Source: Allostella sp. ATCC 35155 (lineage in GTDB: Bacteria > Pseudomonadota > Alphaproteobacteria > ATCC43930 > Allostellaceae). From it: a stretch of 64,000 nt of DNA. This document shows positions 1 through 64,000 of this stretch, in pieces (the first letter of the stretch is position 1; every line of letters starts with the position of its first letter). The translations under genes and the position numbers were made by a program. The notes beneath the pieces were generated by a model. The model had not been told where the DNA came from. It worked only from the letters and a program-made list of their open reading frames with translations, and did no database searches. The stretch is from the NCBI GenBank assembly GCA_006738865.1, contig AP019701.1, positions 4,785,974 through 4,849,973 of the forward strand. Reading direction: 5' to 3'.

Positions 1-873
1 GTGCTGAAGGAGCGGCGCGGCAAGGTCAGCCTGTCGGCGCCGGCCCAGCGGTCCCTCCTCGACGGCCTGAGTTCCCGCCTCGACGAGACGCGCGACATCT
101 CCCGCTACCTGATCGGCCTCCTCGTCTTCCTCGGCCTGCTCGGCACCTTCTGGGGCCTGCTGGAGACGGTGGGCGCGGTCAGCCGTGTCGTCGCCAACAT
201 GGCGGTCCAGGGCGTCGACATGGGGCAGGCCCTCAACAACCTGCAGAGCGGGCTGGAGACGCCGCTCGCCGGCATGGGCACCGCCTTCAGCTCCTCCCTC
301 TTCGGCCTCGGCGGCTCGCTGGTGCTGGGGTTCCTCGATCTCCAGGCCGGACAGGCCCAGAACCGCTTCTACAACGAGATCGAGGACTGGCTGGCGAGCC
401 TGACGCGCCTGTCGGGCGGCACCCCCGTCAGCGACGGCGACCAGTCCGTGCCGGCTTACATCCAGGCCCTGCTGGAGCAGACGGCGGACAATCTCGACAA
501 TCTGCAGCGCATGCTCGTCCGCGGCGAGGAGAGCCGCGTCCAGGCCAACGCCAACCTCACCGCCCTGACCGAGCGACTGGGCACCCTGACCGACCAGATG
601 CGCACCGAGCAGTCGCTGATGCTGCGGCTGGCGGAGAGCCAGCTCGCCCTGCAGCCGATCCTGGAGCGGCTCTCGCTGCCCGCCGCCCGCGGTGGTGGCG
701 GGCACGACGACGAGGCGCAGGGCCAGCTCCGCGCGATCGAGCGCCAGATGGCCCGTCTCATCGACACGACCGAGCAGGCCAGCGCCGCCGCAGCACAGGA
801 AATCCGGGCGGAGATCCGCCTGCTCGCTCGCACCATCGCCGCCCTGGCCGAAGAGCCGGAGCGCAGGCGCTAG
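1..873 (+). CDS. MotA/TolQ/ExbB-type proton channel protein (5' end outside window)
   Basis: Inner-membrane proton-channel subunit of the MotA/TolQ/ExbB family; such proteins use proton flow to drive a partner anchored in the cell wall. Two hydrophobic segments are visible, at residues about 36-60 (with GTFWGLLETVG) and about 88-113 (with the small-residue run GMGTAFSSSLFGLGGS), typical of TM2 and TM3 of the family. The C-terminal half is a long soluble helix-rich tail. The frame is already open at base 1 and the usual first transmembrane segment is missing, so the gene almost certainly begins upstream and the GTG at base 1 is probably internal. The next gene follows after 18 bp and encodes the expected OmpA-type partner. 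The family call is firm; the transported or moved cargo is unknown. Confidence 0.85.
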   Translation: MLKERRGKVSLSAPAQRSLLDGLSSRLDETRDISRYLIGLLVFLGLLGTFWGLLETVGAVSRVVANMAVQGVDMGQALNNLQSGLETPLAGMGTAFSSSLFGLGGSLVLGFLDLQAGQAQNRFYNEIEDWLASLTRLSGGTPVSDGDQSVPAYIQALLEQTADNLDNLQRMLVRGEESRVQANANLTALTERLGTLTDQMRTEQSLMLRLAESQLALQPILERLSLPAARGGGGHDDEAQGQLRAIERQMARLIDTTEQASAAAAQEIRAEIRLLARTIAALAEEPERRR

Positions 874-891
874 CCGGGACGCGCCGCCGGC

Positions 892-2682
892 ATGGCCCGC
901 TTTCGAGAGCGACGGGGCGGCTTCGACATCTGGCCGGGTTTCGTCGACGCCCTGACGCAGCTGCTGATGGTGGTGATCTTCATCGTGCTGGTCTTCACGG
1001 TGAGCCACTTCTATCTCGGCTATGCGCTGGAGGGGCGGGATGCGGCCGTCGAGCGGCTGAACCGCCAGGTCAGCGAACTCGCCGACATGCTGGCGCTGGA
1101 GCGGACCAGCGCCGCCGAGCGGCAGGCGCAGGTCGAGCGGCTGACACTGGCCCTGGACGGGGCGACCGAGGCCCGGAGCAGCCTCCAGGGCCAGCTCGAT
1201 GCGCTGATGGCCGAGCGCGAGGATATCGCCCGGCGGCTGGCGGAGGCGACGGGAGAGCGCGACCGTGCCCAGTCGGCCCTCACCGAGCGGACCGGCGAGC
1301 GCGACCGGCTGGCGCGCGACCTGGCCGCGGTGACGGACCGGGCGACCACGGCCGCGGCCGATCTCGCCCTCCTGGAAACGGCACTGGCCGAGGCACGGCG
1401 CACCGTGACCGCGGACAAGGAAACGATCGAGACGCAGCTTCGCGACCTCGCCCGGCTGACGCGCGACCTGGAGGCGCTGCGGATCCTGCGCGCCGACCTC
1501 GAGCGCCGGGTCGCGAACCTGTCGGCGACCCTGGCCGAGACCTCGCGCGTCGCGACCGAGATCGAGTCCGACCGGGCCCGGCGCGAGAGCGAGCAGGCCC
1601 GGCAGGCGGCCGCGATCGAGGCCGCGCGCACGCGGATCGCCGGGCTCGAGGAGCAGATGCGCCGGCGCGAGCAGGCCTTGACGGAGAGCCAGGCGCGGGT
1701 CGCCGAACTCGGCGGCCAGGGCGAGGCGCGGGCAGCCGAGATCGCACGCCTGGAACGCCAGGTGCGGGAGCTGGCCTCGGCGGTCGCCGAGCGCGATGCG
1801 CGGATCCGGTCGCTGTCGGGCGCGCTCGACGACGAAACCGCGCGACGCCAGGCCGACCAGCGCGAGGCCCTCCGCACCGCCGGCGCGCTGCGCGACCGCA
1901 CGAAGGAACTGGAGGCACGGCTGGCGAGTGCGGCCGAGCGCACGTTGCTTGCCCAGCGCACCATCGAGGAGAACGCCGTGCGCCTGCGGGCGCTCTTCCA
2001 GCAGGCCGAACGCAGCGAGCGGGAACTCGACAGCGAGCGGGCGACCAGCGCGGCGCAGCGCGACGAGTTGCGGGCGCTCAACGCCCAGCTCGAAGGCCTG
2101 AAGACCGAACTCGCGCGCCTCAACCAGGTTCTCGACGCGTCGGAGGCGAAGAATCGCGAGCAGCAGGTGCAGATCGTCGATCTCGGCAGCCGCCTCAACC
2201 AGGCGCTCGCCAGCAAGGTGGAGGAGCTGTCGCGCTATCGCTCGGAGTTCTTCGGCCGGATGCGCGCCCTGCTCGCCGACCGGCCGGACGTGGAGATCGT
2301 CGGCGACCGCTTCGTCTTCCCGGCCGAGGTCCTGTTCGCGGTCGGCTCGCCGGACCTGAACGAGGCCGGCAAGGCGCGCATGGCCGACCTTGCCAAGACC
2401 TTGAAGGAGATCGCGGCGACCATCCCGCCGGATCTGCCCTGGATCCTGCGCGTCGACGGCCATACCGACCGCACCCGTGTCCGCTCGCCCATCTTCCGCA
2501 ACAACTGGGACCTGTCGGCGGCGCGGGCGATCAATGTCGTGCAGTTCCTGATCGAGCAGGGCATCCCGCCCCACCGGCTCGCGGCCACCGGCTTCGGCGA
2601 GTTCCAGCCGATCGACCCGGCCAACACCGACGCCGCCTATGCCCGCAACCGCCGCATCGAGATGAAGCTGACGGAGCGCTGA
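892..2682 (+). CDS. Membrane-anchored coiled-coil protein with OmpA peptidoglycan-binding domain
   Basis: 596-residue partner of the preceding proton channel, organised like MotB/TolR fused to a long stalk. Residues 20-43 form one transmembrane helix. Residues about 50-450 are a nearly continuous coiled coil rich in Arg, Glu, Ala and Leu. Residues about 465-596 are an OmpA-like domain with GHTD at 523-526 and the C-terminal signature ending NRRIEMKL. The protein should span the periplasm and bind peptidoglycan. The gap to the upstream gene is only 18 bp, so co-transcription and complex formation are likely. The coiled coil is far longer than in MotB or TolR, which suggests a large reach. The exact role (envelope maintenance, polysaccharide or gliding-like functions) cannot be told from sequence. 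Confidence 0.88.
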   Translation: MARFRERRGGFDIWPGFVDALTQLLMVVIFIVLVFTVSHFYLGYALEGRDAAVERLNRQVSELADMLALERTSAAERQAQVERLTLALDGATEARSSLQGQLDALMAEREDIARRLAEATGERDRAQSALTERTGERDRLARDLAAVTDRATTAAADLALLETALAEARRTVTADKETIETQLRDLARLTRDLEALRILRADLERRVANLSATLAETSRVATEIESDRARRESEQARQAAAIEAARTRIAGLEEQMRRREQALTESQARVAELGGQGEARAAEIARLERQVRELASAVAERDARIRSLSGALDDETARRQADQREALRTAGALRDRTKELEARLASAAERTLLAQRTIEENAVRLRALFQQAERSERELDSERATSAAQRDELRALNAQLEGLKTELARLNQVLDASEAKNREQQVQIVDLGSRLNQALASKVEELSRYRSEFFGRMRALLADRPDVEIVGDRFVFPAEVLFAVGSPDLNEAGKARMADLAKTLKEIAATIPPDLPWILRVDGHTDRTRVRSPIFRNNWDLSAARAINVVQFLIEQGIPPHRLAATGFGEFQPIDPANTDAAYARNRRIEMKLTER

Positions 2683-2997
2683 TCAGGCCGGCAGCGGGAC
2701 GCCGAGATCGGCCGCCAGCACGGCCGCCAGCCGCTCCGCGCCGCGGGTGGACACCCAGGCGCGCTCCGCCTCGCTCCAGCCGAAATGCCAGGCGCCGGAC
2801 CGCGGCGAAGACAGCCAGATCTCGCGGTTGGCCGCGTGCCGGTTGACGACGAAGGTACCGACCCCCTCGACCTCCAGCGTCAGGATGCCGTCCCGCAGTT
2901 CGCCGTCGGCATCGGGCAGCGCCTCCTCGACGGCTTCGAGCAGGTGCTCCAGGGTGCGGTCGGCGGCGGCGGCGAACTGGCGCTCGTCGAGGGACAT
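2683..2997 (-). CDS. cyaY: Iron donor protein CyaY (bacterial frataxin)
   Basis: Small acidic frataxin-family protein of 104 residues that binds iron and modulates Fe-S cluster assembly on IscS. The N-terminal helix (residues 4-28) carries many Asp and Glu residues. The beta-sheet region contains the family pattern ANREIWLSSPRSGAWHF with a conserved Trp. The ATG at 2997 is preceded by AAGGAG at proper spacing, which decides this start over the ATG 120 bases further upstream. The stop codon touches the stop of the OmpA gene, so the two are convergent. It is divergent from rpmE. Confidence 0.9.
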   Translation of the reverse strand: MSLDERQFAAAADRTLEHLLEAVEEALPDADGELRDGILTLEVEGVGTFVVNRHAANREIWLSSPRSGAWHFGWSEAERAWVSTRGAERLAAVLAADLGVPLPA

Positions 2998-3103
2998 GGC
3001 GCTACTCCTTGGCATTCCGGGGATGCGCACCATAAGGGCGCGGCGCGCGCCTTGCATCCCCGGCGCCCTTCCGATATAAGCGCGCGCTTCCGAGGAGCCC
3101 GAC

Positions 3104-3343
3104 ATGAAGCCAGACATCCATCCCGACTATCACGAGATCACGGTCATCATGACCGACGGCTCGACCTTCACCACCCGCTCCACCTGGGGCAAGCCGGGGG
3201 ATTCGATGCGGCTCGACGTCGACACCAAGTCGCACCCCGCCTGGACCGGTGGACAGGCCCGCCTGCTCGACACCGGCGGCCAGCTGGCCCGCTTCAACAA
3301 GCGCTTTGCCGGCGTCGGGCTGCGCAAGGTCTCCGCCGAATAA
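3104..3343 (+). CDS. rpmE: 50S ribosomal protein L31
   Basis: 79-residue L31 protein of the large ribosomal subunit. The start [19 protein letters not shown] and the downstream S-H-P-A-W-T-G-G-Q motif are characteristic. The four zinc-binding cysteines of the zinc form are absent (there is no Cys at all), so this is the zinc-independent C-minus type. A GAGGAG Shine-Dalgarno lies 7-8 bases before the ATG. The cyaY gene diverges from the same 106-bp interval. Confidence 0.95.
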
Positions 3344-3347
3344 GGGT

Positions 3348-3376
3348 GGCGGACGGGGTCTTGAACCCGGTCCGCC
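3348..3376 (+). terminator. Hairpin after rpmE, probable weak terminator
   Basis: Arms 3348-3359 and 3365-3376 pair at 11 of 12 positions around a 5-base loop, four bases after the rpmE stop. It is followed by CCTTCCC rather than a clean T run, so it is a weak intrinsic terminator or a 3' end stabiliser. Confidence 0.45.
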
Positions 3377-3485
3377 CCTTCCCATCTCCCATGAGCGTCG
3401 GATGCCCCTCGGGGGTCCGGCGGAGGATGGTCCAGCCCGGGTGCGGGTGGGCCGAACGTCCCCTTGCTCATTGGAGACTGTGGAC

Positions 3486-3935
3486 ATGACCAATTTCGAC
3501 TTCTCTCCGCTGTTCCGTTCCACGGTCGGCTTCGACCGGATGATGCGACTCCTGGAGAGCACGGCCGGCGAATCGCCGTCCTACCCGCCCTACAACATCG
3601 AGAAGACCGGCGAGGACGCCTACCGCATCACCATGGCGGTTGCGGGCTTCTCGGCGGCCGACCTTGAGGTCGTGGTCCGCGAGAACACGCTGACCGTCGT
3701 CGGGCGCGGCGCGCCGGAGACGGAAGCCACCAAGTACCTGCATCGCGGGATCGCCCGGCGCGCGTTCGAGCGCCGCTTCGAACTCGCCGACTCGATCAAG
3801 GTGGTCGGCTCGGCCCTCGACAACGGGCTCCTGCATATCGAGCTCAAGCGCGAGATCCCGGAATCCGCGAAGCCCCGCGTGATCCCGATCGCCGCCAAGG
3901 CTCCGCAGGCCTACATCGACCAGAAGGCGGCGTAG
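3486..3935 (+). CDS. Small heat shock protein, Hsp20/IbpA family
   Basis: 149-residue holdase chaperone of the alpha-crystallin (Hsp20) family. The N-terminus (FSPLFRSTVGFDRM) and YPPYNIEKTGEDAYRI match the IbpA/HspH subgroup common in alphaproteobacteria. The alpha-crystallin domain runs from about residue 35 to 130 and includes the A-x-x-x-n-G-L motif as SALDNGLLHIEL. It should bind unfolding proteins in the cytoplasm. The start ATG is preceded by TTGGAG. A strong intrinsic terminator follows the gene, so it appears to be a single-gene transcription unit. No clear heat-shock promoter or ROSE element was recognised in the 142-bp upstream gap. Confidence 0.93.
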   Translation: MTNFDFSPLFRSTVGFDRMMRLLESTAGESPSYPPYNIEKTGEDAYRITMAVAGFSAADLEVVVRENTLTVVGRGAPETEATKYLHRGIARRAFERRFELADSIKVVGSALDNGLLHIELKREIPESAKPRVIPIAAKAPQAYIDQKAA

Positions 3936-3963
3936 CTTCGCCGACAGCCTTCCGGGCAGCTTC

Positions 3964-3996
3964 GCCCCGCCGGGAAACCGGCGGGGCGTTTTTGTT
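3964..3996 (+). terminator. Intrinsic terminator after hsp20
   Basis: A perfect 10-bp GC stem (3964-3973 with 3978-3987), GAAA tetraloop and the T-rich tail GTTTTTGTT form a classical rho-independent terminator. It also lies just beyond the stop of the convergent thioesterase gene. Confidence 0.9.
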
Positions 3997-4433
3997 CAGG
4001 GCTGCGCGATCCGGGCGAGCGCGGCCCGCATGCCGGCGGGAATCGGCGTCGGCCGGCGCGTGTCGCGGTCGACGAAGACATGGACGAAGTGGCCTTCCGC
4101 CGCCGCCTCGTCCTCACCGGCGCGAAACAGGCCGATCTCATAGCGCACGCTGGAATTGCCGAGCCGGCCGACGCGCAGTCCGGCGTCGATGACCTCGGGA
4201 TATGCCAGCGCCTTGCGGTAGCGGCACATGCTCTCCGCGACGATGCCGATGACCGGTCCCGCCGCGAAGTCCAGCCCGCCCTCCTCGACGAGGTAGAGGT
4301 TCACGACCGTGTCGAAGTACGAATAATAGACGACATTGTTGACGTGGCCGTAGACGTCGTTGTCCATCCAGCGCGTCGGCACCGGGCGGAAATGGCCGTA
4401 GTCGGCCCGCCGCCCCACCGTTCCTTCCGCCAT
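3996..4433 (-). CDS. Acyl-CoA thioesterase, 4HBT hotdog family
   Basis: 145-residue single-hotdog thioesterase that would hydrolyse acyl-CoA esters. The 4-hydroxybenzoyl-CoA thioesterase signature is present as [13 protein letters not shown] at residues 21-33, with the catalytic Asp near position 24. The YYSYFDT helix follows. Substrate chain length cannot be predicted. It is followed after 10 bp by an alpha/beta hydrolase gene on the same strand (which lies upstream in transcription), so these may share an mRNA with the sulfhydrylase gene further upstream. Confidence 0.85.
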
Positions 4434-4443
4434 GCCGCCGTCC

Positions 4444-5232
4444 TCAGAGGATCTCGGCGAGCCGCGCCAGCGTCTCGTCCGGCCGCTCGATCATGATCAT
4501 GTGGCCGCAGCCGGGCAGGACGATGGTCCGCGCGCCGGCGATCGCCGCAGCCAGCGGCCGCGCGCGGCCGGCCGGCGTCATGCGGTCGTCCTCGCCGAGC
4601 AGCAGCAGGGTGGGGCACACGACGCGGGCGGCCGAAGCGAGGGCGCCGTCCCAGGCGGCGCATGCCTCCAGATCGCGCGCCAGCGTCTCGGGATCGGCCT
4701 CCCCGATCAGGCGCATCCCGCTGCCCACCATCCAGAGGCCCGGCGCCTTGTGGCCACCGAATTGCGCGCGCGTCCCGAAGCCCCAGGACGACATCAGCGC
4801 CGGCGCCTCGGGTCCGCCCGCCCGGGCGGCTGCCACCAGATCCGGATGCACCGCCATCTCGGGCGTGACGCCGAGGAGCGCCAGCCCGCGGAACCGCTGC
4901 GGCGCCTCGGCCACGGCCGCGAGCGCGACCAGCGCCCCCATGCTGTGGCCGGCGATGCCGACCGTGTCGGCGCCGACGGCGTCGAGCAGGGCCAGCACCC
5001 ATTGTCCGAGTTCGGGGATCGCGGCGATGCCCGGCCCCTCCGAGCGGCCATGGCCCGGCAGGTCGACCGCCAGGACCGAGCGGCCATGGTGGGCCAGCCA
5101 GCGCGTCTGCAGGCCCCAGGCCGTATGGTCCATGCCGGCGCCGTGCAGCAGCAGGACGGGCGCCACGGCCGGATCGAACGGCCGGCCGCCGGTGGCGACG
5201 AAAACGCGGCGGCCCGCGACGACGACATCCAC
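4444..5232 (-). CDS. Alpha/beta hydrolase
   Basis: 262-residue alpha/beta hydrolase. The oxyanion HG motif is at residues 30-31, the nucleophile elbow GHSMG at 95-99 (Ser97), an acid in LLLGEDDRM, and the catalytic His in GCGHMIMIE near the end. It resembles hydrolases annotated as 3-oxoadipate enol-lactonase-like or general esterases, but the substrate is unknown. It starts 3 bp after the stop of the O-acetylhomoserine sulfhydrylase gene, implying one operon with it. Confidence 0.85.
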
Positions 5233-5235
5233 GGC

Positions 5236-6561
5236 CTAGCCCGCCGCCTGCTGCGGCCGCGGCTGCGTCGCGCGCTCGGCCGCCCGCAGGGCCTGCTTCA
5301 GGTCGTCCACGATGTCGCCGGCATCCTCGAGCCCGACCGAAAGACGGATCATGTCCTCGCCGACGCCGGCCGCCGCGAGCGCGGCGGCGTCGAGCTGCTG
5401 GTGGGTCGTACTGGCGGGATGGATCACCAGGCTCTTGGCGTCGCCGACATTGGCCAGGTGCGAGACGAGGCGCAGCCGGTCGATGAAGACCCGGCCCGCC
5501 TCGCGGCCGCCCTTGATGCCGAAGGCGATCATGCTGCCGGCTCCCTTCGGCATCAGCCGCCGGGCGAGCGCATGGTCCGGATGGTCGGGCAGGTCCGGAT
5601 GGCAGACCCAGGCGACCTGAGGCGCGGATTTCAGGAACTCCAGGACGGCGCGGGCATTGGCGACGTGCCGCTCCATGCGCAGCGGCAGGGTCTCGATGCC
5701 CTGGAGGATGTGGAAGGCGTTGGTCGGCGACATCGCGGCGCCGAAGTCGCGCAGGCCCTCCGCACGCGCGCGCATGACGAAGGCCTGCGGTCCGTACTCC
5801 TCGGCGAAGTCGATGCCGTGATAGCCGGCATAGGGCTCCGTCAGGGTCGGGAAGCGACCGGAGGCCTCCCAGTCGAAGCGACCGCCATCGACGAGAACGC
5901 CGCCGATGGCGACGCCATGTCCCCCCATCCATTTCGTCGCCGAATGCATGACGAGGTCGGCGCCGTGGTCGAGCGGGCGGCAGAGGAAGGGGGTCGAGAA
6001 GGTGGCGTCGACCAGGAGCGGCAGGCCGTGCGCGTGCGCGACCGCGGCGATACGCGGCAGGTCGACGATCTCCAGCCCCGGATTGCCGACCGTCTCGACG
6101 AAGACGAGCCGCGTCTCCGGCCGGATGGCGCGAGCAAAGGCGTCGGGGTCTCGCGGCGGCACGAAGCTGGTCGTGATCCCGAAGCGCGGCAGGGTGAGCT
6201 TCAGCAGGTTGATGCTGCCGCCATAGAGCGAGGCCGCGGCGACGATGTGGCCGCCGGCATCCATCAGGGTGGCGATGGCGAGGTGCAGCGCCGCCTGGCC
6301 GCTGGCCGTGCATACCGCCCCGACGCCGCCTTCGAGGGCCGCGATGCGCTCCTCCAGCACGGCGACGGTCGGGTTCGAGATGCGCGAATAGATATGGCCG
6401 GGCCGTTCCAGGTTGAACAGCGAGGCGGCGTGGTCCGTACTCTGGAAGACGAAGGAGGTCGTCTGGTAGATGGGCACGGCGCGCGCGCCATGGACCGGGT
6501 CGGGCTGCTGGCCGGCATGCAGACTGAGCGTATGGAAGCCGGGAAACTTGGCGTCGGCCAT
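5236..6561 (-). CDS. metY: O-acetylhomoserine sulfhydrylase (PLP-dependent)
   Basis: 441-residue enzyme of the Cys/Met metabolism PLP family. It probably makes homocysteine from O-acetylhomoserine and sulfide in methionine synthesis. Diagnostic segments are the N-terminal HTLSLHAGQQPDPVHGARAV, the phosphate-binding region TASGQAALHLA, the PLP lysine in SATKWMGGHG and the C-terminal RLSVGLED. The length fits MetY (about 430) rather than the shorter MetZ/MetB. The ATG at 6561 has GGAG close upstream and begins the conserved MADAKFPGFHT block, so the longer frame upstream is not used. It heads a three-gene minus-strand run with the hydrolase and thioesterase. Confidence 0.9.
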   Translation of the reverse strand: MADAKFPGFHTLSLHAGQQPDPVHGARAVPIYQTTSFVFQSTDHAASLFNLERPGHIYSRISNPTVAVLEERIAALEGGVGAVCTASGQAALHLAIATLMDAGGHIVAAASLYGGSINLLKLTLPRFGITTSFVPPRDPDAFARAIRPETRLVFVETVGNPGLEIVDLPRIAAVAHAHGLPLLVDATFSTPFLCRPLDHGADLVMHSATKWMGGHGVAIGGVLVDGGRFDWEASGRFPTLTEPYAGYHGIDFAEEYGPQAFVMRARAEGLRDFGAAMSPTNAFHILQGIETLPLRMERHVANARAVLEFLKSAPQVAWVCHPDLPDHPDHALARRLMPKGAGSMIAFGIKGGREAGRVFIDRLRLVSHLANVGDAKSLVIHPASTTHQQLDAAALAAAGVGEDMIRLSVGLEDAGDIVDDLKQALRAAERATQPRPQQAAG

Positions 6562-6659
6562 CCTTCTCCACCCTCGATCGTCGGGCGGGCACCATACACG
6601 GGCCGGCCGCCGCGCCGGAAGGGCGTGCCCGACGGGCCGGCCGCAGTGATCCGGTTGCC

Positions 6660-7334
6660 ATGATCCTGGCCGGCGTCGACGGCTGCCGCGGCGGCTGGAT
6701 CGCGGTGCTGCACGATCGTGCCGCCGGGTCCTGGCGGGTCGCCCTGGCGGCACGCTGGGACGAACTGCCGGTGGCCCACCGCATCGCCGTCGACATGCCG
6801 ATCGGCTTGCCGGACAGCGGCCGGCGCGGCTGCGACTTCGCCGCCCGCCGCCTGCTGGGACCGCGCCGCGGCGCCAGCGTCTTCATCGGGCTGCGGCGCC
6901 CGTTGCTGGCATTTGCGACCTACGCGGAGGCGAATGCCTGGGGCAAGACGGACCGCGCGGGGCTCGCCAAGCAGGCCTGGTTCCTGCTGCCCAGGATCGC
7001 CGAGATCGATCGCGCGGTGACGCCGGACGACCAGGACCGGATCCACGAGAGCCACCCGGAACTGGCCTTCCTCCGCCTCCATGGCGGTCCGGTGGTGGAG
7101 AGCAAGCGGACCCCCGAAGGCCTGGCGATCCGCAGGGCCCTGCTGGAACGGGCCGGCGTGCCGGTCGCGGCGCTGTTCGAAGGGCTCGACCGGCGGCGCG
7201 CGGCGGCCGATGACCTGCTGGATGCGGCAGTTCTGGTCCTGACGGCGACCCGTATCGCGGACGGGACGGCGACAAGCCTTCGTGCCGAGCCGCCGCGGGA
7301 CGCCCGCGGCCTCAGGATGGAGATCTGGTACTGA
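6660..7334 (+). CDS. DUF429 family protein (predicted RNase H-like nuclease)
   Basis: 224-residue protein of the DUF429/COG4923 family, predicted to have an RNase H fold. The start [15 protein letters not shown] and the AVDMPIGLP segment provide the conserved acidic residues of the family, and [10 protein letters not shown] is another hallmark. No biochemical role is established. It is divergent from the sulfhydrylase gene with a 98-bp gap, and its last 23 bp overlap the convergent HAD phosphatase gene. Confidence 0.82.
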
Positions 7335-8001
7335 CGGCAGGATCGGCGATCCAGGCTGCCAGCGCCGCCATGGTCGGATGGATATGGCGGGCGCCCGCGG
7401 CCAGGAGCCGGTCGCCGAGGCCGGGATCGGCATGCCCTCCGCCGACGAAGCCCACCACCGGCATGCCGGCCCGCCGCGCCGCCACCGTGCCGGCGACCGA
7501 ATCCTCGACGACGAGGCAGTCGGCCGGATCGGCGCCCATCTGCGAGGCCGCGAAGAGAAAGACGTCGGGCGCGGGCTTGCCGCGCCGGACCTGGCTGGCC
7601 GAGAAGACGGCCTCGCCGAAGAGATCGATGAGGCCGGCCGTCTCGAGGTTGCGGCGCAGGGCCGGCAGCGCGGTCGAGGAAGCGACGCAGGCGGCGTGAC
7701 CCAGCGGCGCCAGCGACCGCACCGCGTCGGCGACCCCGGCGATGGCGCGCAGCTCGGCGGCAAAGCGGCGCCGGCACTCGTCCTGGATGCGCGCGAAATG
7801 GTCGCCCGGCAGATCGAGGCCATGGTCGGCCGCCAGCGTCGCCCAGACGTCGCGATGGGGGATGCCGCTGAACCGGCGGGCGATCTCCGTGGGTGCCATC
7901 GCCACCCCAAGCTCGGCGAGCGCGGCCGAATCGATGGCGCAGTAGAGCACCTCGGAATCGACCAGGACGCCGTCGCAGTCGAAGATGACGAGCCTGGACA
8001 C
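7312..8001 (-). CDS. HAD-superfamily phosphatase (beta-phosphoglucomutase/GPH-like)
   Basis: 229-residue HAD hydrolase. Motif I is [11 protein letters not shown] near the N-terminus, motif II is the Ser-Ser in [12 protein letters not shown], the Lys is in [13 protein letters not shown], and motif IV is [12 protein letters not shown]. The architecture (helical cap after motif I) fits phosphoglycolate phosphatase/beta-phosphoglucomutase-like enzymes; the substrate is not assignable. The start is a GTG at 8001, chosen because the conserved block begins there. No ATG is nearby, and the upstream hydrolase stop lies at 8007, giving a 5-bp gap. Confidence 0.87.
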
Positions 8002-8006
8002 GCGGG

Positions 8007-8897
8007 TCAGCCGCGCAGGGCGTCGAGCTCGGCCAGCGCCGCGACCACCGCCTCCGGGGCTTCCTGGGGCAGGAAGTGACCGGCGACCGGCACCACATGG
8101 CGGCGGTACGGTCCGGTGAAGAAGCGGGCATGGCCGGCCGAATCCTCCGGCGGGCTCACGCCGTCCGCCTCGCCGTGGAGCACCACGGTCGGTACGCCGA
8201 TCGCGGGCTGCGCGGCCAGCCGGCGCTCGATCTCCTCCAGCGCCGGATCGCCCGGTGCCGCGCCGTAGCGATGGCGATAGGACTGCACCGACACCGCGAC
8301 GAAGTCGGGATTGTCGAAGGATGCCGCGGTGCGCTCGAAGGTCGCGTCGTCGAAGGCCCAGTTGGGCGACCACAGGCGCCACAGCAGCCGGCAGAGTTCG
8401 CGGCGGTTCCGCTCCAGGCCGGCGACGCCGCGCTCGGTGTGCAGGTACCACTGGTACCAGTAGCGGTACTCCTGCATCGCCGTCCCGGGCCGGACCGAGC
8501 GCTGGATGTTCTGGATGTTGTAGCCGTTGATCGAGACGAGGCCGCGGGCCCGCTCCGGCCAGAGGGCGGCGACGACGCAGGAGGCCCGCCCGCCCCAGTC
8601 GTAGCCGACGAGATCGGCCGTCTCGATGCCGAGCGCGTCCATCAGCGCCAGGAGATCGGCGCCCAGCGCCGCCTGCTGTCCCGAGCGCGGCGTCGCGGTG
8701 TCGAGGAAGCGGGTCGGGCCATAGCCGCGCAGCCAGGGCACGATGACGCGCCGGCCCGCGGCCGCGAGCGGCCCCACGACGCCGTCCCAGGCATGGATGT
8801 CGTCGGGGAAGCCGTGCATCAGGAACACGGGCGCACCGTCGGCCGGCCCATGCTCGTGGTAGGCGACCTCCAGGGTCGCGGTCCGTACCGTCCGCAT
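8007..8897 (-). CDS. Alpha/beta hydrolase, epoxide hydrolase/haloalkane dehalogenase-like
   Basis: 296-residue alpha/beta hydrolase. HGFPDD at 28-33 provides the oxyanion region. The nucleophile elbow is GYDWGG with Asp100 instead of Ser, which places it with epoxide hydrolases and dehalogenases. A Trp pair and lid region follow, and the catalytic His is in VAGHFLPQE. The likely reaction is hydrolysis of an epoxide or halide, with unknown substrate. It lies between DUF1192 (2-bp gap) and the HAD gene (5-bp gap), so the three are likely co-transcribed. Confidence 0.86.
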
Positions 8898-8899
8898 CG

Positions 8900-9091
8900 T
8901 CAGCGGCGGAAGACGGATTCGGCGGCGCTGCGATGCCCGCGCTTGGCCTCGATCGCCTGGCGCACGCGGGCGATCTCGGCCTCCAGCTCGCCGATATAGG
9001 CTTCGAGTTCGTCGACCGACAGGGGGTCGAGCAGGCGGGGCGCGGGCCGCGCCGGGCGTGGTGCGATGTCTTCGGGATCCAGTGCGGGCAT
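8900..9091 (-). CDS. DUF1192 family small protein
   Basis: 63-residue protein of the DUF1192 family, which is widespread in alphaproteobacteria. The central pattern [24 protein letters not shown] is a short amphipathic coiled coil. The function is unknown; many relatives sit next to a quinone oxidoreductase gene, as here (divergently, 77 bp away). A GAGGACAAG Shine-Dalgarno-like stretch precedes the ATG. Confidence 0.85.
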
Positions 9092-9168
9092 GGCGGCTCT
9101 TGTCCTCGGGGGCAGTGCATACTATCCGGGAACGAAGCGACGGAAACCCATCGGAGGAAGCACGAACC

Positions 9169-10167
9169 ATGGCCGACCTGCCCCAGACCATGCGCGCCGT
9201 CGAGATCGTGCGCCCCGGCGGCCCCGAGGTTCTCGTTGCGACGAGCCGTCCGGTGCCGCAGCCCGGCGCCGGAGAGGTGCTGATCCGGGTCGCCGCCGCC
9301 GGTATCAACCGGCCCGACGTGCTGCAGCGCAAGGGCGGGTACGCACCGCCGCCCGGCGCCTCGGACCTGCCGGGGCTCGAGGTCGCGGGATCGGTCGCCG
9401 CGGTCGGCACCGACGCCGGTCGCTGGCAGGTCGGCGACCCGGTCTGCGCGCTGGTGGCCGGAGGCGGCTATGCGGAATTCTGCGTCGCGCCGGCGCCGCA
9501 ATGCCTGCCGATCCCGGCCGGCGTCACGATGGTCGAGGCCGGCGGGATCCCCGAGACCTTCTTCACGGTCTGGACCAACGTCTTCGAGCGTGGCCGTCTC
9601 GCGGCGGGCGAGCGTCTGCTGGTCCATGGCGGGTCTAGCGGCATCGGCACCACCGCCATCCAGATGGCCAAGGCGATGGGCGCCACGGTCTACGTGACCG
9701 CCGGCAGCGCCGAGAAATGCGCCGCCTGCACGGCGCTCGGGGCCGATCTCGCGATCGACCATACGCGCGAGGAATTCGTCGCCCGCATCGGGGAGGCGAC
9801 CGGCGGCCAGGGTGTGGACGTCATTCTCGACATGGTCGGCGGCGACTACACCCAGCGGAACCTGGAGGCGCTGGCGCTCGAGGGCCGGCTCGTCCAGATC
9901 GCGTTCCTGCGCGGCAGCAAGGTGCAGCTCGACCTCGAGCCGATCATGCGCAAGCGGCTGACGCTGACCGGCTCGACGCTGCGGCCGCGCACGGTCGCCC
10001 AGAAGGGTGCCATCGCCGCCGCCCTCGAGGCCCGCCTCTGGCCGCTGCTCGCCGCGGGCCGGCTGAAGCCGCCGATCTTCCGGACGCTGCCCCTGGAAGA
10101 GGCCGCCGCAGCCCACGCCCTCATGGAATCGAACACCCACATCGGCAAGATCGTCCTCACGATCTGA
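9169..10167 (+). CDS. NAD(P)H quinone oxidoreductase (zinc-less MDR family)
   Basis: 332-residue member of the medium-chain dehydrogenase family of the quinone oxidoreductase/PIG3 type. The N-terminal GroES-like domain has [14 protein letters not shown]. The Rossmann segment is [21 protein letters not shown], and the C-terminal [19 protein letters not shown] is characteristic. The zinc-ligand Cys residues of alcohol dehydrogenases are absent, so a one-electron or two-electron quinone reduction using NADPH is the likely activity. Its ATG is preceded by GGAGGAAG. It is divergent from DUF1192 over 77 bp, the likely site of both promoters. Confidence 0.9.
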
Positions 10168-10186
10168 TCCGAACCGGACCCGCGTC

Positions 10187-13100
10187 GTGGACGCTCCGAG
10201 CCGAAGCGCGACCCCGCTCTTCGACGCGACCTACTATCGCGGACAGCTCGACCGCCGCCCGGCGACGGCGATCGAGGACGGCGAGCTTCTCGCCCACTAT
10301 CGCGGCACGGGCTGGCGCCAGGGGCTCGACCCGCATCCGCTCTTCAGCACGCGCCACTATCTCGCACAGGCTGGCGGCATCGACGCGGCCGGCACCGACC
10401 CGCTGACGCATTTCCAGCTTGAGGGCGCGGCGGCCGGGCTGTCGTTCCATCCCTGCTTCGACCTGGCGCACTACCGCAGCCAGGCGGGGATGGGCAGAGC
10501 GGTCGAGAACCCCCTCCTCCACTATCTTACCGAGGGGGCGGCACTCGGGCTGTCGCCGTGCGAGATCTTCGACGCCGCCCACTATCGCAGCCTGACGGAG
10601 GGCGACCCGGCGGCCGCGCGCGATCCCTTGTCCCACTACCTGGCGTCGGGCTGGCGGCAGGGGCTCTCCTTCCACCCCTATTTCGATCCGGCCTGGTACA
10701 TGGCCCAGCCCGGCTCGGGTGCGCGCAGCCCCGTGCCGCTGATCGACTTCCTGCTCGCGCCGCCCGGCCGGCGCAACGCGCCGCAGGCCTTCGCCGATCC
10801 ACCCGAGGCGCGACGCTGGCGGGCAGCCGGCCTCTGCCCGCATGTCGAGTTGATGGCCGGCGCGCTCGACCGGCCGGACGGACAGTTGAACGGGCTGCGG
10901 TCGGAGGGCTGGTACGCCCGCGACGGCGGCTCGGCACGCGCCTACTTGGCGGGGCGGCGGCGGCACCGCGAGCGCGGTCGGCGGCGCATCATCTTCGTCG
11001 GCCACGATGCGGGTCGCGCCGGGGCGCAAATGATCCTGCTGCGCCTCATCGAGCATGCCGCCGCAAGCGGCTTGGTCGAGCCCTTCGTGATTCTTGCGGC
11101 CGGCGGACCGCTGACCGACGCCTATGCCCGGGCCGGGCACCTGATGCTGCCGCGCCCCGGCGAGAAGGCGGAGGCGGTGGTGCGGCGGCTGCTCGACCGT
11201 CTCGCCGACGAGCCGCCGGCCGGGGTCGTCGTCAGCACCGTCGTCATTCCGGACTATGTCGCTGCCTTTGCTGGCGCCGGTCACCCGCCCGACGTCCTGG
11301 TGCACGAGACGGCCGACATGTATCCGGTCGAGACTCAGAGCGCGATTGCGCAGCAGGCCCGTCGCCTGATCTTCGGATCGCGGGACACCGAGGCCCGCTT
11401 CCGGCGCCGGGTTCCGGGGGTCTATGGGGGCGAGGTGCTCTATACCGGCACCACCCTGACCGCGAAGGCGATGCCCGAGCCGGACGGCGAGCCGGTCGTC
11501 ATCGGCTGCGGCACCGTGACGTGGCGCAAGGGCGTCGATCGCTTCCTCGACGTCGCGCGGCGGACGCTGGCGATCGTCGGCGACGAGATCCCCGTCCGCT
11601 TCCGCTGGATCGGCGCACGGGTCCCGATCGGCGATGCCGGCGCCGATTTCTGGGCCGAGTACGACGCCGACCGCCTCGGGCTCGGCGACCGCTTCGGATT
11701 GCTCGACGAGGTGGAGGACACCGCCCCCCTCTATGCGGGGTCGAGCGTCATGCTGTGCACCTCCCGCGCGGATACGTTTCCGGGTGTCGTCCTCGAGGCG
11801 ATGGCGACCGGCCGGCCGGTCGTCGCCTTCGCGGACAGCGGCGGTGCGCCGGAGGCGCTGGCCGATGGAGCCGGAATCGTCGTGCCCTACGCCGATACCG
11901 GCGCCATGGCCGAGGCGCTGGCGCGCCTGTTGCGCGATCGGGAGGAGCGCCGGCGCATCGGCGAGCGGGCCCGGGCCCGGATCGCGGACCGGTTCCGCTT
12001 TGCCGACTATACCGCGGATGTCCTCCGCCCGCTCGTTCCCGGCCTCGTCGCGGCGCAGATGGAGGGCACGCCAATGCTTCCCGTCGCGTCACCGATGCCG
12101 CCGCCGACAGGCGCGCCGACGGCGGGCACCACGACCGCGCATCGGCAGGCGCCGACCGGGGACTCTCTTCTCATCGTCGTCGACGGGCGCGACGCCGAGG
12201 CGGCGCTGCTGGCGCTCAATCTGGCCGCCTTCCTGCGCCGCCGATGCCACCTGGCGATCCTGCTCTGCGACGGACGGGCCTATGCCGCCACGGCGCGGGC
12301 GGCCGCCGACATCGTCCTTTCGGCCGATGCCGGCATGCTGGCCGATGCGCGCGCCCTGGGCGAGCAGCTGGGGCGGGCGATCGACGCCTTCGCGGTGCGC
12401 CGTGCCATCCTGGTGGGCGACCTGCCGGCAATGGCGGCCGCGACATTGGCCGGCCGCTTCGTCCCCGGCGTCCTTGTGCCGATGCACATCCCCAACCCCC
12501 ACAGCTTTGCCGAGGCCGCGCTGTGGCCGCAGGCCGTGGTCGCAACGACGCCGGCTCTCGCACGCTCTCTCGCGGACATCTTTCCCAGGCGCCCGGCCGG
12601 CGACCTGCCGCTCGTGCCGGTCGGCGGCTCGAGAATCTGGACGGAGGCCGGCTCCGATCGCCGCGCCGCGGCCGATCGCCTGCGCGCCGCCATCGGCGAC
12701 GCGGGCGACCGGGCGGCCGGATTCGTCGTGCTCGGCAGTGGGCCGCCGACGCTCGACGGCGGGATCGACCTCTTCCTGCGCACCGCCGAGCGACTGGCCG
12801 GCCCGGGCGCTCCGCTCTTCGTCTGGATCTGCAGTCCCGGCACCGGCGACGGCCCGCGCTGGGTGGCGCTGCGTCGGCGCATCGCGGCGTCGTCCCGGCA
12901 TCGCCATGTCCTGCTGTGGGATTCGGCGCCGTCGCTGGAGCCGGCCTATGAAAAGGCCAGCCTGTTCCTGTCGAGCGCGCAGAGCGCGACGCTGCCACTG
13001 GCGGCCGCGGGCGCCATCGAGCGGGGGCTGCCGGTCGTCGGATTCGCCGATGGCGGCGCCCTGCCCGATCTTCTCGCAGAGGACGCGGCCGCCGCGCAGG

Positions 13101-14323
13101 GGCTGGTTCCCGCCCTCGACACGCTCGCAGCGGCCGCGCTGATCGGCCACCTCGCCCGGTCCCCGACGGCAAGAAGCTCGCTCGTCGACGGCGTGAAGCG
13201 GCTTGCGGCAAGGCTCACGGACATGGCGGCTTGGTGCGACCGGATCGACCGGCTGGCGGCCGACCGTGCTGCCGCCATCGCGGCGGAGCGGGAGGACATC
13301 GCGACGATCCTGGCGGACGCGGAGTTCGACCTGGAGGAGTATCAGGGCGATGCCGGCGCCGACCGGCCGGCCGCGGTGCTGCGCCATGTCCGCACCTGGC
13401 GCTGCGGACAGGCGGTGCGCCGCCCGGCGCCCGGAGTTCACCCGGGGCTGCTCGCCGGATCGCCCGGGATCGATCCCTATGCCGCGCATGTCCGGGCCGG
13501 GCGGCCGCCCGATCGGGGTCGGTGCATGATGATCCGCCCCGGCGAGCCTGTGGCGGCGATCCCGGAATCGCTGCGGGCGGCACTCCATATCCATCTCTAT
13601 CACGCCGACCAGGCGGAGGATCTGCTGCGCCGCGTCGCCGCGAATGCCGGCCGGTGCGACCTGATCCTCACCACCGATACCGCAGCCAAGGCGCGCACGA
13701 TTGAATGGGCGGCGGCCAGCCTGGGCGGTCGGCGGGTCCGCATCCTGCTGCTGCCCAACCGCGGGCGCGACATCGGCGCCTTCCTGACGGGTCTGGGGCC
13801 GGCGATCATCGGCGAATACGATGTCGTCGGCCACGTCCATGGGAAGAAGACCGAGCACAAGCCGCGGGACGTGGTCGAGCCGTGGCGGGAGCGGATGCTG
13901 CAGTTTCTCCTCGGCGACGCCCACCCCATGATGGACCGCATCCTCTCGGCCTTCGCGGCCGATCCGGGCCTGGGCCTCGTCATTCCGGACGATCCGCATG
14001 CGCTGGGCTGGGACATGCCGGCCTCGGGCGGCCTGCCGCCCGACCTGCGGACGAACCGGCCGGCCGCGCTGAAACTTGCCTCCCGACTTGGCTGGGACTC
14101 GCTGCCGGACACTTTCGAGTTCCCCGCCGGGGGCATGTTCTGGGCGCGCCCGGCCGCCCTGCGACCGCTGCTCGATCTCGGCCTCGCCTGGGACGACTAC
14201 CCGCCCGAGCCGGTCGAGGAGAACGCGACCATGCTCCATGCCATCGAGCGGATGTTCTGCATCGTCGCCGAGCGGACCGGGCATCGCGTGGCTGCGAGCC
14301 ACGTCGCCGGCTTTCCCCGCTGA
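10187..14323 (+). CDS. Large multidomain glycosyltransferase with RgpF-like C-terminal domain
   Basis: 1378-residue protein with GTG start 19 bp after the oxidoreductase gene. Residues 1-200 hold five tandem repeats of about 38 residues, each with F-D-x-x-[HYW]-Y (Phe at 12, 53, 91, 128, 166) preceded by DPL-HY-L-x-G. Residues about 260-620 form a GT-B/GT4 glycosyltransferase with the nucleotide-sugar motif [21 protein letters not shown] second, weaker GT-B-like half (about 660-1040) has [13 protein letters not shown]. Residues about 1080-1378 match rhamnan synthesis protein F (RgpF), with [13 protein letters not shown] and HVHGKKTEH. It probably assembles a surface polysaccharide or glycan. 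Acceptor, sugar and number of active sites are unknown; the second GT half may be inactive. Confidence 0.85.
10220..10786 (+). repeat. Five tandem ~38-codon repeats inside the glycosyltransferase
   Basis: Repeat anchors (Phe of F-D-x-x-x-Y; F-S-T-R-H-Y in the second unit) are spaced 41, 38, 37 and 38 residues. The flanking D-P-L-x-H-[YF] and G-x-x-x-G-L-x-x-x-P positions recur. The DNA of the units is not identical, so this is an old protein repeat and not recent DNA duplication. Confidence 0.8.
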
Positions 14324-14462
14324 ACGGTTGCATCCGCCCCGAGACCGCTTCCATGGCGGGCGGGCACCGCCTATATAGCGGCGATCAGAACAGCAACGAC
14401 CCGACGACGTACCCTCGAGGGCGGGGACGAACCGGGAGGCGCAACCAGAAGGAATCGGTCCG

Positions 14463-15032
14463 ATGACCCTGCCGCTGATGCCCAAGGCAACCGCCGTCTG
14501 GCTGGTCGAGAACACCGCGCTGACGTTCCAGCAGATCGCCGACTTCTGCGGGCTGCACGAGCTGGAGGTGCAGGCGATCGCCGACGGCGAGGTGGCGGCC
14601 GGGATGCAGGGTTGGGATCCGGTCGGGAACGGGCAGCTGACGCGCGAGGAGATCGCCCGCTGCGAGGCCGACCCGGCGCTGCGCCTCAAGCTCGTCAAGG
14701 CCAACATCCCGCTGCCCCAGGCCAAGGGCAAGGGGCCGCGCTACACCCCGATCAGCCGCCGGCAGGACAAGCCGAACGCCATCGCCTGGCTGATCCGCAC
14801 CCATCCGGAGCTGTCGGACGCGCAGGTCTCCAAGCTGATCGGCACGACCAAGCCGACCATCGAGAAGATCCGCGACCGCTCGCACCCGGAGACGCAGAAC
14901 ATCAAGCCGCAGCATCCGGTGACGCTGGGGCTGTGCACCCAGGTCGAACTCGATTCCGCGCTCGCCCGGGCCCAGAAGAACCGGGCGCCGAACGCACCTC
15001 GGACCGACTTCGAGGAGGAAGGGGCCTACTGA
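14463..15032 (+). CDS. trcR: Cell-cycle transcriptional regulator TrcR (DUF1013)
   Basis: 189-residue DUF1013 protein; the Caulobacter homologue is named TrcR, a cell-cycle linked transcription regulator. The N-terminal MPKATAVWLVENTALTFQQI and the central RRQDKPNAIAWLIRTHPELSD and KLIGTTKPTIEKIRDR form two helix-turn-helix-like units that are hallmarks of the family. It is highly conserved and usually single-copy in alphaproteobacteria. AAGGAA precedes the ATG. It stands alone in a 139-bp upstream gap that should carry its promoter. Confidence 0.9.
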   Translation: MTLPLMPKATAVWLVENTALTFQQIADFCGLHELEVQAIADGEVAAGMQGWDPVGNGQLTREEIARCEADPALRLKLVKANIPLPQAKGKGPRYTPISRRQDKPNAIAWLIRTHPELSDAQVSKLIGTTKPTIEKIRDRSHPETQNIKPQHPVTLGLCTQVELDSALARAQKNRAPNAPRTDFEEEGAY

Positions 15033-15048
15033 CCCTCGGCCGCTGCGG

Positions 15049-15822
15049 CTATTCGGGCACCGGCACGGTGTAGTTGAGCCCGATCCGGCCGCCGTCGGCG
15101 AAGATCGTCTGGCCGGTGACGTAGCTCGACTCCTCGCTCGCCAGGAAAAGGGCGACCGCGGCGATCTCCTCGGGCTCGCCGCAGCGGCCGAGCGGCGTGC
15201 GTGACAGGATGCGCCGCCGTGCCTCCTCGTCGGTCATCAGCACCTTCAGCATGTCGGTGGCGATGCTGCCCGGCCCGATGGCATTGACCCGCACGCCCCG
15301 GTCGGCGAGCGCCAGCGCCATGGCATTGGTGAGCTGGCTGACGCCCGCCTTGCTGACGACGTAGGGAATGGCGGTCGGCACGGCGAGCCGGGCCGTCACC
15401 GAGGACAGGTTGACGATGCTGCTGCGCGCGCCCTCCTCCGCAAACTGACGGACCATCCGCCGGGCCGCGGCCTGGGAGACGAGGAACGTCCCCTTGAGAT
15501 TGACGCGCAGCACGCGGTCGAAATCCGCTTCGGTCAGGTCGAGGAAGTCGGCGGCCTGGAGGATGCCGGCATTGTTGACCAGGATGTCGATCCGCCCGTA
15601 GCGGTCGACCGTTGCCGCGATCAGCGCTTCGGCCGAGGCGCCGTCGCCGACGTCGCAGGGCTGGAACGCCGCACCGAGTTCCGCCGCAGCGGCCGCACCG
15701 CGCTCGGCGCCGACATCGGCGAGCATGAGGCGCGCACCCTCGGCGGCGAACCGGCGGGCGATGGCAAGGCCGATGCCCTGGGCGGCGCCGGTGACGACGG
15801 CGACCTTGTTCTGGAGGCGCAT
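15049..15822 (-). CDS. SDR family oxidoreductase
   Basis: 257-residue classical short-chain dehydrogenase. The NAD(P) motif TGAAQGIG is near residue 11, the NNAG motif lies in DILVNNAGI, and the active-site Ser-Tyr-Lys occurs as NLSSVT and PYVVSKAG. The C-terminal FLASEESSYVTGQTIFADGG is typical. It resembles 3-oxoacyl-ACP reductase/glucose dehydrogenase-like SDRs, with undetermined substrate. The gene is convergent with trcR (16-bp gap) and divergent from the GNAT gene. Confidence 0.87.
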   Translation of the reverse strand: MRLQNKVAVVTGAAQGIGLAIARRFAAEGARLMLADVGAERGAAAAAELGAAFQPCDVGDGASAEALIAATVDRYGRIDILVNNAGILQAADFLDLTEADFDRVLRVNLKGTFLVSQAAARRMVRQFAEEGARSSIVNLSSVTARLAVPTAIPYVVSKAGVSQLTNAMALALADRGVRVNAIGPGSIATDMLKVLMTDEEARRRILSRTPLGRCGEPEEIAAVALFLASEESSYVTGQTIFADGGRIGLNYTVPVPE

Positions 15823-15936
15823 GGAGTTCCTGTCCGATGGCTGAGGGTCCGACACTAACCCCGCCTTCGCGCTCGACCAACCGCCGACCTGCACCGTAAC
15901 AATGGCGCCCCACCGCCCATCCCGGACCCTCCCGCC

Positions 15937-16530
15937 ATGCCCCTGCCCGACGGCCACACCGACGTTCCCGCCGGCAAGCTCGCCACCGTCGTCACCACCC
16001 TCGAGATGAGCGCGCGCGTCGCTCCGCGTCCCGATCCGGCGCCGGCCCCGTGGGCCCTGCGGGCGGAGCGGCGACCCGGCCTCGACTGGTACCGCGACCT
16101 CTACCGGCGGGTGGGCGAGGACTGGCTGTGGTTCTCGCGCCTCCGGATGGGCGATGCGGCGCTGGCCGCCATCCTCCATGATCCGGCGGTCGCGGTCTTC
16201 GCGCTGAGCGTCGAGGGTCGCGACGAGGGGCTGCTCGAACTCGACTTCCGCGAGCCGGAGGTCTGCGAACTCGCCTTCTTCGGCGTCACGACGGGCCAGA
16301 TCGGCAACGGCGCAGGACGCTGGATGATGAACCGGGCCGTCGAACTGGCCTGGGCAAGGCCGATCCGGCGCTTCTGGGTCCATACCTGCACGCTCGACCA
16401 TCCGGGCGCGCTCGACTTCTACCGGCGGTCCGGCTTCGTTCCCTGCCGCCGCCAGATCGAAATCGCCGACGACCCGCGGGTGCTCGGCGAAGCGCCGCGG
16501 ACCGCGGCGCCCCATATCCCCATCCTCTAG
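15937..16530 (+). CDS. GNAT family N-acetyltransferase
   Basis: 197-residue acetyltransferase. The acetyl-CoA loop is seen as QIGNGAGRWMM near residues 121-131, followed by the C-terminal HPGALDFYRRSGF motif typical of GNAT proteins. The substrate is unknown. The last 4 bp overlap the 3' end of the convergent prpE gene, whose acyl-CoA ligase product is a type of enzyme commonly controlled by GNAT lysine acetylation; a functional link is only a guess from position. Confidence 0.83.
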   Translation: MPLPDGHTDVPAGKLATVVTTLEMSARVAPRPDPAPAPWALRAERRPGLDWYRDLYRRVGEDWLWFSRLRMGDAALAAILHDPAVAVFALSVEGRDEGLLELDFREPEVCELAFFGVTTGQIGNGAGRWMMNRAVELAWARPIRRFWVHTCTLDHPGALDFYRRSGFVPCRRQIEIADDPRVLGEAPRTAAPHIPIL

Positions 16531-18425
16531 GCGCCGGACGACCCGAGCGCCGCAAGCGCCGACCGGATTTCGTCCAGCGCGGCGGGATCGTCGATCGTCG
16601 CCGGCATCCGGTAGTCCTGTCCGTCGGCGATCGCGCGCATCGTGCCGCGCAGGATCTTCCCCGACCGTGTCTTCGGCAGCCGCTGGACCACCACTGCGGT
16701 CTTGAAGGCGGCGACCGGGCCGATCCGGTCGCGCACCATTCGGACGACCTCGCGGGCGACCGCCTCGCCGGCGCTGGCCGTGCCCGCCTTGAGGACCAGC
16801 AGGCCGAGCGGAACCTGCCCCTTGAGCGCGTCGGCGATGCCAATGACCGCGCATTCGGCGACGGCGGGATGGCCCGCCAGCACCTCTTCCATCTGGCCGG
16901 TGGAGAGCCGGTGGCCGGCGACGTTGATGATGTCGTCCGTGCGCGACATGACGTGGACATAGCCGTCGGCATCGACGAAGCCGGCGTCGCCGGTCTGGTA
17001 GTAGCCGGGGAAGGCTGCGAGATAGGCCTGCCGGAAGCGCGCTTCGGCGTTCCACAGGGTCGGCAGCGCCCCCGGCGGCAGCGGCAGGCGGATCGCCAGC
17101 GCGCCGACGTCACCGGTCGGCATCTCCTGCCCCTCGGCGTCGAGGCAGCGCACGTCCCAGCCCGGAACCGCGACCGTGGGCGAGCCCGGCTTGACCGGCA
17201 TCAGGCCGAGGCCGAGGCAGTTGGCAGCGATCGGCCAGCCGGTCTCCGTCTGCCACCAATGGTCGATGACCGGCAGGCCCAGCAGTTGCTGGGCCCACTC
17301 GACCGTCGGCGGGTCGGCCCGCTCCCCCGCCAGGAAGAGCGCGCGCAGCCGGCCGGTGCCGTGCGGGGCCAGCAGCCGGCCTTCCGGATCCTCGCGCTTG
17401 ATGGCGCGAAAGGCGGTCGGCGCGGTGAACATGACCGAGACGCCATGCTGCGCGATGACCCGCCAGTAGGCGCCGGCGTCGGGCGTACCGACCGGCTTGC
17501 CCTCGTAGAGGATCGTGGTCGCGCCCGCCAGGAGGGGGGCATAGACGATGTAGGAATGGCCGACGACCCAGCCGACGTCCGAGGCGGTGAACATGACCTC
17601 GCCCGGCGCCACGGCATAGATGTTCGCCATGCTCCAGCGCAGCGCCACCGCATGGCCGCCATTGTCGCGGACGATGCCCTTGGGCTGTCCCGTCGTGCCC
17701 GAGGTGTAGAGGATGTAGAGCGGATCGGTGGCGGCGACGGGGACGCATGCGTGCGGCTCCACATCGGCCTCCGCCTCGTCCCAGGAGAGGTCGCGTCCCG
17801 GCACCAGATCGGCCGTCAACATCGGGCGCTGCAGGACGATGCAACGCTGCGGCGGCGCGGCCGAGAGGCGGATCGCCTCGTCGAGCAGCGGCTTGTACGG
17901 CACGATGCGGGCGATCTCGATGCCGCAGGAGGCCGAGACCACGACCTTCGGCTGGGCATCGTCCAGCCGCGTCGCCAGTTCCGGCGCCGCGAACCCGCCG
18001 AAGACCACCGAATGGATGGCCCCGAGCCGCGCGCAGGCCAGCATGGCGATCGCCGCCTCGGGCACCATCGGCATGTAGATGACGACCCGGTCGCCCTTCG
18101 CCACGCCGAGCGCCGCCAGGGCGCCCGCGAACCGGGCGACGCGGTCGCGCAGATCGCCATAGCTGTAGGAACGGACCATTCCGGTGACGGGGCTGTCGTA
18201 GATCAGCGCCGCCTGGTTGCCGCGGCCCGCCTCGACATGGCGGTCGAGCGCGTTCCAGCAGGTATTGAGCAGACCGTCGGCGAACCAGCGGCCCGTGCCG
18301 TTCTCCTGGCGCTCGAGAATCCGCGTCGGGCGGCGGACCCAGTCGATGGTGTCCGCGGCCTCGCCCCAGAATTCCTCGGGGTCGGCCAGCGCTCGCCGAT
18401 GTGCTTCCTGGTAGCGGCTGGTCAT
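16527..18425 (-). CDS. prpE: Propionyl-CoA synthetase
   Basis: 632-residue AMP-forming acyl-CoA ligase of the PrpE type that activates propionate (or another short acid) with CoA and ATP. The P-loop-like motif is YILYTSGTTGQPKGIVRDNGG; the IVRDNGGH extension is typical of PrpE rather than AcsA. Other marks are HWWQTETGWP, YYQTGDAG, SRTDDIINVAGHRLS and the C-terminal catalytic Lys in KTRSGKILRG. The length is normal for PrpE (about 630). It is divergent from a second acyl-CoA ligase gene over 138 bp. Confidence 0.92.
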   Translation of the reverse strand: MTSRYQEAHRRALADPEEFWGEAADTIDWVRRPTRILERQENGTGRWFADGLLNTCWNALDRHVEAGRGNQAALIYDSPVTGMVRSYSYGDLRDRVARFAGALAALGVAKGDRVVIYMPMVPEAAIAMLACARLGAIHSVVFGGFAAPELATRLDDAQPKVVVSASCGIEIARIVPYKPLLDEAIRLSAAPPQRCIVLQRPMLTADLVPGRDLSWDEAEADVEPHACVPVAATDPLYILYTSGTTGQPKGIVRDNGGHAVALRWSMANIYAVAPGEVMFTASDVGWVVGHSYIVYAPLLAGATTILYEGKPVGTPDAGAYWRVIAQHGVSVMFTAPTAFRAIKREDPEGRLLAPHGTGRLRALFLAGERADPPTVEWAQQLLGLPVIDHWWQTETGWPIAANCLGLGLMPVKPGSPTVAVPGWDVRCLDAEGQEMPTGDVGALAIRLPLPPGALPTLWNAEARFRQAYLAAFPGYYQTGDAGFVDADGYVHVMSRTDDIINVAGHRLSTGQMEEVLAGHPAVAECAVIGIADALKGQVPLGLLVLKAGTASAGEAVAREVVRMVRDRIGPVAAFKTAVVVQRLPKTRSGKILRGTMRAIADGQDYRMPATIDDPAALDEIRSALAALGSSGA

Positions 18426-18563
18426 GCCCCGGCCTTCCCGTCCAGAATGGCGATCCCTCAGCCGGCCGCACGCGGGTGCTTTGCCCGCCGGTCCGGCGGT
18501 TGCGATTGTGGATCATCGTGCCCGCGCCTGCCAAGGCGCCGGGTGCCCGAGAGGTGCCGGCCC

Positions 18564-20192
18564 ATGCGAACCAACCCCTTCGACCTGCACCTGGAACGGA
18601 ACCCCGCCAACCATGCCGCCCTGACGCCGCTCGGATTCCTGGAGCGGGCGGCGCTGGTCCACCCCGACCGGGTGGCGGTGATCCACGGGGCGACCCGCCG
18701 CAGCTGGAGGGAGACCGAGATGCGCTGCCGCCGGCTGGCCGGCGCGCTCGTGGCGCTGGGCATCTCCAAGGGCGACACGGTCGCCGTCATGGCGCCCAAC
18801 ATCCCGGCCCTGTTCGAGGCCCATTTCGGAGTGCCGATGGCAGGCGCCGTCCTCAACGCCCTCAATGTCCGCCTCGACGCCGAGATGATCGCCTTCATCC
18901 TCGACCATGGCGAGGCGCGGGTGCTTCTGACCGACCGCGAGTTCGCCCCGACGGTGGCGAAGGCGCTGGAACTCGTGGCCCATCGCCCGATCGTCATCGA
19001 CATCGACGACGCGCTGGGGCCGGGCGGCGCGGCGCTGGGGGAGATGGAGTACGAGGAACTGCTGGCGACCGGCGATCCGGACTTCGCCTGGTCGCCGCCT
19101 GCGGACGAGTGGGACGCGATCGCCCTCAACTACACCTCGGGCACCACCGGCAATCCGAAAGGCGTCGTCTATCATCATCGCGGCGCCTACCTGAACGCGA
19201 TGGGCAACGTCCTCGTCTGGGCCATGCCGCACCATCCGGTCTATCTGTGGACGCTGCCGATGTTCCACTGCAACGGCTGGTGCTTCCCCTGGACGGTGAC
19301 GGCCCTGGCCGGAACCCATGTCTGCCTGCGCCGGGTCGAGGCGGGCGCGATCTATGCCGCCATCGCGGACCATGGCGTGACCCATCTCTGCGGCGCGCCG
19401 ATCGTCATGAACATGCTGATCCACGCCGCAGAGCGCGATCGGCGGCCGCTGCCGCGACCGGTCGACCTGATGACCGCGGCCGCGCCGCCGCCGGCCACCG
19501 TGATCGCGGCGATGGAAGGCCAGGGCTTCCGCATCACCCATGTCTATGGACTGACCGAGGTCTACGGGCCGGCAGTCGTCTGCGATTGGCACGCCGAATG
19601 GGAAGCGCTGCCGGCCGAGGAGCAGGCCCGCCTGAAGTCCCGCCAGGGTGTGCGCTATCCGGTGCTGGAGGGGCTGATGGTCGCCGACCCCGCGACCCTG
19701 GCGCCGGTGCCCGCCGACGGCGCCACCATGGGCGAGGTCTTCATGCGGGGGAACATCGTCATGAAGGGCTATCTCAAGAATCCCCGCGCCACCGACGAGG
19801 CCTTCGCCGGGGGCTGGTTCCATACCGGCGACCTCGGCGTGCGACATCCCGACGGCTATATCGAACTCAAGGACCGCTCGAAGGACATCATCATCTCGGG
19901 CGGCGAGAACATCTCGACCATCGAGGTCGAGGGGGTGCTGTACCGCCATCCGGCGGTGCTGGAGGTGGCCGTCGTCGCGCGGCCGGACCCGCACTGGGGT
20001 GAGACACCCTGCGCCTTCGTCGCCCTGAAGGAGGGCGCGGCCGCAACCGCAGACGAGATCATCGCCTTCGCGCGCGCCAATCTCGCCCGCTACAAGGTGC
20101 CGAGGACGGTGGTCTTCGGCCCGCTGCCCAAGACCTCGACCGGCAAGGTGCAGAAGTTCGCCCTGCGCGACCGCGCCCGCGCCCTCGACTGA
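18564..20192 (+). CDS. Acyl-CoA synthetase (medium/short-chain, DmdB-like)
   Basis: 542-residue AMP-forming acyl-CoA ligase. Motifs are NYTSGTTGNPKGVVYHHRG, MFHCNGWCFPW, VYGLTEVYGP, GWFHTGDLGV, KDRSKDIIISGGENIS and the Lys in KTSTGKVQKF. The MFHCNGW segment is typical of the ligase group that includes methylmercaptopropionyl-CoA ligase (DmdB) and plant AAE-type enzymes, so a short or medium acid is likely. The ATG at 18564 begins the conserved MRTNPFDLHLERNPAN block. It is divergent from prpE. Confidence 0.88.
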   Translation: MRTNPFDLHLERNPANHAALTPLGFLERAALVHPDRVAVIHGATRRSWRETEMRCRRLAGALVALGISKGDTVAVMAPNIPALFEAHFGVPMAGAVLNALNVRLDAEMIAFILDHGEARVLLTDREFAPTVAKALELVAHRPIVIDIDDALGPGGAALGEMEYEELLATGDPDFAWSPPADEWDAIALNYTSGTTGNPKGVVYHHRGAYLNAMGNVLVWAMPHHPVYLWTLPMFHCNGWCFPWTVTALAGTHVCLRRVEAGAIYAAIADHGVTHLCGAPIVMNMLIHAAERDRRPLPRPVDLMTAAAPPPATVIAAMEGQGFRITHVYGLTEVYGPAVVCDWHAEWEALPAEEQARLKSRQGVRYPVLEGLMVADPATLAPVPADGATMGEVFMRGNIVMKGYLKNPRATDEAFAGGWFHTGDLGVRHPDGYIELKDRSKDIIISGGENISTIEVEGVLYRHPAVLEVAVVARPDPHWGETPCAFVALKEGAAATADEIIAFARANLARYKVPRTVVFGPLPKTSTGKVQKFALRDRARALD

Positions 20193-20214
20193 CACCGGCA
20201 GACCGGCCTCCCTA

Positions 20215-20246
20215 CCGCCGGCCCGGGTCTATCCCCGGGCCGGCGG
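20215..20246. terminator. Perfect 13-bp inverted repeat between convergent genes
   Basis: Arms 20215-20227 and 20234-20246 pair perfectly around a 6-base loop. The TAG stop of the histidine kinase (20229-20231, minus strand) lies inside the loop. There is no T run, so it is probably a bidirectional transcription/decay barrier rather than a textbook terminator. Confidence 0.55.
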
Positions 20247-22202
20247 GACGAGCGCCGCGGCGACGGCCGCGCGCAGCTGATCGATCTCGAACGGCTTGCC
20301 GAGCACCTGCCGGTAGTCGCCGTCCCGATTGGCCGCGACCCAGGCCAGATCGGCCGAAAGGCCGATCAACGGCACGTCGCGGTTCGGGCCGCCGCCCTGC
20401 CGGAGGCTGCGCGCCATCTCGGGCCCGTCGATCTCGGGCAGGTTCACGTCGGTCAGCACCAGCGCGAACGGCTCGCGGGCGAGCGCCGCCAGCGCGGTGC
20501 GCCCGTCGGCCGCCTCGGCGACCCGGAAGCCCCAGCGCTGCAGCAGCGTGGCGATCAGCAGCCGTGTCGTCGAATCGTCCTCCACGACCAGCACCGGCCG
20601 GGCGACCGGGACGGGCGCCTCGACGGGCGCGTCCGGCATCGGCTGCACCGCGACCGTGAACCAGAACCGGCTGCCGCCGCCGGAGCGCGATTCGACGCCG
20701 ACCTCCCCGCCCAGCGCCTCGGCGAGACGCTTGCAGATGGAAAGCCCGAGACCGGTGCCGCCGCGCAGCCGGGGATCGCCGTCGATCTGGCGAAAGGGCG
20801 AGAAGAGCCGTGCCTGCGCCCCGGCCGTCATGCCGATGCCGGTATCGACGACATCGTGGCGCAGGCCCATCCCGTCGGGCCAGGGATCGGCGGAGACGCG
20901 GATCGTCACCGAGCCGGCGTCCGTGAACTTGATCGCGTTCGACACGAGGTTGAGCAGGATCTGGCGAGTCTTGCCCTCGTCGCCCAGCACCGCGGCCGGC
21001 AGGCCGGGGTCGATCTCGACGCGAAGATCGAGATCCTTTTCAAGCGCGAGCGCCCGGAAGAGGGACGCTGCCTCTCCGGCCAGTCGGCCCGGCACGAAGA
21101 TGGTGTCGTGCCGCTCGATGCCGCCCAGTTCGACCTGCGAATAGTCGAGGATCTGGTCGAGCATGCCGAGCAGCGAAGCCGTGGAACGGCGCATCGCATC
21201 GAGGTACCGGCGATGGTCCGGACCGAGCGGCGCGTCCGCCAGGAGATCGGCCATGCCGAGAATGCCGGTGAACGGGGTCCGCAGCTCGTGGCTGACGACG
21301 GCCAGGAACTCGGTCTTGGCACGATCGGCGGCCTCCGCCCGCTCCCGCGCCGCCTGCAGCTCGTCCGCCATGCGCCGCAGCTCTTCCGAGCGGCGCTGCA
21401 GGTCGGCATGGGCGAGGGCGAGTTCGCGCTCGCGCTCCTTCAGCAGGGTGACGTCCGTGCGCAGCCCGACCCGCAGGCCGCTCGGCGTACTCACCTGATG
21501 AATGACGATCCACCGGCCGTCGGCGAGCTGGCGCTCCACCCCCTCCCGGGTGCCGTCGCGGTAACGCCGCAGGATCGCCGCCGGGTCGTTGCTCTCCTCC
21601 GGGGCGAAGTTCCGGTAGTCGCCCGAGCGCATACCGGCTTGGAGCATCTCCTCGACATGCGTGCCCGGGACGATGATATCGGCCTGGCCGGGAAACATTC
21701 GCCGGAAGGTGTCGTTGGCCAGGATGACGCGGTCGTCGGCCCCGAACAGGATGAAGCCGTTGTCGAGACCCTCGATCGCCTCGACCAGCCGCAGCTCCGC
21801 CTGCTTCTCTGCGGTGACATCGGTGTGGATCACGACCTTGCCGCCATCGGCGGTGCTGCGCTCGCCGACGAGGATGCGGCGGCCGTCCACCAGGTCGAGC
21901 GTGTAGGGAGAGCCGATCCGCGCCGGCCACTCCTCGCGCCGCCGCTCGATCAGCCTGCGGGCATCCTCCTCACCGGTGCCGGCGACCATGGGCGCCACGG
22001 TCCGGACCAGCTCGGGCATCGTCCGTCCCGCGAGCGGCGCCAGCTGGTCGAGGACGGGATAGATCTCCAGCAGCCGCCGGTTGTGGAAGACGACCCGCTC
22101 GTCGGCGTCGTAGAGGAGGAACCCGTCGCGGAGATTCTCGACGGCGTCGCGCAGACGGCCCTCCGGTATCGCCGGTGCATCATCGGGCGCGGATGCGGTC
22201 AC
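20229..22202 (-). CDS. Hybrid sensor histidine kinase with two PAS domains and receiver
   Basis: 657-residue cytoplasmic hybrid kinase with no transmembrane segment. Order: PAS_7-type domain (about 15-130), second PAS_7-type domain (about 135-255), short coiled coil, HisKA with H-box AVVSHELRTPF (His305), HATPase with NLVSNAIKF and GGTGLGLSICKRL, then a receiver domain with the phospho-acceptor in LVLTDVNLPEIDG (Asp585). No output domain or HPt is present, so the phosphate must go to another protein or the receiver acts as a brake. The GTG at 22202 is used because the open frame above it is non-conserved; GTG codons near 22260 are alternatives. It lies 94 bp downstream of the TenA-like gene. 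Confidence 0.85.
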   Translation of the reverse strand: MTASAPDDAPAIPEGRLRDAVENLRDGFLLYDADERVVFHNRRLLEIYPVLDQLAPLAGRTMPELVRTVAPMVAGTGEEDARRLIERRREEWPARIGSPYTLDLVDGRRILVGERSTADGGKVVIHTDVTAEKQAELRLVEAIEGLDNGFILFGADDRVILANDTFRRMFPGQADIIVPGTHVEEMLQAGMRSGDYRNFAPEESNDPAAILRRYRDGTREGVERQLADGRWIVIHQVSTPSGLRVGLRTDVTLLKERERELALAHADLQRRSEELRRMADELQAARERAEAADRAKTEFLAVVSHELRTPFTGILGMADLLADAPLGPDHRRYLDAMRRSTASLLGMLDQILDYSQVELGGIERHDTIFVPGRLAGEAASLFRALALEKDLDLRVEIDPGLPAAVLGDEGKTRQILLNLVSNAIKFTDAGSVTIRVSADPWPDGMGLRHDVVDTGIGMTAGAQARLFSPFRQIDGDPRLRGGTGLGLSICKRLAEALGGEVGVESRSGGGSRFWFTVAVQPMPDAPVEAPVPVARPVLVVEDDSTTRLLIATLLQRWGFRVAEAADGRTALAALAREPFALVLTDVNLPEIDGPEMARSLRQGGGPNRDVPLIGLSADLAWVAANRDGDYRQVLGKPFEIDQLRAAVAAALVPPARG

Positions 22203-22296
22203 GCCCGCCCGCCGGGCGCGGGCATGCTCCGCGGCTCCCCGGCGCCCTGCCGCCGATAGCACCACAACCCACGCGAAATCGAATCCATCATCAATT

Positions 22297-22950
22297 CTAT
22301 CTGTAAGCGGCGTCGAAGAAAGCCCCCTCCAGCTCCACCATCCGCCCGAAACGATCCGAGACGCGGTCCAGGGCCGCCGCATCGAGCATGCCGGCCGCGG
22401 CATCGAACTCCCGCGCGACGCCCGCCACGAAGCCGGCGAACCCGGGTCCCGAATGCAGGGCGATCCACTCGGAATGCTCGAACCGTGCCGGCTTGGACGC
22501 GGATTCCGCCTCGCCCCAGTCGAGATAGATCCACTCGGCCGGCAGGAGGACCGAGAGAATGTCGGCATAGCCGCCTTCGCCGGCCTCGCGCAGCAACTGC
22601 AGGAACTGCCGCGACTCCGGCCAGAGAGCCGGATCGGCCCGGTCCGACGGCGCAATGCCGAGACTGTCGAAGCAGCGTTCGAAGTAGGTGTTCTCGTCGC
22701 TGGTGAGGATGGCGGCGAAACCGGCGAAGAGCCGCTTTCCCGCCATCGTCGGCGCGCGGGCGACCGCCAGGCCGACCAGCGTCGCAAGCTCCTCCACGAA
22801 GGCGTAGTCCTGCACGAGGTAGCCGCCGAGAACCCGGTCGTCGAGCGTACCGGCGCCCAGTTCCTGGACGAAGCGGTGCGTCGTCGCCCGCGTCCAGGCA
22901 TCGAAGTGGCGCATCCGCAGCGCGGCGGACAGGGAGAAGTCGGGCGTCAT
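22297..22950 (-). CDS. TenA-like (PqqC/thiaminase-II family) protein lacking the active Cys
   Basis: 217-residue all-helical TenA/PqqC-family protein. TenA enzymes hydrolyse aminopyrimidines for thiamine salvage. The conserved LVQDYAFVEELA segment supplies Asp48, and LLPAEWIYLDWG is the usual active-site strand. In classical TenA the residue after LLP is the nucleophilic Cys, here it is Ala138, so this belongs to the Cys-less (TenA_E-like) group or has another function. The ATG overlaps the pdxY stop in an ATGA arrangement, so translation is coupled to pyridoxal kinase. The pairing suggests B1/B6 or related pyrimidine/pyridine salvage, but the substrate is not proven. Confidence 0.8.
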   Translation of the reverse strand: MTPDFSLSAALRMRHFDAWTRATTHRFVQELGAGTLDDRVLGGYLVQDYAFVEELATLVGLAVARAPTMAGKRLFAGFAAILTSDENTYFERCFDSLGIAPSDRADPALWPESRQFLQLLREAGEGGYADILSVLLPAEWIYLDWGEAESASKPARFEHSEWIALHSGPGFAGFVAGVAREFDAAAGMLDAAALDRVSDRFGRMVELEGAFFDAAYR

Positions 22951-23795
22951 GGATGCAGCACCTCGGCCGGGAACCAGCGGGCGGGCGCGACGATCTCGTC
23001 CTGGGCTGTGACCAGCGCCAGTTCGTCGCCGCCGCAGCGTTGCGTGCATTCCAGCACCCCGTGGATCGCCGAGGCCGCATAGGCGAGCGCAGCCGGTACG
23101 GCGCCTGCGCGCAGCAACCCCGCGAGGAAGAGCGCGGCCACCAGATCGCCCGTGCCCTTGACCCGCACCGGCACGGTCGGATGCTCGACGACCCAGGTGC
23201 CGGCATCGGCGACCGCCAGCATGCGCTGGCACACGGGATCGCCACCCGCCTCGACACTGGTCACCAGCACCGTGCCGCCGCGGCCGGCGCGCCGCAGCGC
23301 GTCGGCGCCCGACGCGACCTCCGCCAGGGTCGGCAGCGGCCGGCCGAGCAGCCATTCGAGTTCGAACTGGTTGGGCGTGACGATGTCGGCTGCCGGCACC
23401 AGCCGGTCGCGGAAGAGTTCGGGAATGCCGGCCGCGACATAGACGCCCTCGGCCCGGTCGCCGATCACCGGATCGCACGAATAGACAGCCCCGCCGGGCC
23501 GCGCGACAGCGACCGCCCGCTCGATCGCCTGGCCGATGGCGGCGTCCCCGACATATCCCGACAGGACCGCCCGGCAGCGGGCGAGCAGGCCGCGGTCGGC
23601 CAGGGCCTCCAGCATGCCCGCCACCTGCGCCGTCGGCATCGCGCCGCCGTGCCAACGCGCATGCCCGGGATGGTTCGAGCCGACCCAGGTCGGCACCGCC
23701 CAGGTCTCGAATCCGAGCCGCTGCAGGGGAAACAGGGCGGCGGAATTGCCGACATGGCCGGCCGCCACCCAGGATTGAACCGAAAGAATCGCCAT
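22947..23795 (-). CDS. pdxY: Pyridoxal kinase
   Basis: 282-residue PfkB/ribokinase-like kinase of the PdxY type, phosphorylating pyridoxal to PLP in vitamin B6 salvage. It starts with AILSVQSWVAAGHVGNSAA (the family's SVQSHVVYGHVGNSAA), continues with SGYVGD, SCDPVIGD and TPNQFELEWL, and has the nucleotide/anion-hole motif KGTGDLVAALFLAG. Trp replaces His in SVQSW and this may affect substrate preference. The ATG at 23795 precedes the conserved block. It is the first gene of the pdxY-tenA pair. Confidence 0.9.
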   Translation of the reverse strand: MAILSVQSWVAAGHVGNSAALFPLQRLGFETWAVPTWVGSNHPGHARWHGGAMPTAQVAGMLEALADRGLLARCRAVLSGYVGDAAIGQAIERAVAVARPGGAVYSCDPVIGDRAEGVYVAAGIPELFRDRLVPAADIVTPNQFELEWLLGRPLPTLAEVASGADALRRAGRGGTVLVTSVEAGGDPVCQRMLAVADAGTWVVEHPTVPVRVKGTGDLVAALFLAGLLRAGAVPAALAYAASAIHGVLECTQRCGGDELALVTAQDEIVAPARWFPAEVLHP

Positions 23796-23942
23796 CGCCC
23801 GACCGACGGTAGCGGGCCGCCTCGCCCCCGTCACCCGGCGAAATGGGGCGCTCTCGGCGAAGCGGATGGCGCGATTGCCGGCGCGCGGCCCGCGGGCCTA
23901 CCGTCGGCGCTGTCCCCCGCGCTTCTCGCAAAGGAACCCGCC

Positions 23943-24830
23943 TTGACGATCGCCCCGCCCCGCCCGCGCCGCAGCGTCCTCTACATGCCGGCCGCCAACG
24001 CCCGCGCCCTCGAGAAAGCGCAGACCCTGGATGCCGACGGCTTCATCTTCGACCTCGAGGATGCGGTGGCGCCCGACGCCAAGGACCGGGCCAGGGCGCA
24101 GCTGCGCGATGCGCTCGCCGGGTTCGACTATCGCGGCCGCGAGCGGATCGTCCGGGTCAACGGCCTTGACACGCCGTGGGCGGCCGAGGACCTGCGGATG
24201 GCGGCGGCGAGCGGCGCCGAGGCCGTGCTGATCCCCAAGGTCGAGAGCCCGGCGACGCTGCTGGCCGCGGAGGCGGCGCTGGCCGCTGCCGGCGCCCCGC
24301 CCGCCCAGGCGCTGTGGGCGATGATGGAGACGCCGCGGGCCTTCCTGCGCGCCGACGCCATCGCCGGCGCGACCCCGCGGCTGGCGGCGCTCGCCATGGG
24401 AACGTCCGACCTGGCACAGGAACTCCGCGCCCTGCATACGCCGGACCGCGCCGCGCTGATGCCGAGCCTGGCGATCGGCCTGCTCGCCGCCCGCGCCCAC
24501 GGGCTGGCCGCCCTCGACGGCGTCCATCTCGACCTCGCCGACGATGCCGGCTTCGCCGATGCCTGCCGGCAGGCGCTGGTCATGGGTTTCGACGGCAAGA
24601 CGCTGATCCACCCGAAGTCGATCGCCGTCGCCAATGCGACCTTCGCGCCGCCGCCCGACCGGATCGCATGGGCGGAACGGGTCGTCGCGGTGCATGCGGA
24701 GGCGGAGGCCGCCGGCCGCGGCGTCGTGCTGCTGGACGGAAAGCTGATCGAGAACCTGCATGTCGCCGAGGCGCGACGCATTCTCGCGCTTGCAGCAATG
24801 ATCTCCCGGCAGAGCGCCGCCTCGCGTTGA
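23943..24830 (+). CDS. HpcH/HpaI aldolase family CoA-ester lyase (CitE/malyl-CoA lyase-like)
   Basis: 295-residue TIM-barrel lyase of the CitE/L-malyl-CoA lyase group. It starts at TTG 23943 with AAAGGAA upstream, right before RRSVLYMPAANARALEKA. Landmarks are the DLEDAVAPDAK metal/acid segment, RIVRVNGLDTPW, VLIPKVESP, MMETPRAFL, and GFDGKTLIHPKSI, where the substrate Asp/Lys loop lies. It probably cleaves or forms a (3S)-malyl/citramalyl-type CoA ester. It is followed directly by the sdh operon, a central-carbon context, but a likely sdh promoter overlaps its stop. Confidence 0.86.
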   Translation: MTIAPPRPRRSVLYMPAANARALEKAQTLDADGFIFDLEDAVAPDAKDRARAQLRDALAGFDYRGRERIVRVNGLDTPWAAEDLRMAAASGAEAVLIPKVESPATLLAAEAALAAAGAPPAQALWAMMETPRAFLRADAIAGATPRLAALAMGTSDLAQELRALHTPDRAALMPSLAIGLLAARAHGLAALDGVHLDLADDAGFADACRQALVMGFDGKTLIHPKSIAVANATFAPPPDRIAWAERVVAVHAEAEAAGRGVVLLDGKLIENLHVAEARRILALAAMISRQSAASR

Positions 24831-24855
24831 CTTGGCCGGAATCGCGGTCTATTTC
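24827..24855 (+). promoter_or_regulatory. Putative sigma-70 promoter of sdhCDAB
   Basis: TTGACT (24827-24832) and TATTTC (24850-24855) are separated by 17 bases and lie 54 bp before the sdhC ATG, overlapping the stop of the lyase gene. The match to consensus is good for a GC-rich genome; no direct evidence of use. Confidence 0.45.
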
Positions 24856-24908
24856 ACCTTGCACTGCGCGGGTCTCGCGCACCTGCCGCTTCCCACGAGG
24901 CCGCCCGC

Positions 24909-25316
24909 ATGGCAACCGAACGCGCGACCGGTCGTCCCCGGCCGTTGTCGCCGCACCTACAGATTTATCGTCCGCAGATCACCTCGGTGCTGTCGATCCT
25001 GCATCGCGCCACCGGGATCGCGCTCTCCGTCGGCACGCTGATGCTGGTCTGGTGGCTGGTTGCCGCCGCATCCGGCCCGGCCGCCTTCGCGTCCGCCCAG
25101 GGGTTCATCACCTCCTGGTTCGGCCTGCTGCTGCTCTTCGGCTGGACCTTCGCGCTGTTCTTCCACCTGTGCAACGGCATCCGCCACCTCTTCTGGGATG
25201 CCGGACAGGGCCTGGAGATCAAGCAGGTCTATGCCAGCGGCTGGGCGGTGGTCGCGGCCTCCGGCGGCCTCACCGTGCTGGCCTGGATCATCGGCCTCGC
25301 CGGCCGCGGGAGCTGA
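24909..25316 (+). CDS. sdhC: Succinate dehydrogenase cytochrome b556 subunit
   Basis: 135-residue membrane anchor of complex II. It opens with RPLSPHLQIYRPQITSVLSI and has SILHRATGIAL, the quinone-site Ser/Arg region, followed by three transmembrane helices. The haem-ligand His lies in FFHLCNGIRHLFWD. With SdhD it binds haem b and ubiquinone. First gene of sdhCDAB, with 4 bp to sdhD. Confidence 0.95.
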   Translation: MATERATGRPRPLSPHLQIYRPQITSVLSILHRATGIALSVGTLMLVWWLVAAASGPAAFASAQGFITSWFGLLLLFGWTFALFFHLCNGIRHLFWDAGQGLEIKQVYASGWAVVAASGGLTVLAWIIGLAGRGS

Positions 25317-25320
25317 TGCG

Positions 25321-25695
25321 ATGAAGATGCGTTCCAGCCTCGGCCGGGTTCGCGGCCTGGGATCGGCCAAGGACGGCGTCTCCCACTGGTGGCTACAGCG
25401 GCTGACGGCCGTCGCCCTGGTGCCGCTCTGCCTGTGGTTCGTCGGCTCGCTGATCGGCCAGGTCGGCGCGGACCAGGCGTCGGTCGCGGCATGGCTCGCG
25501 CAGCCCTGCCCGGCGATCGTCATGATCCTGCTGGCGATCGCGACCTTCTACCACGCGGCCCTCGGCCTGCAGGTGGTGATCGAGGACTATGTCGCGAGCG
25601 AGGGCCTGCGCCTCGTCGCGATCGCGGCGATGAAGCTCGCCTGCTTCGCGCTCGCGACCGCGGCTGTCTTCGCCGTCCTCAAGCTCGCGCTCTGA
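25321..25695 (+). CDS. sdhD: Succinate dehydrogenase hydrophobic membrane anchor subunit
   Basis: 124-residue anchor subunit of complex [27 protein letters not shown] is the conserved N-terminus with the quinone-site region. Three hydrophobic helices follow, and the haem-ligand His is in [16 protein letters not shown]. It lies 14 bp upstream of sdhA. Confidence 0.94.
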
Positions 25696-25709
25696 CGAGG
25701 CAATTCGAA

Positions 25710-27503
25710 ATGGCATCCGCCTACAAGATCATCGACCATGCCTACGACGTGGTCGTCGTCGGCGCCGGCGGCGCCGGCCTGCGCGCCACCCTCGGCATGG
25801 GCATGGCCGGGCTGAAGACCGCCTGCGTGACCAAGGTCTTCCCGACCCGCAGCCACACGGTGGCCGCTCAGGGCGGCATCGGCGCCGCGCTCGGCAACAT
25901 GGGGCCGGACGACTGGCGCTGGCACATGTTCGACACCGTCAAGGGGTCGGACTGGCTCGGCGACCAGGACGCGATCGAATACATGTGCCGCAGCGCCATC
26001 CCGGCGGTCGTCGAGCTGGAGCATTTCGGCGTCCCCTTCTCGCGCACCGAGGAGGGCAAGATCTACCAGCGGCCCTTCGGCGGCCACACCACCGAGTATG
26101 GTGACGGGCCGATGGCCAAGCGCGCCTGCGCGGCCGCCGACCGCACCGGCCATGCGATCCTGCACACGCTCTATCAGCAGTGCCTGAAGCACAAGGCCGA
26201 GTTCTTCGTCGAGTATTTCGCCCTCGACCTCATCATGGACGAGGAAGGCGCCTGCCGCGGCGTCATGGCCTGGAACCTCGACGACGGCACCATCCATCGC
26301 TTCCGCGCCCACATGGTGGTGCTGGCGACGGGCGGCTACGGCCGCGCCTACTTCTCCTGCACGTCGGCCCACACCTGCACCGGCGACGGCAACGCCATGG
26401 TGCTGCGTGCCGGCCTGCCGCTGCAGGACATGGAGTTCGTGCAGTTCCATCCGACCGGCATCTACAGCGCCGGCTGCCTCATCACCGAGGGCGCCCGCGG
26501 CGAGGGCGGCTATCTCACCAACTCGGCCGGCGAGCGCTTCATGGAGCGCTATGCGCCACATGCCAAGGATCTCGCCAGCCGCGACGTCGTCAGCCGCGCC
26601 ATGACGATCGAGGTCCGCGAGGGCCGCGGCGTCGGCAAGGAGAACGACCACATCCTGCTCCACCTGGAGCATCTCGACCCGTCGGTCCTGGCCGAGCGCC
26701 TGCCCGGCATCTCCGAGACCGCCAAGATCTTCGCCGGCGTCGAGGTGACCAAGGAGCCGATCCCGGTCCTGCCGACCGTCCATTACAACATGGGCGGCGT
26801 GCCGACGAACTATCACGGTGAGGTTCTGCGCCCGACCAAGGACAATCCCGACGGCGTGTGCCCGGGGCTGATGGCGATCGGCGAGGCAGCCTGCGTCTCG
26901 GTCCACGGCGCCAACCGCCTCGGCACCAACTCGCTGATCGACCTCGTGGTCTTCGGCCGCGCCGCCGCCCACCGCGCGGCCGAGCTGGTCCGGCCGGGAA
27001 CCCCGCACAAGCCGCTTTCGGACAATGCCGGGGACGAGGCGCTGGCCCGGCTCGACCGCGTCCGCAACGCCAAGGGCGACAGCCCGACCGCGCGCATCCG
27101 CCTCAAGATGCAGCGGACGATGCAGAACAACTGCGCCGTCTTCCGTTCGGGCGACGTGCTGGAGGAAGGCTGCCGGCTGATCGACGAGGTCCATTCCCAG
27201 ATGGGTGACCTGTCGGTGACCGACCGCTCGATGGTGTGGAACAGCGACCTCGTCGAGGCGCTGGAACTCGACAACCTCGTCTCGCAGTCGCTGGCGACGC
27301 TCTATTCCGGTGCCGCGCGGACCGAGAGCCGGGGCGCCCATGCGCGCGAGGACTATCCCGAGCGCGACGACGAGAACTGGATGAAGCACTCGCTGGCCTG
27401 GGTGGATGGCAAGGGCGGCGTCCGGCTCGGCTATCGCGACGTGCACATGTTCACCCTGTCGAACGAAGTGTCCGTCTTCCCCCCCAAGAAGCGCGTCTAC
27501 TGA
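25710..27503 (+). CDS. sdhA: Succinate dehydrogenase flavoprotein subunit
   Basis: 597-residue catalytic subunit of complex II, oxidising succinate to fumarate. The FAD Rossmann motif GAGGAGLRA is at residues 18-26. The covalent FAD site is the His in [12 protein letters not shown] (His49). Active-site segments [16 protein letters not shown] and the conserved [19 protein letters not shown] region are intact. Length and order are standard. Located on the cytoplasmic face. Confidence 0.97.
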
Positions 27504-27516
27504 GAGGCCGCCTCCG

Positions 27517-28296
27517 ATGGCTCAGTTCACGCTCCCCGCGAACTCCAAGGTCGGGGTCGGCAAGACCTTCCCGGCGCCCTCCGGCGCCAAGGACGTCCGT
27601 GCGTTCAAGATCTACCGCTGGAACGGCGACGACGGGCAGAACCCGCGCATCGACACCTACGAGATCGACCTCGCCGACTGCGGACCGATGGTTCTCGACG
27701 CGCTGATCAAGATCAAGAACGAGATCGACCCGACGCTGACCTTCCGGCGTTCCTGCCGCGAGGGCATCTGCGGCTCGTGCTCGATGAACATCGACGGCAC
27801 CAACACCCTGGCCTGCCTCAAGGGCATCGAGGAGGTCCGGGGCGACGTGAAGATCTACCCGCTGCCGCACCTGCCGGTGGTGAAGGACCTGGTTCCCGAC
27901 CTGAGCCAGCCCTATGCCCAGTACACGTCGATCGAGCCCTGGCTACAGACCGAATCGCCGCCGCCGCCCGACAAGGAGCAGCTGCAGAGCGTCGAGGAGC
28001 GGAACAAGATCGACGGGCTGTGGGAGTGCATCTTGTGCTTCTGCTGCTCGACCAGCTGCCCAAGCTACTGGTGGAACGGCGACCGCTATCTCGGCCCCGC
28101 GATCCTGCTGCAGGCCTATCGCTGGATCGCCGACAGCCGCGACGAGCACACGGGCGAGCGCCTGGACGCGCTGGAGGATCCCTTCCGCCTCTATCGCTGC
28201 CACACGATCATGAACTGCACGCGGACCTGCCCCAAGGGCCTCAACCCCGCCAAGGCTATCGCCGAGATCAAGAAGCTGATGATCGAGCGCCGCTGA
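27517..28296 (+). CDS. sdhB: Succinate dehydrogenase iron-sulfur subunit
   Basis: 259-residue Fe-S subunit passing electrons from FAD to quinone. Cluster ligands are visible: [2Fe-2S] in CREGICGSC and a later Cys, [4Fe-4S] in [12 protein letters not shown], and [3Fe-4S] in the C-terminal [17 protein letters not shown]. It is the last gene of the operon. A 9-bp hairpin overlaps its final codons, with the stop codon in the loop. Confidence 0.97.
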
Positions 28297-28313
28297 CGCG
28301 GCGCTCCTTCGTT
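28285..28313 (+). terminator. Hairpin terminator overlapping the sdhB stop
   Basis: Arms 28285-28293 and 28298-28306 pair perfectly around a TGAC loop containing the sdhB stop, followed by CTTCGTTT. It is a GC stem with a weak U tract and lies between convergent sdhB and the response-regulator gene. Confidence 0.6.
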
Positions 28314-28323
28314 TCGGCGGAGG

Positions 28324-29055
28324 TCACTCCTCCCCGTCCGGGACGAACATGTAGCCCGTCCCCCGCACCGTCTTGATGATGCGGGGCTTGGCGGGATCGA
28401 CCTCGATCTTGCGGCGCAGGCGGGTGATGCGCACGTCGATCGAGCGATCGAAGGGATCCCAGTCGCGGTTGTGCGCGAGGTCGAGCAGCCGGTCGCGCGA
28501 CAGCACTTGGCGCGGATGGCGCGCGAAGGTGCGCAGCAGGTCGAACTCCATCGCCGTGATCGCCAGTTCCGCACCGTCGGCGCCGAAGAGGCGCTGGCCG
28601 GCGAGGTCCAGGCGGCAATGGCCGAAGACGACATGGTTCCCGCCCTCCGGCCGTGGCGGCGCCGCCGCCGCGGGCCCGGCGGCGGCCGGCATCCGCCGCA
28701 GCACGCTGCGCACCCGCGCCAGCAGCTCGCGCAGGTCGAAGGGCTTCGGGATATAGTCGTCGGCCCCCATTTCCAGGCCCACCACGCGGTCGATCGCCTC
28801 GCCCGCGGCCGTCACCAGGATGACGCCCGCCCGCGTCTCCTGCCGCAGGAAGCGGGTCAGCGACAGGCCGTCCTCGCCCGGCATGTTGAGGTCGAGCAGG
28901 ACGAGGTCGACCGGTCCCGCGGCCAGCGCGCGGCGCAGCTCGGCCCCGTTGCCGGCAGCCGTCACCGCGAAACCCTGCATCGCCAGATACTCCTCCAGCG
29001 TCTCGCGGATTTCGGGCTCGTCGTCGACCACGACGATATGGGCGCGATCGGCCAT
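28324..29055 (-). CDS. OmpR-family DNA-binding response regulator
   Basis: 243-residue two-component regulator. The receiver has the acidic pair at 11-12, phospho-acceptor Asp55 in LVLLDLNMPGEDG, and the Lys in DDYIPKPFDLREL. A Pro/Ala-rich linker follows, then a winged-helix OmpR domain with RDRLLDLAHNRDWDPFDRSIDVRITRLRRKIE. No cognate histidine kinase is adjacent, so it is an orphan or served by one of the hybrid kinases at 20229 or 31692. It is divergent from the ECF sigma factor. Confidence 0.92.
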   Translation of the reverse strand: MADRAHIVVVDDEPEIRETLEEYLAMQGFAVTAAGNGAELRRALAAGPVDLVLLDLNMPGEDGLSLTRFLRQETRAGVILVTAAGEAIDRVVGLEMGADDYIPKPFDLRELLARVRSVLRRMPAAAGPAAAAPPRPEGGNHVVFGHCRLDLAGQRLFGADGAELAITAMEFDLLRTFARHPRQVLSRDRLLDLAHNRDWDPFDRSIDVRITRLRRKIEVDPAKPRIIKTVRGTGYMFVPDGEE

Positions 29056-29180
29056 GCGGCCCCGTCCCTCCGATCGGTCTGGAAACATTTGAAACGGTGA
29101 TGGACACACCATTAACGAATTTTGGCGCGGCAAGAAATCTCCGCGAAACGGCGGCTCCCTAGTTTCCGCGCCGTTCGATC

Positions 29181-29204
29181 GGGGACCAGGGCATTCCGGT
29201 CCCC
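29181..29204 (+). promoter_or_regulatory. Leader hairpin before the ECF sigma gene
   Basis: GGGGACC (29181-29187) and GGTCCCC (29198-29204) can pair about 10 bp upstream of the Shine-Dalgarno GCGGAG. It could modulate translation or be incidental in GC-rich DNA. Confidence 0.3.
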
Positions 29205-29223
29205 CAGTTGCGGAGAAATCGTC

Positions 29224-29844
29224 ATGGCCAGTGCAGCGGTGGGCGGCCGGCAGGCCCCCAAGTTCCGGATCGTGTCCAACGGCAGCGATGCGACCCTCGA
29301 CACCGAACTGGTGCGTCGGGTGGCCGCCGGCGACCGTACCGCGCTCCGCCGCATCCATGACCGCTTCCAGCGGCCGCTGATCGGCTACCTGCTGCGGTTC
29401 GTGCGCGACCATGCGGTCGCCGAGGAACTGGCGGCGGAGGTCATGGTCGGCGTCTGGCGGCAGGCCGCGCGCTACGAGGGACGCTCCTCGCTGGAGACCT
29501 GGGTCTTCGGCATCGCCCACAACAAGGCGGTGAGCTGGCTGCGCAAGCGGCGCGAAGAGGGCATGCCGGAGGGTGCTGCGGAAGCTCTGGTCGACGAGCG
29601 GGCCGATCCCGAGACGGAGGCCGACGCGGCCAGCGTCGCCGACATGATGGCCCGCCTGATCGGCCGCCTGTCGTCCGAGCAGCAGGCCGCGCTGCAGCTC
29701 ACCTACTATCAGGAGATGCCGCTGGAGCAGGTGGCGGACGCCATGGGCTGCCCGGTCAACACGGTGAAGACGCGGATCTACTATGCCCGCCAGCACCTCA
29801 AGCGGATGCTGGCCGACGAGGGGATCCACGCCCTGGCCGCCTGA
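29224..29844 (+). CDS. ECF-type RNA polymerase sigma factor
   Basis: 206-residue sigma-70 family factor of the extracytoplasmic function class. Region 2 is seen in RFQRPLIGYLLRFVRDHAVAEELAAEV and TWVFGIAHNKAVSWLR. Region 4 is seen in LQLTYYQEMPLEQVADAMG and VNTVKTRIYYARQHLKRML. GGAGAAA precedes the ATG. No anti-sigma gene lies beside it (the next gene is dihydroxyacetone kinase), so its control is not apparent. It is divergent from the OmpR-type regulator over 168 bp, which should hold both promoters. Confidence 0.9.
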   Translation: MASAAVGGRQAPKFRIVSNGSDATLDTELVRRVAAGDRTALRRIHDRFQRPLIGYLLRFVRDHAVAEELAAEVMVGVWRQAARYEGRSSLETWVFGIAHNKAVSWLRKRREEGMPEGAAEALVDERADPETEADAASVADMMARLIGRLSSEQQAALQLTYYQEMPLEQVADAMGCPVNTVKTRIYYARQHLKRMLADEGIHALAA

Positions 29845-29948
29845 CCCACGGCACTTGTCCACCGGCGGCACTTGCCCTGGCGGGCCGGGCGCTTTCCGGC
29901 CATCCTTCCCCGCGGCAAACAGAAGAACCCGTGGGGGAGAACGCGCCC

Positions 29949-31670
29949 GTGTCCGCCAAGAAACTCCTGAACGATCCGGCCCAGGTCGTGCGCGAAATGC
30001 TGGAAGGCATCGTCGCAACGACCCCCGGGCTTGCCCTCGTCGACGGCCACAACGTCGTCGTCCGTGCCGACGCGGCCGGCGGCGAGCATGGCGAGGTCGC
30101 GATCATCTGCGGCGGCGGCAGCGGGCACGAGCCGGCCCATGCCGGCTATGTCGGGCGCGGCATGCTGCACGCCGCCGTCGCCGGCGACGTCTTCGCCTCG
30201 CCCTCGACCGACGCCGTGCTGGCGGCGATCCGCGCCGTGGCCGGGCCCGCGGGCGCGCTCCTCGTCATCAAGAACTACACCGGCGACCGCCTAAACTTCG
30301 GCCTCGCGGCCGCCATCGCGCGCAGCGAGGGCTATGCCGTCGACATGCTGATCGTCGCCGACGACGTCGCCATTCCCGACGACGGCGACACGGCGGGAAG
30401 GCGCGGCATCGCCGGGACGGTGCTGGTCAACAAGGTCGCGGGTGCCGCGGCCGCCGCCGGGCTCGACCTGGCCGGCGTGCGCGCGGCGGCCGAGGCCGCG
30501 ATGGCCGGGCTCGGCACGATGGGCGTGGCACTGTCCCCCTGCGTGCTGCCGGGCGCCGAGGCGGCGAACTTCCAGCTCGCCGACGACGAGATCGAACTCG
30601 GCCTCGGCATCCACGGCGAGGCCGGGGTACGACGGGCGCCGCTCGCCGCCGCCGACGACGTGGCCGACCAGCTGCTCGATACGATCGTCGCCGATCGCGG
30701 TCTGCGGGCCGGCGACCGGGTCGTCCTCATGGTCAACGACCTGGGCACGACGACGCCGATGGAACTCGCCGTGGCGGCCCGCCGCGCCGCCATCGCCATC
30801 GCCCGGCACGGCCTCGTCCTGGAGCGCGCCTATAGCGGGCGTTTCCTCTCCGCCCTCGACATGGCGGGACTGTCCTTCTCGCTGATGCGGGTCGATGGCG
30901 AGCGCCTCGCCCTGCTCGATGCGGCGACCGAGGCTGCGGCCTGGCCCAACGCGGTCGCCGCCCGGCCAGCCGGCGCCGCGCTGCGGCGCATCGCCACCGG
31001 CACCGCGACGGCCGAGGCGGCCGCCGGCGGCAGCACCCCGCCGCATATCCATGACGCGATCCGGGCCGTCTGCTCCGCCCTGCTCGCGCACGAGGCCGAG
31101 CTGACGGCGCTCGACCGCGCCGTTGGCGACGGCGACCTGGGGCAGAGCCTTGCCCGCGGCGCCCGCGCCCTCGCCGCCCTGCTCGACGAAGGGCGGGACA
31201 CCGGCCCGGACATGCTGGCGTCTGCGATGGCAGCGGCATGGCGGCGCGACGTCGGGGGAACGTCGGGCCCGCTCTACGCCGTCTTCCTGGTCGAGGCCGG
31301 CGCCCGGCTGGGAGCCGCCGGGGACGCGCCCGCGGCCGACGACTGGGCCGATGCCTTCCTCGCGGGCTGCGAGGCGATCGCCGCGCTGGGCGGGGCGGCC
31401 CGGGGCGACCGCACCATGCTCGATGCGCTGCTGCCGGCCGCGGGCCATTTCCGGGATCGGCTGTCGGCGGGCGAGGACCCGACGGCCGCCTGGCACGGCG
31501 CGGTCGCCGCCGCCCATGCCGGCGCCGAGGCGACGCGCCATATCCGGGCGCGTCGCGGCCGGTCGAGCTATCTGGGCGAGCGGGTCATCGGCACGCCCGA
31601 CCCGGGCGCGGTCGCGGCCGCGCGCTGGCTCGCCGCGCTGGCCGATCACTGGCGAGGCCGGCGCGACTGA
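29949..31670 (+). CDS. dhaKL: Dihydroxyacetone kinase, fused DhaK-DhaL, ATP-dependent type
   Basis: 573-residue single-chain dihydroxyacetone (or other triose/tetrose) kinase. The DhaK part (about 1-325) has IICGGGSGHEPAHAGYVG, the substrate-binding His222 in LGIHGEAG, and NDLGTTTPMEL. The DhaL part (about 350-570) has the ATP/Mg Asp cluster in DRAVGDGDLGQSLARG, GGTSGPLYAVF and the C-terminal DPGAVAAARWL. The fusion and missing DhaM mean ATP is the donor, not the PTS. GTG 29949 with GGGGGAG upstream is preferred; GTG 29931 is in frame. Convergent with the next kinase gene. Confidence 0.9.
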   Translation: MSAKKLLNDPAQVVREMLEGIVATTPGLALVDGHNVVVRADAAGGEHGEVAIICGGGSGHEPAHAGYVGRGMLHAAVAGDVFASPSTDAVLAAIRAVAGPAGALLVIKNYTGDRLNFGLAAAIARSEGYAVDMLIVADDVAIPDDGDTAGRRGIAGTVLVNKVAGAAAAAGLDLAGVRAAAEAAMAGLGTMGVALSPCVLPGAEAANFQLADDEIELGLGIHGEAGVRRAPLAAADDVADQLLDTIVADRGLRAGDRVVLMVNDLGTTTPMELAVAARRAAIAIARHGLVLERAYSGRFLSALDMAGLSFSLMRVDGERLALLDAATEAAAWPNAVAARPAGAALRRIATGTATAEAAAGGSTPPHIHDAIRAVCSALLAHEAELTALDRAVGDGDLGQSLARGARALAALLDEGRDTGPDMLASAMAAAWRRDVGGTSGPLYAVFLVEAGARLGAAGDAPAADDWADAFLAGCEAIAALGGAARGDRTMLDALLPAAGHFRDRLSAGEDPTAAWHGAVAAAHAGAEATRHIRARRGRSSYLGERVIGTPDPGAVAAARWLAALADHWRGRRD

Positions 31671-31691
31671 GCGCCGGCCGGCAATCGCCGA

Positions 31692-34600
31692 TCAGACGGG
31701 GCGGCCGAGCAGACGGCGGACGAACGCCACCACCTCGGGCGGGTCGAAGGGCTTCTCCAGCACCTCGCAACCTGCCTCGATCAGAAAGTCGGCTGCCGCC
31801 GCGCCCAGCGAATCGCCGGTCATGAAGGCGATCGGAGTCGCCGGCCGGCCGGAGGCGGCGACGGCACGCCAGATATCCCGACCGTCGATGTCGGGCATCC
31901 GGATGTCGCTCAGCACCAGATCGAAATGCAGCCGGGCCAGGAGGTCGAGCGCCTCCCGCCCCGACTCGACGGTCGTCACCCGGAAGCCGGCGCCGTCGAG
32001 GATCTCGCCCATCATCGCCGCGATGTCCGGCTCGTCGTCGACAACCAGGATGTGGCGGCCCGCCCCGTCGGCGGCGCCGGCTGCGGTCGCCGGCGCATCG
32101 TCCCCACCGCCCTCGCCGAGCGGCAGCTCGACCACGAAGGCGGCGCCGCCGCCCGGCGCATCCTCGACCCAGATGGTGCCGTCATGGCCGGCGATGATGC
32201 CGTGGCAGACGGAGAGCCCGACGCCGGTGCCGACGCCAGCTGGCTTGGTCGTGAAGAAGGGATCGAAGATCCGCCGCCGCAGGTGCGGATCGACCCCCGG
32301 CCCGTTGTCCGCGATGGTCAGCCGCAGCCGCGCGCCGCCCTTCAGGAGCACCGCCCGGACCGACAGGCGGCGCGGCGGCGGCCGCTCCATCAGCGCCTGC
32401 TGGGCATTGAGCAGGAGGTTCATCACTACCTGGCCGAGCTGGTCGGCATCGGCCCAGAGCAGCGGCAGCTCCTCCGGCACGTCGACCGCGAGCTCGACCC
32501 CCGAGGTCCGCAGCGGATAGGCCACGATGTCGAGGGCGGACCGGACGATGGTGGCCATGGCGACGCGCCCGCGCTCGGGCGGCCGCTGCCGGGCCATGGC
32601 GAGGAACGTCTTGACGATGCGGGCGCAGCGGTCGGCCGCCGCGCGGATGCGAACGGCGCGTGCCCGCGTGCGCTCGTCCGTCGCCGTCTCCTCCATCAGG
32701 AAGGACTGGCCGACCACGACCGACAGCGGGTTGTTCAGCTCGTGCGCGACACCGGCGAGCAGCGAGCCCAGGGCCGCCAGCTTCTCGCTCTGGATCAGGG
32801 CCTCGCGCTGGCGCTGGATCTCGGCCGCCGCCCGGCGCTTCTCGGTGACGTCGCGGAAGATGAGCTGCAGCCGGTCGCGCCCGCCCGCCGCCACCTTGGT
32901 GCCGGTCGTCTCGACCACGAAGCGCGTGCCATCGACGCGCAGCATCTCGCGCTCGCGGTAGGGGGCCGGCTGCCCCGACTCGCGCACCACCCGCGCCCTC
33001 AGCTTGGCGATCGCGTGATACTCCGGCGGGACGAACTCGTAGATGTTGCGGCCGACGAGCTCGCGCTCGCTGGCCGCAGCCATCATCCGCACCGCCGCCG
33101 CGTTGGCCGAGACGATGATCTGCTGCTCGGTGATCATGATGCCGTCGGGGGCGGCCTCGAACAGGCGCCGGTACGTCTCCTCGGAATCGAGGCGCGCCTC
33201 CTCGCTGCGGGCGCGATTGATGGCGACGCTGATGAGGTTGGCGACCGCCCGCAGGGCCTCGACCTCGATCGGATGCCAGATTCGGTCGGACAGGCAGTCG
33301 TCGAGCCCCACGGTGCCCCAGACCACCTCACCGATCATCACCGGCATCCGCAGCAGCGAGCGGACGCCGAGCGGCTCCAGGAACGCGCGCTTGGCCGCAT
33401 CGAGATCGCGGGTCAGCGCCTGCTCGGTCTCGCCGCGTTGGCGCCGGTCCCACCAGTCCGAGAAGGCGTCATGGCGGGCGGCGGCCATGTCCGGCGGCAT
33501 CGGCACCGGCGGCTGGGGTGCCGACGGCGCGTTCCAGACGAGCACGTCGCTCAGCCGGCGCTCGCCGTCCGCATCGTACCGGACCTCGGTCAGGATGACG
33601 CGGCTGGCGGCCAGCACCGCGCCGGCCCGCGCGAGAAGAATCCGGGTCTGTTCGAGCCAGCTCTCGCCCGAGAGGATGCGGGCCGCCGCTTCCGCCACCG
33701 CGGAGAGGATCGCCTGGTGCCGCTCGGCATCCTCCTCGGCCTGGCGCTGGGCCGTGACGTCGGTGAAGGTGGTGATGAAGCCGCCGTTGCGCGCGAAGTT
33801 GTGGCGAACCAGCAGGGCGGTCCCGTCCGGCCGGCGGCGCTCGTAGCTGTCCGGCCGGGCGTTGGCGAGCCACTCCGAATGGGTGCGGAACACCTGCTCG
33901 AACGGGACGTCGCCGAACTCGCCATTGGCGGTCTGGGCGCGTACCAGGTCGACGACCTGGACGCCGCGCCGCTTCATCTCCTCGGGCAGTCCGGCCAGCG
34001 CGAACGCCCGGTCGTTCCAGGCGATCAGGCGATGCTCGTCGTCGAAGGCGAGGATGCCGTCGCTCATGTTCTCGAGCGTCGCCTGGAGAACCTGCGAGCG
34101 TTCCGCCGCCCGCGCCTCCCGCCGCTTCAGGTCGGTGACGTCGATGCGGACCGAGACGAGACCGCCGTCGGGCATGGTGCGGTCGACCAGCCGGATCCAG
34201 CGACCGTCGATGCGCTCGCTCTCGAAGGGCGGCAGGTTCTGCCGTCGCTCCTGCCGGCGGCGCTCGACATAGGCCTCGACCTCCTCCGGCGACATCTGGA
34301 GCTGCGGCGCGTTGAGGCGGGCCCGGGCATGGGCCGCGAAGTCGACCCCGGGATAGGTGAGGTCGTTGAAGTCGCGGTAGAGGTCGCGGTAGCGGCGGTT
34401 GAAGAGGACGAGCCGGTCGTTGGCGTCCCAGACCGCGAAGCCCTCCTCCAGCGCCTCGATGGCGTCGGCCAGCACCGGCATCGTCGCCGATCCGCGCGGC
34501 CAGATCTCGATCCGGCGACCGTCCGCCAGGTCCAGCCGTTCGACCTCGCCCAGCAGCGGTCGGCCGTCGGCCATCAGCGCGGCATAGGAGCGGTTGACGC

Positions 34601-34727
34601 TGCCGGGCGTGCCGTCGGCGGCGATCAGCCGCGCCGGCGCCGCCAGCAGGTCGAGCAGACCCACCAGCGCGGCGTCTTCCGCGCTGGCGACTTCCTCCGG
34701 CCGGGTGGATCGGATGGGGTCGCTCAT
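31692..34727 (-). CDS. Large hybrid histidine kinase (PAS, GAF, PAS, HisKA, HATPase, receiver)
   Basis: 1011-residue soluble hybrid kinase. Order: PAS_7-type (about 80-205), PAS_7-type (about 210-335), GAF (about 345-510), PAS (about 520-640), HisKA with AGVAHELNNPLSVV (His662), HATPase with ADNGPGVDP and GTGVGLSVCHGI, a linker, and a receiver with LVLSDIRMPDIDG (Asp941). The HELNNPL H-box puts it with the NtrB-like HPK4 class. The absence of transmembrane segments points to an intracellular signal, possibly sensed by PAS/GAF. It has no neighbouring regulator and is convergent with dhaKL and divergent from the lactonase gene. Confidence 0.88.
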   Translation of the reverse strand: MSDPIRSTRPEEVASAEDAALVGLLDLLAAPARLIAADGTPGSVNRSYAALMADGRPLLGEVERLDLADGRRIEIWPRGSATMPVLADAIEALEEGFAVWDANDRLVLFNRRYRDLYRDFNDLTYPGVDFAAHARARLNAPQLQMSPEEVEAYVERRRQERRQNLPPFESERIDGRWIRLVDRTMPDGGLVSVRIDVTDLKRREARAAERSQVLQATLENMSDGILAFDDEHRLIAWNDRAFALAGLPEEMKRRGVQVVDLVRAQTANGEFGDVPFEQVFRTHSEWLANARPDSYERRRPDGTALLVRHNFARNGGFITTFTDVTAQRQAEEDAERHQAILSAVAEAAARILSGESWLEQTRILLARAGAVLAASRVILTEVRYDADGERRLSDVLVWNAPSAPQPPVPMPPDMAAARHDAFSDWWDRRQRGETEQALTRDLDAAKRAFLEPLGVRSLLRMPVMIGEVVWGTVGLDDCLSDRIWHPIEVEALRAVANLISVAINRARSEEARLDSEETYRRLFEAAPDGIMITEQQIIVSANAAAVRMMAAASERELVGRNIYEFVPPEYHAIAKLRARVVRESGQPAPYREREMLRVDGTRFVVETTGTKVAAGGRDRLQLIFRDVTEKRRAAAEIQRQREALIQSEKLAALGSLLAGVAHELNNPLSVVVGQSFLMEETATDERTRARAVRIRAAADRCARIVKTFLAMARQRPPERGRVAMATIVRSALDIVAYPLRTSGVELAVDVPEELPLLWADADQLGQVVMNLLLNAQQALMERPPPRRLSVRAVLLKGGARLRLTIADNGPGVDPHLRRRIFDPFFTTKPAGVGTGVGLSVCHGIIAGHDGTIWVEDAPGGGAAFVVELPLGEGGGDDAPATAAGAADGAGRHILVVDDEPDIAAMMGEILDGAGFRVTTVESGREALDLLARLHFDLVLSDIRMPDIDGRDIWRAVAASGRPATPIAFMTGDSLGAAAADFLIEAGCEVLEKPFDPPEVVAFVRRLLGRPV

Positions 34728-34807
34728 GGCATCGTCGGTTCGTGAGGCGGCGGGAAGCTAGCACGGTGACCGGCCCGCCACCAAACCAACCGGAGGAACC
34801 CCCGAGA

Positions 34808-35711
34808 ATGGCAGAGCTACGCGAGATCACGGCCGGACTGCGCTTTCCCGAAGGCCCGGTGGCGATGCCGGACGGGTCGGTCGTCCTGGTCGAGATCGCG
34901 GCCGGTCGCCTGACCCGCGTCGCCCCCGACGGCACGAAGACGACCGTCTCGGAGGTCGGCGCCGGCCCGAACGGCGCCGCCATCGGCCCCGACGGCAAGT
35001 GCTGGATTTGCAACAACGGCGGCTTCAAGTGGCACGAGGAAGGCGGGACGATCCGCCCGATCCTGCAGGCGGACGACTATTCGGGCGGCCGCATCGAGCG
35101 CATCGACCTTTCGAGCGGAACGGTCGAGCGCATGTATGACCGGGCGGGCGAGTTCGGCCTGCGCGGACCGAACGACCTCGTCTTCGACGCCCATGGCGGC
35201 GTCTGGTTCACCGACCTCGGCAAGGCGCGCGCCCGCGACATGGACCGGGGCGCCGTCTTCTACGCCCGCGCCGACGGCAGCGGCATCCGCGAGGTCATCC
35301 AGCCGATGGTAACGCCGAACGGCATCGGCCTGTCGCCGGACGGCCGGACGCTCTACGTCGCCGAGACCGAGCCGGGCCGCCTCTGGGCCTTCGACATCAC
35401 CGCGCCGGGCGAAGTGCGCAAGCTGCCCTGGCCCTCGCCGCATGGCGGGCGGCTGGTCGTCGGGCTCGACGGTTTCCAGCGCTTCGATTCGCTGGCCGTG
35501 CAGGCCGACGGCGCCATCTGCGTCGCCACCCTGATGTCCGGCCGCATCACCATCGTCGACCCGGACGGCGGCAACCTGCGCTTCGTCGCGATGCCGGAGC
35601 CCTATCCGACCAACATCTGCTTCGGCGGACCGGACCGGAAGACGGCCTACATCACCCTGTCGATGACCGGCCGGCTGGTGGCTATGGACTGGCCGGTGCC
35701 GGGCGCCGCGC

Positions 35712-35737
<26 letters not shown>
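34808..35737 (+). CDS. SMP-30/gluconolactonase/LRE family protein
   Basis: 309-residue beta-propeller lactonase-like protein. [13 protein letters not shown] carries the metal-binding Glu, [20 protein letters not shown] and [17 protein letters not shown] carry the Asn/Asp ligands, and [19 protein letters not shown] is a signature. It probably hydrolyses a sugar lactone or similar ester with a divalent metal. The final 26 bp overlap the convergent ureG gene. Confidence 0.88.
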
Positions 35738-36346
<609 letters not shown>

Positions 36347-36350
<4 letters not shown>

Positions 36351-37048
36351 GAGCGGAAGAGCCTCGTGTATTGGGTTTCGTGGCGCATCGCGGCCCAGTC
36401 CACCATCGGGGCCGCGGTGCCGACATCTTCGAGCGGCGCCGCCAGCGCGGCCCGTGCGGTGCGCGCGACGACCGGCATCAGGGCGGCGGTCGCCCGCTGC
36501 CCGTCGGTCTGGCCGAGCGGCACGAGGCGCACCCCGGCCGAGACGAGGTTGGCGGCGAAGGCGCCGAGCAGCGCCGACAGCGCCGGCGCCAGCGGCACGG
36601 CGCCCGCGACGGCGGCCGCCTGTGCGACGGGCAAGGGCACCGGCCGCCCCTCGCGCAGGGCCGCCAGCCGGTCGAGCGCCGGCGCGGGCCAGGCCGCGCG
36701 GGTGATCGCGAGGAAGGACGCGCCCTGCTGGCCGCTTTCGAGCGCCAGCTCGGCGGTGGCGCGCAAGGCCGCCGCGAGATCGGCGATCGCATCGAGGGCC
36801 AGCCAGTCGTCCGCCTCGATCGCGCGGCAGGCGTGGACGAAGAGCACGGCGTCGGACCAGCCGGCACCATGCTCGATGACATGGGCGACCCATCGCTCCA
36901 GCCCGGCACGGTCGCGCACCAGCCCGTCCTCGACCGCCCATTCGAGGCCGTGGCTGTAGCTGAAGGCGCCGGTCGGATAGGCGGGCGAGGTCCAGGCGAG
37001 GAGCCGGTAGAGCGCGGCCTCGCCGCCGTCAGCGAGCGGGTCCGGCAT
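36347..37048 (-). CDS. ureF: Urease accessory protein UreF
   Basis: 233-residue helical activation protein that works with UreD and UreG in the urease activation complex. Conserved motifs are [19 protein letters not shown] near residue 24 and the C-terminal [13 protein letters not shown]. Its start codon lies inside the 3' end of ureE (20-bp overlap) and its stop overlaps the ureG start, indicating tight translational coupling. Confidence 0.94.
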
Positions 37049-37595
37049 GGTCGTGGGCGTGGTCGCCGTGATGGTGATGGTCATGCCCATGGTCATGCGC
37101 CGTGTGGTCGTGGCCGTCATGATCGTGGCCATGGACGTGCGGATGCCGCGGGTCGTGATTGTGCTGGCCGTAGGCCCCGCCCTCCGGATTGAAGGGCGCC
37201 TCGATCGCCTCCACCGTCGCACCCAGGCCGCGCAGCATGTCGACGATGACGTGATCGTCGCGGATGAGGATGCGGTCGGCGCCGATGTCGGCCGGCAGGT
37301 GCCGATTGCCGATATGCCAGGCCAGCCGCGCGAGGCCGCCGGCCGTCGCCGCGGTGACCGAGACCAGGCGTTCGGGCTTGGCGACCACGCGCACGAAGCC
37401 GCCGCCGTCGAGCGCCAGCCCGTCGCCGTCATGCAGGACCGTCGCGGTCGGCAGGTCGAGCAGGAACAGCAGGCCGCTTTCGGCGCGCAGGCGGACGCGG
37501 CGGCGGAAGCGGTCCTCGAAATCGAGCACCACGCGGTCGACCACCTTGCCCTCGTCCCAGTTTCCCCGCGGCTCGACCCGCGTCGCGCGCAGCAT
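37029..37595 (-). CDS. ureE: Urease nickel chaperone UreE with long His-rich tail
   Basis: 188-residue nickel-binding protein that loads UreG/urease. The body includes the peptide-binding domain with DRVVLDFEDRFRRR and the metal-binding domain with LAWHIGNRHLPADI and DHVIVDMLRGLG. The last 46 residues contain 19 His, alternating with Asp and Gly, a nickel-storage tail longer than in many homologues. The coding DNA of the tail is a low-complexity tract that runs into the ureF start. Position between ureC and ureF is canonical. Confidence 0.95.
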   Translation of the reverse strand: MLRATRVEPRGNWDEGKVVDRVVLDFEDRFRRRVRLRAESGLLFLLDLPTATVLHDGDGLALDGGGFVRVVAKPERLVSVTAATAGGLARLAWHIGNRHLPADIGADRILIRDDHVIVDMLRGLGATVEAIEAPFNPEGGAYGQHNHDPRHPHVHGHDHDGHDHTAHDHGHDHHHHGDHAHDHAGPAR

Positions 37596-37608
37596 CGTCG
37601 ACTCCCTC

Positions 37609-39317
<1,709 letters not shown>

Positions 39318-39318
<1 letters not shown>

Positions 39319-39938
39319 CAGAGCGGCCCGTCGACCAGGCCGCGGAACCCGATCGCGACCCGGTCGCCGCCATAGGGCACCAGCGTCACGGAGCGGGTCT
39401 GGCCGGGCTCGAACCGGACCGCGGTCCCGGCCGGAATGTCGAGGCGGCAGCCGCGCGCCTTCTCGCGATCGAAGGAGAGCGCGGCGTTGGTCTCGTGAAA
39501 GTGGTAGTGGCTGCCGACCTGGATGGGCCGGTCGCCGGTGTTGGCAACCTCGATCGTGACCGTCGGCAGGCCCTCGTTCATCACGATGTCGCCCTCGCCT
39601 GTCACGACCTCGCCCGGGATGGCTGCCGGCATGCCGAGCCGGATCGGCTGGTGCACCGTCACCAGCTTGGTGCCGTCGGGGAACGTCGCTTCGACCTGGA
39701 TGTCGTGGATCATCTCCGGCACTCCGTCCATCACCTGCTCGGGCGTCAGCAGGTCCGCGCCGGCGGCCATCAGGTCGGCGACGCTGCGCCCGTCGCGGGC
39801 CCCCTCGACGACGAAGTCGGTGATAAGCGCCACCGCCTCGGGGTGGTTCAGCCGGACGCCCCGTTCCAGGCGCCGGCGGGCGACCATCGCCGCCATGGCG
39901 ACCAACAGCTTCTCGCGTTCCCTAGGCGTCAGGTTCAT
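39318..39938 (-). CDS. ureAB: Fused urease gamma/beta subunits
   Basis: 206-residue protein joining the gamma subunit (residues 1 to about 100; [31 protein letters not shown]) and the beta subunit (about 104-206; [43 protein letters not shown]). Most bacteria encode these as separate ureA and ureB genes. The fusion here is in frame, without a stop between them, and is known in some lineages. The assembled urease would therefore be a two-polypeptide enzyme. It lies 49 bp after ureD. Confidence 0.94.
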
Positions 39939-39987
39939 GCCCGATCATCCCCCCTCGCGGCCGCGTCCAGGCTACTTCCAGGCTGCA

Positions 39988-40953
39988 TCATCCGTACCAC
40001 AGTTCCGGCAGCCGCTCCGACAGCCCGGCCAGACGGTTGCGGATGCGCCCGACGGCGGCGATCACGGCTTCGCGCAGAATGCGGGCATCGCTGCCCAGAA
40101 AACGGGCAATCATGACCGGGCCGACGACCGAGGCGCCGATCCGGACCACCGGCCGGTCCTCGGCAACCGCGCGGACGGCGTCCCGGGCTTCGCCGCCGCC
40201 CGCGCCGGCCAGGATGACGGTCGCCATCGCCGCCGCACCGTCTAGGCCGGCCCGCGCCCCGAAGAGCGGCGCCATCGGTTCCGACAGGCGCAGCGCATCC
40301 GCCCAGGCGAGGCGGCCATCGACCCGGATGCGCCAGTCGTCGCGCAGCATTCCGCCGGCGAAGGTCTCTCCGCGCGCGCGTCGGCCGAAGACGAGCATCT
40401 CGAGCGCGAGCAGACGACCGCCGCTCTCCAGGTTCACCTCGGTCGTGCGGGCGAACCGCGCACCATCGAAGAGGATCGTCTCCTGCGGCAGCCATTCCAG
40501 CCAGGCACCCGAGCCGACCGCGATGCCGGCGGCGAAGCGGGTCACCTCCCCCGCCGAGCGATAGACCTTCTCCGCGGCCTGGGTGCCGACCGTCGCAGTC
40601 GTGTCCGGGTCGGCAATCAGGTCGAGCCGGATCCGGTCGCCGCCGACGAGTCCGCCCGAAGTCGTGACGAGGACGGCCGGCAGCGGCTCCCCCCGTTCCG
40701 GGACGGGAAAGAGGATGCGCACGGGGTCGCTCTGATAGAGGCCGCGGGCCTGGGTCCGGCCACCGGCGGCGACGAAGTGCAACCGGCCGGCGCCGTCGCT
40801 GCGCTGGAGCCGAGCGGTCGGCCGTGGGGAAGGGGGCTGCACGGAGCGCATCGCCGGCAGGCTAGCACCGCCCATGCCGTTGGCCAGCCCTGTCACGGCG
40901 GACAAGTTGACAGCGGGAGCGTTGCCGACGGCGCCGACGGTTTCCAGGGACAT
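39988..40953 (-). CDS. ureD: Urease accessory protein UreD
   Basis: 321-residue activation scaffold for nickel insertion. Conserved parts are VLVTTSGGLVGGDRI, TQAAEKVYRS, WLPQETILFDGAR and FGRRARGE. The ATG at 40953 is preceded by GGAGGT at good spacing, giving an N-terminal extension of about 35 residues before the first conserved block. First gene of the urease operon. No urea transporter or regulator gene is adjacent; the operon promoter should lie in 40954-41137. Confidence 0.92.
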   Translation of the reverse strand: MSLETVGAVGNAPAVNLSAVTGLANGMGGASLPAMRSVQPPSPRPTARLQRSDGAGRLHFVAAGGRTQARGLYQSDPVRILFPVPERGEPLPAVLVTTSGGLVGGDRIRLDLIADPDTTATVGTQAAEKVYRSAGEVTRFAAGIAVGSGAWLEWLPQETILFDGARFARTTEVNLESGGRLLALEMLVFGRRARGETFAGGMLRDDWRIRVDGRLAWADALRLSEPMAPLFGARAGLDGAAAMATVILAGAGGGEARDAVRAVAEDRPVVRIGASVVGPVMIARFLGSDARILREAVIAAVGRIRNRLAGLSERLPELWYG

Positions 40954-41137
40954 GCGACGAGACCTCCGGGTGATTCGTTCGTCCGACTGCTCGAAGAGGA
41001 TGGCGCCGACGAGGCGGGCAGCGGCGGCTTCGTTGGCGGGGCCGTCAGTGTAAGCGCGGACCGGTCGATGGGTCGGGCCACCGTTAAGGCCCGCAACGTC
41101 CGCTGACCCCGCGCCAATCTTGCTACCGGGATCACTG

Positions 41138-41156
41138 ATGATTAGAATTCAATCAT
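41138..41156. promoter_or_regulatory. Inverted repeat, probable toxin-antitoxin operator
   Basis: ATGATT (41138-41143) and AATCAT (41151-41156) form an inverted repeat around 7 bases within an unusually AT-rich stretch, 20 bp before the antitoxin GTG. Ribbon-helix-helix antitoxins usually bind such repeats to repress their own promoter. Confidence 0.5.
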
Positions 41157-41175
41157 GTTGATTTGGAGGGATTGA

Positions 41176-41442
41176 GTGGCCGAAACGAAGGTTTTGACAG
41201 CCCATGTTCCGCTTGCCCTGGCCGAGAAGGTGGATGCGATGGCGGCCCGGCTGGAACGCTCGCGCGGCTGGGTGATGAAACAGGCGCTGGCCGCATGGGT
41301 CGATCAGGAAGAGGAGCGCCATCGCATGACGCTCGAAGCTTTGGCGGACGTGGACGCTGGCCGCGTCATCGACCCTCGAGCCGTGCAGGCGTGGGCCGAT
41401 AGCCTCGGTACGGACAAGCCGCTGCCGCCACCCTCGGCATGA
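41176..41442 (+). CDS. Ribbon-helix-helix antitoxin (CopG/RelB-like)
   Basis: 88-residue antitoxin-like protein. The N-terminal TKVLTAHVPLALAEKVDAMA followed by RSRGWVMKQALAAWVDQEE is a typical ribbon-helix-helix DNA-binding fold. The acidic C-terminal tail would wrap the toxin. It starts at GTG with TTGGAGGG upstream. It overlaps the toxin gene by the ATGA tetranucleotide, the usual antitoxin-first order. Confidence 0.85.
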   Translation: MAETKVLTAHVPLALAEKVDAMAARLERSRGWVMKQALAAWVDQEEERHRMTLEALADVDAGRVIDPRAVQAWADSLGTDKPLPPPSA

Positions 41443-41735
41443 GAATCAAATGGACCGGCAAGGCGTCATCCGATCTCGTGCGGCTGCACGAGCACCTGCG
41501 GCCGGTTGCCCCGGACGCGGCGGCACGGGTGGTGCAGCAGCTGGCGCGCGCGCCGGATCGCCTACTCGACTATCCGCGCCTCGGCGAGAAGCTGGAGGCT
41601 TACGAACCACGGGAGGTCCGGCGGATCATCGTCGGAAGCTACGAACTTCGCTACGAGATCGCCGACGCCGCAATCTTCATCCTGCGACTATGGCATTGCC
41701 GCGAGCATCGCAGCGCCGAGGTGGAGGAGCAATGA
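41439..41735 (+). CDS. RelE/ParE family toxin
   Basis: 98-residue toxin of the RelE/ParE superfamily. MRIKWTGKASSDLVRLHEHL starts the family fold, and RRIIVGSYELRYEI and IFILRLWHCREHR are the central and C-terminal strands. The sequence style is closer to ParE (gyrase poison) than to mRNA-cleaving RelE, but the target cannot be fixed. Both genes of the pair look intact, while the DNA on the 3' side is decayed mobile-element sequence. Confidence 0.86.
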   Translation: MRIKWTGKASSDLVRLHEHLRPVAPDAAARVVQQLARAPDRLLDYPRLGEKLEAYEPREVRRIIVGSYELRYEIADAAIFILRLWHCREHRSAEVEEQ

Positions 41736-41762
41736 CGCGGCGTGCAGCCATGCATTCCTAAC

Positions 41763-41956
41763 CGGACGGCGTCGGTGCGGCGCTTGATCGCTCCGATGAG
41801 GCGCCCGATCGGGTCGGTCGCGAGCAGTTTGGCCCGGTGCGCGGCGGGGAAGTCCAGCCGGTCCGGTCTGCGCTTGCCATGCGCGGCACCGGTGACGTCG
41901 CCCATATCCGGCTCCATCAGCCGCTGTGCGGCGAAGCCGATCATCCCGCGCAGCAG
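41763..41956 (-). pseudogene. IS256-family transposase remnant with internal deletion
   Basis: On the minus strand the reading LLRGMIGFAAQRLMEPD/TGAAHGKRRPDR matches the N-terminal part of IS256-type transposases. It continues straight into LDFPAAHRAKLLATDPIGRLIGAIKRRTDAV, which matches the C-terminal part (FPxAHRxKLxSTNPLERLNxEIKRRTDVV). The roughly 250 central residues with the first catalytic Asp residues are missing, and no start or intact end is visible. This is an inert scar, not an active insertion sequence. No terminal inverted repeats were recognised. Confidence 0.7.
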
Positions 41957-42248
41957 GCTCACGTCGCAGCATCCGATGGGACACGACCGCGCGAAGGGAA
42001 CCTTCTGAACAGCCGCGCGTTTCAAAGACGTTCGGGAGTTCGAAATCCTCGAACCTGAGACGGTGCAAGATCAAGTCGCCGATCATTCTTGGGATTCTGG
42101 ACGACCCGAAAACGCGAAATACGGAAAGATTGCCGGACATCTACCGGATCGACCGAAGAATTCCTTGATCCGGATGTCAGTTTGCCACCTTTCCGCCAAG
42201 TTCGGGACGTTTCAACCTACGTCCGACCGTACATCGAAGGAGGTTACC

Positions 42249-42494
42249 ATGAAGAAGTTCACGACCGCGGGTATCCTGCTTGCCGGTGCCCTCGCCCTCT
42301 CCGCCTGCGGCTATTCGCAGGGCGACCGCGCCCTCAGCGGCGGCGCGCTCGGCGCGGCCGGTGGCGCTGCCATCGGCGGGCTGACGGGCGGCAGCGTCCT
42401 CGGCGGCGCCGTCCTCGGTGGCGCGGCAGGTGCCGCGACCGGCGCCCTGACTTCGCCGCGCGACGTCAATCTCGGCCGCCCGGCTTGGCGGTAA
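42249..42494 (+). CDS. Small glycine-zipper lipoprotein
   Basis: 81-residue envelope lipoprotein. Residues 1-19 are a signal peptide ending in the lipobox LSAC, with Cys20 as lipidation site. The mature part is a glycine-zipper run (GGALGAAGGAAIGGLTGG and similar) as in osmotically induced or YMGG-type proteins. A strong Shine-Dalgarno (AAGGAGGT) and a strong terminator bracket the gene, suggesting high expression as a single-gene unit. Function unknown. About 290 bp upstream contain no gene. Confidence 0.88.
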   Translation: MKKFTTAGILLAGALALSACGYSQGDRALSGGALGAAGGAAIGGLTGGSVLGGAVLGGAAGAATGALTSPRDVNLGRPAWR

Positions 42495-42550
42495 TCAACC
42501 TCCGCCGTCGAGCCGGCCCCTGGTAACGGGGGCTGGTCCGGCCGGGTAGT

Positions 42551-42588
42551 GGGGCGGCAGCGAGCAATCGCTGCCGCCCCTTCTATTT
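42551..42588 (+). terminator. Intrinsic terminator after the lipoprotein gene
   Basis: A perfect 13-bp GC stem (42551-42563 with 42568-42580) with GCAA loop, followed by TTCTATTT. It lies directly next to the truncated end of the UdgX pseudogene. Confidence 0.88.
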
Positions 42589-42593
42589 ATCCG

Positions 42594-43600
42594 CTACCGC
42601 CCGCGGCACCCCGTCAGGTCTTCCCGGTCGACGGGCTGCTCTCCCGCCGGCACGAGTCCCGCATCGGCTGGGCCGTCCCCGAGAAATGGACTGCGTCGCC
42701 GGTTCCCCGCGGCGGGCATCGTCAGCATTGCGCCGCGCCACAGCATCGCGCAGTCCGGCAAGCCCTCCTTCGGGAGGCGATCGATGTCTTCAGCATCGAC
42801 CGGGTGCGCGACCGCGCCGCAGCGATGAGATGAGCGGTTCAATCAACGGCGCTTCGGGAAGGTTGCGCCGATAGCGCTGCGGCACCTCCGCCCGCATCGC
42901 TGTCGGCTTCAGGCGGGTGGCTTCGGGCGGGTGGCTTCAGGCGGGCCGGATTGAAGATGGAAGCGTAGTAGCGCCGCCAGAGTTCCTCCGCCGCGCCGTC
43001 GTGCAGGTCCGCCGGCTTTGCGATGCCCGGACCGAACATCAGGGCCTCGCCATCCCACGCGACCGAGCGATCGGGAGTCAGGATCGACCAGGACAGCGCG
43101 GCGAAGCGGTCGCGGAAGAACGGCGCGGCCGCCGCGACGATGTGGTGGTCGGGCTCGAACCAAGCCACGAAGCGCTCGCCGCCCTCGTCGCGGATGCCGC
43201 GAAACCGCACGAAGGCGTGCATCTTGTGAATGTCCCGCCGAACCGCCTTAGCCATGGCCTCGACCGCCGCCACCAGCGGATCGGTCGCAACCGACAGCAG
43301 CCCCGGCTCACGCGCGGCGCGCCATGCCAGCTGGTACAGCAGGGCGAAGCGCTGCCGGTCCCGGTGCAGGACGGCCTTGCCGGCGAGATCGAAGAAAGAT
43401 CGCGGCACCGCCGGCGCCGCACCGCCGGCCGGCGGTGGCGCATCGGCCGGCAAGAGCCCGCCTTCCCCGTCGCTCCACAGGATCTGATCGGGTGACAGGC
43501 CGGCCGCGAGCAGCGGCCGCGCCGCGGCCCGCCACTCGTCCAGCCCCGCGTCGGGCGCCAGCTCCACGCAATGCTGGCGGCTTCCCGATCTCACGGTCAC
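42594..43600 (-). pseudogene. Broken DUF4130-UdgX uracil-DNA-glycosylase fusion gene
   Basis: The first part (GTG 43600 to about 42946) encodes the DUF4130/TIGR03915 DNA-repair domain, ending in the family motif RRYYASIFNPARLK. There the frame is shifted by a 14-bp unit present three times (42905-42946). In the next frame the family sequence continues as QRYRRNLPEAPLIEPLI. Further on, a third frame (42842-42594) reads FLGDGPADAGLVPAGEQPVDREDL, the degraded start of the UdgX glycosylase domain, and then stops. The rest of UdgX, including its active site, is gone. The shifted 253-residue frame (42839-43600) is open but its last ~30 residues are not family sequence. Confidence 0.82.
42905..42946. 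repeat. 14-bp unit in three tandem copies causing a frameshift
   Basis: Copies ggcttcaggcgggt (42905), ggcttcgggcgggt (42919) and ggcttcaggcgggc (42933). Two extra units add 28 bp, which is not a multiple of three. Removing two copies in silico restores the reading PARLKPTAMRAEVPQRY on the minus strand. Confidence 0.9.
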
Positions 43601-44048
43601 AACTCCAACTCCAGCTGGCCGCCGCTGCCGGCAAGCCGGCTCCGCAGGTCCAGGCGGTCAAGCAGGCGGCGCGCGTCCGACCGATCGGGCAGGTCGAGGA
43701 ACGGCGCCGCGTGCTCCAGCGGCACCCGCAGGCGCAGGAGATCATCGGCACGGATGGTGCGATACCGGCGGGAGGCGAGGATGCGGTCGACCGTCTTGCG
43801 GCCGAGACCGGGCACCCGCAGCAACTCCTCCCGCGTGGCGCGGTTGCGATGGCGCAGCGCCGAGGCGACCTTGGGATCGATATCGAGCGGCAGCATGCCT
43901 GCGCCCTCTTCCGTGATCCCCCCGGCAGCGAAGCCATAGACGCACATCAGCCGATAGCCGGAGTAGAGGTCGGCGCTGGCGCGCAGGATCGTCCGGTCGG
44001 CCACCAGCTGGCCTCCGTGAGGACCTCAAGCTTGCGGCGAATATCCAT
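43597..44048 (-). pseudogene. Remnant of radical-SAM DNA repair/modification gene (TIGR03916-like)
   Basis: The ATG at 44048 starts MDIRRKLEVLTEAS, the N-terminus expected of the radical-SAM partner of UdgX. Sequence then jumps, in another frame, to ADRTILRASADLYSGYRL, then to VYGFAAGGITEEGAGMLPLDIDP and the C-terminal helix-hairpin-helix LLRVPGLGRKTVDRILASRRYR. The radical-SAM core with its Fe-S cysteines and other blocks are deleted. The C-terminal frame (44004-43597) is open and overlaps the next gene by GTGA, preserving the gene order of the intact cassette. It cannot be a working enzyme. Confidence 0.8.
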
Positions 44049-44070
44049 CTGACGCTCCGCGCCCGGATTT

Positions 44071-44085
44071 GTTCCCTATATGTTC
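44071..44085 (-). promoter_or_regulatory. LexA (SOS) box, GTTC-N7-GTTC
   Basis: GTTC at 44071-44074 and 44082-44085 are separated by CCTATAT, an exact match to the alphaproteobacterial LexA consensus. It lies 23 bp before the start codon of the broken radical-SAM gene and an AT-rich promoter-like stretch surrounds it. Confidence 0.8.
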
Positions 44086-44150
44086 TCTACTAAATCAGCA
44101 CCGCACTTCCGGCAAGCCCGAGGGCCGACCGGTCGAGGGCGATGCGGGGT

Positions 44151-45203
44151 TCAGCTCGCGCCGGTGCGGTCGGCGAAGTGGCAGGCGGCCCAGTGGCCGA
44201 CGTCGCCGTGGCCGGCGGTGACCGGGTCGAGCCGCGGCGATTCGACGGTGCAGCGGTCCTGGCGCATCGGGCAGCGGGGGTGGAAGTGGCAGCCCGACGG
44301 CGGGTTGAGTGCGCTGGCGATCTCGCCCTTGGCCTTGTCGCGGGCGGTCGCGGCGTGCAGGCGGAACGGATCGGGAATGGCCGCGATCAGGGCGCGGGTA
44401 TAGGGGTGGCGCGGGTTCTCGAAGATCTCGCGCCAGCCGCCCCGCTCGACGATGCGGCCGAGATACATGACCGCCACCCGGTCGCTCATATGCTCGACGA
44501 CGCCCAGGTCGTGCGAGATCATGATGTAGGAGAGACCGAGCTCGTCCTTCAACTCCAGCAGCAGGTTGATGATCTGGGCCCGGATCGAGACGTCCAGCGC
44601 CGACACCGGTTCGTCGCAGATGACGAGCCGCGGCTTCAGGATCAGCGCCCGGGCGATGCCGATGCGCTGGCGCTGGCCGCCGGAGAACTCGTGCGGGTAG
44701 CGGCCGGCATGCTCGGGCCTGAGGCCGACACGCGCCAGCATCTCGGCGACGCGGTGCTCGATCTCGGCCGCATCCGAGACACCGTGCAGCCGCAGCGGAT
44801 CGGCGAGGGTGCGGCGCACGGTCTGCCGCGGATTGAGCGAGGCGTAGGGATCCTGGAACACCATCTGGACGGTGCGCGCCATCGCCTTGCGGTCGGGGCG
44901 CGCGTCCTGGCCGATGTCCTGGCCGGCGATGCGGATATGGCCACGCGTCGGCGCCACCAGCCCCATGACGGCGAGCGCGAGCGTCGACTTGCCGCAGCCC
45001 GACTCGCCGACGAGGCCGAGGCATTCGCCGGGCCGCACCTCGAGATCGATCCCGTCGACCGCCTTCAGCAGGCGCCGGCCGGTACCGAGACGGCCCGCCA
45101 CCGAGTAATGGACCGCCAAGTCGTCGAGTTGCAGCAGCGGCGCGGCGTCTGTCGCGACGGAGGGCGGGAGCTCGGTGGAACTGGACATCGTCGGCTCAGC
45201 CAT
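44151..45203 (-). CDS. Dipeptide/oligopeptide ABC transporter ATP-binding protein (DppF/OppF type)
   Basis: 350-residue ATPase. Walker A is [12 protein letters not shown], the Q-loop is VFQDPYASLNPR, the signature is FSGGQRQRIGIARAL, and Walker B is LVICDEPVSALDV. The C-terminal oligo-HPY domain has CHFHPRCPMRQDRC. It should pair with DppD on the cytoplasmic side of the permeases. The start at 45203 overlaps the upstream dppD-type gene by 8 bp; ATG 45188 is an alternative. Last gene of the operon. Confidence 0.92.
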   Translation of the reverse strand: MAEPTMSSSTELPPSVATDAAPLLQLDDLAVHYSVAGRLGTGRRLLKAVDGIDLEVRPGECLGLVGESGCGKSTLALAVMGLVAPTRGHIRIAGQDIGQDARPDRKAMARTVQMVFQDPYASLNPRQTVRRTLADPLRLHGVSDAAEIEHRVAEMLARVGLRPEHAGRYPHEFSGGQRQRIGIARALILKPRLVICDEPVSALDVSIRAQIINLLLELKDELGLSYIMISHDLGVVEHMSDRVAVMYLGRIVERGGWREIFENPRHPYTRALIAAIPDPFRLHAATARDKAKGEIASALNPPSGCHFHPRCPMRQDRCTVESPRLDPVTAGHGDVGHWAACHFADRTGAS

Positions 45204-46176
45204 GATGGTGGCACCGGACGAGGCCGCCATCGCCGAGCGGCGTCGCCGCCGGATCCTCGACGCGACAGACGTCGGTCGCCCGGTCGCAGCGCGGGTTGAA
45301 GCGGCAGCCGGCCGGATAGGCGGAAATGGCCGGCACCGTCCCGGCGATCTCGGCCAGCCGGCGCCGGCCATGGGCCGCCCGGCCGCCGAGCAGCGGCAGC
45401 GACGCGACGAGGCCCTGGGTATAGGGGTGCTGCGGCTGGCGGAAGATCGCGTCGGCCGCCTGCTCCTCGACGACGCGGCCGGCATACATGACTGCGACGC
45501 GGCGGCAGATGTTGGCGACGAGTCCGAGATCGTGGGAGATCATCAGGATCGCCGTTCCGTTGGCCGCGCAGAGCTCGCGCATCAGGTCGACGATCTCTGC
45601 CTGGACGGTGACGTCGAGCGCGGTCGTCGGCTCGTCGGCGACCAGCAGGTCGGGGCCGCAGGCGAGCGCGATCGCGATCATGACGCGCTGCCGCATGCCG
45701 CCCGAGAGCTGGTGCGGATAGTCCTTCACCCGCCGCTCGGGCGAGGGCACCCGCACCTGGCGCAGCGCCTCGACCGCCCGATCGCCCGCCTCCGACCAGC
45801 CGGCCCCCTGGTGGAGCACGAACATCTCGGCGATCTGCCGGCCGACCGGCGACAGCGGGTTGAGCGCCGTCATCGGCTCCTGGAAGATCATCGCGATGCG
45901 GCTGCCGCGCAGGCGGCGGATCTGCCCGGGCGGCAGGCTCTGGATCTCCTGCCCTTCCAGGCGGATGGCGCCGCCGCCGATCGCGAGCGGGTGGCGCAGC
46001 AGGCCCATGATCGAGAGGGCCGTGATGCTCTTGCCGCAGCCGGATTCGCCGACGAGCCCGAAGGTTTCGCCGCGGCCGATGCGGAACGACACGCCTTCGA
46101 CCGCGGCATGGCGGCGGTCGTCGCCGAGGAGGTCGATGCGGAGGTTCTCGACCTCCAGCAGCGGCGGAGCGCTCAT
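45196..46176 (-). CDS. Dipeptide/oligopeptide ABC transporter ATP-binding protein (DppD/OppD type)
   Basis: 326-residue ATPase. It has Walker [13 protein letters not shown]-loop [12 protein letters not shown], signature [15 protein letters not shown] and Walker [14 protein letters not shown]. The C-terminal oligo-HPY part contains [14 protein letters not shown], whose cysteines may bind an Fe-S cluster as in some family members. The ATG overlaps the permease stop (ATGA). Confidence 0.92.
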
Positions 46177-46994
46177 GCCCGGCGCTCTCGCGACTGGGGA
46201 TCGAGGATGTCGCGCAGCCCGTCCCCCAGGAGGTTGAGGCCGAGCACGGTGAGGAAGATCGCAAGGCCCGGGAACACCGAGAGCCAGGGCGCGGTCGTGA
46301 TCTGGTCGCGCGCCTCCGACAGCATGCTGCCCCAGCTCGGGAAGGGCGGCCGGATGCCGAGCCCGAGGAAGGAGAGAGAGGCCTCCGCCAGGATGGCCGC
46401 CCCCATGCCGAGGGTGGCGATGACGATGATCGGCCCGATCATGTTCGGCAGCAGCTGGGTGAACATGATGCGGAAATCGCCGTAGCCGAGGATGCGGGCG
46501 GCCTGGACGTAGCCCTGCGACTTCAGCGACAGGACCTGCGCCCGGGTGATCCGGCAGGAGTAGGACCAGTTGGTGAGGCCGAGCGCGATCAGCAGGCTGG
46601 TCAGGCCTGGCCCGAGGATCGCCATGATCGCCAGCGCGAAGATCAGCGAGGGGATCGCCAGCATGAGGTTGGTGACTAGGCCGACGAAATCGTCCCACCA
46701 GCCGCCCCAGTAGCCGGCGGTCAGGCCCAGCGTGACGCCGATGATGGAGTTGGCGATCTGCGAGATGATCCCGACGGTGAGCGATATCTGGGCGCCGTAG
46801 ACGATGCGCGAATAGATGTCGCGGCCCTGCCCGTCGGTGCCGAACAGGAACTCCGATCCCGGCGGGATTTCGGCGTTCATCAGGTTGGCGTCCAGCACCG
46901 GATCGGTATGGGCGATCCAGGGCGCCAGCACGCCGACGACGACGGCGACGGTCACGAGCGCGCCGCCGATCAGAAGGTTGGCCCGGAGCTTCAT
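46173..46994 (-). CDS. ABC transporter permease (DppC/OppC type)
   Basis: 273-residue inner-membrane permease with about six hydrophobic segments. It has an N-terminal membrane anchor, FLFGTDGQGRDIYSRIVYGA, and the EAA-like loop AARILGYGDFRIMFTQLLPN that contacts the ATPase. The C-terminal FLGLGIRPPFPSWG is typical of DppC. It forms the channel with the DppB-type permease, 6 bp upstream. Confidence 0.93.
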   Translation of the reverse strand: MKLRANLLIGGALVTVAVVVGVLAPWIAHTDPVLDANLMNAEIPPGSEFLFGTDGQGRDIYSRIVYGAQISLTVGIISQIANSIIGVTLGLTAGYWGGWWDDFVGLVTNLMLAIPSLIFALAIMAILGPGLTSLLIALGLTNWSYSCRITRAQVLSLKSQGYVQAARILGYGDFRIMFTQLLPNMIGPIIVIATLGMGAAILAEASLSFLGLGIRPPFPSWGSMLSEARDQITTAPWLSVFPGLAIFLTVLGLNLLGDGLRDILDPQSRERRA

Positions 46995-47000
46995 CTGCCG

Positions 47001-47930
47001 TCAGCCGTAGCGGATGCGCGGGTCGATGATGACATAGGCGATGTCGACCAGCGTGTTGATTGCAAGGAAGAACAGCACGATCACGAGGATGCTGCCCTGT
47101 ACCGTCGGGATGTCGCGCTGGAACACGGAATCGACCAGCAGCGAGCCGAGGCCGGGCCAGGAGAAGAGCTTCTCGACGACCACCGCCTGGCCCATCAGCG
47201 AGCCGAACTGCAGGCCGATCGTCGTCAGCACCAGCACCAGCGCGTTGCGTACGACATGCCAGCGCACGACCCGGTATTCGCTCATGCCCTTGGAGCGGGC
47301 CGTGCGCACGAAATCGGCGTTGAGGACATCGAGCACGCCGGCGCGGGTCGTCCGCGCCAGCAGCGCCATCGGGCTGACGCCGAGCGCCACGGCCGGCAGG
47401 ATGAGGTGCCGGAGGCCGCCGTCGCCATAGCCGAAGCTGGGCAGCCAGCCCAGCGTCAGGGCGAAGAGGTACATGAGCATCAGCCCGAGCCAGAACTTCG
47501 GCAGGGACAGCCCCGATATCGCCACCACCATCGACGCCATGTCGATCAGGCTGCCCGGCCGCAGCGCGGCGATGAAGCCGAGCGGCACGCCGACCAGGAT
47601 CGCGAAGCCCATGGCCGCGATCGTCAGCTTCAGCGACGGCCAGAGGCGCTGGGCGATCACCTTGGTCACCGGCTCGCGCGTGCGGAACGAGGTGCCGAGA
47701 TCGCCCTGGACGAGGTTGGCGACATAGCTCCCGAACCGCACATGGAGCGGATCGTCGAGGCCGAGTTCCTTGCGCATCCGCTCGGCGACCTGGGCGTCGA
47801 GCACGCGCCCGTCGTCGCCGGCCGAGGTGAAGCTGCCCGGAATGACGCTGAAGAGCGTGAAGATCACCAGCACGACGGCCACGATGGTGGGCACCGTGTT
47901 GCCGAGCCGGCGGAGGATGAGAAGCGGCAT
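47001..47930 (-). CDS. ABC transporter permease (DppB/OppB type)
   Basis: 309-residue permease. It starts LLILRRLGNTVPTIVAVVLVIF and contains DDPLHVRFGSYV, the EAA-like loop ARSKGMSEYRVVRWHVVRNAL and the C-terminal DPRIRYG that marks DppB-type proteins. Start ATG 47930 is chosen at the conserved LLILRRL; the upstream in-frame ATG would add 13 unrelated residues. Confidence 0.93.
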   Translation of the reverse strand: MPLLILRRLGNTVPTIVAVVLVIFTLFSVIPGSFTSAGDDGRVLDAQVAERMRKELGLDDPLHVRFGSYVANLVQGDLGTSFRTREPVTKVIAQRLWPSLKLTIAAMGFAILVGVPLGFIAALRPGSLIDMASMVVAISGLSLPKFWLGLMLMYLFALTLGWLPSFGYGDGGLRHLILPAVALGVSPMALLARTTRAGVLDVLNADFVRTARSKGMSEYRVVRWHVVRNALVLVLTTIGLQFGSLMGQAVVVEKLFSWPGLGSLLVDSVFQRDIPTVQGSILVIVLFFLAINTLVDIAYVIIDPRIRYG

Positions 47931-47993
47931 GGGTCGTCCGTCGAAGCGGGCAGGGCGGCCGTCCGGCACCGGCCGGATGGCCGGTGGAACGAC

Positions 47994-48028
47994 CGGTCGG
48001 CGGCGGGCGAAGACCCCGCCGCCGACCG
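47994..48028 (-). terminator. 14-bp perfect hairpin between binding-protein and permease genes
   Basis: Arms 47994-48007 and 48015-48028 pair perfectly with a 7-base loop, without a U tract. In ABC operons such stems cause partial termination or protect the upstream binding-protein mRNA, raising its dose relative to the membrane genes. Confidence 0.65.
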
Positions 48029-48049
48029 TGCTTCAGACCGGCAGCAGCG

Positions 48050-49642
48050 TTACTTGGCTACCGGGGAACGCGCGTCGATCCAGATGTCTTCCGGATACTG
48101 GTGGGCGAGTTCGGTGGCGTTCGCCTGCAGCCCGTGGATCCACGGCTGATAGGCCATCACCGCCTTGTTGTAGTTGAAGAACCAGACGGGCGCCTCTTCG
48201 TAGAGGATGGCGTTGGCCTGGGCCAGGAGCTTGTTGCGGCTGGCCTCGTCCGCGGCGGCCGCCGCCTCGTCGAGGAGCTTGTCGAAGGCCGGATTGTTGA
48301 AGCCGGAATAGTTGCAGGCCGTGCGCGGCGTGCGCGAGTCGAAGCAGCGCAGCGTCGCCAGCGAGTCCGGGCCGGTCTGGTTTGAGGTGATATAGCCCTG
48401 GAAGTCGCCCGACCGCGCAACCTCGGTCAGGACGGCGGTCTCGACCAGCTTCGGCTTCACCTTGATGCCGACGCGGGAGAGGTAGGGGATGGATGCCTCG
48501 ACGATCGGCAGGCCCCAGCTCTCGTTCTGGCTGGTCGTCCATTCGAACTCGAAGCCGTCCTTGTAGCCGGCCTCGGCCAGCAGCTTCTTCGCCTTCGCGG
48601 GATCGAAGGCGTAGGGCTTCATGGTCTTGTCGTAGGCCGGCGAGGCGCTCGGCAGCCAGCTCGTCGCGCGATAGGCCTTGTCGCGGGCCAGCCGCTTGAT
48701 GATGAGGTCGGTGTCGATGGCGTGGTTGAAGGCCTGGCGCACCCGCTTGTCCGAGAACGGCTTGAAGGCCGGGTTCATCGTCATGTTGCGGGTGAAGACC
48801 TCGGCGACCTCGAGGATGCCCTTGGAGAGCTCCGGGTCGGCGCGATAGGCGACGTACTGCGCGGGCCCGAGGATCGAGGTGTCGATCTCGCGGTTGCGGA
48901 AGGCGACGTCGCGCGCGGCGGCCTCGCCCATGATGAGCAGGTGGACGCGGTCGGCGTAGGGCTTGCCCGGCTTGTAGAACTTCTCCCAGCGCTCGGCGAC
49001 GAGGCGCGAGCCGGGGACGTGCTCGACGAACTTGTAGGGTCCGAGGCCGACCGGCGCGGCCGCGAAGTTGCCGCCCTCGACCGCCTCGCGCGGCAGGATC
49101 GCCGTCGTGTCGCCGAAGAAGTAGAAGCCCGGCTCGACGCGGCTGGTCGTCGTCATCTCGAGCGTGAAGTCGTCGATCTTGCGCAGGCCCGCGAGTTCCT
49201 TGGCCTGTCCCTTCTCGATCGCGACCGCGCCCTTGATGATGCGGACGTAGCGGGCGCCCGGATAGCCTTTGCTGCCGTCCATGATCCGCGTGTACGACCA
49301 GATGATGTCGTCCGCGGTCATCTTGCGGCCATTGTGGAAGAAGGCGTCGTCCCGCAGCTTGAAGGTATGGACGAGGCCGTCGGCCGAGACGCTGACCGAC
49401 TTGGCCAGTTCCAGCACCGGCTTGTTGTTCTGCGTGTCCCAGTTGTACAGCGTGCGGTGCAGGATCTTGGCGGCGATGCCGTCCTGCGCGCGCGGCGTCG
49501 TGTGGATGTCCAGGCTGCCGAGGCTGGCGCCGTAGGGCGCCGTCATGCGCAGGGTGCCGCCCTTGCGCGGCGTCTGCTGCGCCTCCGCCGCACCCGCCGC
49601 CACGAAGGCGAGCGCCGTCGCTGCCAGAAGCAATCTTCTCAT
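48050..49642 (-). CDS. ABC transporter substrate-binding protein, family 5 (DppA/OppA)
   Basis: 530-residue periplasmic binding protein. Residues 1-22 are a Sec signal peptide cleaved near AEA-QQ. The mature part has GGTLRMTAPYG, LELAKSVSVSADGLVHTFKLRDDAFFHNGRKMTADDIIWSYTRI and VRQAFNHAIDTDLII, all SBP_bac_5 hallmarks. The ligand could be a peptide or another oligo-compound. First gene of the five-gene operon, with GAGGGGGAA before the ATG. Confidence 0.92.
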   Translation of the reverse strand: MRRLLLAATALAFVAAGAAEAQQTPRKGGTLRMTAPYGASLGSLDIHTTPRAQDGIAAKILHRTLYNWDTQNNKPVLELAKSVSVSADGLVHTFKLRDDAFFHNGRKMTADDIIWSYTRIMDGSKGYPGARYVRIIKGAVAIEKGQAKELAGLRKIDDFTLEMTTTSRVEPGFYFFGDTTAILPREAVEGGNFAAAPVGLGPYKFVEHVPGSRLVAERWEKFYKPGKPYADRVHLLIMGEAAARDVAFRNREIDTSILGPAQYVAYRADPELSKGILEVAEVFTRNMTMNPAFKPFSDKRVRQAFNHAIDTDLIIKRLARDKAYRATSWLPSASPAYDKTMKPYAFDPAKAKKLLAEAGYKDGFEFEWTTSQNESWGLPIVEASIPYLSRVGIKVKPKLVETAVLTEVARSGDFQGYITSNQTGPDSLATLRCFDSRTPRTACNYSGFNNPAFDKLLDEAAAAADEASRNKLLAQANAILYEEAPVWFFNYNKAVMAYQPWIHGLQANATELAHQYPEDIWIDARSPVAK

Positions 49643-49773
49643 CACGTTCCCCCTCGATGGATCGGCTTGCGCGCCCGATGCGGGCGCTGCCGTTTGGAAT
49701 GTGGTGCACAAATACACGCCATCGGTTGCCGCCTGCAAGGGCACCGACCGGGACGCCGGGACGGGCTCGCTGG

Positions 49774-49808
49774 CCCTCGCAATAACCGCGATTTGCGGTT
49801 ATCGAGGG
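49774..49808. promoter_or_regulatory. Dyad ATAACCGC-N5-GCGGTTAT in the divergent dppA/chrA promoter region
   Basis: A perfect 8-bp inverted repeat (49782-49789 with 49795-49802), extended by CCCTCG/CGAGGG at 49774-49779 and 49803-49808 with a 2-base bulge. It lies between divergent starts, so it may be an operator; alternatively it is a leader hairpin of chrA. Confidence 0.45.
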
Positions 49809-49838
49809 TCTCCGACGACGACTTCGGCGAGGATCGGG

Positions 49839-51050
49839 ATGACTGCACCGGAACCGAAATCCGTACGATCCGAGTCGGGGCTGGCGGAGGTGTTCGGGGT
49901 GTTCCTCCGCCTCGGGCTGACCTCGTTCGGCGGGCCGGTCGCCCATCTCGGCTATTTCCGGCAGGAGTTCGTCGTCCGGCGACGCTGGCTCGACGAGCGC
50001 GCCTATGCCGATCTCGTCGCCCTCTGCCAGTTCCTGCCCGGCCCGGCGAGCAGCCAGGTCGGCATGGCGGTCGGCCTGTCGCGCGCCGGCTATGCCGGCG
50101 CGCTCGCGGCATGGCTCGCCTTCACCCTGCCGTCGGCCGTCGCGCTGGTCCTCTTCGCCTATGGCCTGGAGGCGGTGGGTGGTGCCGCCGGCAGCCCCTG
50201 GGTGCATGGGCTGAAGGTCGCGGCGGTGGCCGTCGTCGCACAGGCCGTCCTCGGCATGATGCGGACGCTGGCGCCGGACCGGGAGCGCGCGACGCTCGCG
50301 GTCGCCGCCGCCGCGATCGCGCTCGCCGTTCCCTCGGCCTGGGGGCAGGTCGGGGCGATCCTGGTGGGGGCCGTCGCGGGGCTGACGGTCCTGCGCGCCC
50401 CGACGGCGGCGGCCGAGCATGTGCCGATCCCCCTCGAGATCGGACGGGCAGCCGGCGCCTTGTGCCTGCTGCTCTTCGTCGCCCTGCTCGCCGGCCTGCC
50501 GCTGCTGGCGGCGGCGAGCCCCGAACGCGCGATCGCGTTCGTCGATTCCTTCTATCGCGCCGGGTCGCTGGTGTTCGGCGGCGGCCATGTCGTGCTGCCG
50601 CTGCTGCAGGCCGAGGTCGTTCCGCCGGGCTGGGTCGACGAGGCGCAGTTCCTCGCCGGCTACGGCGCGGCCCAGGCCGTGCCCGGCCCGCTCTTCACCT
50701 TCGCCGCCTATCTCGGCGCGATCGCCGGCGGCTGGAGCGCGGCGGCGATCTGCCTCGTCTCGATCTTCGTGCCGTCGTTCCTGCTGGTGGTGGGCGCGCT
50801 GCCCTTCTGGGAGGACATCCGCCGCCGGCCCTGGGCGCAGTCGGCCCTGCGCGGCATCAACGCGGCGGTCGTCGGCCTGCTGCTCGCCGCCCTCTACGAT
50901 CCGGTCTGGACCGCCGGCATCCGCAACCCCGGCGACTTCGCGGTAGCGGCCGCCGCCTTCCTCGCTCTCTATGCCTGGGGAGCGGCTCCATGGCTGGTCG
51001 TCCTCGCCTGCGCGGGCGCAGTCGGCGGGCTGTCTATGATGTCGGGATAG
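49839..51050 (+). CDS. chrA: Chromate transporter, long-chain (two-domain) type
   Basis: 403-residue CHR-family membrane protein. The two homologous halves each begin with the family signature: FGVFLRLGLTSFGGPVAHLG near residue 19 and FYRAGSLVFGGGHVVLPLL near residue 235. About ten transmembrane segments are predicted. ChrA proteins export chromate by exchange; some homologues move other anions such as sulfate. GAGGATCG precedes the ATG. No chrB or chrR regulator is adjacent. It ends just before the tRNA gene. Confidence 0.9.
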   Translation: MTAPEPKSVRSESGLAEVFGVFLRLGLTSFGGPVAHLGYFRQEFVVRRRWLDERAYADLVALCQFLPGPASSQVGMAVGLSRAGYAGALAAWLAFTLPSAVALVLFAYGLEAVGGAAGSPWVHGLKVAAVAVVAQAVLGMMRTLAPDRERATLAVAAAAIALAVPSAWGQVGAILVGAVAGLTVLRAPTAAAEHVPIPLEIGRAAGALCLLLFVALLAGLPLLAAASPERAIAFVDSFYRAGSLVFGGGHVVLPLLQAEVVPPGWVDEAQFLAGYGAAQAVPGPLFTFAAYLGAIAGGWSAAAICLVSIFVPSFLLVVGALPFWEDIRRRPWAQSALRGINAAVVGLLLAALYDPVWTAGIRNPGDFAVAAAAFLALYAWGAAPWLVVLACAGAVGGLSMMSG

Positions 51051-51060
51051 GTCAGCGGAT

Positions 51061-51134
51061 TGGAGCGGGTGAAGGGAATCGAACCCTCGTCGTAAGCTTG
51101 GGAAGCTTCTGCTCTACCATTGAGCTACACCCGC
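51061..51134 (-). tRNA. tRNA-Gly (anticodon CCC), CCA encoded
   Basis: 74-nt tRNA on the minus strand. The acceptor stem GCGGGTG/CACCCGC pairs fully, followed by TCCA at the 3' end (51061-51064). The D arm is AGCTCAATGGTAGAGC, the anticodon loop TTCCCAA gives CCC, and the T arm has GGTTCGATTCC. It reads GGG codons, which are used in this GC-rich genome. Confidence 0.96.
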
Positions 51135-51294
51135 GCCGGGGCAGGGTCGCGCCTGCCGCTGACACCGGACATGAATAGCGAGCGGCGGGCGGCGCTTCAA
51201 GGGGGGCCGCGACAGGAGCGCCGTCTTCCGATCATCATGATCGAGCGCTATTTATGCTGCAACGCAACATGCGCATCCGGAGGATCGGCCGCCG

Positions 51295-53991
51295 ATGACC
51301 GTCCGCAATCTCGACCGCCTGCTCTCGCCCGCCTCCGTCGCCCTGATCGGGGCGTCGCCGACGCCGCGATCCGTGGGCCAGGTGACGGCGCGCAACCTGC
51401 TGCAGGGCGGCTTCAAGGGTCCGATCCTGCCGGTCAACCCGCGCCACACGGCAATCGAGGGCGTGCTCGCCTATCCCAGCGTCGCGGCCCTGCCGATCGC
51501 ACCCGACCTGGCGGTGATCGCGACGCCGCCCGACACCGTGCCCGGCCTCATCGCCGAACTCGGCCAGCGCGGCACCGGCGCGGCGGTGGTGCTGACGGCC
51601 GGATTCGGCGAGGGCGGCGCCGAGGCCGGGGAGCAGCGGCGCCAGGCGATGCTGGATGCCGCGCGGCCGCACCTGCTGCGCGTCCTCGGTCCGAACTGCG
51701 TCGGGCTGCTGGTGCCCGGCATCGGGCTCAACGCGTCCTTCGCCCACATCGGTGCGCGGCCGGGAGACCTCGCCTTCCTCACCCAGTCGGGCGCGATCGT
51801 GACGGCCCTGCTCGACTGGGCCGCATCGCGCGGGATCGGCTTCTCGCACCTGATCTCGATGGGCGGCATGGCCGACGTCGATTTCGGCGACCTGCTGGAC
51901 CAGCTCGGCCAGGATCCGGGCGTGCGGGCGATCCTGCTCTATGTCGAAGGGGTGACCAACCCGCGCAAGTTCATGTCGGCGGCCCGCGCCGCCGCCCGCA
52001 CCAAGCCGGTCCTGGTCGTGAAATCCGGGCGGCGGGCGGAGGGAGCAAAGGCGGCGCGTTCCCATACCGGCGCGCTCGCCGGCTCCGACGCCGTCTACGA
52101 CGCCGCCTTCCGCCGCGCCGGCATGCTGCGCGTGCACGACACGGCCGAGCTGTTCGACGCGGTCGAGACCCTGGCGCTGGTCGCCTCGCGGCTCGGCGGC
52201 AACCTGCCGGGGGAGCGGCTGGCGATCCTGACCAACGGCGGCGGGCCCGGCGTCCTGGCGACCGATGCGCTGATCGACCGCGGCGGCATTCTGGCCGACC
52301 TCGCGCCGGAGACGCTGGCAGCGCTCGATGCCGCGCTGCCGGCCACCTGGTCGCACGGCAATCCGGTCGACATCATCGGCGACGCGCCCGCCGGCCGCTA
52401 CCGCGCCGCACTCGACGCGCTCCTGTCCGATCCCGGCGCCGATGCCGTCCTGGTCCTGAACTGCCCGACCGCCATCGCCGACCCGACGGAGGCCGCCGAG
52501 GCGGTGATCGAGACCATCGGCGAGCGCCGCCGCCTCGTGCTCACCAACTGGCTCGGCGCGGGCGCGGCGGCGCCGGCCCGCGCCCTCTTCGCCCGCGCCG
52601 GCATCCCGACCTACGAGACGCCGGACCAGGCGGTGCGGGCCTTCATGCATCTCGTCCAGTACCGCCGGAACCAGGAGCTGCTGCGCCAGGTGCCGCGGCT
52701 GGTCGGCGGCGGCCGCCCCGACCGGGCCGCCGCGCGCGCCCCGATCGAGGCGGCGCTGGCCGAGGGACGCGACTGGCTGTCGGAGGTCGAGGCGAAGCCG
52801 GTGATGCGCGCCTACGGCATCCCGATCGTCCCGACCGAGATCGCGGCCACGCCGGACGAGGCGGCGGCGACCGCGGGCCGTCTCGGCCTGCCCGCCGCCC
52901 TCAAGATCCTGTCGCCGGACATCACCCACAAGACCGACGTCGGCGGCGTCGCCCTCGACCTGCCCGACCCGACCGCGGTCAAGGCCGCGGCCGAACGGAT
53001 GCTGCGCTCGGTTGCGCGCCACGCCCCGGAGGCCCGGATCGCCGGCTTCACCGTCCAGCCGATGGTGGCCCGGCCCGGCGCCCTGGAGCTGATCCTCGGC
53101 ATCGTCGACGACGGCACCTTCGGCCCGGTGCTGCTGTTCGGCCAGGGCGGCGTCGCCGTCGAGGTGCTGGACGACAAGGCGCTGGGCCTGCCGCCGCTCG
53201 ATGCGGTGCTGGCGCGCGAGATGATCGGGCGCACCCGGGTGTCGCGGCTGCTGGCCGGATTCCGCGGCCGCCCGCCGGCCGACATCGACGGCATCGTCCA
53301 CGCGCTGGTGCGCCTGTCCGAACTGGCCGCCGACAACCCCGAAGTGGTCGAGCTCGACATCAATCCCCTGCTGGCCGACGCCGGCGGCGTCATCGCGCTC
53401 GACGCACGCATCCGCGTCGCGCCGGCAAGGCTGCCGGGCACCGGCCGCTTTGCCATCCGCCCCTACCCGCAGGAACTGGAGGCCGTCGCGACGATGCAGG
53501 ACGGCACGGCCGTGCGCCTGCGCCCGATCCGGCCGGAGGACGCGCCGGCACTGGAGTCGATCATCGCGCGGATGACGCCCGAAGATCTGCGGATGCGGTT
53601 CTTCGCCCCGATCCGGCGCCTGCCGGAGCTGCTGCTCGCCCGCCTGACCCAGATCGACTATGACCGCGAGATGGCGCTCATCGCCTTCGCCGACGCGGCG
53701 GACGGCCAGCCCGACGGGCTCGGCGTCGTCCGCCTGCTGGCCGATCCGGACGGCCAGCAGGCCGAGTTCGCGATCGGCGTCCGCAGCGACATGAAGGGCC
53801 GCGGCCTCGGCTGGCTCCTGATGCGCCGCATCATCGCCTATGCCGGCGAGCGCGGCATCGGTGCGATCGTCGGCGACGTGCTGCGCGAGAACCAGCCGAT
53901 GATCGATCTCGCCCGCGACCTCGGCTTCCGTGCCGAGTCGGGGGCCAGCGATCCCGCCATCGTCCGCCTGCGGCTCGACCTGGGCGCCTGA
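51295..53991 (+). CDS. ADP-forming acyl-CoA synthetase fused to GNAT acetyltransferase (Pat/PatZ-like)
   Basis: 898-residue protein with four parts. CoA-binding domain (about 8-135; SVALIGASPTPRSVG), ligase/flavodoxin-like domain (about 150-460) with the phospho-His motif ARSHTGALAGSD (His257), ATP-grasp domain (about 490-715; LPAALKILSPDITHKTDVGG, ELDINPLL), and a C-terminal GNAT domain (about 735-895) with the acetyl-CoA loop MKGRGLGWLLM. Such proteins are protein lysine acetyltransferases (Pat/PatZ) that can silence AMP-forming acyl-CoA ligases. Because His257 is retained, ligase activity may also remain, unlike E. coli PatZ. prpE and another acyl-CoA ligase in this window are plausible targets by analogy only. 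Confidence 0.9.
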   Translation: MTVRNLDRLLSPASVALIGASPTPRSVGQVTARNLLQGGFKGPILPVNPRHTAIEGVLAYPSVAALPIAPDLAVIATPPDTVPGLIAELGQRGTGAAVVLTAGFGEGGAEAGEQRRQAMLDAARPHLLRVLGPNCVGLLVPGIGLNASFAHIGARPGDLAFLTQSGAIVTALLDWAASRGIGFSHLISMGGMADVDFGDLLDQLGQDPGVRAILLYVEGVTNPRKFMSAARAAARTKPVLVVKSGRRAEGAKAARSHTGALAGSDAVYDAAFRRAGMLRVHDTAELFDAVETLALVASRLGGNLPGERLAILTNGGGPGVLATDALIDRGGILADLAPETLAALDAALPATWSHGNPVDIIGDAPAGRYRAALDALLSDPGADAVLVLNCPTAIADPTEAAEAVIETIGERRRLVLTNWLGAGAAAPARALFARAGIPTYETPDQAVRAFMHLVQYRRNQELLRQVPRLVGGGRPDRAAARAPIEAALAEGRDWLSEVEAKPVMRAYGIPIVPTEIAATPDEAAATAGRLGLPAALKILSPDITHKTDVGGVALDLPDPTAVKAAAERMLRSVARHAPEARIAGFTVQPMVARPGALELILGIVDDGTFGPVLLFGQGGVAVEVLDDKALGLPPLDAVLAREMIGRTRVSRLLAGFRGRPPADIDGIVHALVRLSELAADNPEVVELDINPLLADAGGVIALDARIRVAPARLPGTGRFAIRPYPQELEAVATMQDGTAVRLRPIRPEDAPALESIIARMTPEDLRMRFFAPIRRLPELLLARLTQIDYDREMALIAFADAADGQPDGLGVVRLLADPDGQQAEFAIGVRSDMKGRGLGWLLMRRIIAYAGERGIGAIVGDVLRENQPMIDLARDLGFRAESGASDPAIVRLRLDLGA

Positions 53992-54037
53992 CGGCGGATA
54001 TCATGGCCGCCGCGCGGATGCGATGGCGGGGTCTGGG

Positions 54038-54793
54038 ATGCGGCTGGAAGGCAAGGTGGCGATCGTCACCGGCGCGGGATCGGGCTTCGGCGAAGGCATC
54101 GCCCGGCGCTTTGCGGCCGAGGGTGCGGCCGTCGTCGTCAACGACATCGACCGCAACGGCGGCGAGCGCGTCGCGGGCGGCATCGTCCAGAACGGCGGAC
54201 GCGCGGTCTTCGTGCAGTCGGATGTCTCGCGCAGTGACGGGGTCGGCATTCTCGTCGAAACCGCGATCGGCAGCTGGGGCCGCATCGACTGCATGGTCAA
54301 CAATGCCGGCATCACCCATCGCAACGGCCCCATGATCGAGGTCGGCGAGGCCGAGTTCGACCGCCTGTTCGCGGTCAACGTCAAGGCGATCTACCATTCC
54401 GCGGTGCATTGCGTGCCGCAGTTCCGCCGCCTGGGCGGCGGATGCTTCGTCAACATCGCATCGACGGCGGGCCTGCGGCCGCGACCCGGCCTCACCTGGT
54501 ACAATGCGACCAAGGGCACGGTCGTCACCATGACCAAGTCGATGGCGGTCGAGCTGGCCGCGGACCAGATCCGCGTGAACTGCCTATGTCCGGTCGCCGG
54601 GGAGACGCCGCTGCTGCCGTCCTTCCTCGGGCGCGACGACCCGGAGACGAGGGCGCGGTTCCTCGGGACCATTCCGCTCGGCCGCTTCAGCACGCCCGCC
54701 GACGTCGCCAACGCGGCGCTCTGGCTCGCCTCGGACGAGGCGGAATTCATCACCGGCACCGCCATGGAAGTCGATGGCGGCCGGTCGGTCTGA
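54038..54793 (+). CDS. SDR family oxidoreductase (glucose-1-dehydrogenase-like)
   Basis: 251-residue classical SDR. TGAGSGFGEGIARRFA is the cofactor loop, VNNAGITHRN follows, and the active site Ser-Tyr-Lys is seen in NIASTAGLRP and WYNATKG. The C-terminal GTAMEVDGGRSV is typical. The substrate is not predicted. ATG 54038 begins the conserved MRLEGKVAIVTGA; the ATG at 54023 is in frame. It is 36 bp upstream of the alcohol-dehydrogenase gene and likely in the same operon. Confidence 0.86.
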   Translation: MRLEGKVAIVTGAGSGFGEGIARRFAAEGAAVVVNDIDRNGGERVAGGIVQNGGRAVFVQSDVSRSDGVGILVETAIGSWGRIDCMVNNAGITHRNGPMIEVGEAEFDRLFAVNVKAIYHSAVHCVPQFRRLGGGCFVNIASTAGLRPRPGLTWYNATKGTVVTMTKSMAVELAADQIRVNCLCPVAGETPLLPSFLGRDDPETRARFLGTIPLGRFSTPADVANAALWLASDEAEFITGTAMEVDGGRSV

Positions 54794-54829
54794 GCCGACC
54801 GATCGCGGGACGGGAGGGAGAACCGAACC

Positions 54830-55960
54830 ATGAAGATCAAGGCTGCCGTCCTGCGGCAGATGGGGGCCTCGCAGCCCTATGCGGACAGCCGACCCCTGTC
54901 GATCGAGGAGGTCGAGCTCGACCCGCCCGGCCCGGGCGAAGTGCTGGTCCAGGTCAAGGCGGCGAGCCTCTGCCATTCCGACCTTTCGGTGGTGAACGGC
55001 GACCGCCCGCGGCCGCTGCCGATGGTGCTGGGCCACGAGGCCTCGGGCATCGTGGCCGAGTGCGGATCCGGCGTCGACGACCTGGCGCCGGGCGACCATG
55101 TGGTCATGATCTTCGTGCCGAGCTGCGGCCAGTGCGGCCCGTGCATGGAGGGCCGACCCGCCCTCTGCGAGCCGGCCGCCGCGACCAACGGGGCGGGCAC
55201 GCTGTTGTCCGGCGACCGCCGGCTGTCGCAGGCGGGGCAGCCGATCCATCACCATGTCGGGGTTTCGGCCTTCGCGGAATACACCGTCGTCTCGCGCCGG
55301 TCGCTGGTGAAGCTGCGCGAGACGCTGGCGCACGACGAGGCGGCGCTGTTCGGCTGCGGCGTGCTGACCGGCGTCGGCGCCGTCGTCAATACGGCCGGGG
55401 TGCGGGCCGGCCAGACAGTCGCCGTGGTCGGCCTCGGCGGCGTCGGCCTCAACGCCATGCTGGGGGCGATCGCGTCCGGCGCGCGCCAGGTGGTGGCGAT
55501 CGACATGCTCGACGAGAAGCTGGAGCTGGCCCGCCAGCTCGGCGCGACCGACGTGGTCAGCGCGGCCGCGCCCGACGCCATCGAGCAGGTCAGGGCCCTG
55601 ACCGGCGGCGGCGTCGACGTCGCGGTCGAGACGGCGGGCTCGGTCAAGGCGATGGAACTCGCCTACCGCGTCACCCGGCGCGGCGGCACCACGGTGACGG
55701 CCGGACTGCCCCATCCCGACCATCACTGGCCGCTGCAGCACGTCAACCTGGTCGCCGAAGAGCGCACCGTGAAGGGCTCCTACATCGGCTCCTGCATTCC
55801 CGGGCGCGACCTGCCGCGCTACATCGACCTCTATCGCCGCGGCCGCCTGCCCGTCGGGCAGCTGATGAGCGACCGCATCCGGCTCGAGGACATCAATGCC
55901 GCCTTCGATCGCCTGGCCTCCGGGCGGACGGTCAGGCAGATCGTGATGTTCGACCACTGA
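54830..55960 (+). CDS. Zinc-dependent alcohol dehydrogenase (class III-like MDR)
   Basis: 376-residue MDR dehydrogenase. Catalytic zinc ligands are Cys in SLCHSDLS and His in LGHEASGIV. The structural zinc loop is SCGQCGPCMEGRPALC. The Rossmann motif is VVGLGGVGLNAMLGA. It resembles S-(hydroxymethyl)glutathione/aryl-alcohol dehydrogenase-type enzymes and would oxidise an alcohol or aldehyde adduct with NAD. The partner SDR upstream suggests a two-step oxidation pathway. GGAGGGAG precedes the ATG. Confidence 0.88.
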   Translation: MKIKAAVLRQMGASQPYADSRPLSIEEVELDPPGPGEVLVQVKAASLCHSDLSVVNGDRPRPLPMVLGHEASGIVAECGSGVDDLAPGDHVVMIFVPSCGQCGPCMEGRPALCEPAAATNGAGTLLSGDRRLSQAGQPIHHHVGVSAFAEYTVVSRRSLVKLRETLAHDEAALFGCGVLTGVGAVVNTAGVRAGQTVAVVGLGGVGLNAMLGAIASGARQVVAIDMLDEKLELARQLGATDVVSAAAPDAIEQVRALTGGGVDVAVETAGSVKAMELAYRVTRRGGTTVTAGLPHPDHHWPLQHVNLVAEERTVKGSYIGSCIPGRDLPRYIDLYRRGRLPVGQLMSDRIRLEDINAAFDRLASGRTVRQIVMFDH

Positions 55961-55973
55961 CCGGAAACGTCGC

Positions 55974-56002
55974 GTCATCCGGATGACATGAAAATGTCAT
56001 CC
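55974..56002. promoter_or_regulatory. Overlapping GTCATCC inverted repeats before the MFS gene
   Basis: GTCATCC at 55974-55980 and 55996-56002 surround its complement GGATGAC at 55981-55987. The first two form a perfect 14-bp palindrome, the last two a 9-bp stem with GAAA loop (55981-56002). It may be a terminator of the dehydrogenase operon or an operator 41 bp before the transporter ATG. Confidence 0.5.
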
Positions 56003-56042
56003 GTCTGGGCCGCGTGGGAGCGGGGGCGTATCGTCCCCGCTC

Positions 56043-57254
56043 ATGACGGACAGTGCGGCAGCGGGCGGCGCAGCGGAGCCCACAGGGTCGACCGGCACGG
56101 AACGGCGGGCGATGGCCAGCGCCTGCGGCGCGCACGCCGTCCATGACGGCTATACCGACGTGCTCTATGTCATGCTGCCGTTGTGGCAGTCCGAGCTGGG
56201 GCTGGGCTACGCCGCGGTCGGCATGCTGCGCGGCCTCTATTCCGGGGCGATGGCGCTGTTCCAGATCCCGGCCGGCAGCCTCGGCGACCGGTTCGGCGCC
56301 GGCCTGGTGCTGGCGGTCGGCACGGTGCTCGCCGCCGCCGCCTTTCCCCTCGCCGCACTCGGGCACGGCTTCCTGCCGCTCGCCGCCGCGCTCGCCGTCG
56401 GCGGCATCGGCGCCAGCGTCCAGCATCCGATCGCGTCCGCCGTCGTCGCCCGGGCCTATCGCGGCGTGCGCTCGCGCACCGCGCTCGGCACCTACAACTT
56501 CGCGGGCGACCTCGGCAAGATGGCGCTGCCCGCCGCAACGGCGCTGCTGCTGACGGTGCTGCCCTGGCGCACGGCAATGTGGGTGCTGTTCGCGGTCGGT
56601 ATCGTGGCCGCCATCGCGATCCTGGCCGCGACGCCGGCCGGGCACGGCGCCGCCGCCGGCAAGTCCGCCAGGCCGCTGCCGGCCGGCCCGGTCAAGGGCG
56701 GCTTCCGCCTGCTGCTCGCCATCGGCATCATCGACACGGGAACGCGATCCGGCTTCCTGACCTTCCTGCCCTTCCTCCTCCAGGAGAAGGGCGCGGAGCT
56801 GCCGACCGTCGGCCTCGCCCTGACGCTCGTCTTTGCCGGCGGCGCCGCCGGAAAGCTGGTCTGCGCCCATCTCGGCGCCCGGCTCGGCGTGCTGCGCACC
56901 GTGCTCTTGACCGAGGGCCTGACCGCGCTCGCCATCCTCGCGCTGCTGCCCCTGCCGCTGGAAGCGGGGCTGGCGCTGTTGCCGCTGATCGGGGTCGCGC
57001 TCAACGGCACCTCCTCGGTCCTCTACGGAACCGTCCCGGAACTGGTGCCGGAATCCCGCCGGACCCGCGCCTTCGGCGTCTTCTACACCGGCACCATCGG
57101 CGCCGGCGCGCTGTCGCCCATCCTCTACGGCCTGCTCGGCGACGGGCTCGGCGTCGACCGGGCGATGCTGGCGGTCGCGGCCGTGGTCCTGACGACCCTG
57201 CCGCTCGCCCTCCTTCTCAACCGGGCGATGAGCCGTCATATAGCGGGGGAATGA
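56043..57254 (+). CDS. MFS transporter (Fsr/fosmidomycin-resistance-like)
   Basis: 403-residue major facilitator protein with about 12 hydrophobic segments. The start [19 protein letters not shown] and [21 protein letters not shown] match the Fsr-type exporter family. The second half has [13 protein letters not shown] and [13 protein letters not shown]. The exported compound is unknown. The stop overlaps the tsaD start (ATGA), an unusual pairing of an exporter with a housekeeping tRNA-modification gene. Confidence 0.88.
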
Positions 57255-58324
57255 CCACCCCCCGCCCGCTCCGGATCCTCGGCATCGAGACGAGCTGCGA
57301 CGAGACCGCCGCCGCGATCGTCGACGGCGACCGCCGCATCCTCGCCGATCGCATCCTGTCGCAGACCGCGATCCACGTCCCCTATGGCGGCATCGTCCCC
57401 GAGATCGCCGCCCGCGCCCATCTCGACCACCTCGACGGGCTGATCCGCGACGCGCTCGCCGAGGCCGATCTGCGCATCGCCGACCTCGACGCGATTGCCG
57501 CCACCGGCGGGCCCGGCCTCATCGGCGGCGTCATGGTCGGCGTCATGGCCGCCAAGGGCATCGCGCTGACGGCGCGGCTGCCCTTCCTCGCCGTCAACCA
57601 CCTCGAGGGCCACGCGCTGACGCCGCGCCTCAGCCACGGGCTTGCATTCCCCTATCTGCTGCTGCTCGTCTCGGGCGGCCACACCCAGCTCCTCGTCGTC
57701 GAGGGCGTGGGCCGCTACGCGCGGCTTGGCACGACCATCGACGATGCCGCCGGCGAGGCCTTCGACAAGACCGCCAAGCTGCTGGGCCTGCCCTATCCCG
57801 GCGGCCCGGCGATCGAGCGCGCGGCCCGCGACGGCGATCCCGCGCGCTTCGCGCTGCCGCGCCCGATGCTGGGCCGGCCCGGTTGCGACTTCTCCTTTTC
57901 CGGCCTCAAGACGGCGGTGCGGAACGCCGTCGCCGCCCTGCCCGGCCCGCCGGCGCCCCAGGACGTCGCCGACATGGCGGCCGCCTTCCAGGCGGCGGTC
58001 GCCGCCGTCGTCGCCGACCGCTGCCGCCGCGCGGCGGCGCTGTTCCGCCAGCGCCATCCGACGGGCGGCGCCCTGGTCGTGGCGGGCGGTGTCGCCGCCA
58101 ACGGCGCGATCCGGAGCGCCCTGGAAAGGATCGCGGCGGAGGCCGGCATGCCCTTCGTCGCGCCGCCGCATCGGCTCTGCACCGACAACGGCGCCATGAT
58201 CGCCTGGGCCGCCATCGAGCGCTTCCGACTCGGCCAGCAGGACGGCCTCGACTTCGCCCCCCGTCCGCGCTGGCCCCTCGATCCCGGCGCGCCGAAAGCG
58301 ATCGGCGCCGGCGTGAAGGCGTGA
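57251..58324 (+). CDS. tsaD: tRNA N6-threonylcarbamoyladenosine transferase TsaD
   Basis: 357-residue ASKHA-fold enzyme that transfers threonylcarbamoyl to A37 of ANN-decoding tRNAs. It starts [19 protein letters not shown]. The metal-binding His pair is in [39 protein letters not shown] and [13 protein letters not shown] are all conserved. Length is standard. The translation start overlaps the MFS stop. Confidence 0.97.
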
Positions 58325-58360
58325 TCGCGGTGGCCATCGCCGCGCCGCACCATCCTTTTA

Positions 58361-58383
58361 TTGCAAGTGATTATCGTTTGTGA
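58361..58383 (+). promoter_or_regulatory. Fur-box-like dyad upstream of the PepSY/ApbE operon
   Basis: The AT-rich segment with TTGCAAGTGATTATC followed by GTTTGTGA closely resembles the Fur-type box (TTGCAAATGATTATCATTTGCAA) and is the only such AT-rich patch in this gap. It lies 83 bp before the first ATG. Iron-dependent repression is inferred, not shown. Confidence 0.65.
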
Positions 58384-58466
58384 TTAGGTTCCGCGCCATC
58401 GCCGCTCCGGGCTGAGAGCTAGCGGCGGCCAGTGCCGATCAGCCGAAGACGAACCCCGACCTGCAA

Positions 58467-59093
58467 ATGCGACTGAGTGCCGATCATCGCCGGCGGTCCT
58501 TCTGGCTGAAGCACCTGCACCGCTGGCATTGGATCAGCGCGGCACTGTGCCTGGTCGGCATGATCCTGTTCGCAGCGACCGGCATCACCCTCAACCATGC
58601 GGGCGAGATCGAGGCGAGCCCGCAGGTCACGACCGTCGAGAAGCGGCTGCCGCCGGCGCTGCTGGAGGCGCTGGCCGCCGCCGAAGGACCGGAACGTCGC
58701 GCCCTTCCCGCGGACCTCCGCGAATGGCTTGCCCGCGAGCTCGGCGTTCGGGCGGCCGGGCGCGAGGCCGAATGGTCGGCCGACGAGATCTACCTCGCGC
58801 TGCCGCGGCCGGGTGGCGACGGCTGGGTCTCGATCGACCGCGGCGACGGCGCCGTCCAGCACGAGGTCACCGACCGCGGCTGGATCTCCTACCTCAACGA
58901 TCTCCACAAGGGGCGCAATGCCGGCACCGCCTGGAGCTGGTTCCTCGACCTCTTCGCAGCCGCCTGCCTCGTCTTCTGCATCACCGGCCTCTTCCTCCTG
59001 AAGCTCCATGCCGGCGGCCGGCCGGCGACCTGGCCGACGGTCGGCTTCGGCCTCGTCGCGCCGATGCTGATCGCCCTTCTCCTCATCCACTGA
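58467..59093 (+). CDS. PepSY-associated transmembrane protein, probable haem-binding reductase subunit
   Basis: 208-residue membrane protein of the PepSY-TM type. Transmembrane helix 1 is about 22-43 (HWISAALCLVGMILFAATGITLNH), a periplasmic domain spans about 45-150, and two helices follow (about 153-178 and 188-207). Conserved His residues HLHRWHW, LNHAG, LNDLHKG and KLH sit at helix ends, as expected for bis-His haem b ligands. Such proteins act as electron conduits in ferric/siderophore reduction. First gene of a five-gene operon behind a Fur-like box; DUF2271 follows after 11 bp. Confidence 0.84.
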   Translation: MRLSADHRRRSFWLKHLHRWHWISAALCLVGMILFAATGITLNHAGEIEASPQVTTVEKRLPPALLEALAAAEGPERRALPADLREWLARELGVRAAGREAEWSADEIYLALPRPGGDGWVSIDRGDGAVQHEVTDRGWISYLNDLHKGRNAGTAWSWFLDLFAAACLVFCITGLFLLKLHAGGRPATWPTVGFGLVAPMLIALLLIH

Positions 59094-59104
59094 CGAGGCT
59101 CCAT

Positions 59105-59617
59105 ATGCGCGCCTATTATCCAGCGATGGCCGGCCTGATGCTGGGCCTGCCGGCATCCGCCGCCGACCTCGCGATCAAGGTCGAGATCCCGCGGCTGAGC
59201 GTCGCCGAGTACCACCGCCCCTATGTCGCCGTCTGGATCGAGCGGCCCGACCAGAGCGTCGCCGCGAACCTTGCCGTCTGGTACGACGTCAAGCTCAAGA
59301 ACAACGAGGGCACCAAGTGGCTGAAGGACATGCGCCAATGGTGGCGCAAGTCCGGCCGCGAGCTGACGATGCCGGCCGACGGGCTGTCCAGCCCGACCCG
59401 TGCCCCAGGCGAGCACCAGCTCTCCTTCGCCGGCGACAAGGGGCCGCTCGCATCCCTGCCGCCCGGCCAGTACCGCCTGGCCGTCGAGGCCGCCCGCGAG
59501 GTCGGCGGCCGCGAGATGCTGCGCATTCCCTTCCAGTGGCCGCCCAAGGCCGCCGAGACGGCGGCCGCCAAGGGCGAACACGAACTCGGGCAGCTCTCGC
59601 TGTCCGTCCGGCCATGA
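59105..59617 (+). CDS. DUF2271 periplasmic protein
   Basis: 170-residue exported protein of the DUF2271 family. Residues 1-20 are a signal peptide ending SAADLA. The mature part has the family pattern YHRPYVAVWIERPDQSVAANLAVWYD and KWLKDMRQWWRKSG, followed by GEHQLSF and PPGQYRLAVEAAREVGGRE, which looks like a beta-sandwich. The biochemical role is unknown. Together with DUF4198, ApbE and PepSY proteins it forms a recurring iron-linked cluster in proteobacteria, which suggests a periplasmic partner of the reductase. Confidence 0.82.
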   Translation: MRAYYPAMAGLMLGLPASAADLAIKVEIPRLSVAEYHRPYVAVWIERPDQSVAANLAVWYDVKLKNNEGTKWLKDMRQWWRKSGRELTMPADGLSSPTRAPGEHQLSFAGDKGPLASLPPGQYRLAVEAAREVGGREMLRIPFQWPPKAAETAAAKGEHELGQLSLSVRP

Positions 59618-59655
59618 CCGCCCGCCTTCCGCCAACCCGAGCCCGGAGTCTCGCC

Positions 59656-60468
59656 ATGCGCCTTCCGAATCGCCTCGCCGCGGCGGCTGCCGCCCTCGTC
59701 CTCGCCCTCCCGATCGCGGCCGAGGCCCATCGGGCCTGGATGCTGCCCTCGGCCACGGTCCTCTCCGGCAAGGATGTCTGGGTGACGGTCGACGCCGCCA
59801 TCTCCAACGACCTCTTCTTCTTCGAGCATCACCCTCTGCGGCTCGACAATCTCCAGGTGATGGCGCCCGACGGCAGCCCCGGCAAGGCGGAGAACCAGGC
59901 GACCGGCCGCTATCGCAGCACCTTCGACGTCAAGCTCGACCAGCCCGGCACCTACAAGATGGCGGTGGTCCATTCCGGCCTCTTCGCGTCCTGGAAGGAG
60001 AACGGCCAGAATCGCCGCTGGCGCGGCACGCCGGCGCGCTTCGCGACCGAAGTGCCGAAGGATGCCCCCGAGCTGCGGGTGACCCAGTCGCAGAGCCGGA
60101 TGGAGGTGTTCGTGACCTCGGGCAAGCCGAGCGACACCGTCCTCAAGCCGAGCGGTGAAGGGCTCGAACTGGCCCCGGTCACCCATCCCAACGACCTCGT
60201 CGTCGGCAGCGAGGCGCGCTTTCGCTTCCTCCTCGACGGCAAGCCGGCGTCGGGGGTCAAGGTGACCGTGATCCGCGGCGGCATCCGCTATCGCGACAAT
60301 CTCGAGGAGCTGACCCTGACCACGGCCGAGGATGGCGGCTTCGCCGTCACCTGGAAGGAGCCCGGCATGTACTGGATCGAGGCCAGCGTCCGCGACGACA
60401 AGGCGTCGATCAAGGAGGCGAGCCAGCGCCGCGCCGGCTACAGCACGACGCTGGAGGTGCTGCCCTGA
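59656..60468 (+). CDS. DUF4198 periplasmic protein (metal-uptake associated)
   Basis: 270-residue exported protein. A signal peptide is seen at 1-21, cleaved near AEA-HR, leaving a His close to the mature N-terminus (AHRAWMLPSATVLSG), a family hallmark that may bind metal. WVTVDAAISNDLFFFEHHPL and a C-terminal Ig-like/carboxypeptidase-regulatory-like fold (FLLDGKPASGVKVTVIRGG) follow. DUF4198 proteins often lie beside TonB receptors or nickel/cobalt systems. ATG 59656 with GGAG upstream is preferred; an ATG at 59614 overlaps the DUF2271 stop by ATGA. Confidence 0.83.
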   Translation: MRLPNRLAAAAAALVLALPIAAEAHRAWMLPSATVLSGKDVWVTVDAAISNDLFFFEHHPLRLDNLQVMAPDGSPGKAENQATGRYRSTFDVKLDQPGTYKMAVVHSGLFASWKENGQNRRWRGTPARFATEVPKDAPELRVTQSQSRMEVFVTSGKPSDTVLKPSGEGLELAPVTHPNDLVVGSEARFRFLLDGKPASGVKVTVIRGGIRYRDNLEELTLTTAEDGGFAVTWKEPGMYWIEASVRDDKASIKEASQRRAGYSTTLEVLP

Positions 60469-60518
60469 GCGGCGCGTCGGTCGAGCGCCGCACCGAACCG
60501 GCCGGGCGCCGGGTTCTG

Positions 60519-61484
60519 GTGCCGGCGCTCGCCGACCTCCGGCCGCGGCCGGCGGGCGAGCGTCTCCTGGCGCTCGCCGGCCGCAGCATGGGAACGACCT
60601 GGCAGGTACGCTTCTGCGCCGGCCCGGGAATGACGCCGCGCGTCGTCCGCGATTGCGTCGAGGGGGTGCTCGATCGGATCGTCGCCGAGGCCAGCGGCTG
60701 GGAGGCGTCGTCGGCACTCTGCCGCTTCGGTTCAGCACCCGGGGGCACCCGCCAGACGCTGCCGCCCGGCCTCTTCGGGGTGCTGCAGTTCGCCGTCGAG
60801 CTGGCGGCGGCGACCGGCGGCGCCTGCGACCCGACCCTGGGCGCCGTCACCGACCTCTGGGGCTTCGGCCCTTCCGGTCCGCGCGACCGTCCGCCGCCCG
60901 ACGCTGCGGTGGCCGCAGCCAGGGCCGCGACGGGCTGGCGGCGGCTCGCCCTCGACGCCGCCGATCGTAGCGCCTTCCAGCCTGGGGGACTGCGCCTCGA
61001 CCTGTCGGGGATCGCCAAAGGCTGGGCCGTGGACCAGGTCGGCGCCGCCCTCTGCGAACTCGGGGTCGAGTCCCATCTGGTCGAGATCGGCGGCGAGCTG
61101 CGCGGCCGCGGGATCAAGCCGGACGGCCAGCCCTGGTGGGTGGCGCTGGAGCCGATCCCGGGCGATTGCGGCCCCGAGACCCTGATCGCGCTGCACGAGC
61201 TGGCGGTCGCGACCTCCGGCTCCTACCGCCGGTTCTTCGAGGCGGACGGCCGGCGCTTCGCCCACACCATCGACCCGCGGACCGCCCGGCCGCTCGCGGC
61301 GCCGCCGCTCGCCGTCACCGTCCTGCACCGCGACTGCATGGCGGCCGATGCGCTGGCCACGGCCCTGACGGTGCTGGGCGTCGAGGCCGGGCTGGAGCAT
61401 GCCCGCCGCCACGGCATCGCCGCGCGTTTCGCGCTGCCGGACGGCGACGCCACCAGCCCCGCCTTCGACGCGATGCTGGACTGA
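60519..61484 (+). CDS. apbE: FAD:protein FMN transferase (ApbE)
   Basis: 321-residue flavinyltransferase that attaches FMN to Thr of target proteins. RSMGTTWQVRF starts the domain. GACDPTLGAVTDLWGFG, LRLDLSGIAKGWAVDQV, VEIGGELRGRG and the Mg/catalytic stretch ATSGSYRRF with FAHTIDPRTARPL are all present. No obvious lipoprotein or Sec signal is seen at the GTG 60519 start; a CTG at 60465 overlapping the upstream stop would lengthen it. So cytoplasmic versus periplasmic location is unclear. No substrate with the D-x-x-T-G-A-[ST]-x-[AG]-T motif was noticed among its neighbours. Confidence 0.9.
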   Translation: MPALADLRPRPAGERLLALAGRSMGTTWQVRFCAGPGMTPRVVRDCVEGVLDRIVAEASGWEASSALCRFGSAPGGTRQTLPPGLFGVLQFAVELAAATGGACDPTLGAVTDLWGFGPSGPRDRPPPDAAVAAARAATGWRRLALDAADRSAFQPGGLRLDLSGIAKGWAVDQVGAALCELGVESHLVEIGGELRGRGIKPDGQPWWVALEPIPGDCGPETLIALHELAVATSGSYRRFFEADGRRFAHTIDPRTARPLAAPPLAVTVLHRDCMAADALATALTVLGVEAGLEHARRHGIAARFALPDGDATSPAFDAMLD

Positions 61485-61490
61485 TCCGCC

Positions 61491-62858
61491 ATGCCGCTCT
61501 CCGAGCTTCTTCCCGCCGATGCCGACCGGCTGATCGCCGCCGCTGCCGTCGCCGTCGGCTATGTCGGCCTGTGCGGCGGCACCGCGCTCGGCCGCCTGCG
61601 ACGCAGGCCGGCGGACCTCCGGGACGACATCGCCGGGGGCGTCACCGTCGTCCATGCCAGCCAGACCGGACTGGCCGAACAGGTCGCCCGCCGGACCGCT
61701 CAGTCGATCGCGGACGCGGGCCATGCCTGCCGCGCGGTGCCGCTGTCGGCGCTCGACCGGCCGATGCTGGAGGCGGGCGGCCGGATGCTGCTGGTGCTGT
61801 CGACCACCGGGGAAGGCGACGCGCCCGATGCCGCCGCCGGCTTCGCGCGCCGGCTCCTCGGCAGCGAGGTCGAACTCTCGCGGCTGCAGTACGGCATGCT
61901 GGCCTTGGGCGACCGCAGCTACCGGCAGTTCTGCGCGTTCGGGCTCGCCGTCGCCGACTGGCTCGACCACAGCGGCGCCGAGGCGCTCTTTCCGACGATC
62001 ACCGTCGACGATGGCGACCCGGAGGCGTTGGCGCGGTGGCAGCAGGCGCTGGCCGCGGCCGGGCTCGACGCGGGCCCCGCGGGTCGGCCGTGGATCGAGG
62101 CAGCTCCCTTCGGGCCCTGGCGCCTGGTCGAGCGCCGGCAGCTCAACCCGAGCGATGCCGAGCACCCGGCCTTCCACGTCGCGTTCCGCCCGGAGAAGGG
62201 CGAGCTGCGCTGGCAGGCCGGCGACCTCGCCCGCATCGCGGTGCCGGGCGAGCCGCCCTGCCACCGCGACTATTCGATCGCCTCGGTGCCGGAGGAAGGA
62301 CGCCTCGTCCTGCTCGTGCGGCAGGCCCGGGCGCCGGACGGCACGCTCGGCCGCGGCTCCGGCTGGCTCACCGAAGGCCTGGCCGAGGGCGGCAGCGCCA
62401 ACCTCCAGATCCGGCGAAATTCCGGCTTCCACGCCCCTGCCGGCGATCCGCCGCTGATCCTGATCGGCAACGGCACCGGCCTTGCCGGACTGCGCGCCCA
62501 TCTGGCGGCACGCGCGGCGCGCGGCATCGGCGGCGCCTGGCTGCTGTTCGGCGAGCGGCGGCGGGCGGCCGACTGGTTCCACCGCGAGACGATCGAGGAC
62601 TGGGTCGCCGCCGGCATCGTCGACCGGCTGGACCTCGCCTTTTCGCGCGATCAGCCCGAGCGCGTCTATGTCCAGCACCGGCTGCGCGCGGCCGCCGCCG
62701 ACCTGGCCGCCCGCGTCGATGCCGGCGCCGCGATCCTCGTCTGCGGCAGCGCCGAGGGCATGGCGCCGGCCGTCCACGCCGTCCTGGCCGACGTGCTCGG
62801 CGCGGACCGGCTGGAGCGGCTGGCCGAGGAAGGCCGCTACCGCCGGGACGTCTACTGA
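61491..62858 (+). CDS. Membrane-anchored flavodoxin-FNR reductase (sulfite reductase flavoprotein-like)
   Basis: 455-residue diflavin reductase. One transmembrane helix is at about 13-34. A flavodoxin domain (about 48-190) with VVHASQTGLAEQVARR and LSTTGEGDAP binds FMN. An FNR domain (about 205-455) has HRDYSIAS for FAD binding and LIGNGTGLAGLRAHL for NADPH. The C-terminal YRRDVY carries the stacking aromatic. It can take electrons from NADPH and feed the haem protein encoded at the start of the operon. It lies 6 bp after apbE. Confidence 0.88.
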   Translation: MPLSELLPADADRLIAAAAVAVGYVGLCGGTALGRLRRRPADLRDDIAGGVTVVHASQTGLAEQVARRTAQSIADAGHACRAVPLSALDRPMLEAGGRMLLVLSTTGEGDAPDAAAGFARRLLGSEVELSRLQYGMLALGDRSYRQFCAFGLAVADWLDHSGAEALFPTITVDDGDPEALARWQQALAAAGLDAGPAGRPWIEAAPFGPWRLVERRQLNPSDAEHPAFHVAFRPEKGELRWQAGDLARIAVPGEPPCHRDYSIASVPEEGRLVLLVRQARAPDGTLGRGSGWLTEGLAEGGSANLQIRRNSGFHAPAGDPPLILIGNGTGLAGLRAHLAARAARGIGGAWLLFGERRRAADWFHRETIEDWVAAGIVDRLDLAFSRDQPERVYVQHRLRAAAADLAARVDAGAAILVCGSAEGMAPAVHAVLADVLGADRLERLAEEGRYRRDVY

Positions 62859-62931
62859 GCATCCGATTTGCCGGGCCGCACCGGCCGGTCCTATCCTTCG
62901 CCCCGCACAAACAGAACCGGCGGAGGACGCG

Positions 62932-63738
62932 ATGGACGGAGCGGCACCGGGCCACGACTATCGGGAACGGGGATACTCTGCCCCGATCCCGGTGATGCCG
63001 CAGGACGAAGCGCTCGGCTGGCGCCGGCGCATGGAGGCGTCCGAAGCCGCCATCGGCCGGCCGCTCACCCGCGAGGAGCGGACCAAGCCCCACCTCCTGT
63101 TCGGCTGGGCCGCCGAACTGGCCCGCCACCCCGCCATCCTCGACCGCGTCGAGCCTCTGATCGGCCCGGACATCCTGTGCTGGGAGACGGTGCTCTTCAC
63201 CAAGGAGCCCGGCGGCCCGGAATACATCTCCTGGCACCAGGACCTGACCTACTGGGGACTGGAGCCGGGCGACCAGGTGGTGACGGCATGGCTGGCGCTG
63301 TCGCCGAGCACGGTCGAGAGCGGCTGCATGCGCGTCGTCCCGGGGTCGCACCGGCTGGATCTGGCGCCGCACCGCGACACCTGGAACCCCGACAACCTGC
63401 TGTCGCGCGGCCAGGAGATCGCGGTCGAGGTCCGCGACGGCGAGTGGGCCGACATCGTGCTGCAGCCGGGCGAGATGTCGCTGCACCATGTCAACATCGT
63501 CCACGGGTCGGACCGCAACCGTTCCGACGATCGCCGCATCGGCTTCGCCGCACGCTACTTCGCGACCGCGGTGCGCCAGAAGTCTCCCCGCCGCGACAGC
63601 GCCTTCCTGGTCCGCGGGCAGGATCGCCACGGGCATTTCGATCTCGAGCCGGAGCCGGCCCAGGATTATTCGGATGCGGCCCGCGCGCGGCATGCGGAAT
63701 ACCGCCGCCGGCGCCGCGAGCTGCAGGCCGCGCTATAG
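62932..63738 (+). CDS. Phytanoyl-CoA dioxygenase family protein (PhyH)
   Basis: 268-residue Fe(II)/2-oxoglutarate-dependent oxygenase. The metal-binding His102-x-Asp104 is in SWHQDLTYWGL, the distal His191 in NIVHGSDRNRS, with the Arg for 2-oxoglutarate nearby. MRVVPGSHRLD is a family hallmark. It likely hydroxylates an unknown small molecule. CGGAGGAC precedes the ATG. It stands after a 73-bp gap from the reductase operon and is probably separately transcribed. Confidence 0.88.
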   Translation: MDGAAPGHDYRERGYSAPIPVMPQDEALGWRRRMEASEAAIGRPLTREERTKPHLLFGWAAELARHPAILDRVEPLIGPDILCWETVLFTKEPGGPEYISWHQDLTYWGLEPGDQVVTAWLALSPSTVESGCMRVVPGSHRLDLAPHRDTWNPDNLLSRGQEIAVEVRDGEWADIVLQPGEMSLHHVNIVHGSDRNRSDDRRIGFAARYFATAVRQKSPRRDSAFLVRGQDRHGHFDLEPEPAQDYSDAARARHAEYRRRRRELQAAL

Positions 63739-63820
63739 GCTGCGCGAACCGGTAGGCAGGGGCGCGCCGGTTGCGCTACCGTCGCCAGCCCCCGTATGCC
63801 CCACTCCAAGGTCGCCGCCG

Positions 63821-64000
63821 ATGGCCAAATGGCTGCTGAAGTCCGAGCCCTTCAAATATTCCTGGGAGCGCATGGTCGCCGACGGGCGCACCCACTGGGA
63901 CGGCATCCGCAACCATCAGGCGGCCAACAACCTGAAGGCCATGAAGGTCGGCGACAGGGCCTTCTTCTATCACTCGAACGAGGGGCTGGAGATTGTCGGA
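63821..64000 (+). CDS. EVE domain protein (3' end outside window)
   Basis: The first 60 residues of an EVE-domain (PUA-like) protein: AKWLLKSEPFKYSWERM, then HWDGIRNHQAANNLKAM and KVGDRAFFYHSN. This matches the start of thymocyte nuclear protein 1-like bacterial proteins, which read modified bases in nucleic acids. The frame is open to the last base, so the gene continues beyond the window. The start ATG opens the conserved block directly. Confidence 0.9.
   Translation, partial: MAKWLLKSEPFKYSWERMVADGRTHWDGIRNHQAANNLKAMKVGDRAFFYHSNEGLEIVG

Follow-up and report, generated by a model that had tools for sequence, protein, structure and literature searches.

Introduction

Enzymes in which a single chain holds several catalytic modules along with a coiled-coil spacer have been described from Klebsiella, in WbbB of O12 and ORF6 of O7, and the sections of the source dealing with these proteins present multi-module polymerases of this general design as proven in O-antigen synthesis (PMC11231755). 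In ORF6-O7, termination falls to an N-terminal methyltransferase-kinase and polymerisation to two GT2 modules at the C-terminus (PMC11231755). A second point of reference is RgpF, which according to the passage devoted to it is needed for rhamnan synthesis in streptococci (PMC4931226); the corresponding part of a 2019 paper gives RgpF itself as required for rhamnan synthesis and describes RgpF/SccG and its partners as being without structural or mechanistic examination (PMC6802508). A GT-B fold termed a pseudo-glycosyltransferase is represented by VldE (4f96).

A 1378-residue protein encoded in the window (the whole stretch of 64,000 nucleotides of Allostella sp. ATCC 35155 DNA that was analysed) is probably a multi-module transferase of this known general kind, set apart by a doubled GT4 with an apparently dead second copy and by a longer repeat array. 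It resembles Klebsiella WbbB and ORF6 and E. coli O9 WbdA-WbdD in its multiple modules, N-terminal arm, spacer (a coiled coil in those systems) and two C-terminal transferase modules, and differs in that the modules of ORF6-O7 are GT2 and those of WbbB are GT99, GT102 and GT103; the WbbB and ORF6 sections of the source make no mention of helical-hairpin repeats or of a dead GT4 (PMC11231755). Pfam detected no terminator-like domain in the window protein, and for this reason, together with the differing modules, it is not classified as a polymerase-terminator; judged by sequence, its candidate polymerising sites number two (the first GT4 and the RgpF half). The C-terminal half of the RgpF model is what the protein has in common with streptococcal RgpF, SccG and GacG, but it lacks the N-terminal half and is fused to GT4 modules and repeats. 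VldE is listed 46th among the Foldseek hits of the first GT4 model, and no kinship is claimed.

Results

The gene (10187..14323, forward strand) begins with a GTG start and lies in a 5.34 Mb genome assembled as one contig (G000). From the N-terminus, the repeats (residues 10-201) are followed, after a region of poor model quality, by a GT4 (255-625); a joint connects this to a second GT-B half (650-1040), and a linker leads on to an RgpF C-terminal half (1126-1378). The open reading frame, Pfam and the HMMs agree on this single chain, as the original prediction had it, and the surroundings are also as predicted: the gene starts 19 bases past a zinc-type dehydrogenase/quinone-reductase-like gene and ends 139 bases ahead of trcR, and none of the ten neighbours scanned with Pfam resembles a polysaccharide gene (a thioesterase, two alpha/beta hydrolases, a Cys/Met PLP enzyme, DUF429, a HAD hydrolase, the zinc-type dehydrogenase, TrcR, a short-chain dehydrogenase, and a GNAT acetyltransferase).

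Relatives were searched in named genomes, yielding 283 loci, the best 80 of which were retained. From these 80, 27 core relatives in which the GT4-RgpF core was covered were picked by hand, leaving out L062, L063 and L065 (frame not recovered), RgpF-only matches, and broken-up matches. They define an unnamed repeat-GT4-repeat-RgpF family, seen in Variovorax, Lamprocystis, Rhodanobacter, Pseudoroseomonas, Methylocystis, Acidisoma, and others, whose GT4 core, linker, and RgpF half align with the window protein over residues ~644-1378. Family members carry one GT4 with mostly intact signature residues, whereas in the window protein and its ortholog in the congener G001 the GT4 is present twice, with the second copy decayed, and the array has five copies. 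Because proteins of this layout are spread over many phyla among the best 80 of the 283 relatives, what sets the window protein apart is confined to the doubled GT4 and the longer array.

The first GT4 (residues 255-625; 10949..12061, +) was delimited by Pfam, a GT4 HMM, Foldseek, and sequence motifs. Across the whole protein PF13692 matches two stretches, the best at residues 436-584 (E 6.8e-31), and within the first GT4 both PF13692 and PF00534 match, consistent with a GT-B fold and a group-1 C-terminal domain. Its model is closest to BshA (6n1x, E 1.1e-13), with other GT4s alike, and it scores 172 bits against a GT4 HMM built from the 27 relatives. The domain retains H373-E374 (HE), WRKG at 446-449 (including K448), and D529-x7-E537, and so has both the R/K-G and the E/D-x7-E/D signatures; the roles of the HE motif, the RKG lysine, and the acidic pair are presumably those familiar from GT4 enzymes. 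With these residues in place the first GT4 is apparently active, as had been proposed. A Pro/Ala/Thr-rich joint, recognised from its sequence (residues 626-649; 12062..12133, +), links it to the second copy.

At the other end of the chain, Pfam and alignment place the C-terminal half of RgpF (residues 1126-1378; 13562..14320, +), with PNRGRD, GHxHxKK, DDP, and FPxGxMFW kept. The predicted RgpF tail holds in that PF05045 matches residues 1128-1363 (E 1.5e-42; 146.4 bits against a curated cut-off of 25) and the motifs are intact, but the match covers only positions 269-500 of the 503-position model rather than both of its halves. The two halves of the model also stand alone in frames of ~300 aa, and the window protein has the second. 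Among the 27 relatives the N of PNRGRD is conserved in 26, and both His of GHxH and the FP-G-MFW motif in all 27, each of them intact in the window protein. A profile search found no solved relative of the RgpF half (best E 0.52).

The second GT-B half (residues 650-1040; 12134..13306, +), characterised by HMM, alignment, and model, had been described as GT-like with weaker motifs. The motifs are indeed weaker and the catalytic residues missing, but the domain proves to belong to the same subfamily as the first GT4, as a decayed family core: the relatives' GT4 HMM matches it over 659-1072 at 157 bits, and since both halves match that HMM (172 and 162 bits) they are assigned to one GT4 subfamily. 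Its fold is GT-B (AlphaFold pLDDT 83.6, pTM 0.80; best structural match 3mbo, BshA, Z 19.8 over 344 residues, rmsd 3.4). RKG has become DGG (857-859), the D/E-x7-D/E pair A934 and G942, and HE has become MH, such that all eight signature columns are altered (H to M, E to H, Q to V, R of PQGR to G, R of RKG to D, K of RKG to G, and the acidic pair to A and G), an outcome opposite to the intact catalytic set that would have argued against the original prediction. In the 27 relatives the same columns are kept, in order, in 26, 26, 24, 15, 27, 25, 27, and 24 sequences. The domain is filed as a pseudo-GT4 because RKG and D/E-x7-D/E are missing, and from these substitutions it is very probably a pseudo-glycosyltransferase. 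The entry titles of VldE describe a GDP complex, indicating that this pseudo-enzyme still binds a nucleotide, whereas in the second GT4 the residues expected to hold the nucleotide are lost.

Decay is graded, since the paralogs keep some signature residues: both retain the acidic pair, and that of G001 also the His, while the second GT4 of the G001 ortholog still has one acidic residue (D) and the PQGR Arg. These remnants, together with the kept fold, the intact frame, and the existence of three-site single-chain transferases (to judge from the account of PBCV-1 A111/114R), would fit a second half that is still active through other residues, with three active sites adding three sugars in turn. 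We regard this as very unlikely given that every one of the eight columns is changed in the window protein, that the domain is the least conserved of the chain, and that the RKG lysine, the sole column lost in all four copies of the genus, is Gly in 4/4 of them and Lys in 25/27 relatives. By alignment, the second half corresponds, in decayed form, to the core GT4 of the widespread repeat-GT4-repeat-RgpF family. A second near-full-length GT4 match was found in none of the 27 core relatives (L037 has only an extra 33-residue match of 25 bits), and three other large alphaproteobacterial frames with an RgpF C-terminal half have a single GT4 (one frame) or no GT4 at E 0.05 (two frames). Among the proteins examined, the doubled GT4 with a dead second copy occurs only in the window protein and its G001 ortholog.

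The N-terminal array comprises four clear repeats and one partial fifth, as located by repeat HMM and model: copy 1 (residues 10-50, 41 residues; 10214..10336, +), modelled as a helical hairpin, copy 2 (51-88, 38 residues; 10337..10450, +), copy 3 (89-125, 37 residues; 10451..10561, +), copy 4 (126-163, 38 residues; 10562..10675, +), and copy 5 (164-201, 38 residues; 10676..10789, +). Copies 1-4 share 32-49% identity and copy 5 shares 30-34% with the others. Starting from the first four copies, an HMM was extended to 93 copies, with copies 1-4 in its training set; it scored the five at 23.1, 34.2, 32.4, 36.4, and 7.6 bits against a noise ceiling of 9.2 bits, the top score among 8,600 shuffled proteins totalling 9.3 million residues. 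The four-copy model had recognised the repeat in the ortholog (best 36.3 bits) and in relatives including L081 (26.5) and L050 (25.3) before it was extended with outside copies. An HMM trained without linker copies, and in which copy 5 was likewise untrained, gave copy 5 12.5 bits over positions 1-26 of 35; on account of the 7.6 bits and of this partial coverage the fifth copy is called partial. Of the five 38-residue repeats originally predicted, four thus stand, at 37-41 residues. AlphaFold models two helices per copy, so the anticipated repeat fold was found, with copies 1, 3, and 4 well modelled (block means mostly 68-88) and confidence low for copy 2 (49-64), copy 5 (about 40-67), and the stretch 215-260. 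Tandem Repeats Finder reported no DNA-level array of this period, so the repeat belongs to the protein and not to the DNA.

The repeat, modelled as a helical hairpin, is of a kind absent from the domain libraries searched. A protein of the host genome bearing eight copies above 10 bits drew no match in Pfam (E 0.01) or NCBIfam (E 0.1), and a profile search of PDB sequences gave only a chance-level hit (E 5.8) to a cytochrome P450. Among open-access titles and abstracts, as distinct from subscription journals, none names the repeat. A TmoB match overlapping a repeat copy in L137 (25.6 bits, cut-off 25) was dismissed as chance, no single stretch passing the cut-off.

Within the 27 core relatives (from the best 80 of 283), 17 have at least one repeat copy N-terminal to the GT4 and 24 have a copy above 10 bits in the linker between GT4 and RgpF; the array of L050, with eight copies, is even longer than that of the window protein. 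As linker copies had helped to train the 93-copy HMM, it was rebuilt from 71 non-linker copies (noise ceiling 11.4 bits, the best of 6,200 shuffled linker segments), whereupon 18/27 linkers scored above 11.4 bits and 24/27 above 5 bits. With this HMM the linker of the host's own paralog scored 20.5 bits, and those of the window protein, the G001 ortholog, and the G001 paralog 1.1, -2.8, and 3.0 bits. A linker repeat in the window protein itself was accordingly dropped, 1.1 bits being chance level; from the scores of the relatives and paralog it is a family feature whose sequence has been lost here, and its degenerate site (residues 1083-1111; 13433..13519, +) is recognisable only when the protein is aligned with the paralog and relatives, not from its score. 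Of 192 alphaproteobacterial genomes sampled evenly, 17 contain the repeat. Pfam was run on 20 of 22 repeat-bearing frames hand-picked from these, returning RTX nonapeptide repeats in nine (eight over the cut-off), GT2-type transferases in three, unrelated families in four, and no Pfam family at E 0.001 in the other four.

Helical repeats are frequent protein binders. Taken with the ten neighbours, among which polysaccharide functions number zero, this would suit a target that is a protein or lipid, not a polysaccharide, and repeats that recognise that acceptor. We consider this quite unlikely, as relatives join methyltransferase or GT2 modules to RgpF in a layout like that of the O-antigen polymerase-terminators, and RgpF is, in the relevant parts of two sources, required for rhamnan synthesis (PMC4931226, PMC6802508). 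The position of the N-terminal repeats is filled in relatives by methyltransferases, coiled coils, or other repeats: in several of them methyltransferase or GT2 matches lie ahead of GT4-RgpF, and L037 and L051 have weak coiled-coil-type matches there.

Of the three congeners, one (G001) has the gene at the same spot, with 52-53% protein identity to G000 (53% over residues 7-1378) compared to 67-93% for the flanking proteins. In G002 and G003 the gene is cleanly missing, the two flanking genes lying ~160-190 bases apart, and the intergenic DNA of G003 aligns with the stretch 3' of the gene in G001. Between the window protein and the G001 ortholog, identity is 58.6% for the repeats, 55.0% for the first GT4, 46.0% for the dead second GT4 (the lowest), 53.0% for the linker, and 60.1% for RgpF. 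Absence from 2/4 genomes of the genus, fast evolution relative to the flanking genes, the orphan position, and one dead domain could mark a gene that is being lost by drift, a fused transferase that no longer works. This reading appears rather improbable, since the 1378-aa frame is intact in two species, the first GT4 and RgpF retain their signature residues in both, and codon use is ordinary. The proposed check for a compositional shift as a sign of transfer came out largely negative: GC is 0.731 (0.716, sd 0.025, for 47 other genes from a simple gene caller), GC3 is 0.875 (0.914, sd 0.024, for the same number), and codon distance ranks 37 of 48, leaving little sign of recent horizontal transfer. 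The species quartet weakly pairs G001, where the gene is present, with G003, where it is absent (79.6/77), and site patterns are divided among (G000,G002)|(G001,G003) with 27, (G000,G001)|(G002,G003) with 22, and the third arrangement with 15. Given this weak pairing a single gain by descent was set aside; gain plus loss and two gains are indistinguishable.

The host genome also encodes a paralog (39% identity over 655-1377) with a GT2 domain in place of the repeats and first GT4. In the tree, the second GT4 groups with the cores of the paralogs (100/99), apart from the first GT4, which sits on a 3.1-long branch in an unsure place (48/63); long branches and skewed composition weaken this tree. 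A recent internal duplication of the GT4s was rejected on the strength of the 100/99 grouping, with the place of the first copy unsure. The simplest story would be that the ancestral core GT4 decayed within the genus while N-terminal transferases joined: in this protein a GT4, in its paralog a GT2.

Discussion

We lean, with modest confidence, towards a multi-module surface-polysaccharide transferase that has two likely active sites, a dead GT4 as scaffold, and repeats as spacer, dock, or glycan grip. The first GT4 would be a retaining enzyme that uses an NDP-sugar donor; the other presumed working site, the RgpF half, may transfer rhamnose or a related sugar. The two would work one after the other on a single growing chain at the inner membrane. 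The dead GT4 would space or dock these sites, its job having presumably been taken over by the added N-terminal GT4 and, in the paralog, by the added GT2. By analogy with the Klebsiella enzymes, polymerisation may be the task of the GT4-RgpF core of the family, and spacing, docking, or finishing of the chain that of the N-terminal part, with the repeats here serving as spacer, docking arm, or glycan grip. Counting against this reading are the neighbours free of polysaccharide genes, the RgpF half having no solved relative by profile search, the low model confidence of copies 2 and 5 and of residues 215-260, the graded decay, the uncertain place of the first GT4 in the tree, and the chance-level score of the linker repeat.

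A bolder version, which we rate as unlikely, makes the repeat (consensus FDPAWYLEQYPDVAAAGIDPLAHYLRAGAPEGRDP) a glycan-gripping helical module common to surface-polysaccharide enzymes and to secreted RTX proteins that are perhaps held on polysaccharide; here the array would hold the growing chain while the GT4 and RgpF sites work on either side of the dead GT4 scaffold. For RsaA of Caulobacter, an RTX S-layer protein, the part of the source concerned shows a helical domain able to grip O-antigen (PMC6978808). Because no kinship between this domain and the repeat was found, the case backs only the plausibility of a glycan grip.

A pseudo-glycosyltransferase inside a multi-module enzyme offers a test of the need for catalysis against the need for spacing, and as the gene is either wholly present or cleanly missing between two conserved neighbours, it lends itself to tests by deletion or transplantation. 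The repeat connects cytoplasmic-type transferases with RTX-type proteins, and it could be a handle on how the makers of a polysaccharide and the proteins borne on it recognise the same chain.

Distribution of the repeat

Repeats of the type found at the N-terminus of the window protein also occur in eight proteins with RTX calcium-binding repeats from alphaproteobacterial genomes, at the C-terminus in six (loci L133, L134, L144, L146, L147, and L148) and near the N-terminus in two (L139 and L145); one of the eight exceeds 3000 residues and possesses Ig-like domains. The genome of Allostella sp. ATCC 35155 itself encodes a 591-aa protein (L029:7619-9394, minus strand) that consists mostly of repeats, with eight copies scoring >10 bits against the HMM of repeat copies, and had no match in Pfam or NCBIfam. 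By eye, its neighbors resemble sugar-nucleotide and GT2 genes.

Long, overlapping antisense frames of up to 880 aa were observed across the window gene, including 12089-14731 on the minus strand and others on other strands, which are expected at 72% GC and were not counted as genes.

RgpF architectures

The paralog with a GT2-pseudoGT4-RgpF architecture, found in the same genome (L028:9516-14331) and in a congener (L027:8745-13602), adjoins a protein that we take, by eye, to resemble the WbsX kind, in a stretch with the appearance of a surface-glycan locus. A distinct RgpF clade, in which repeats are followed directly by RgpF, consisted of L079, L081, and L091, where a Pfam scan additionally identified a HAD-type hydrolase domain, and L178, placed in the clade by reading its sequence. 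Amongst loci L149-L171, frames of ~300 aa matched either positions 1-240 or positions 269-503 of the RgpF model, and the Pfam model therefore seems to represent two separable domains.
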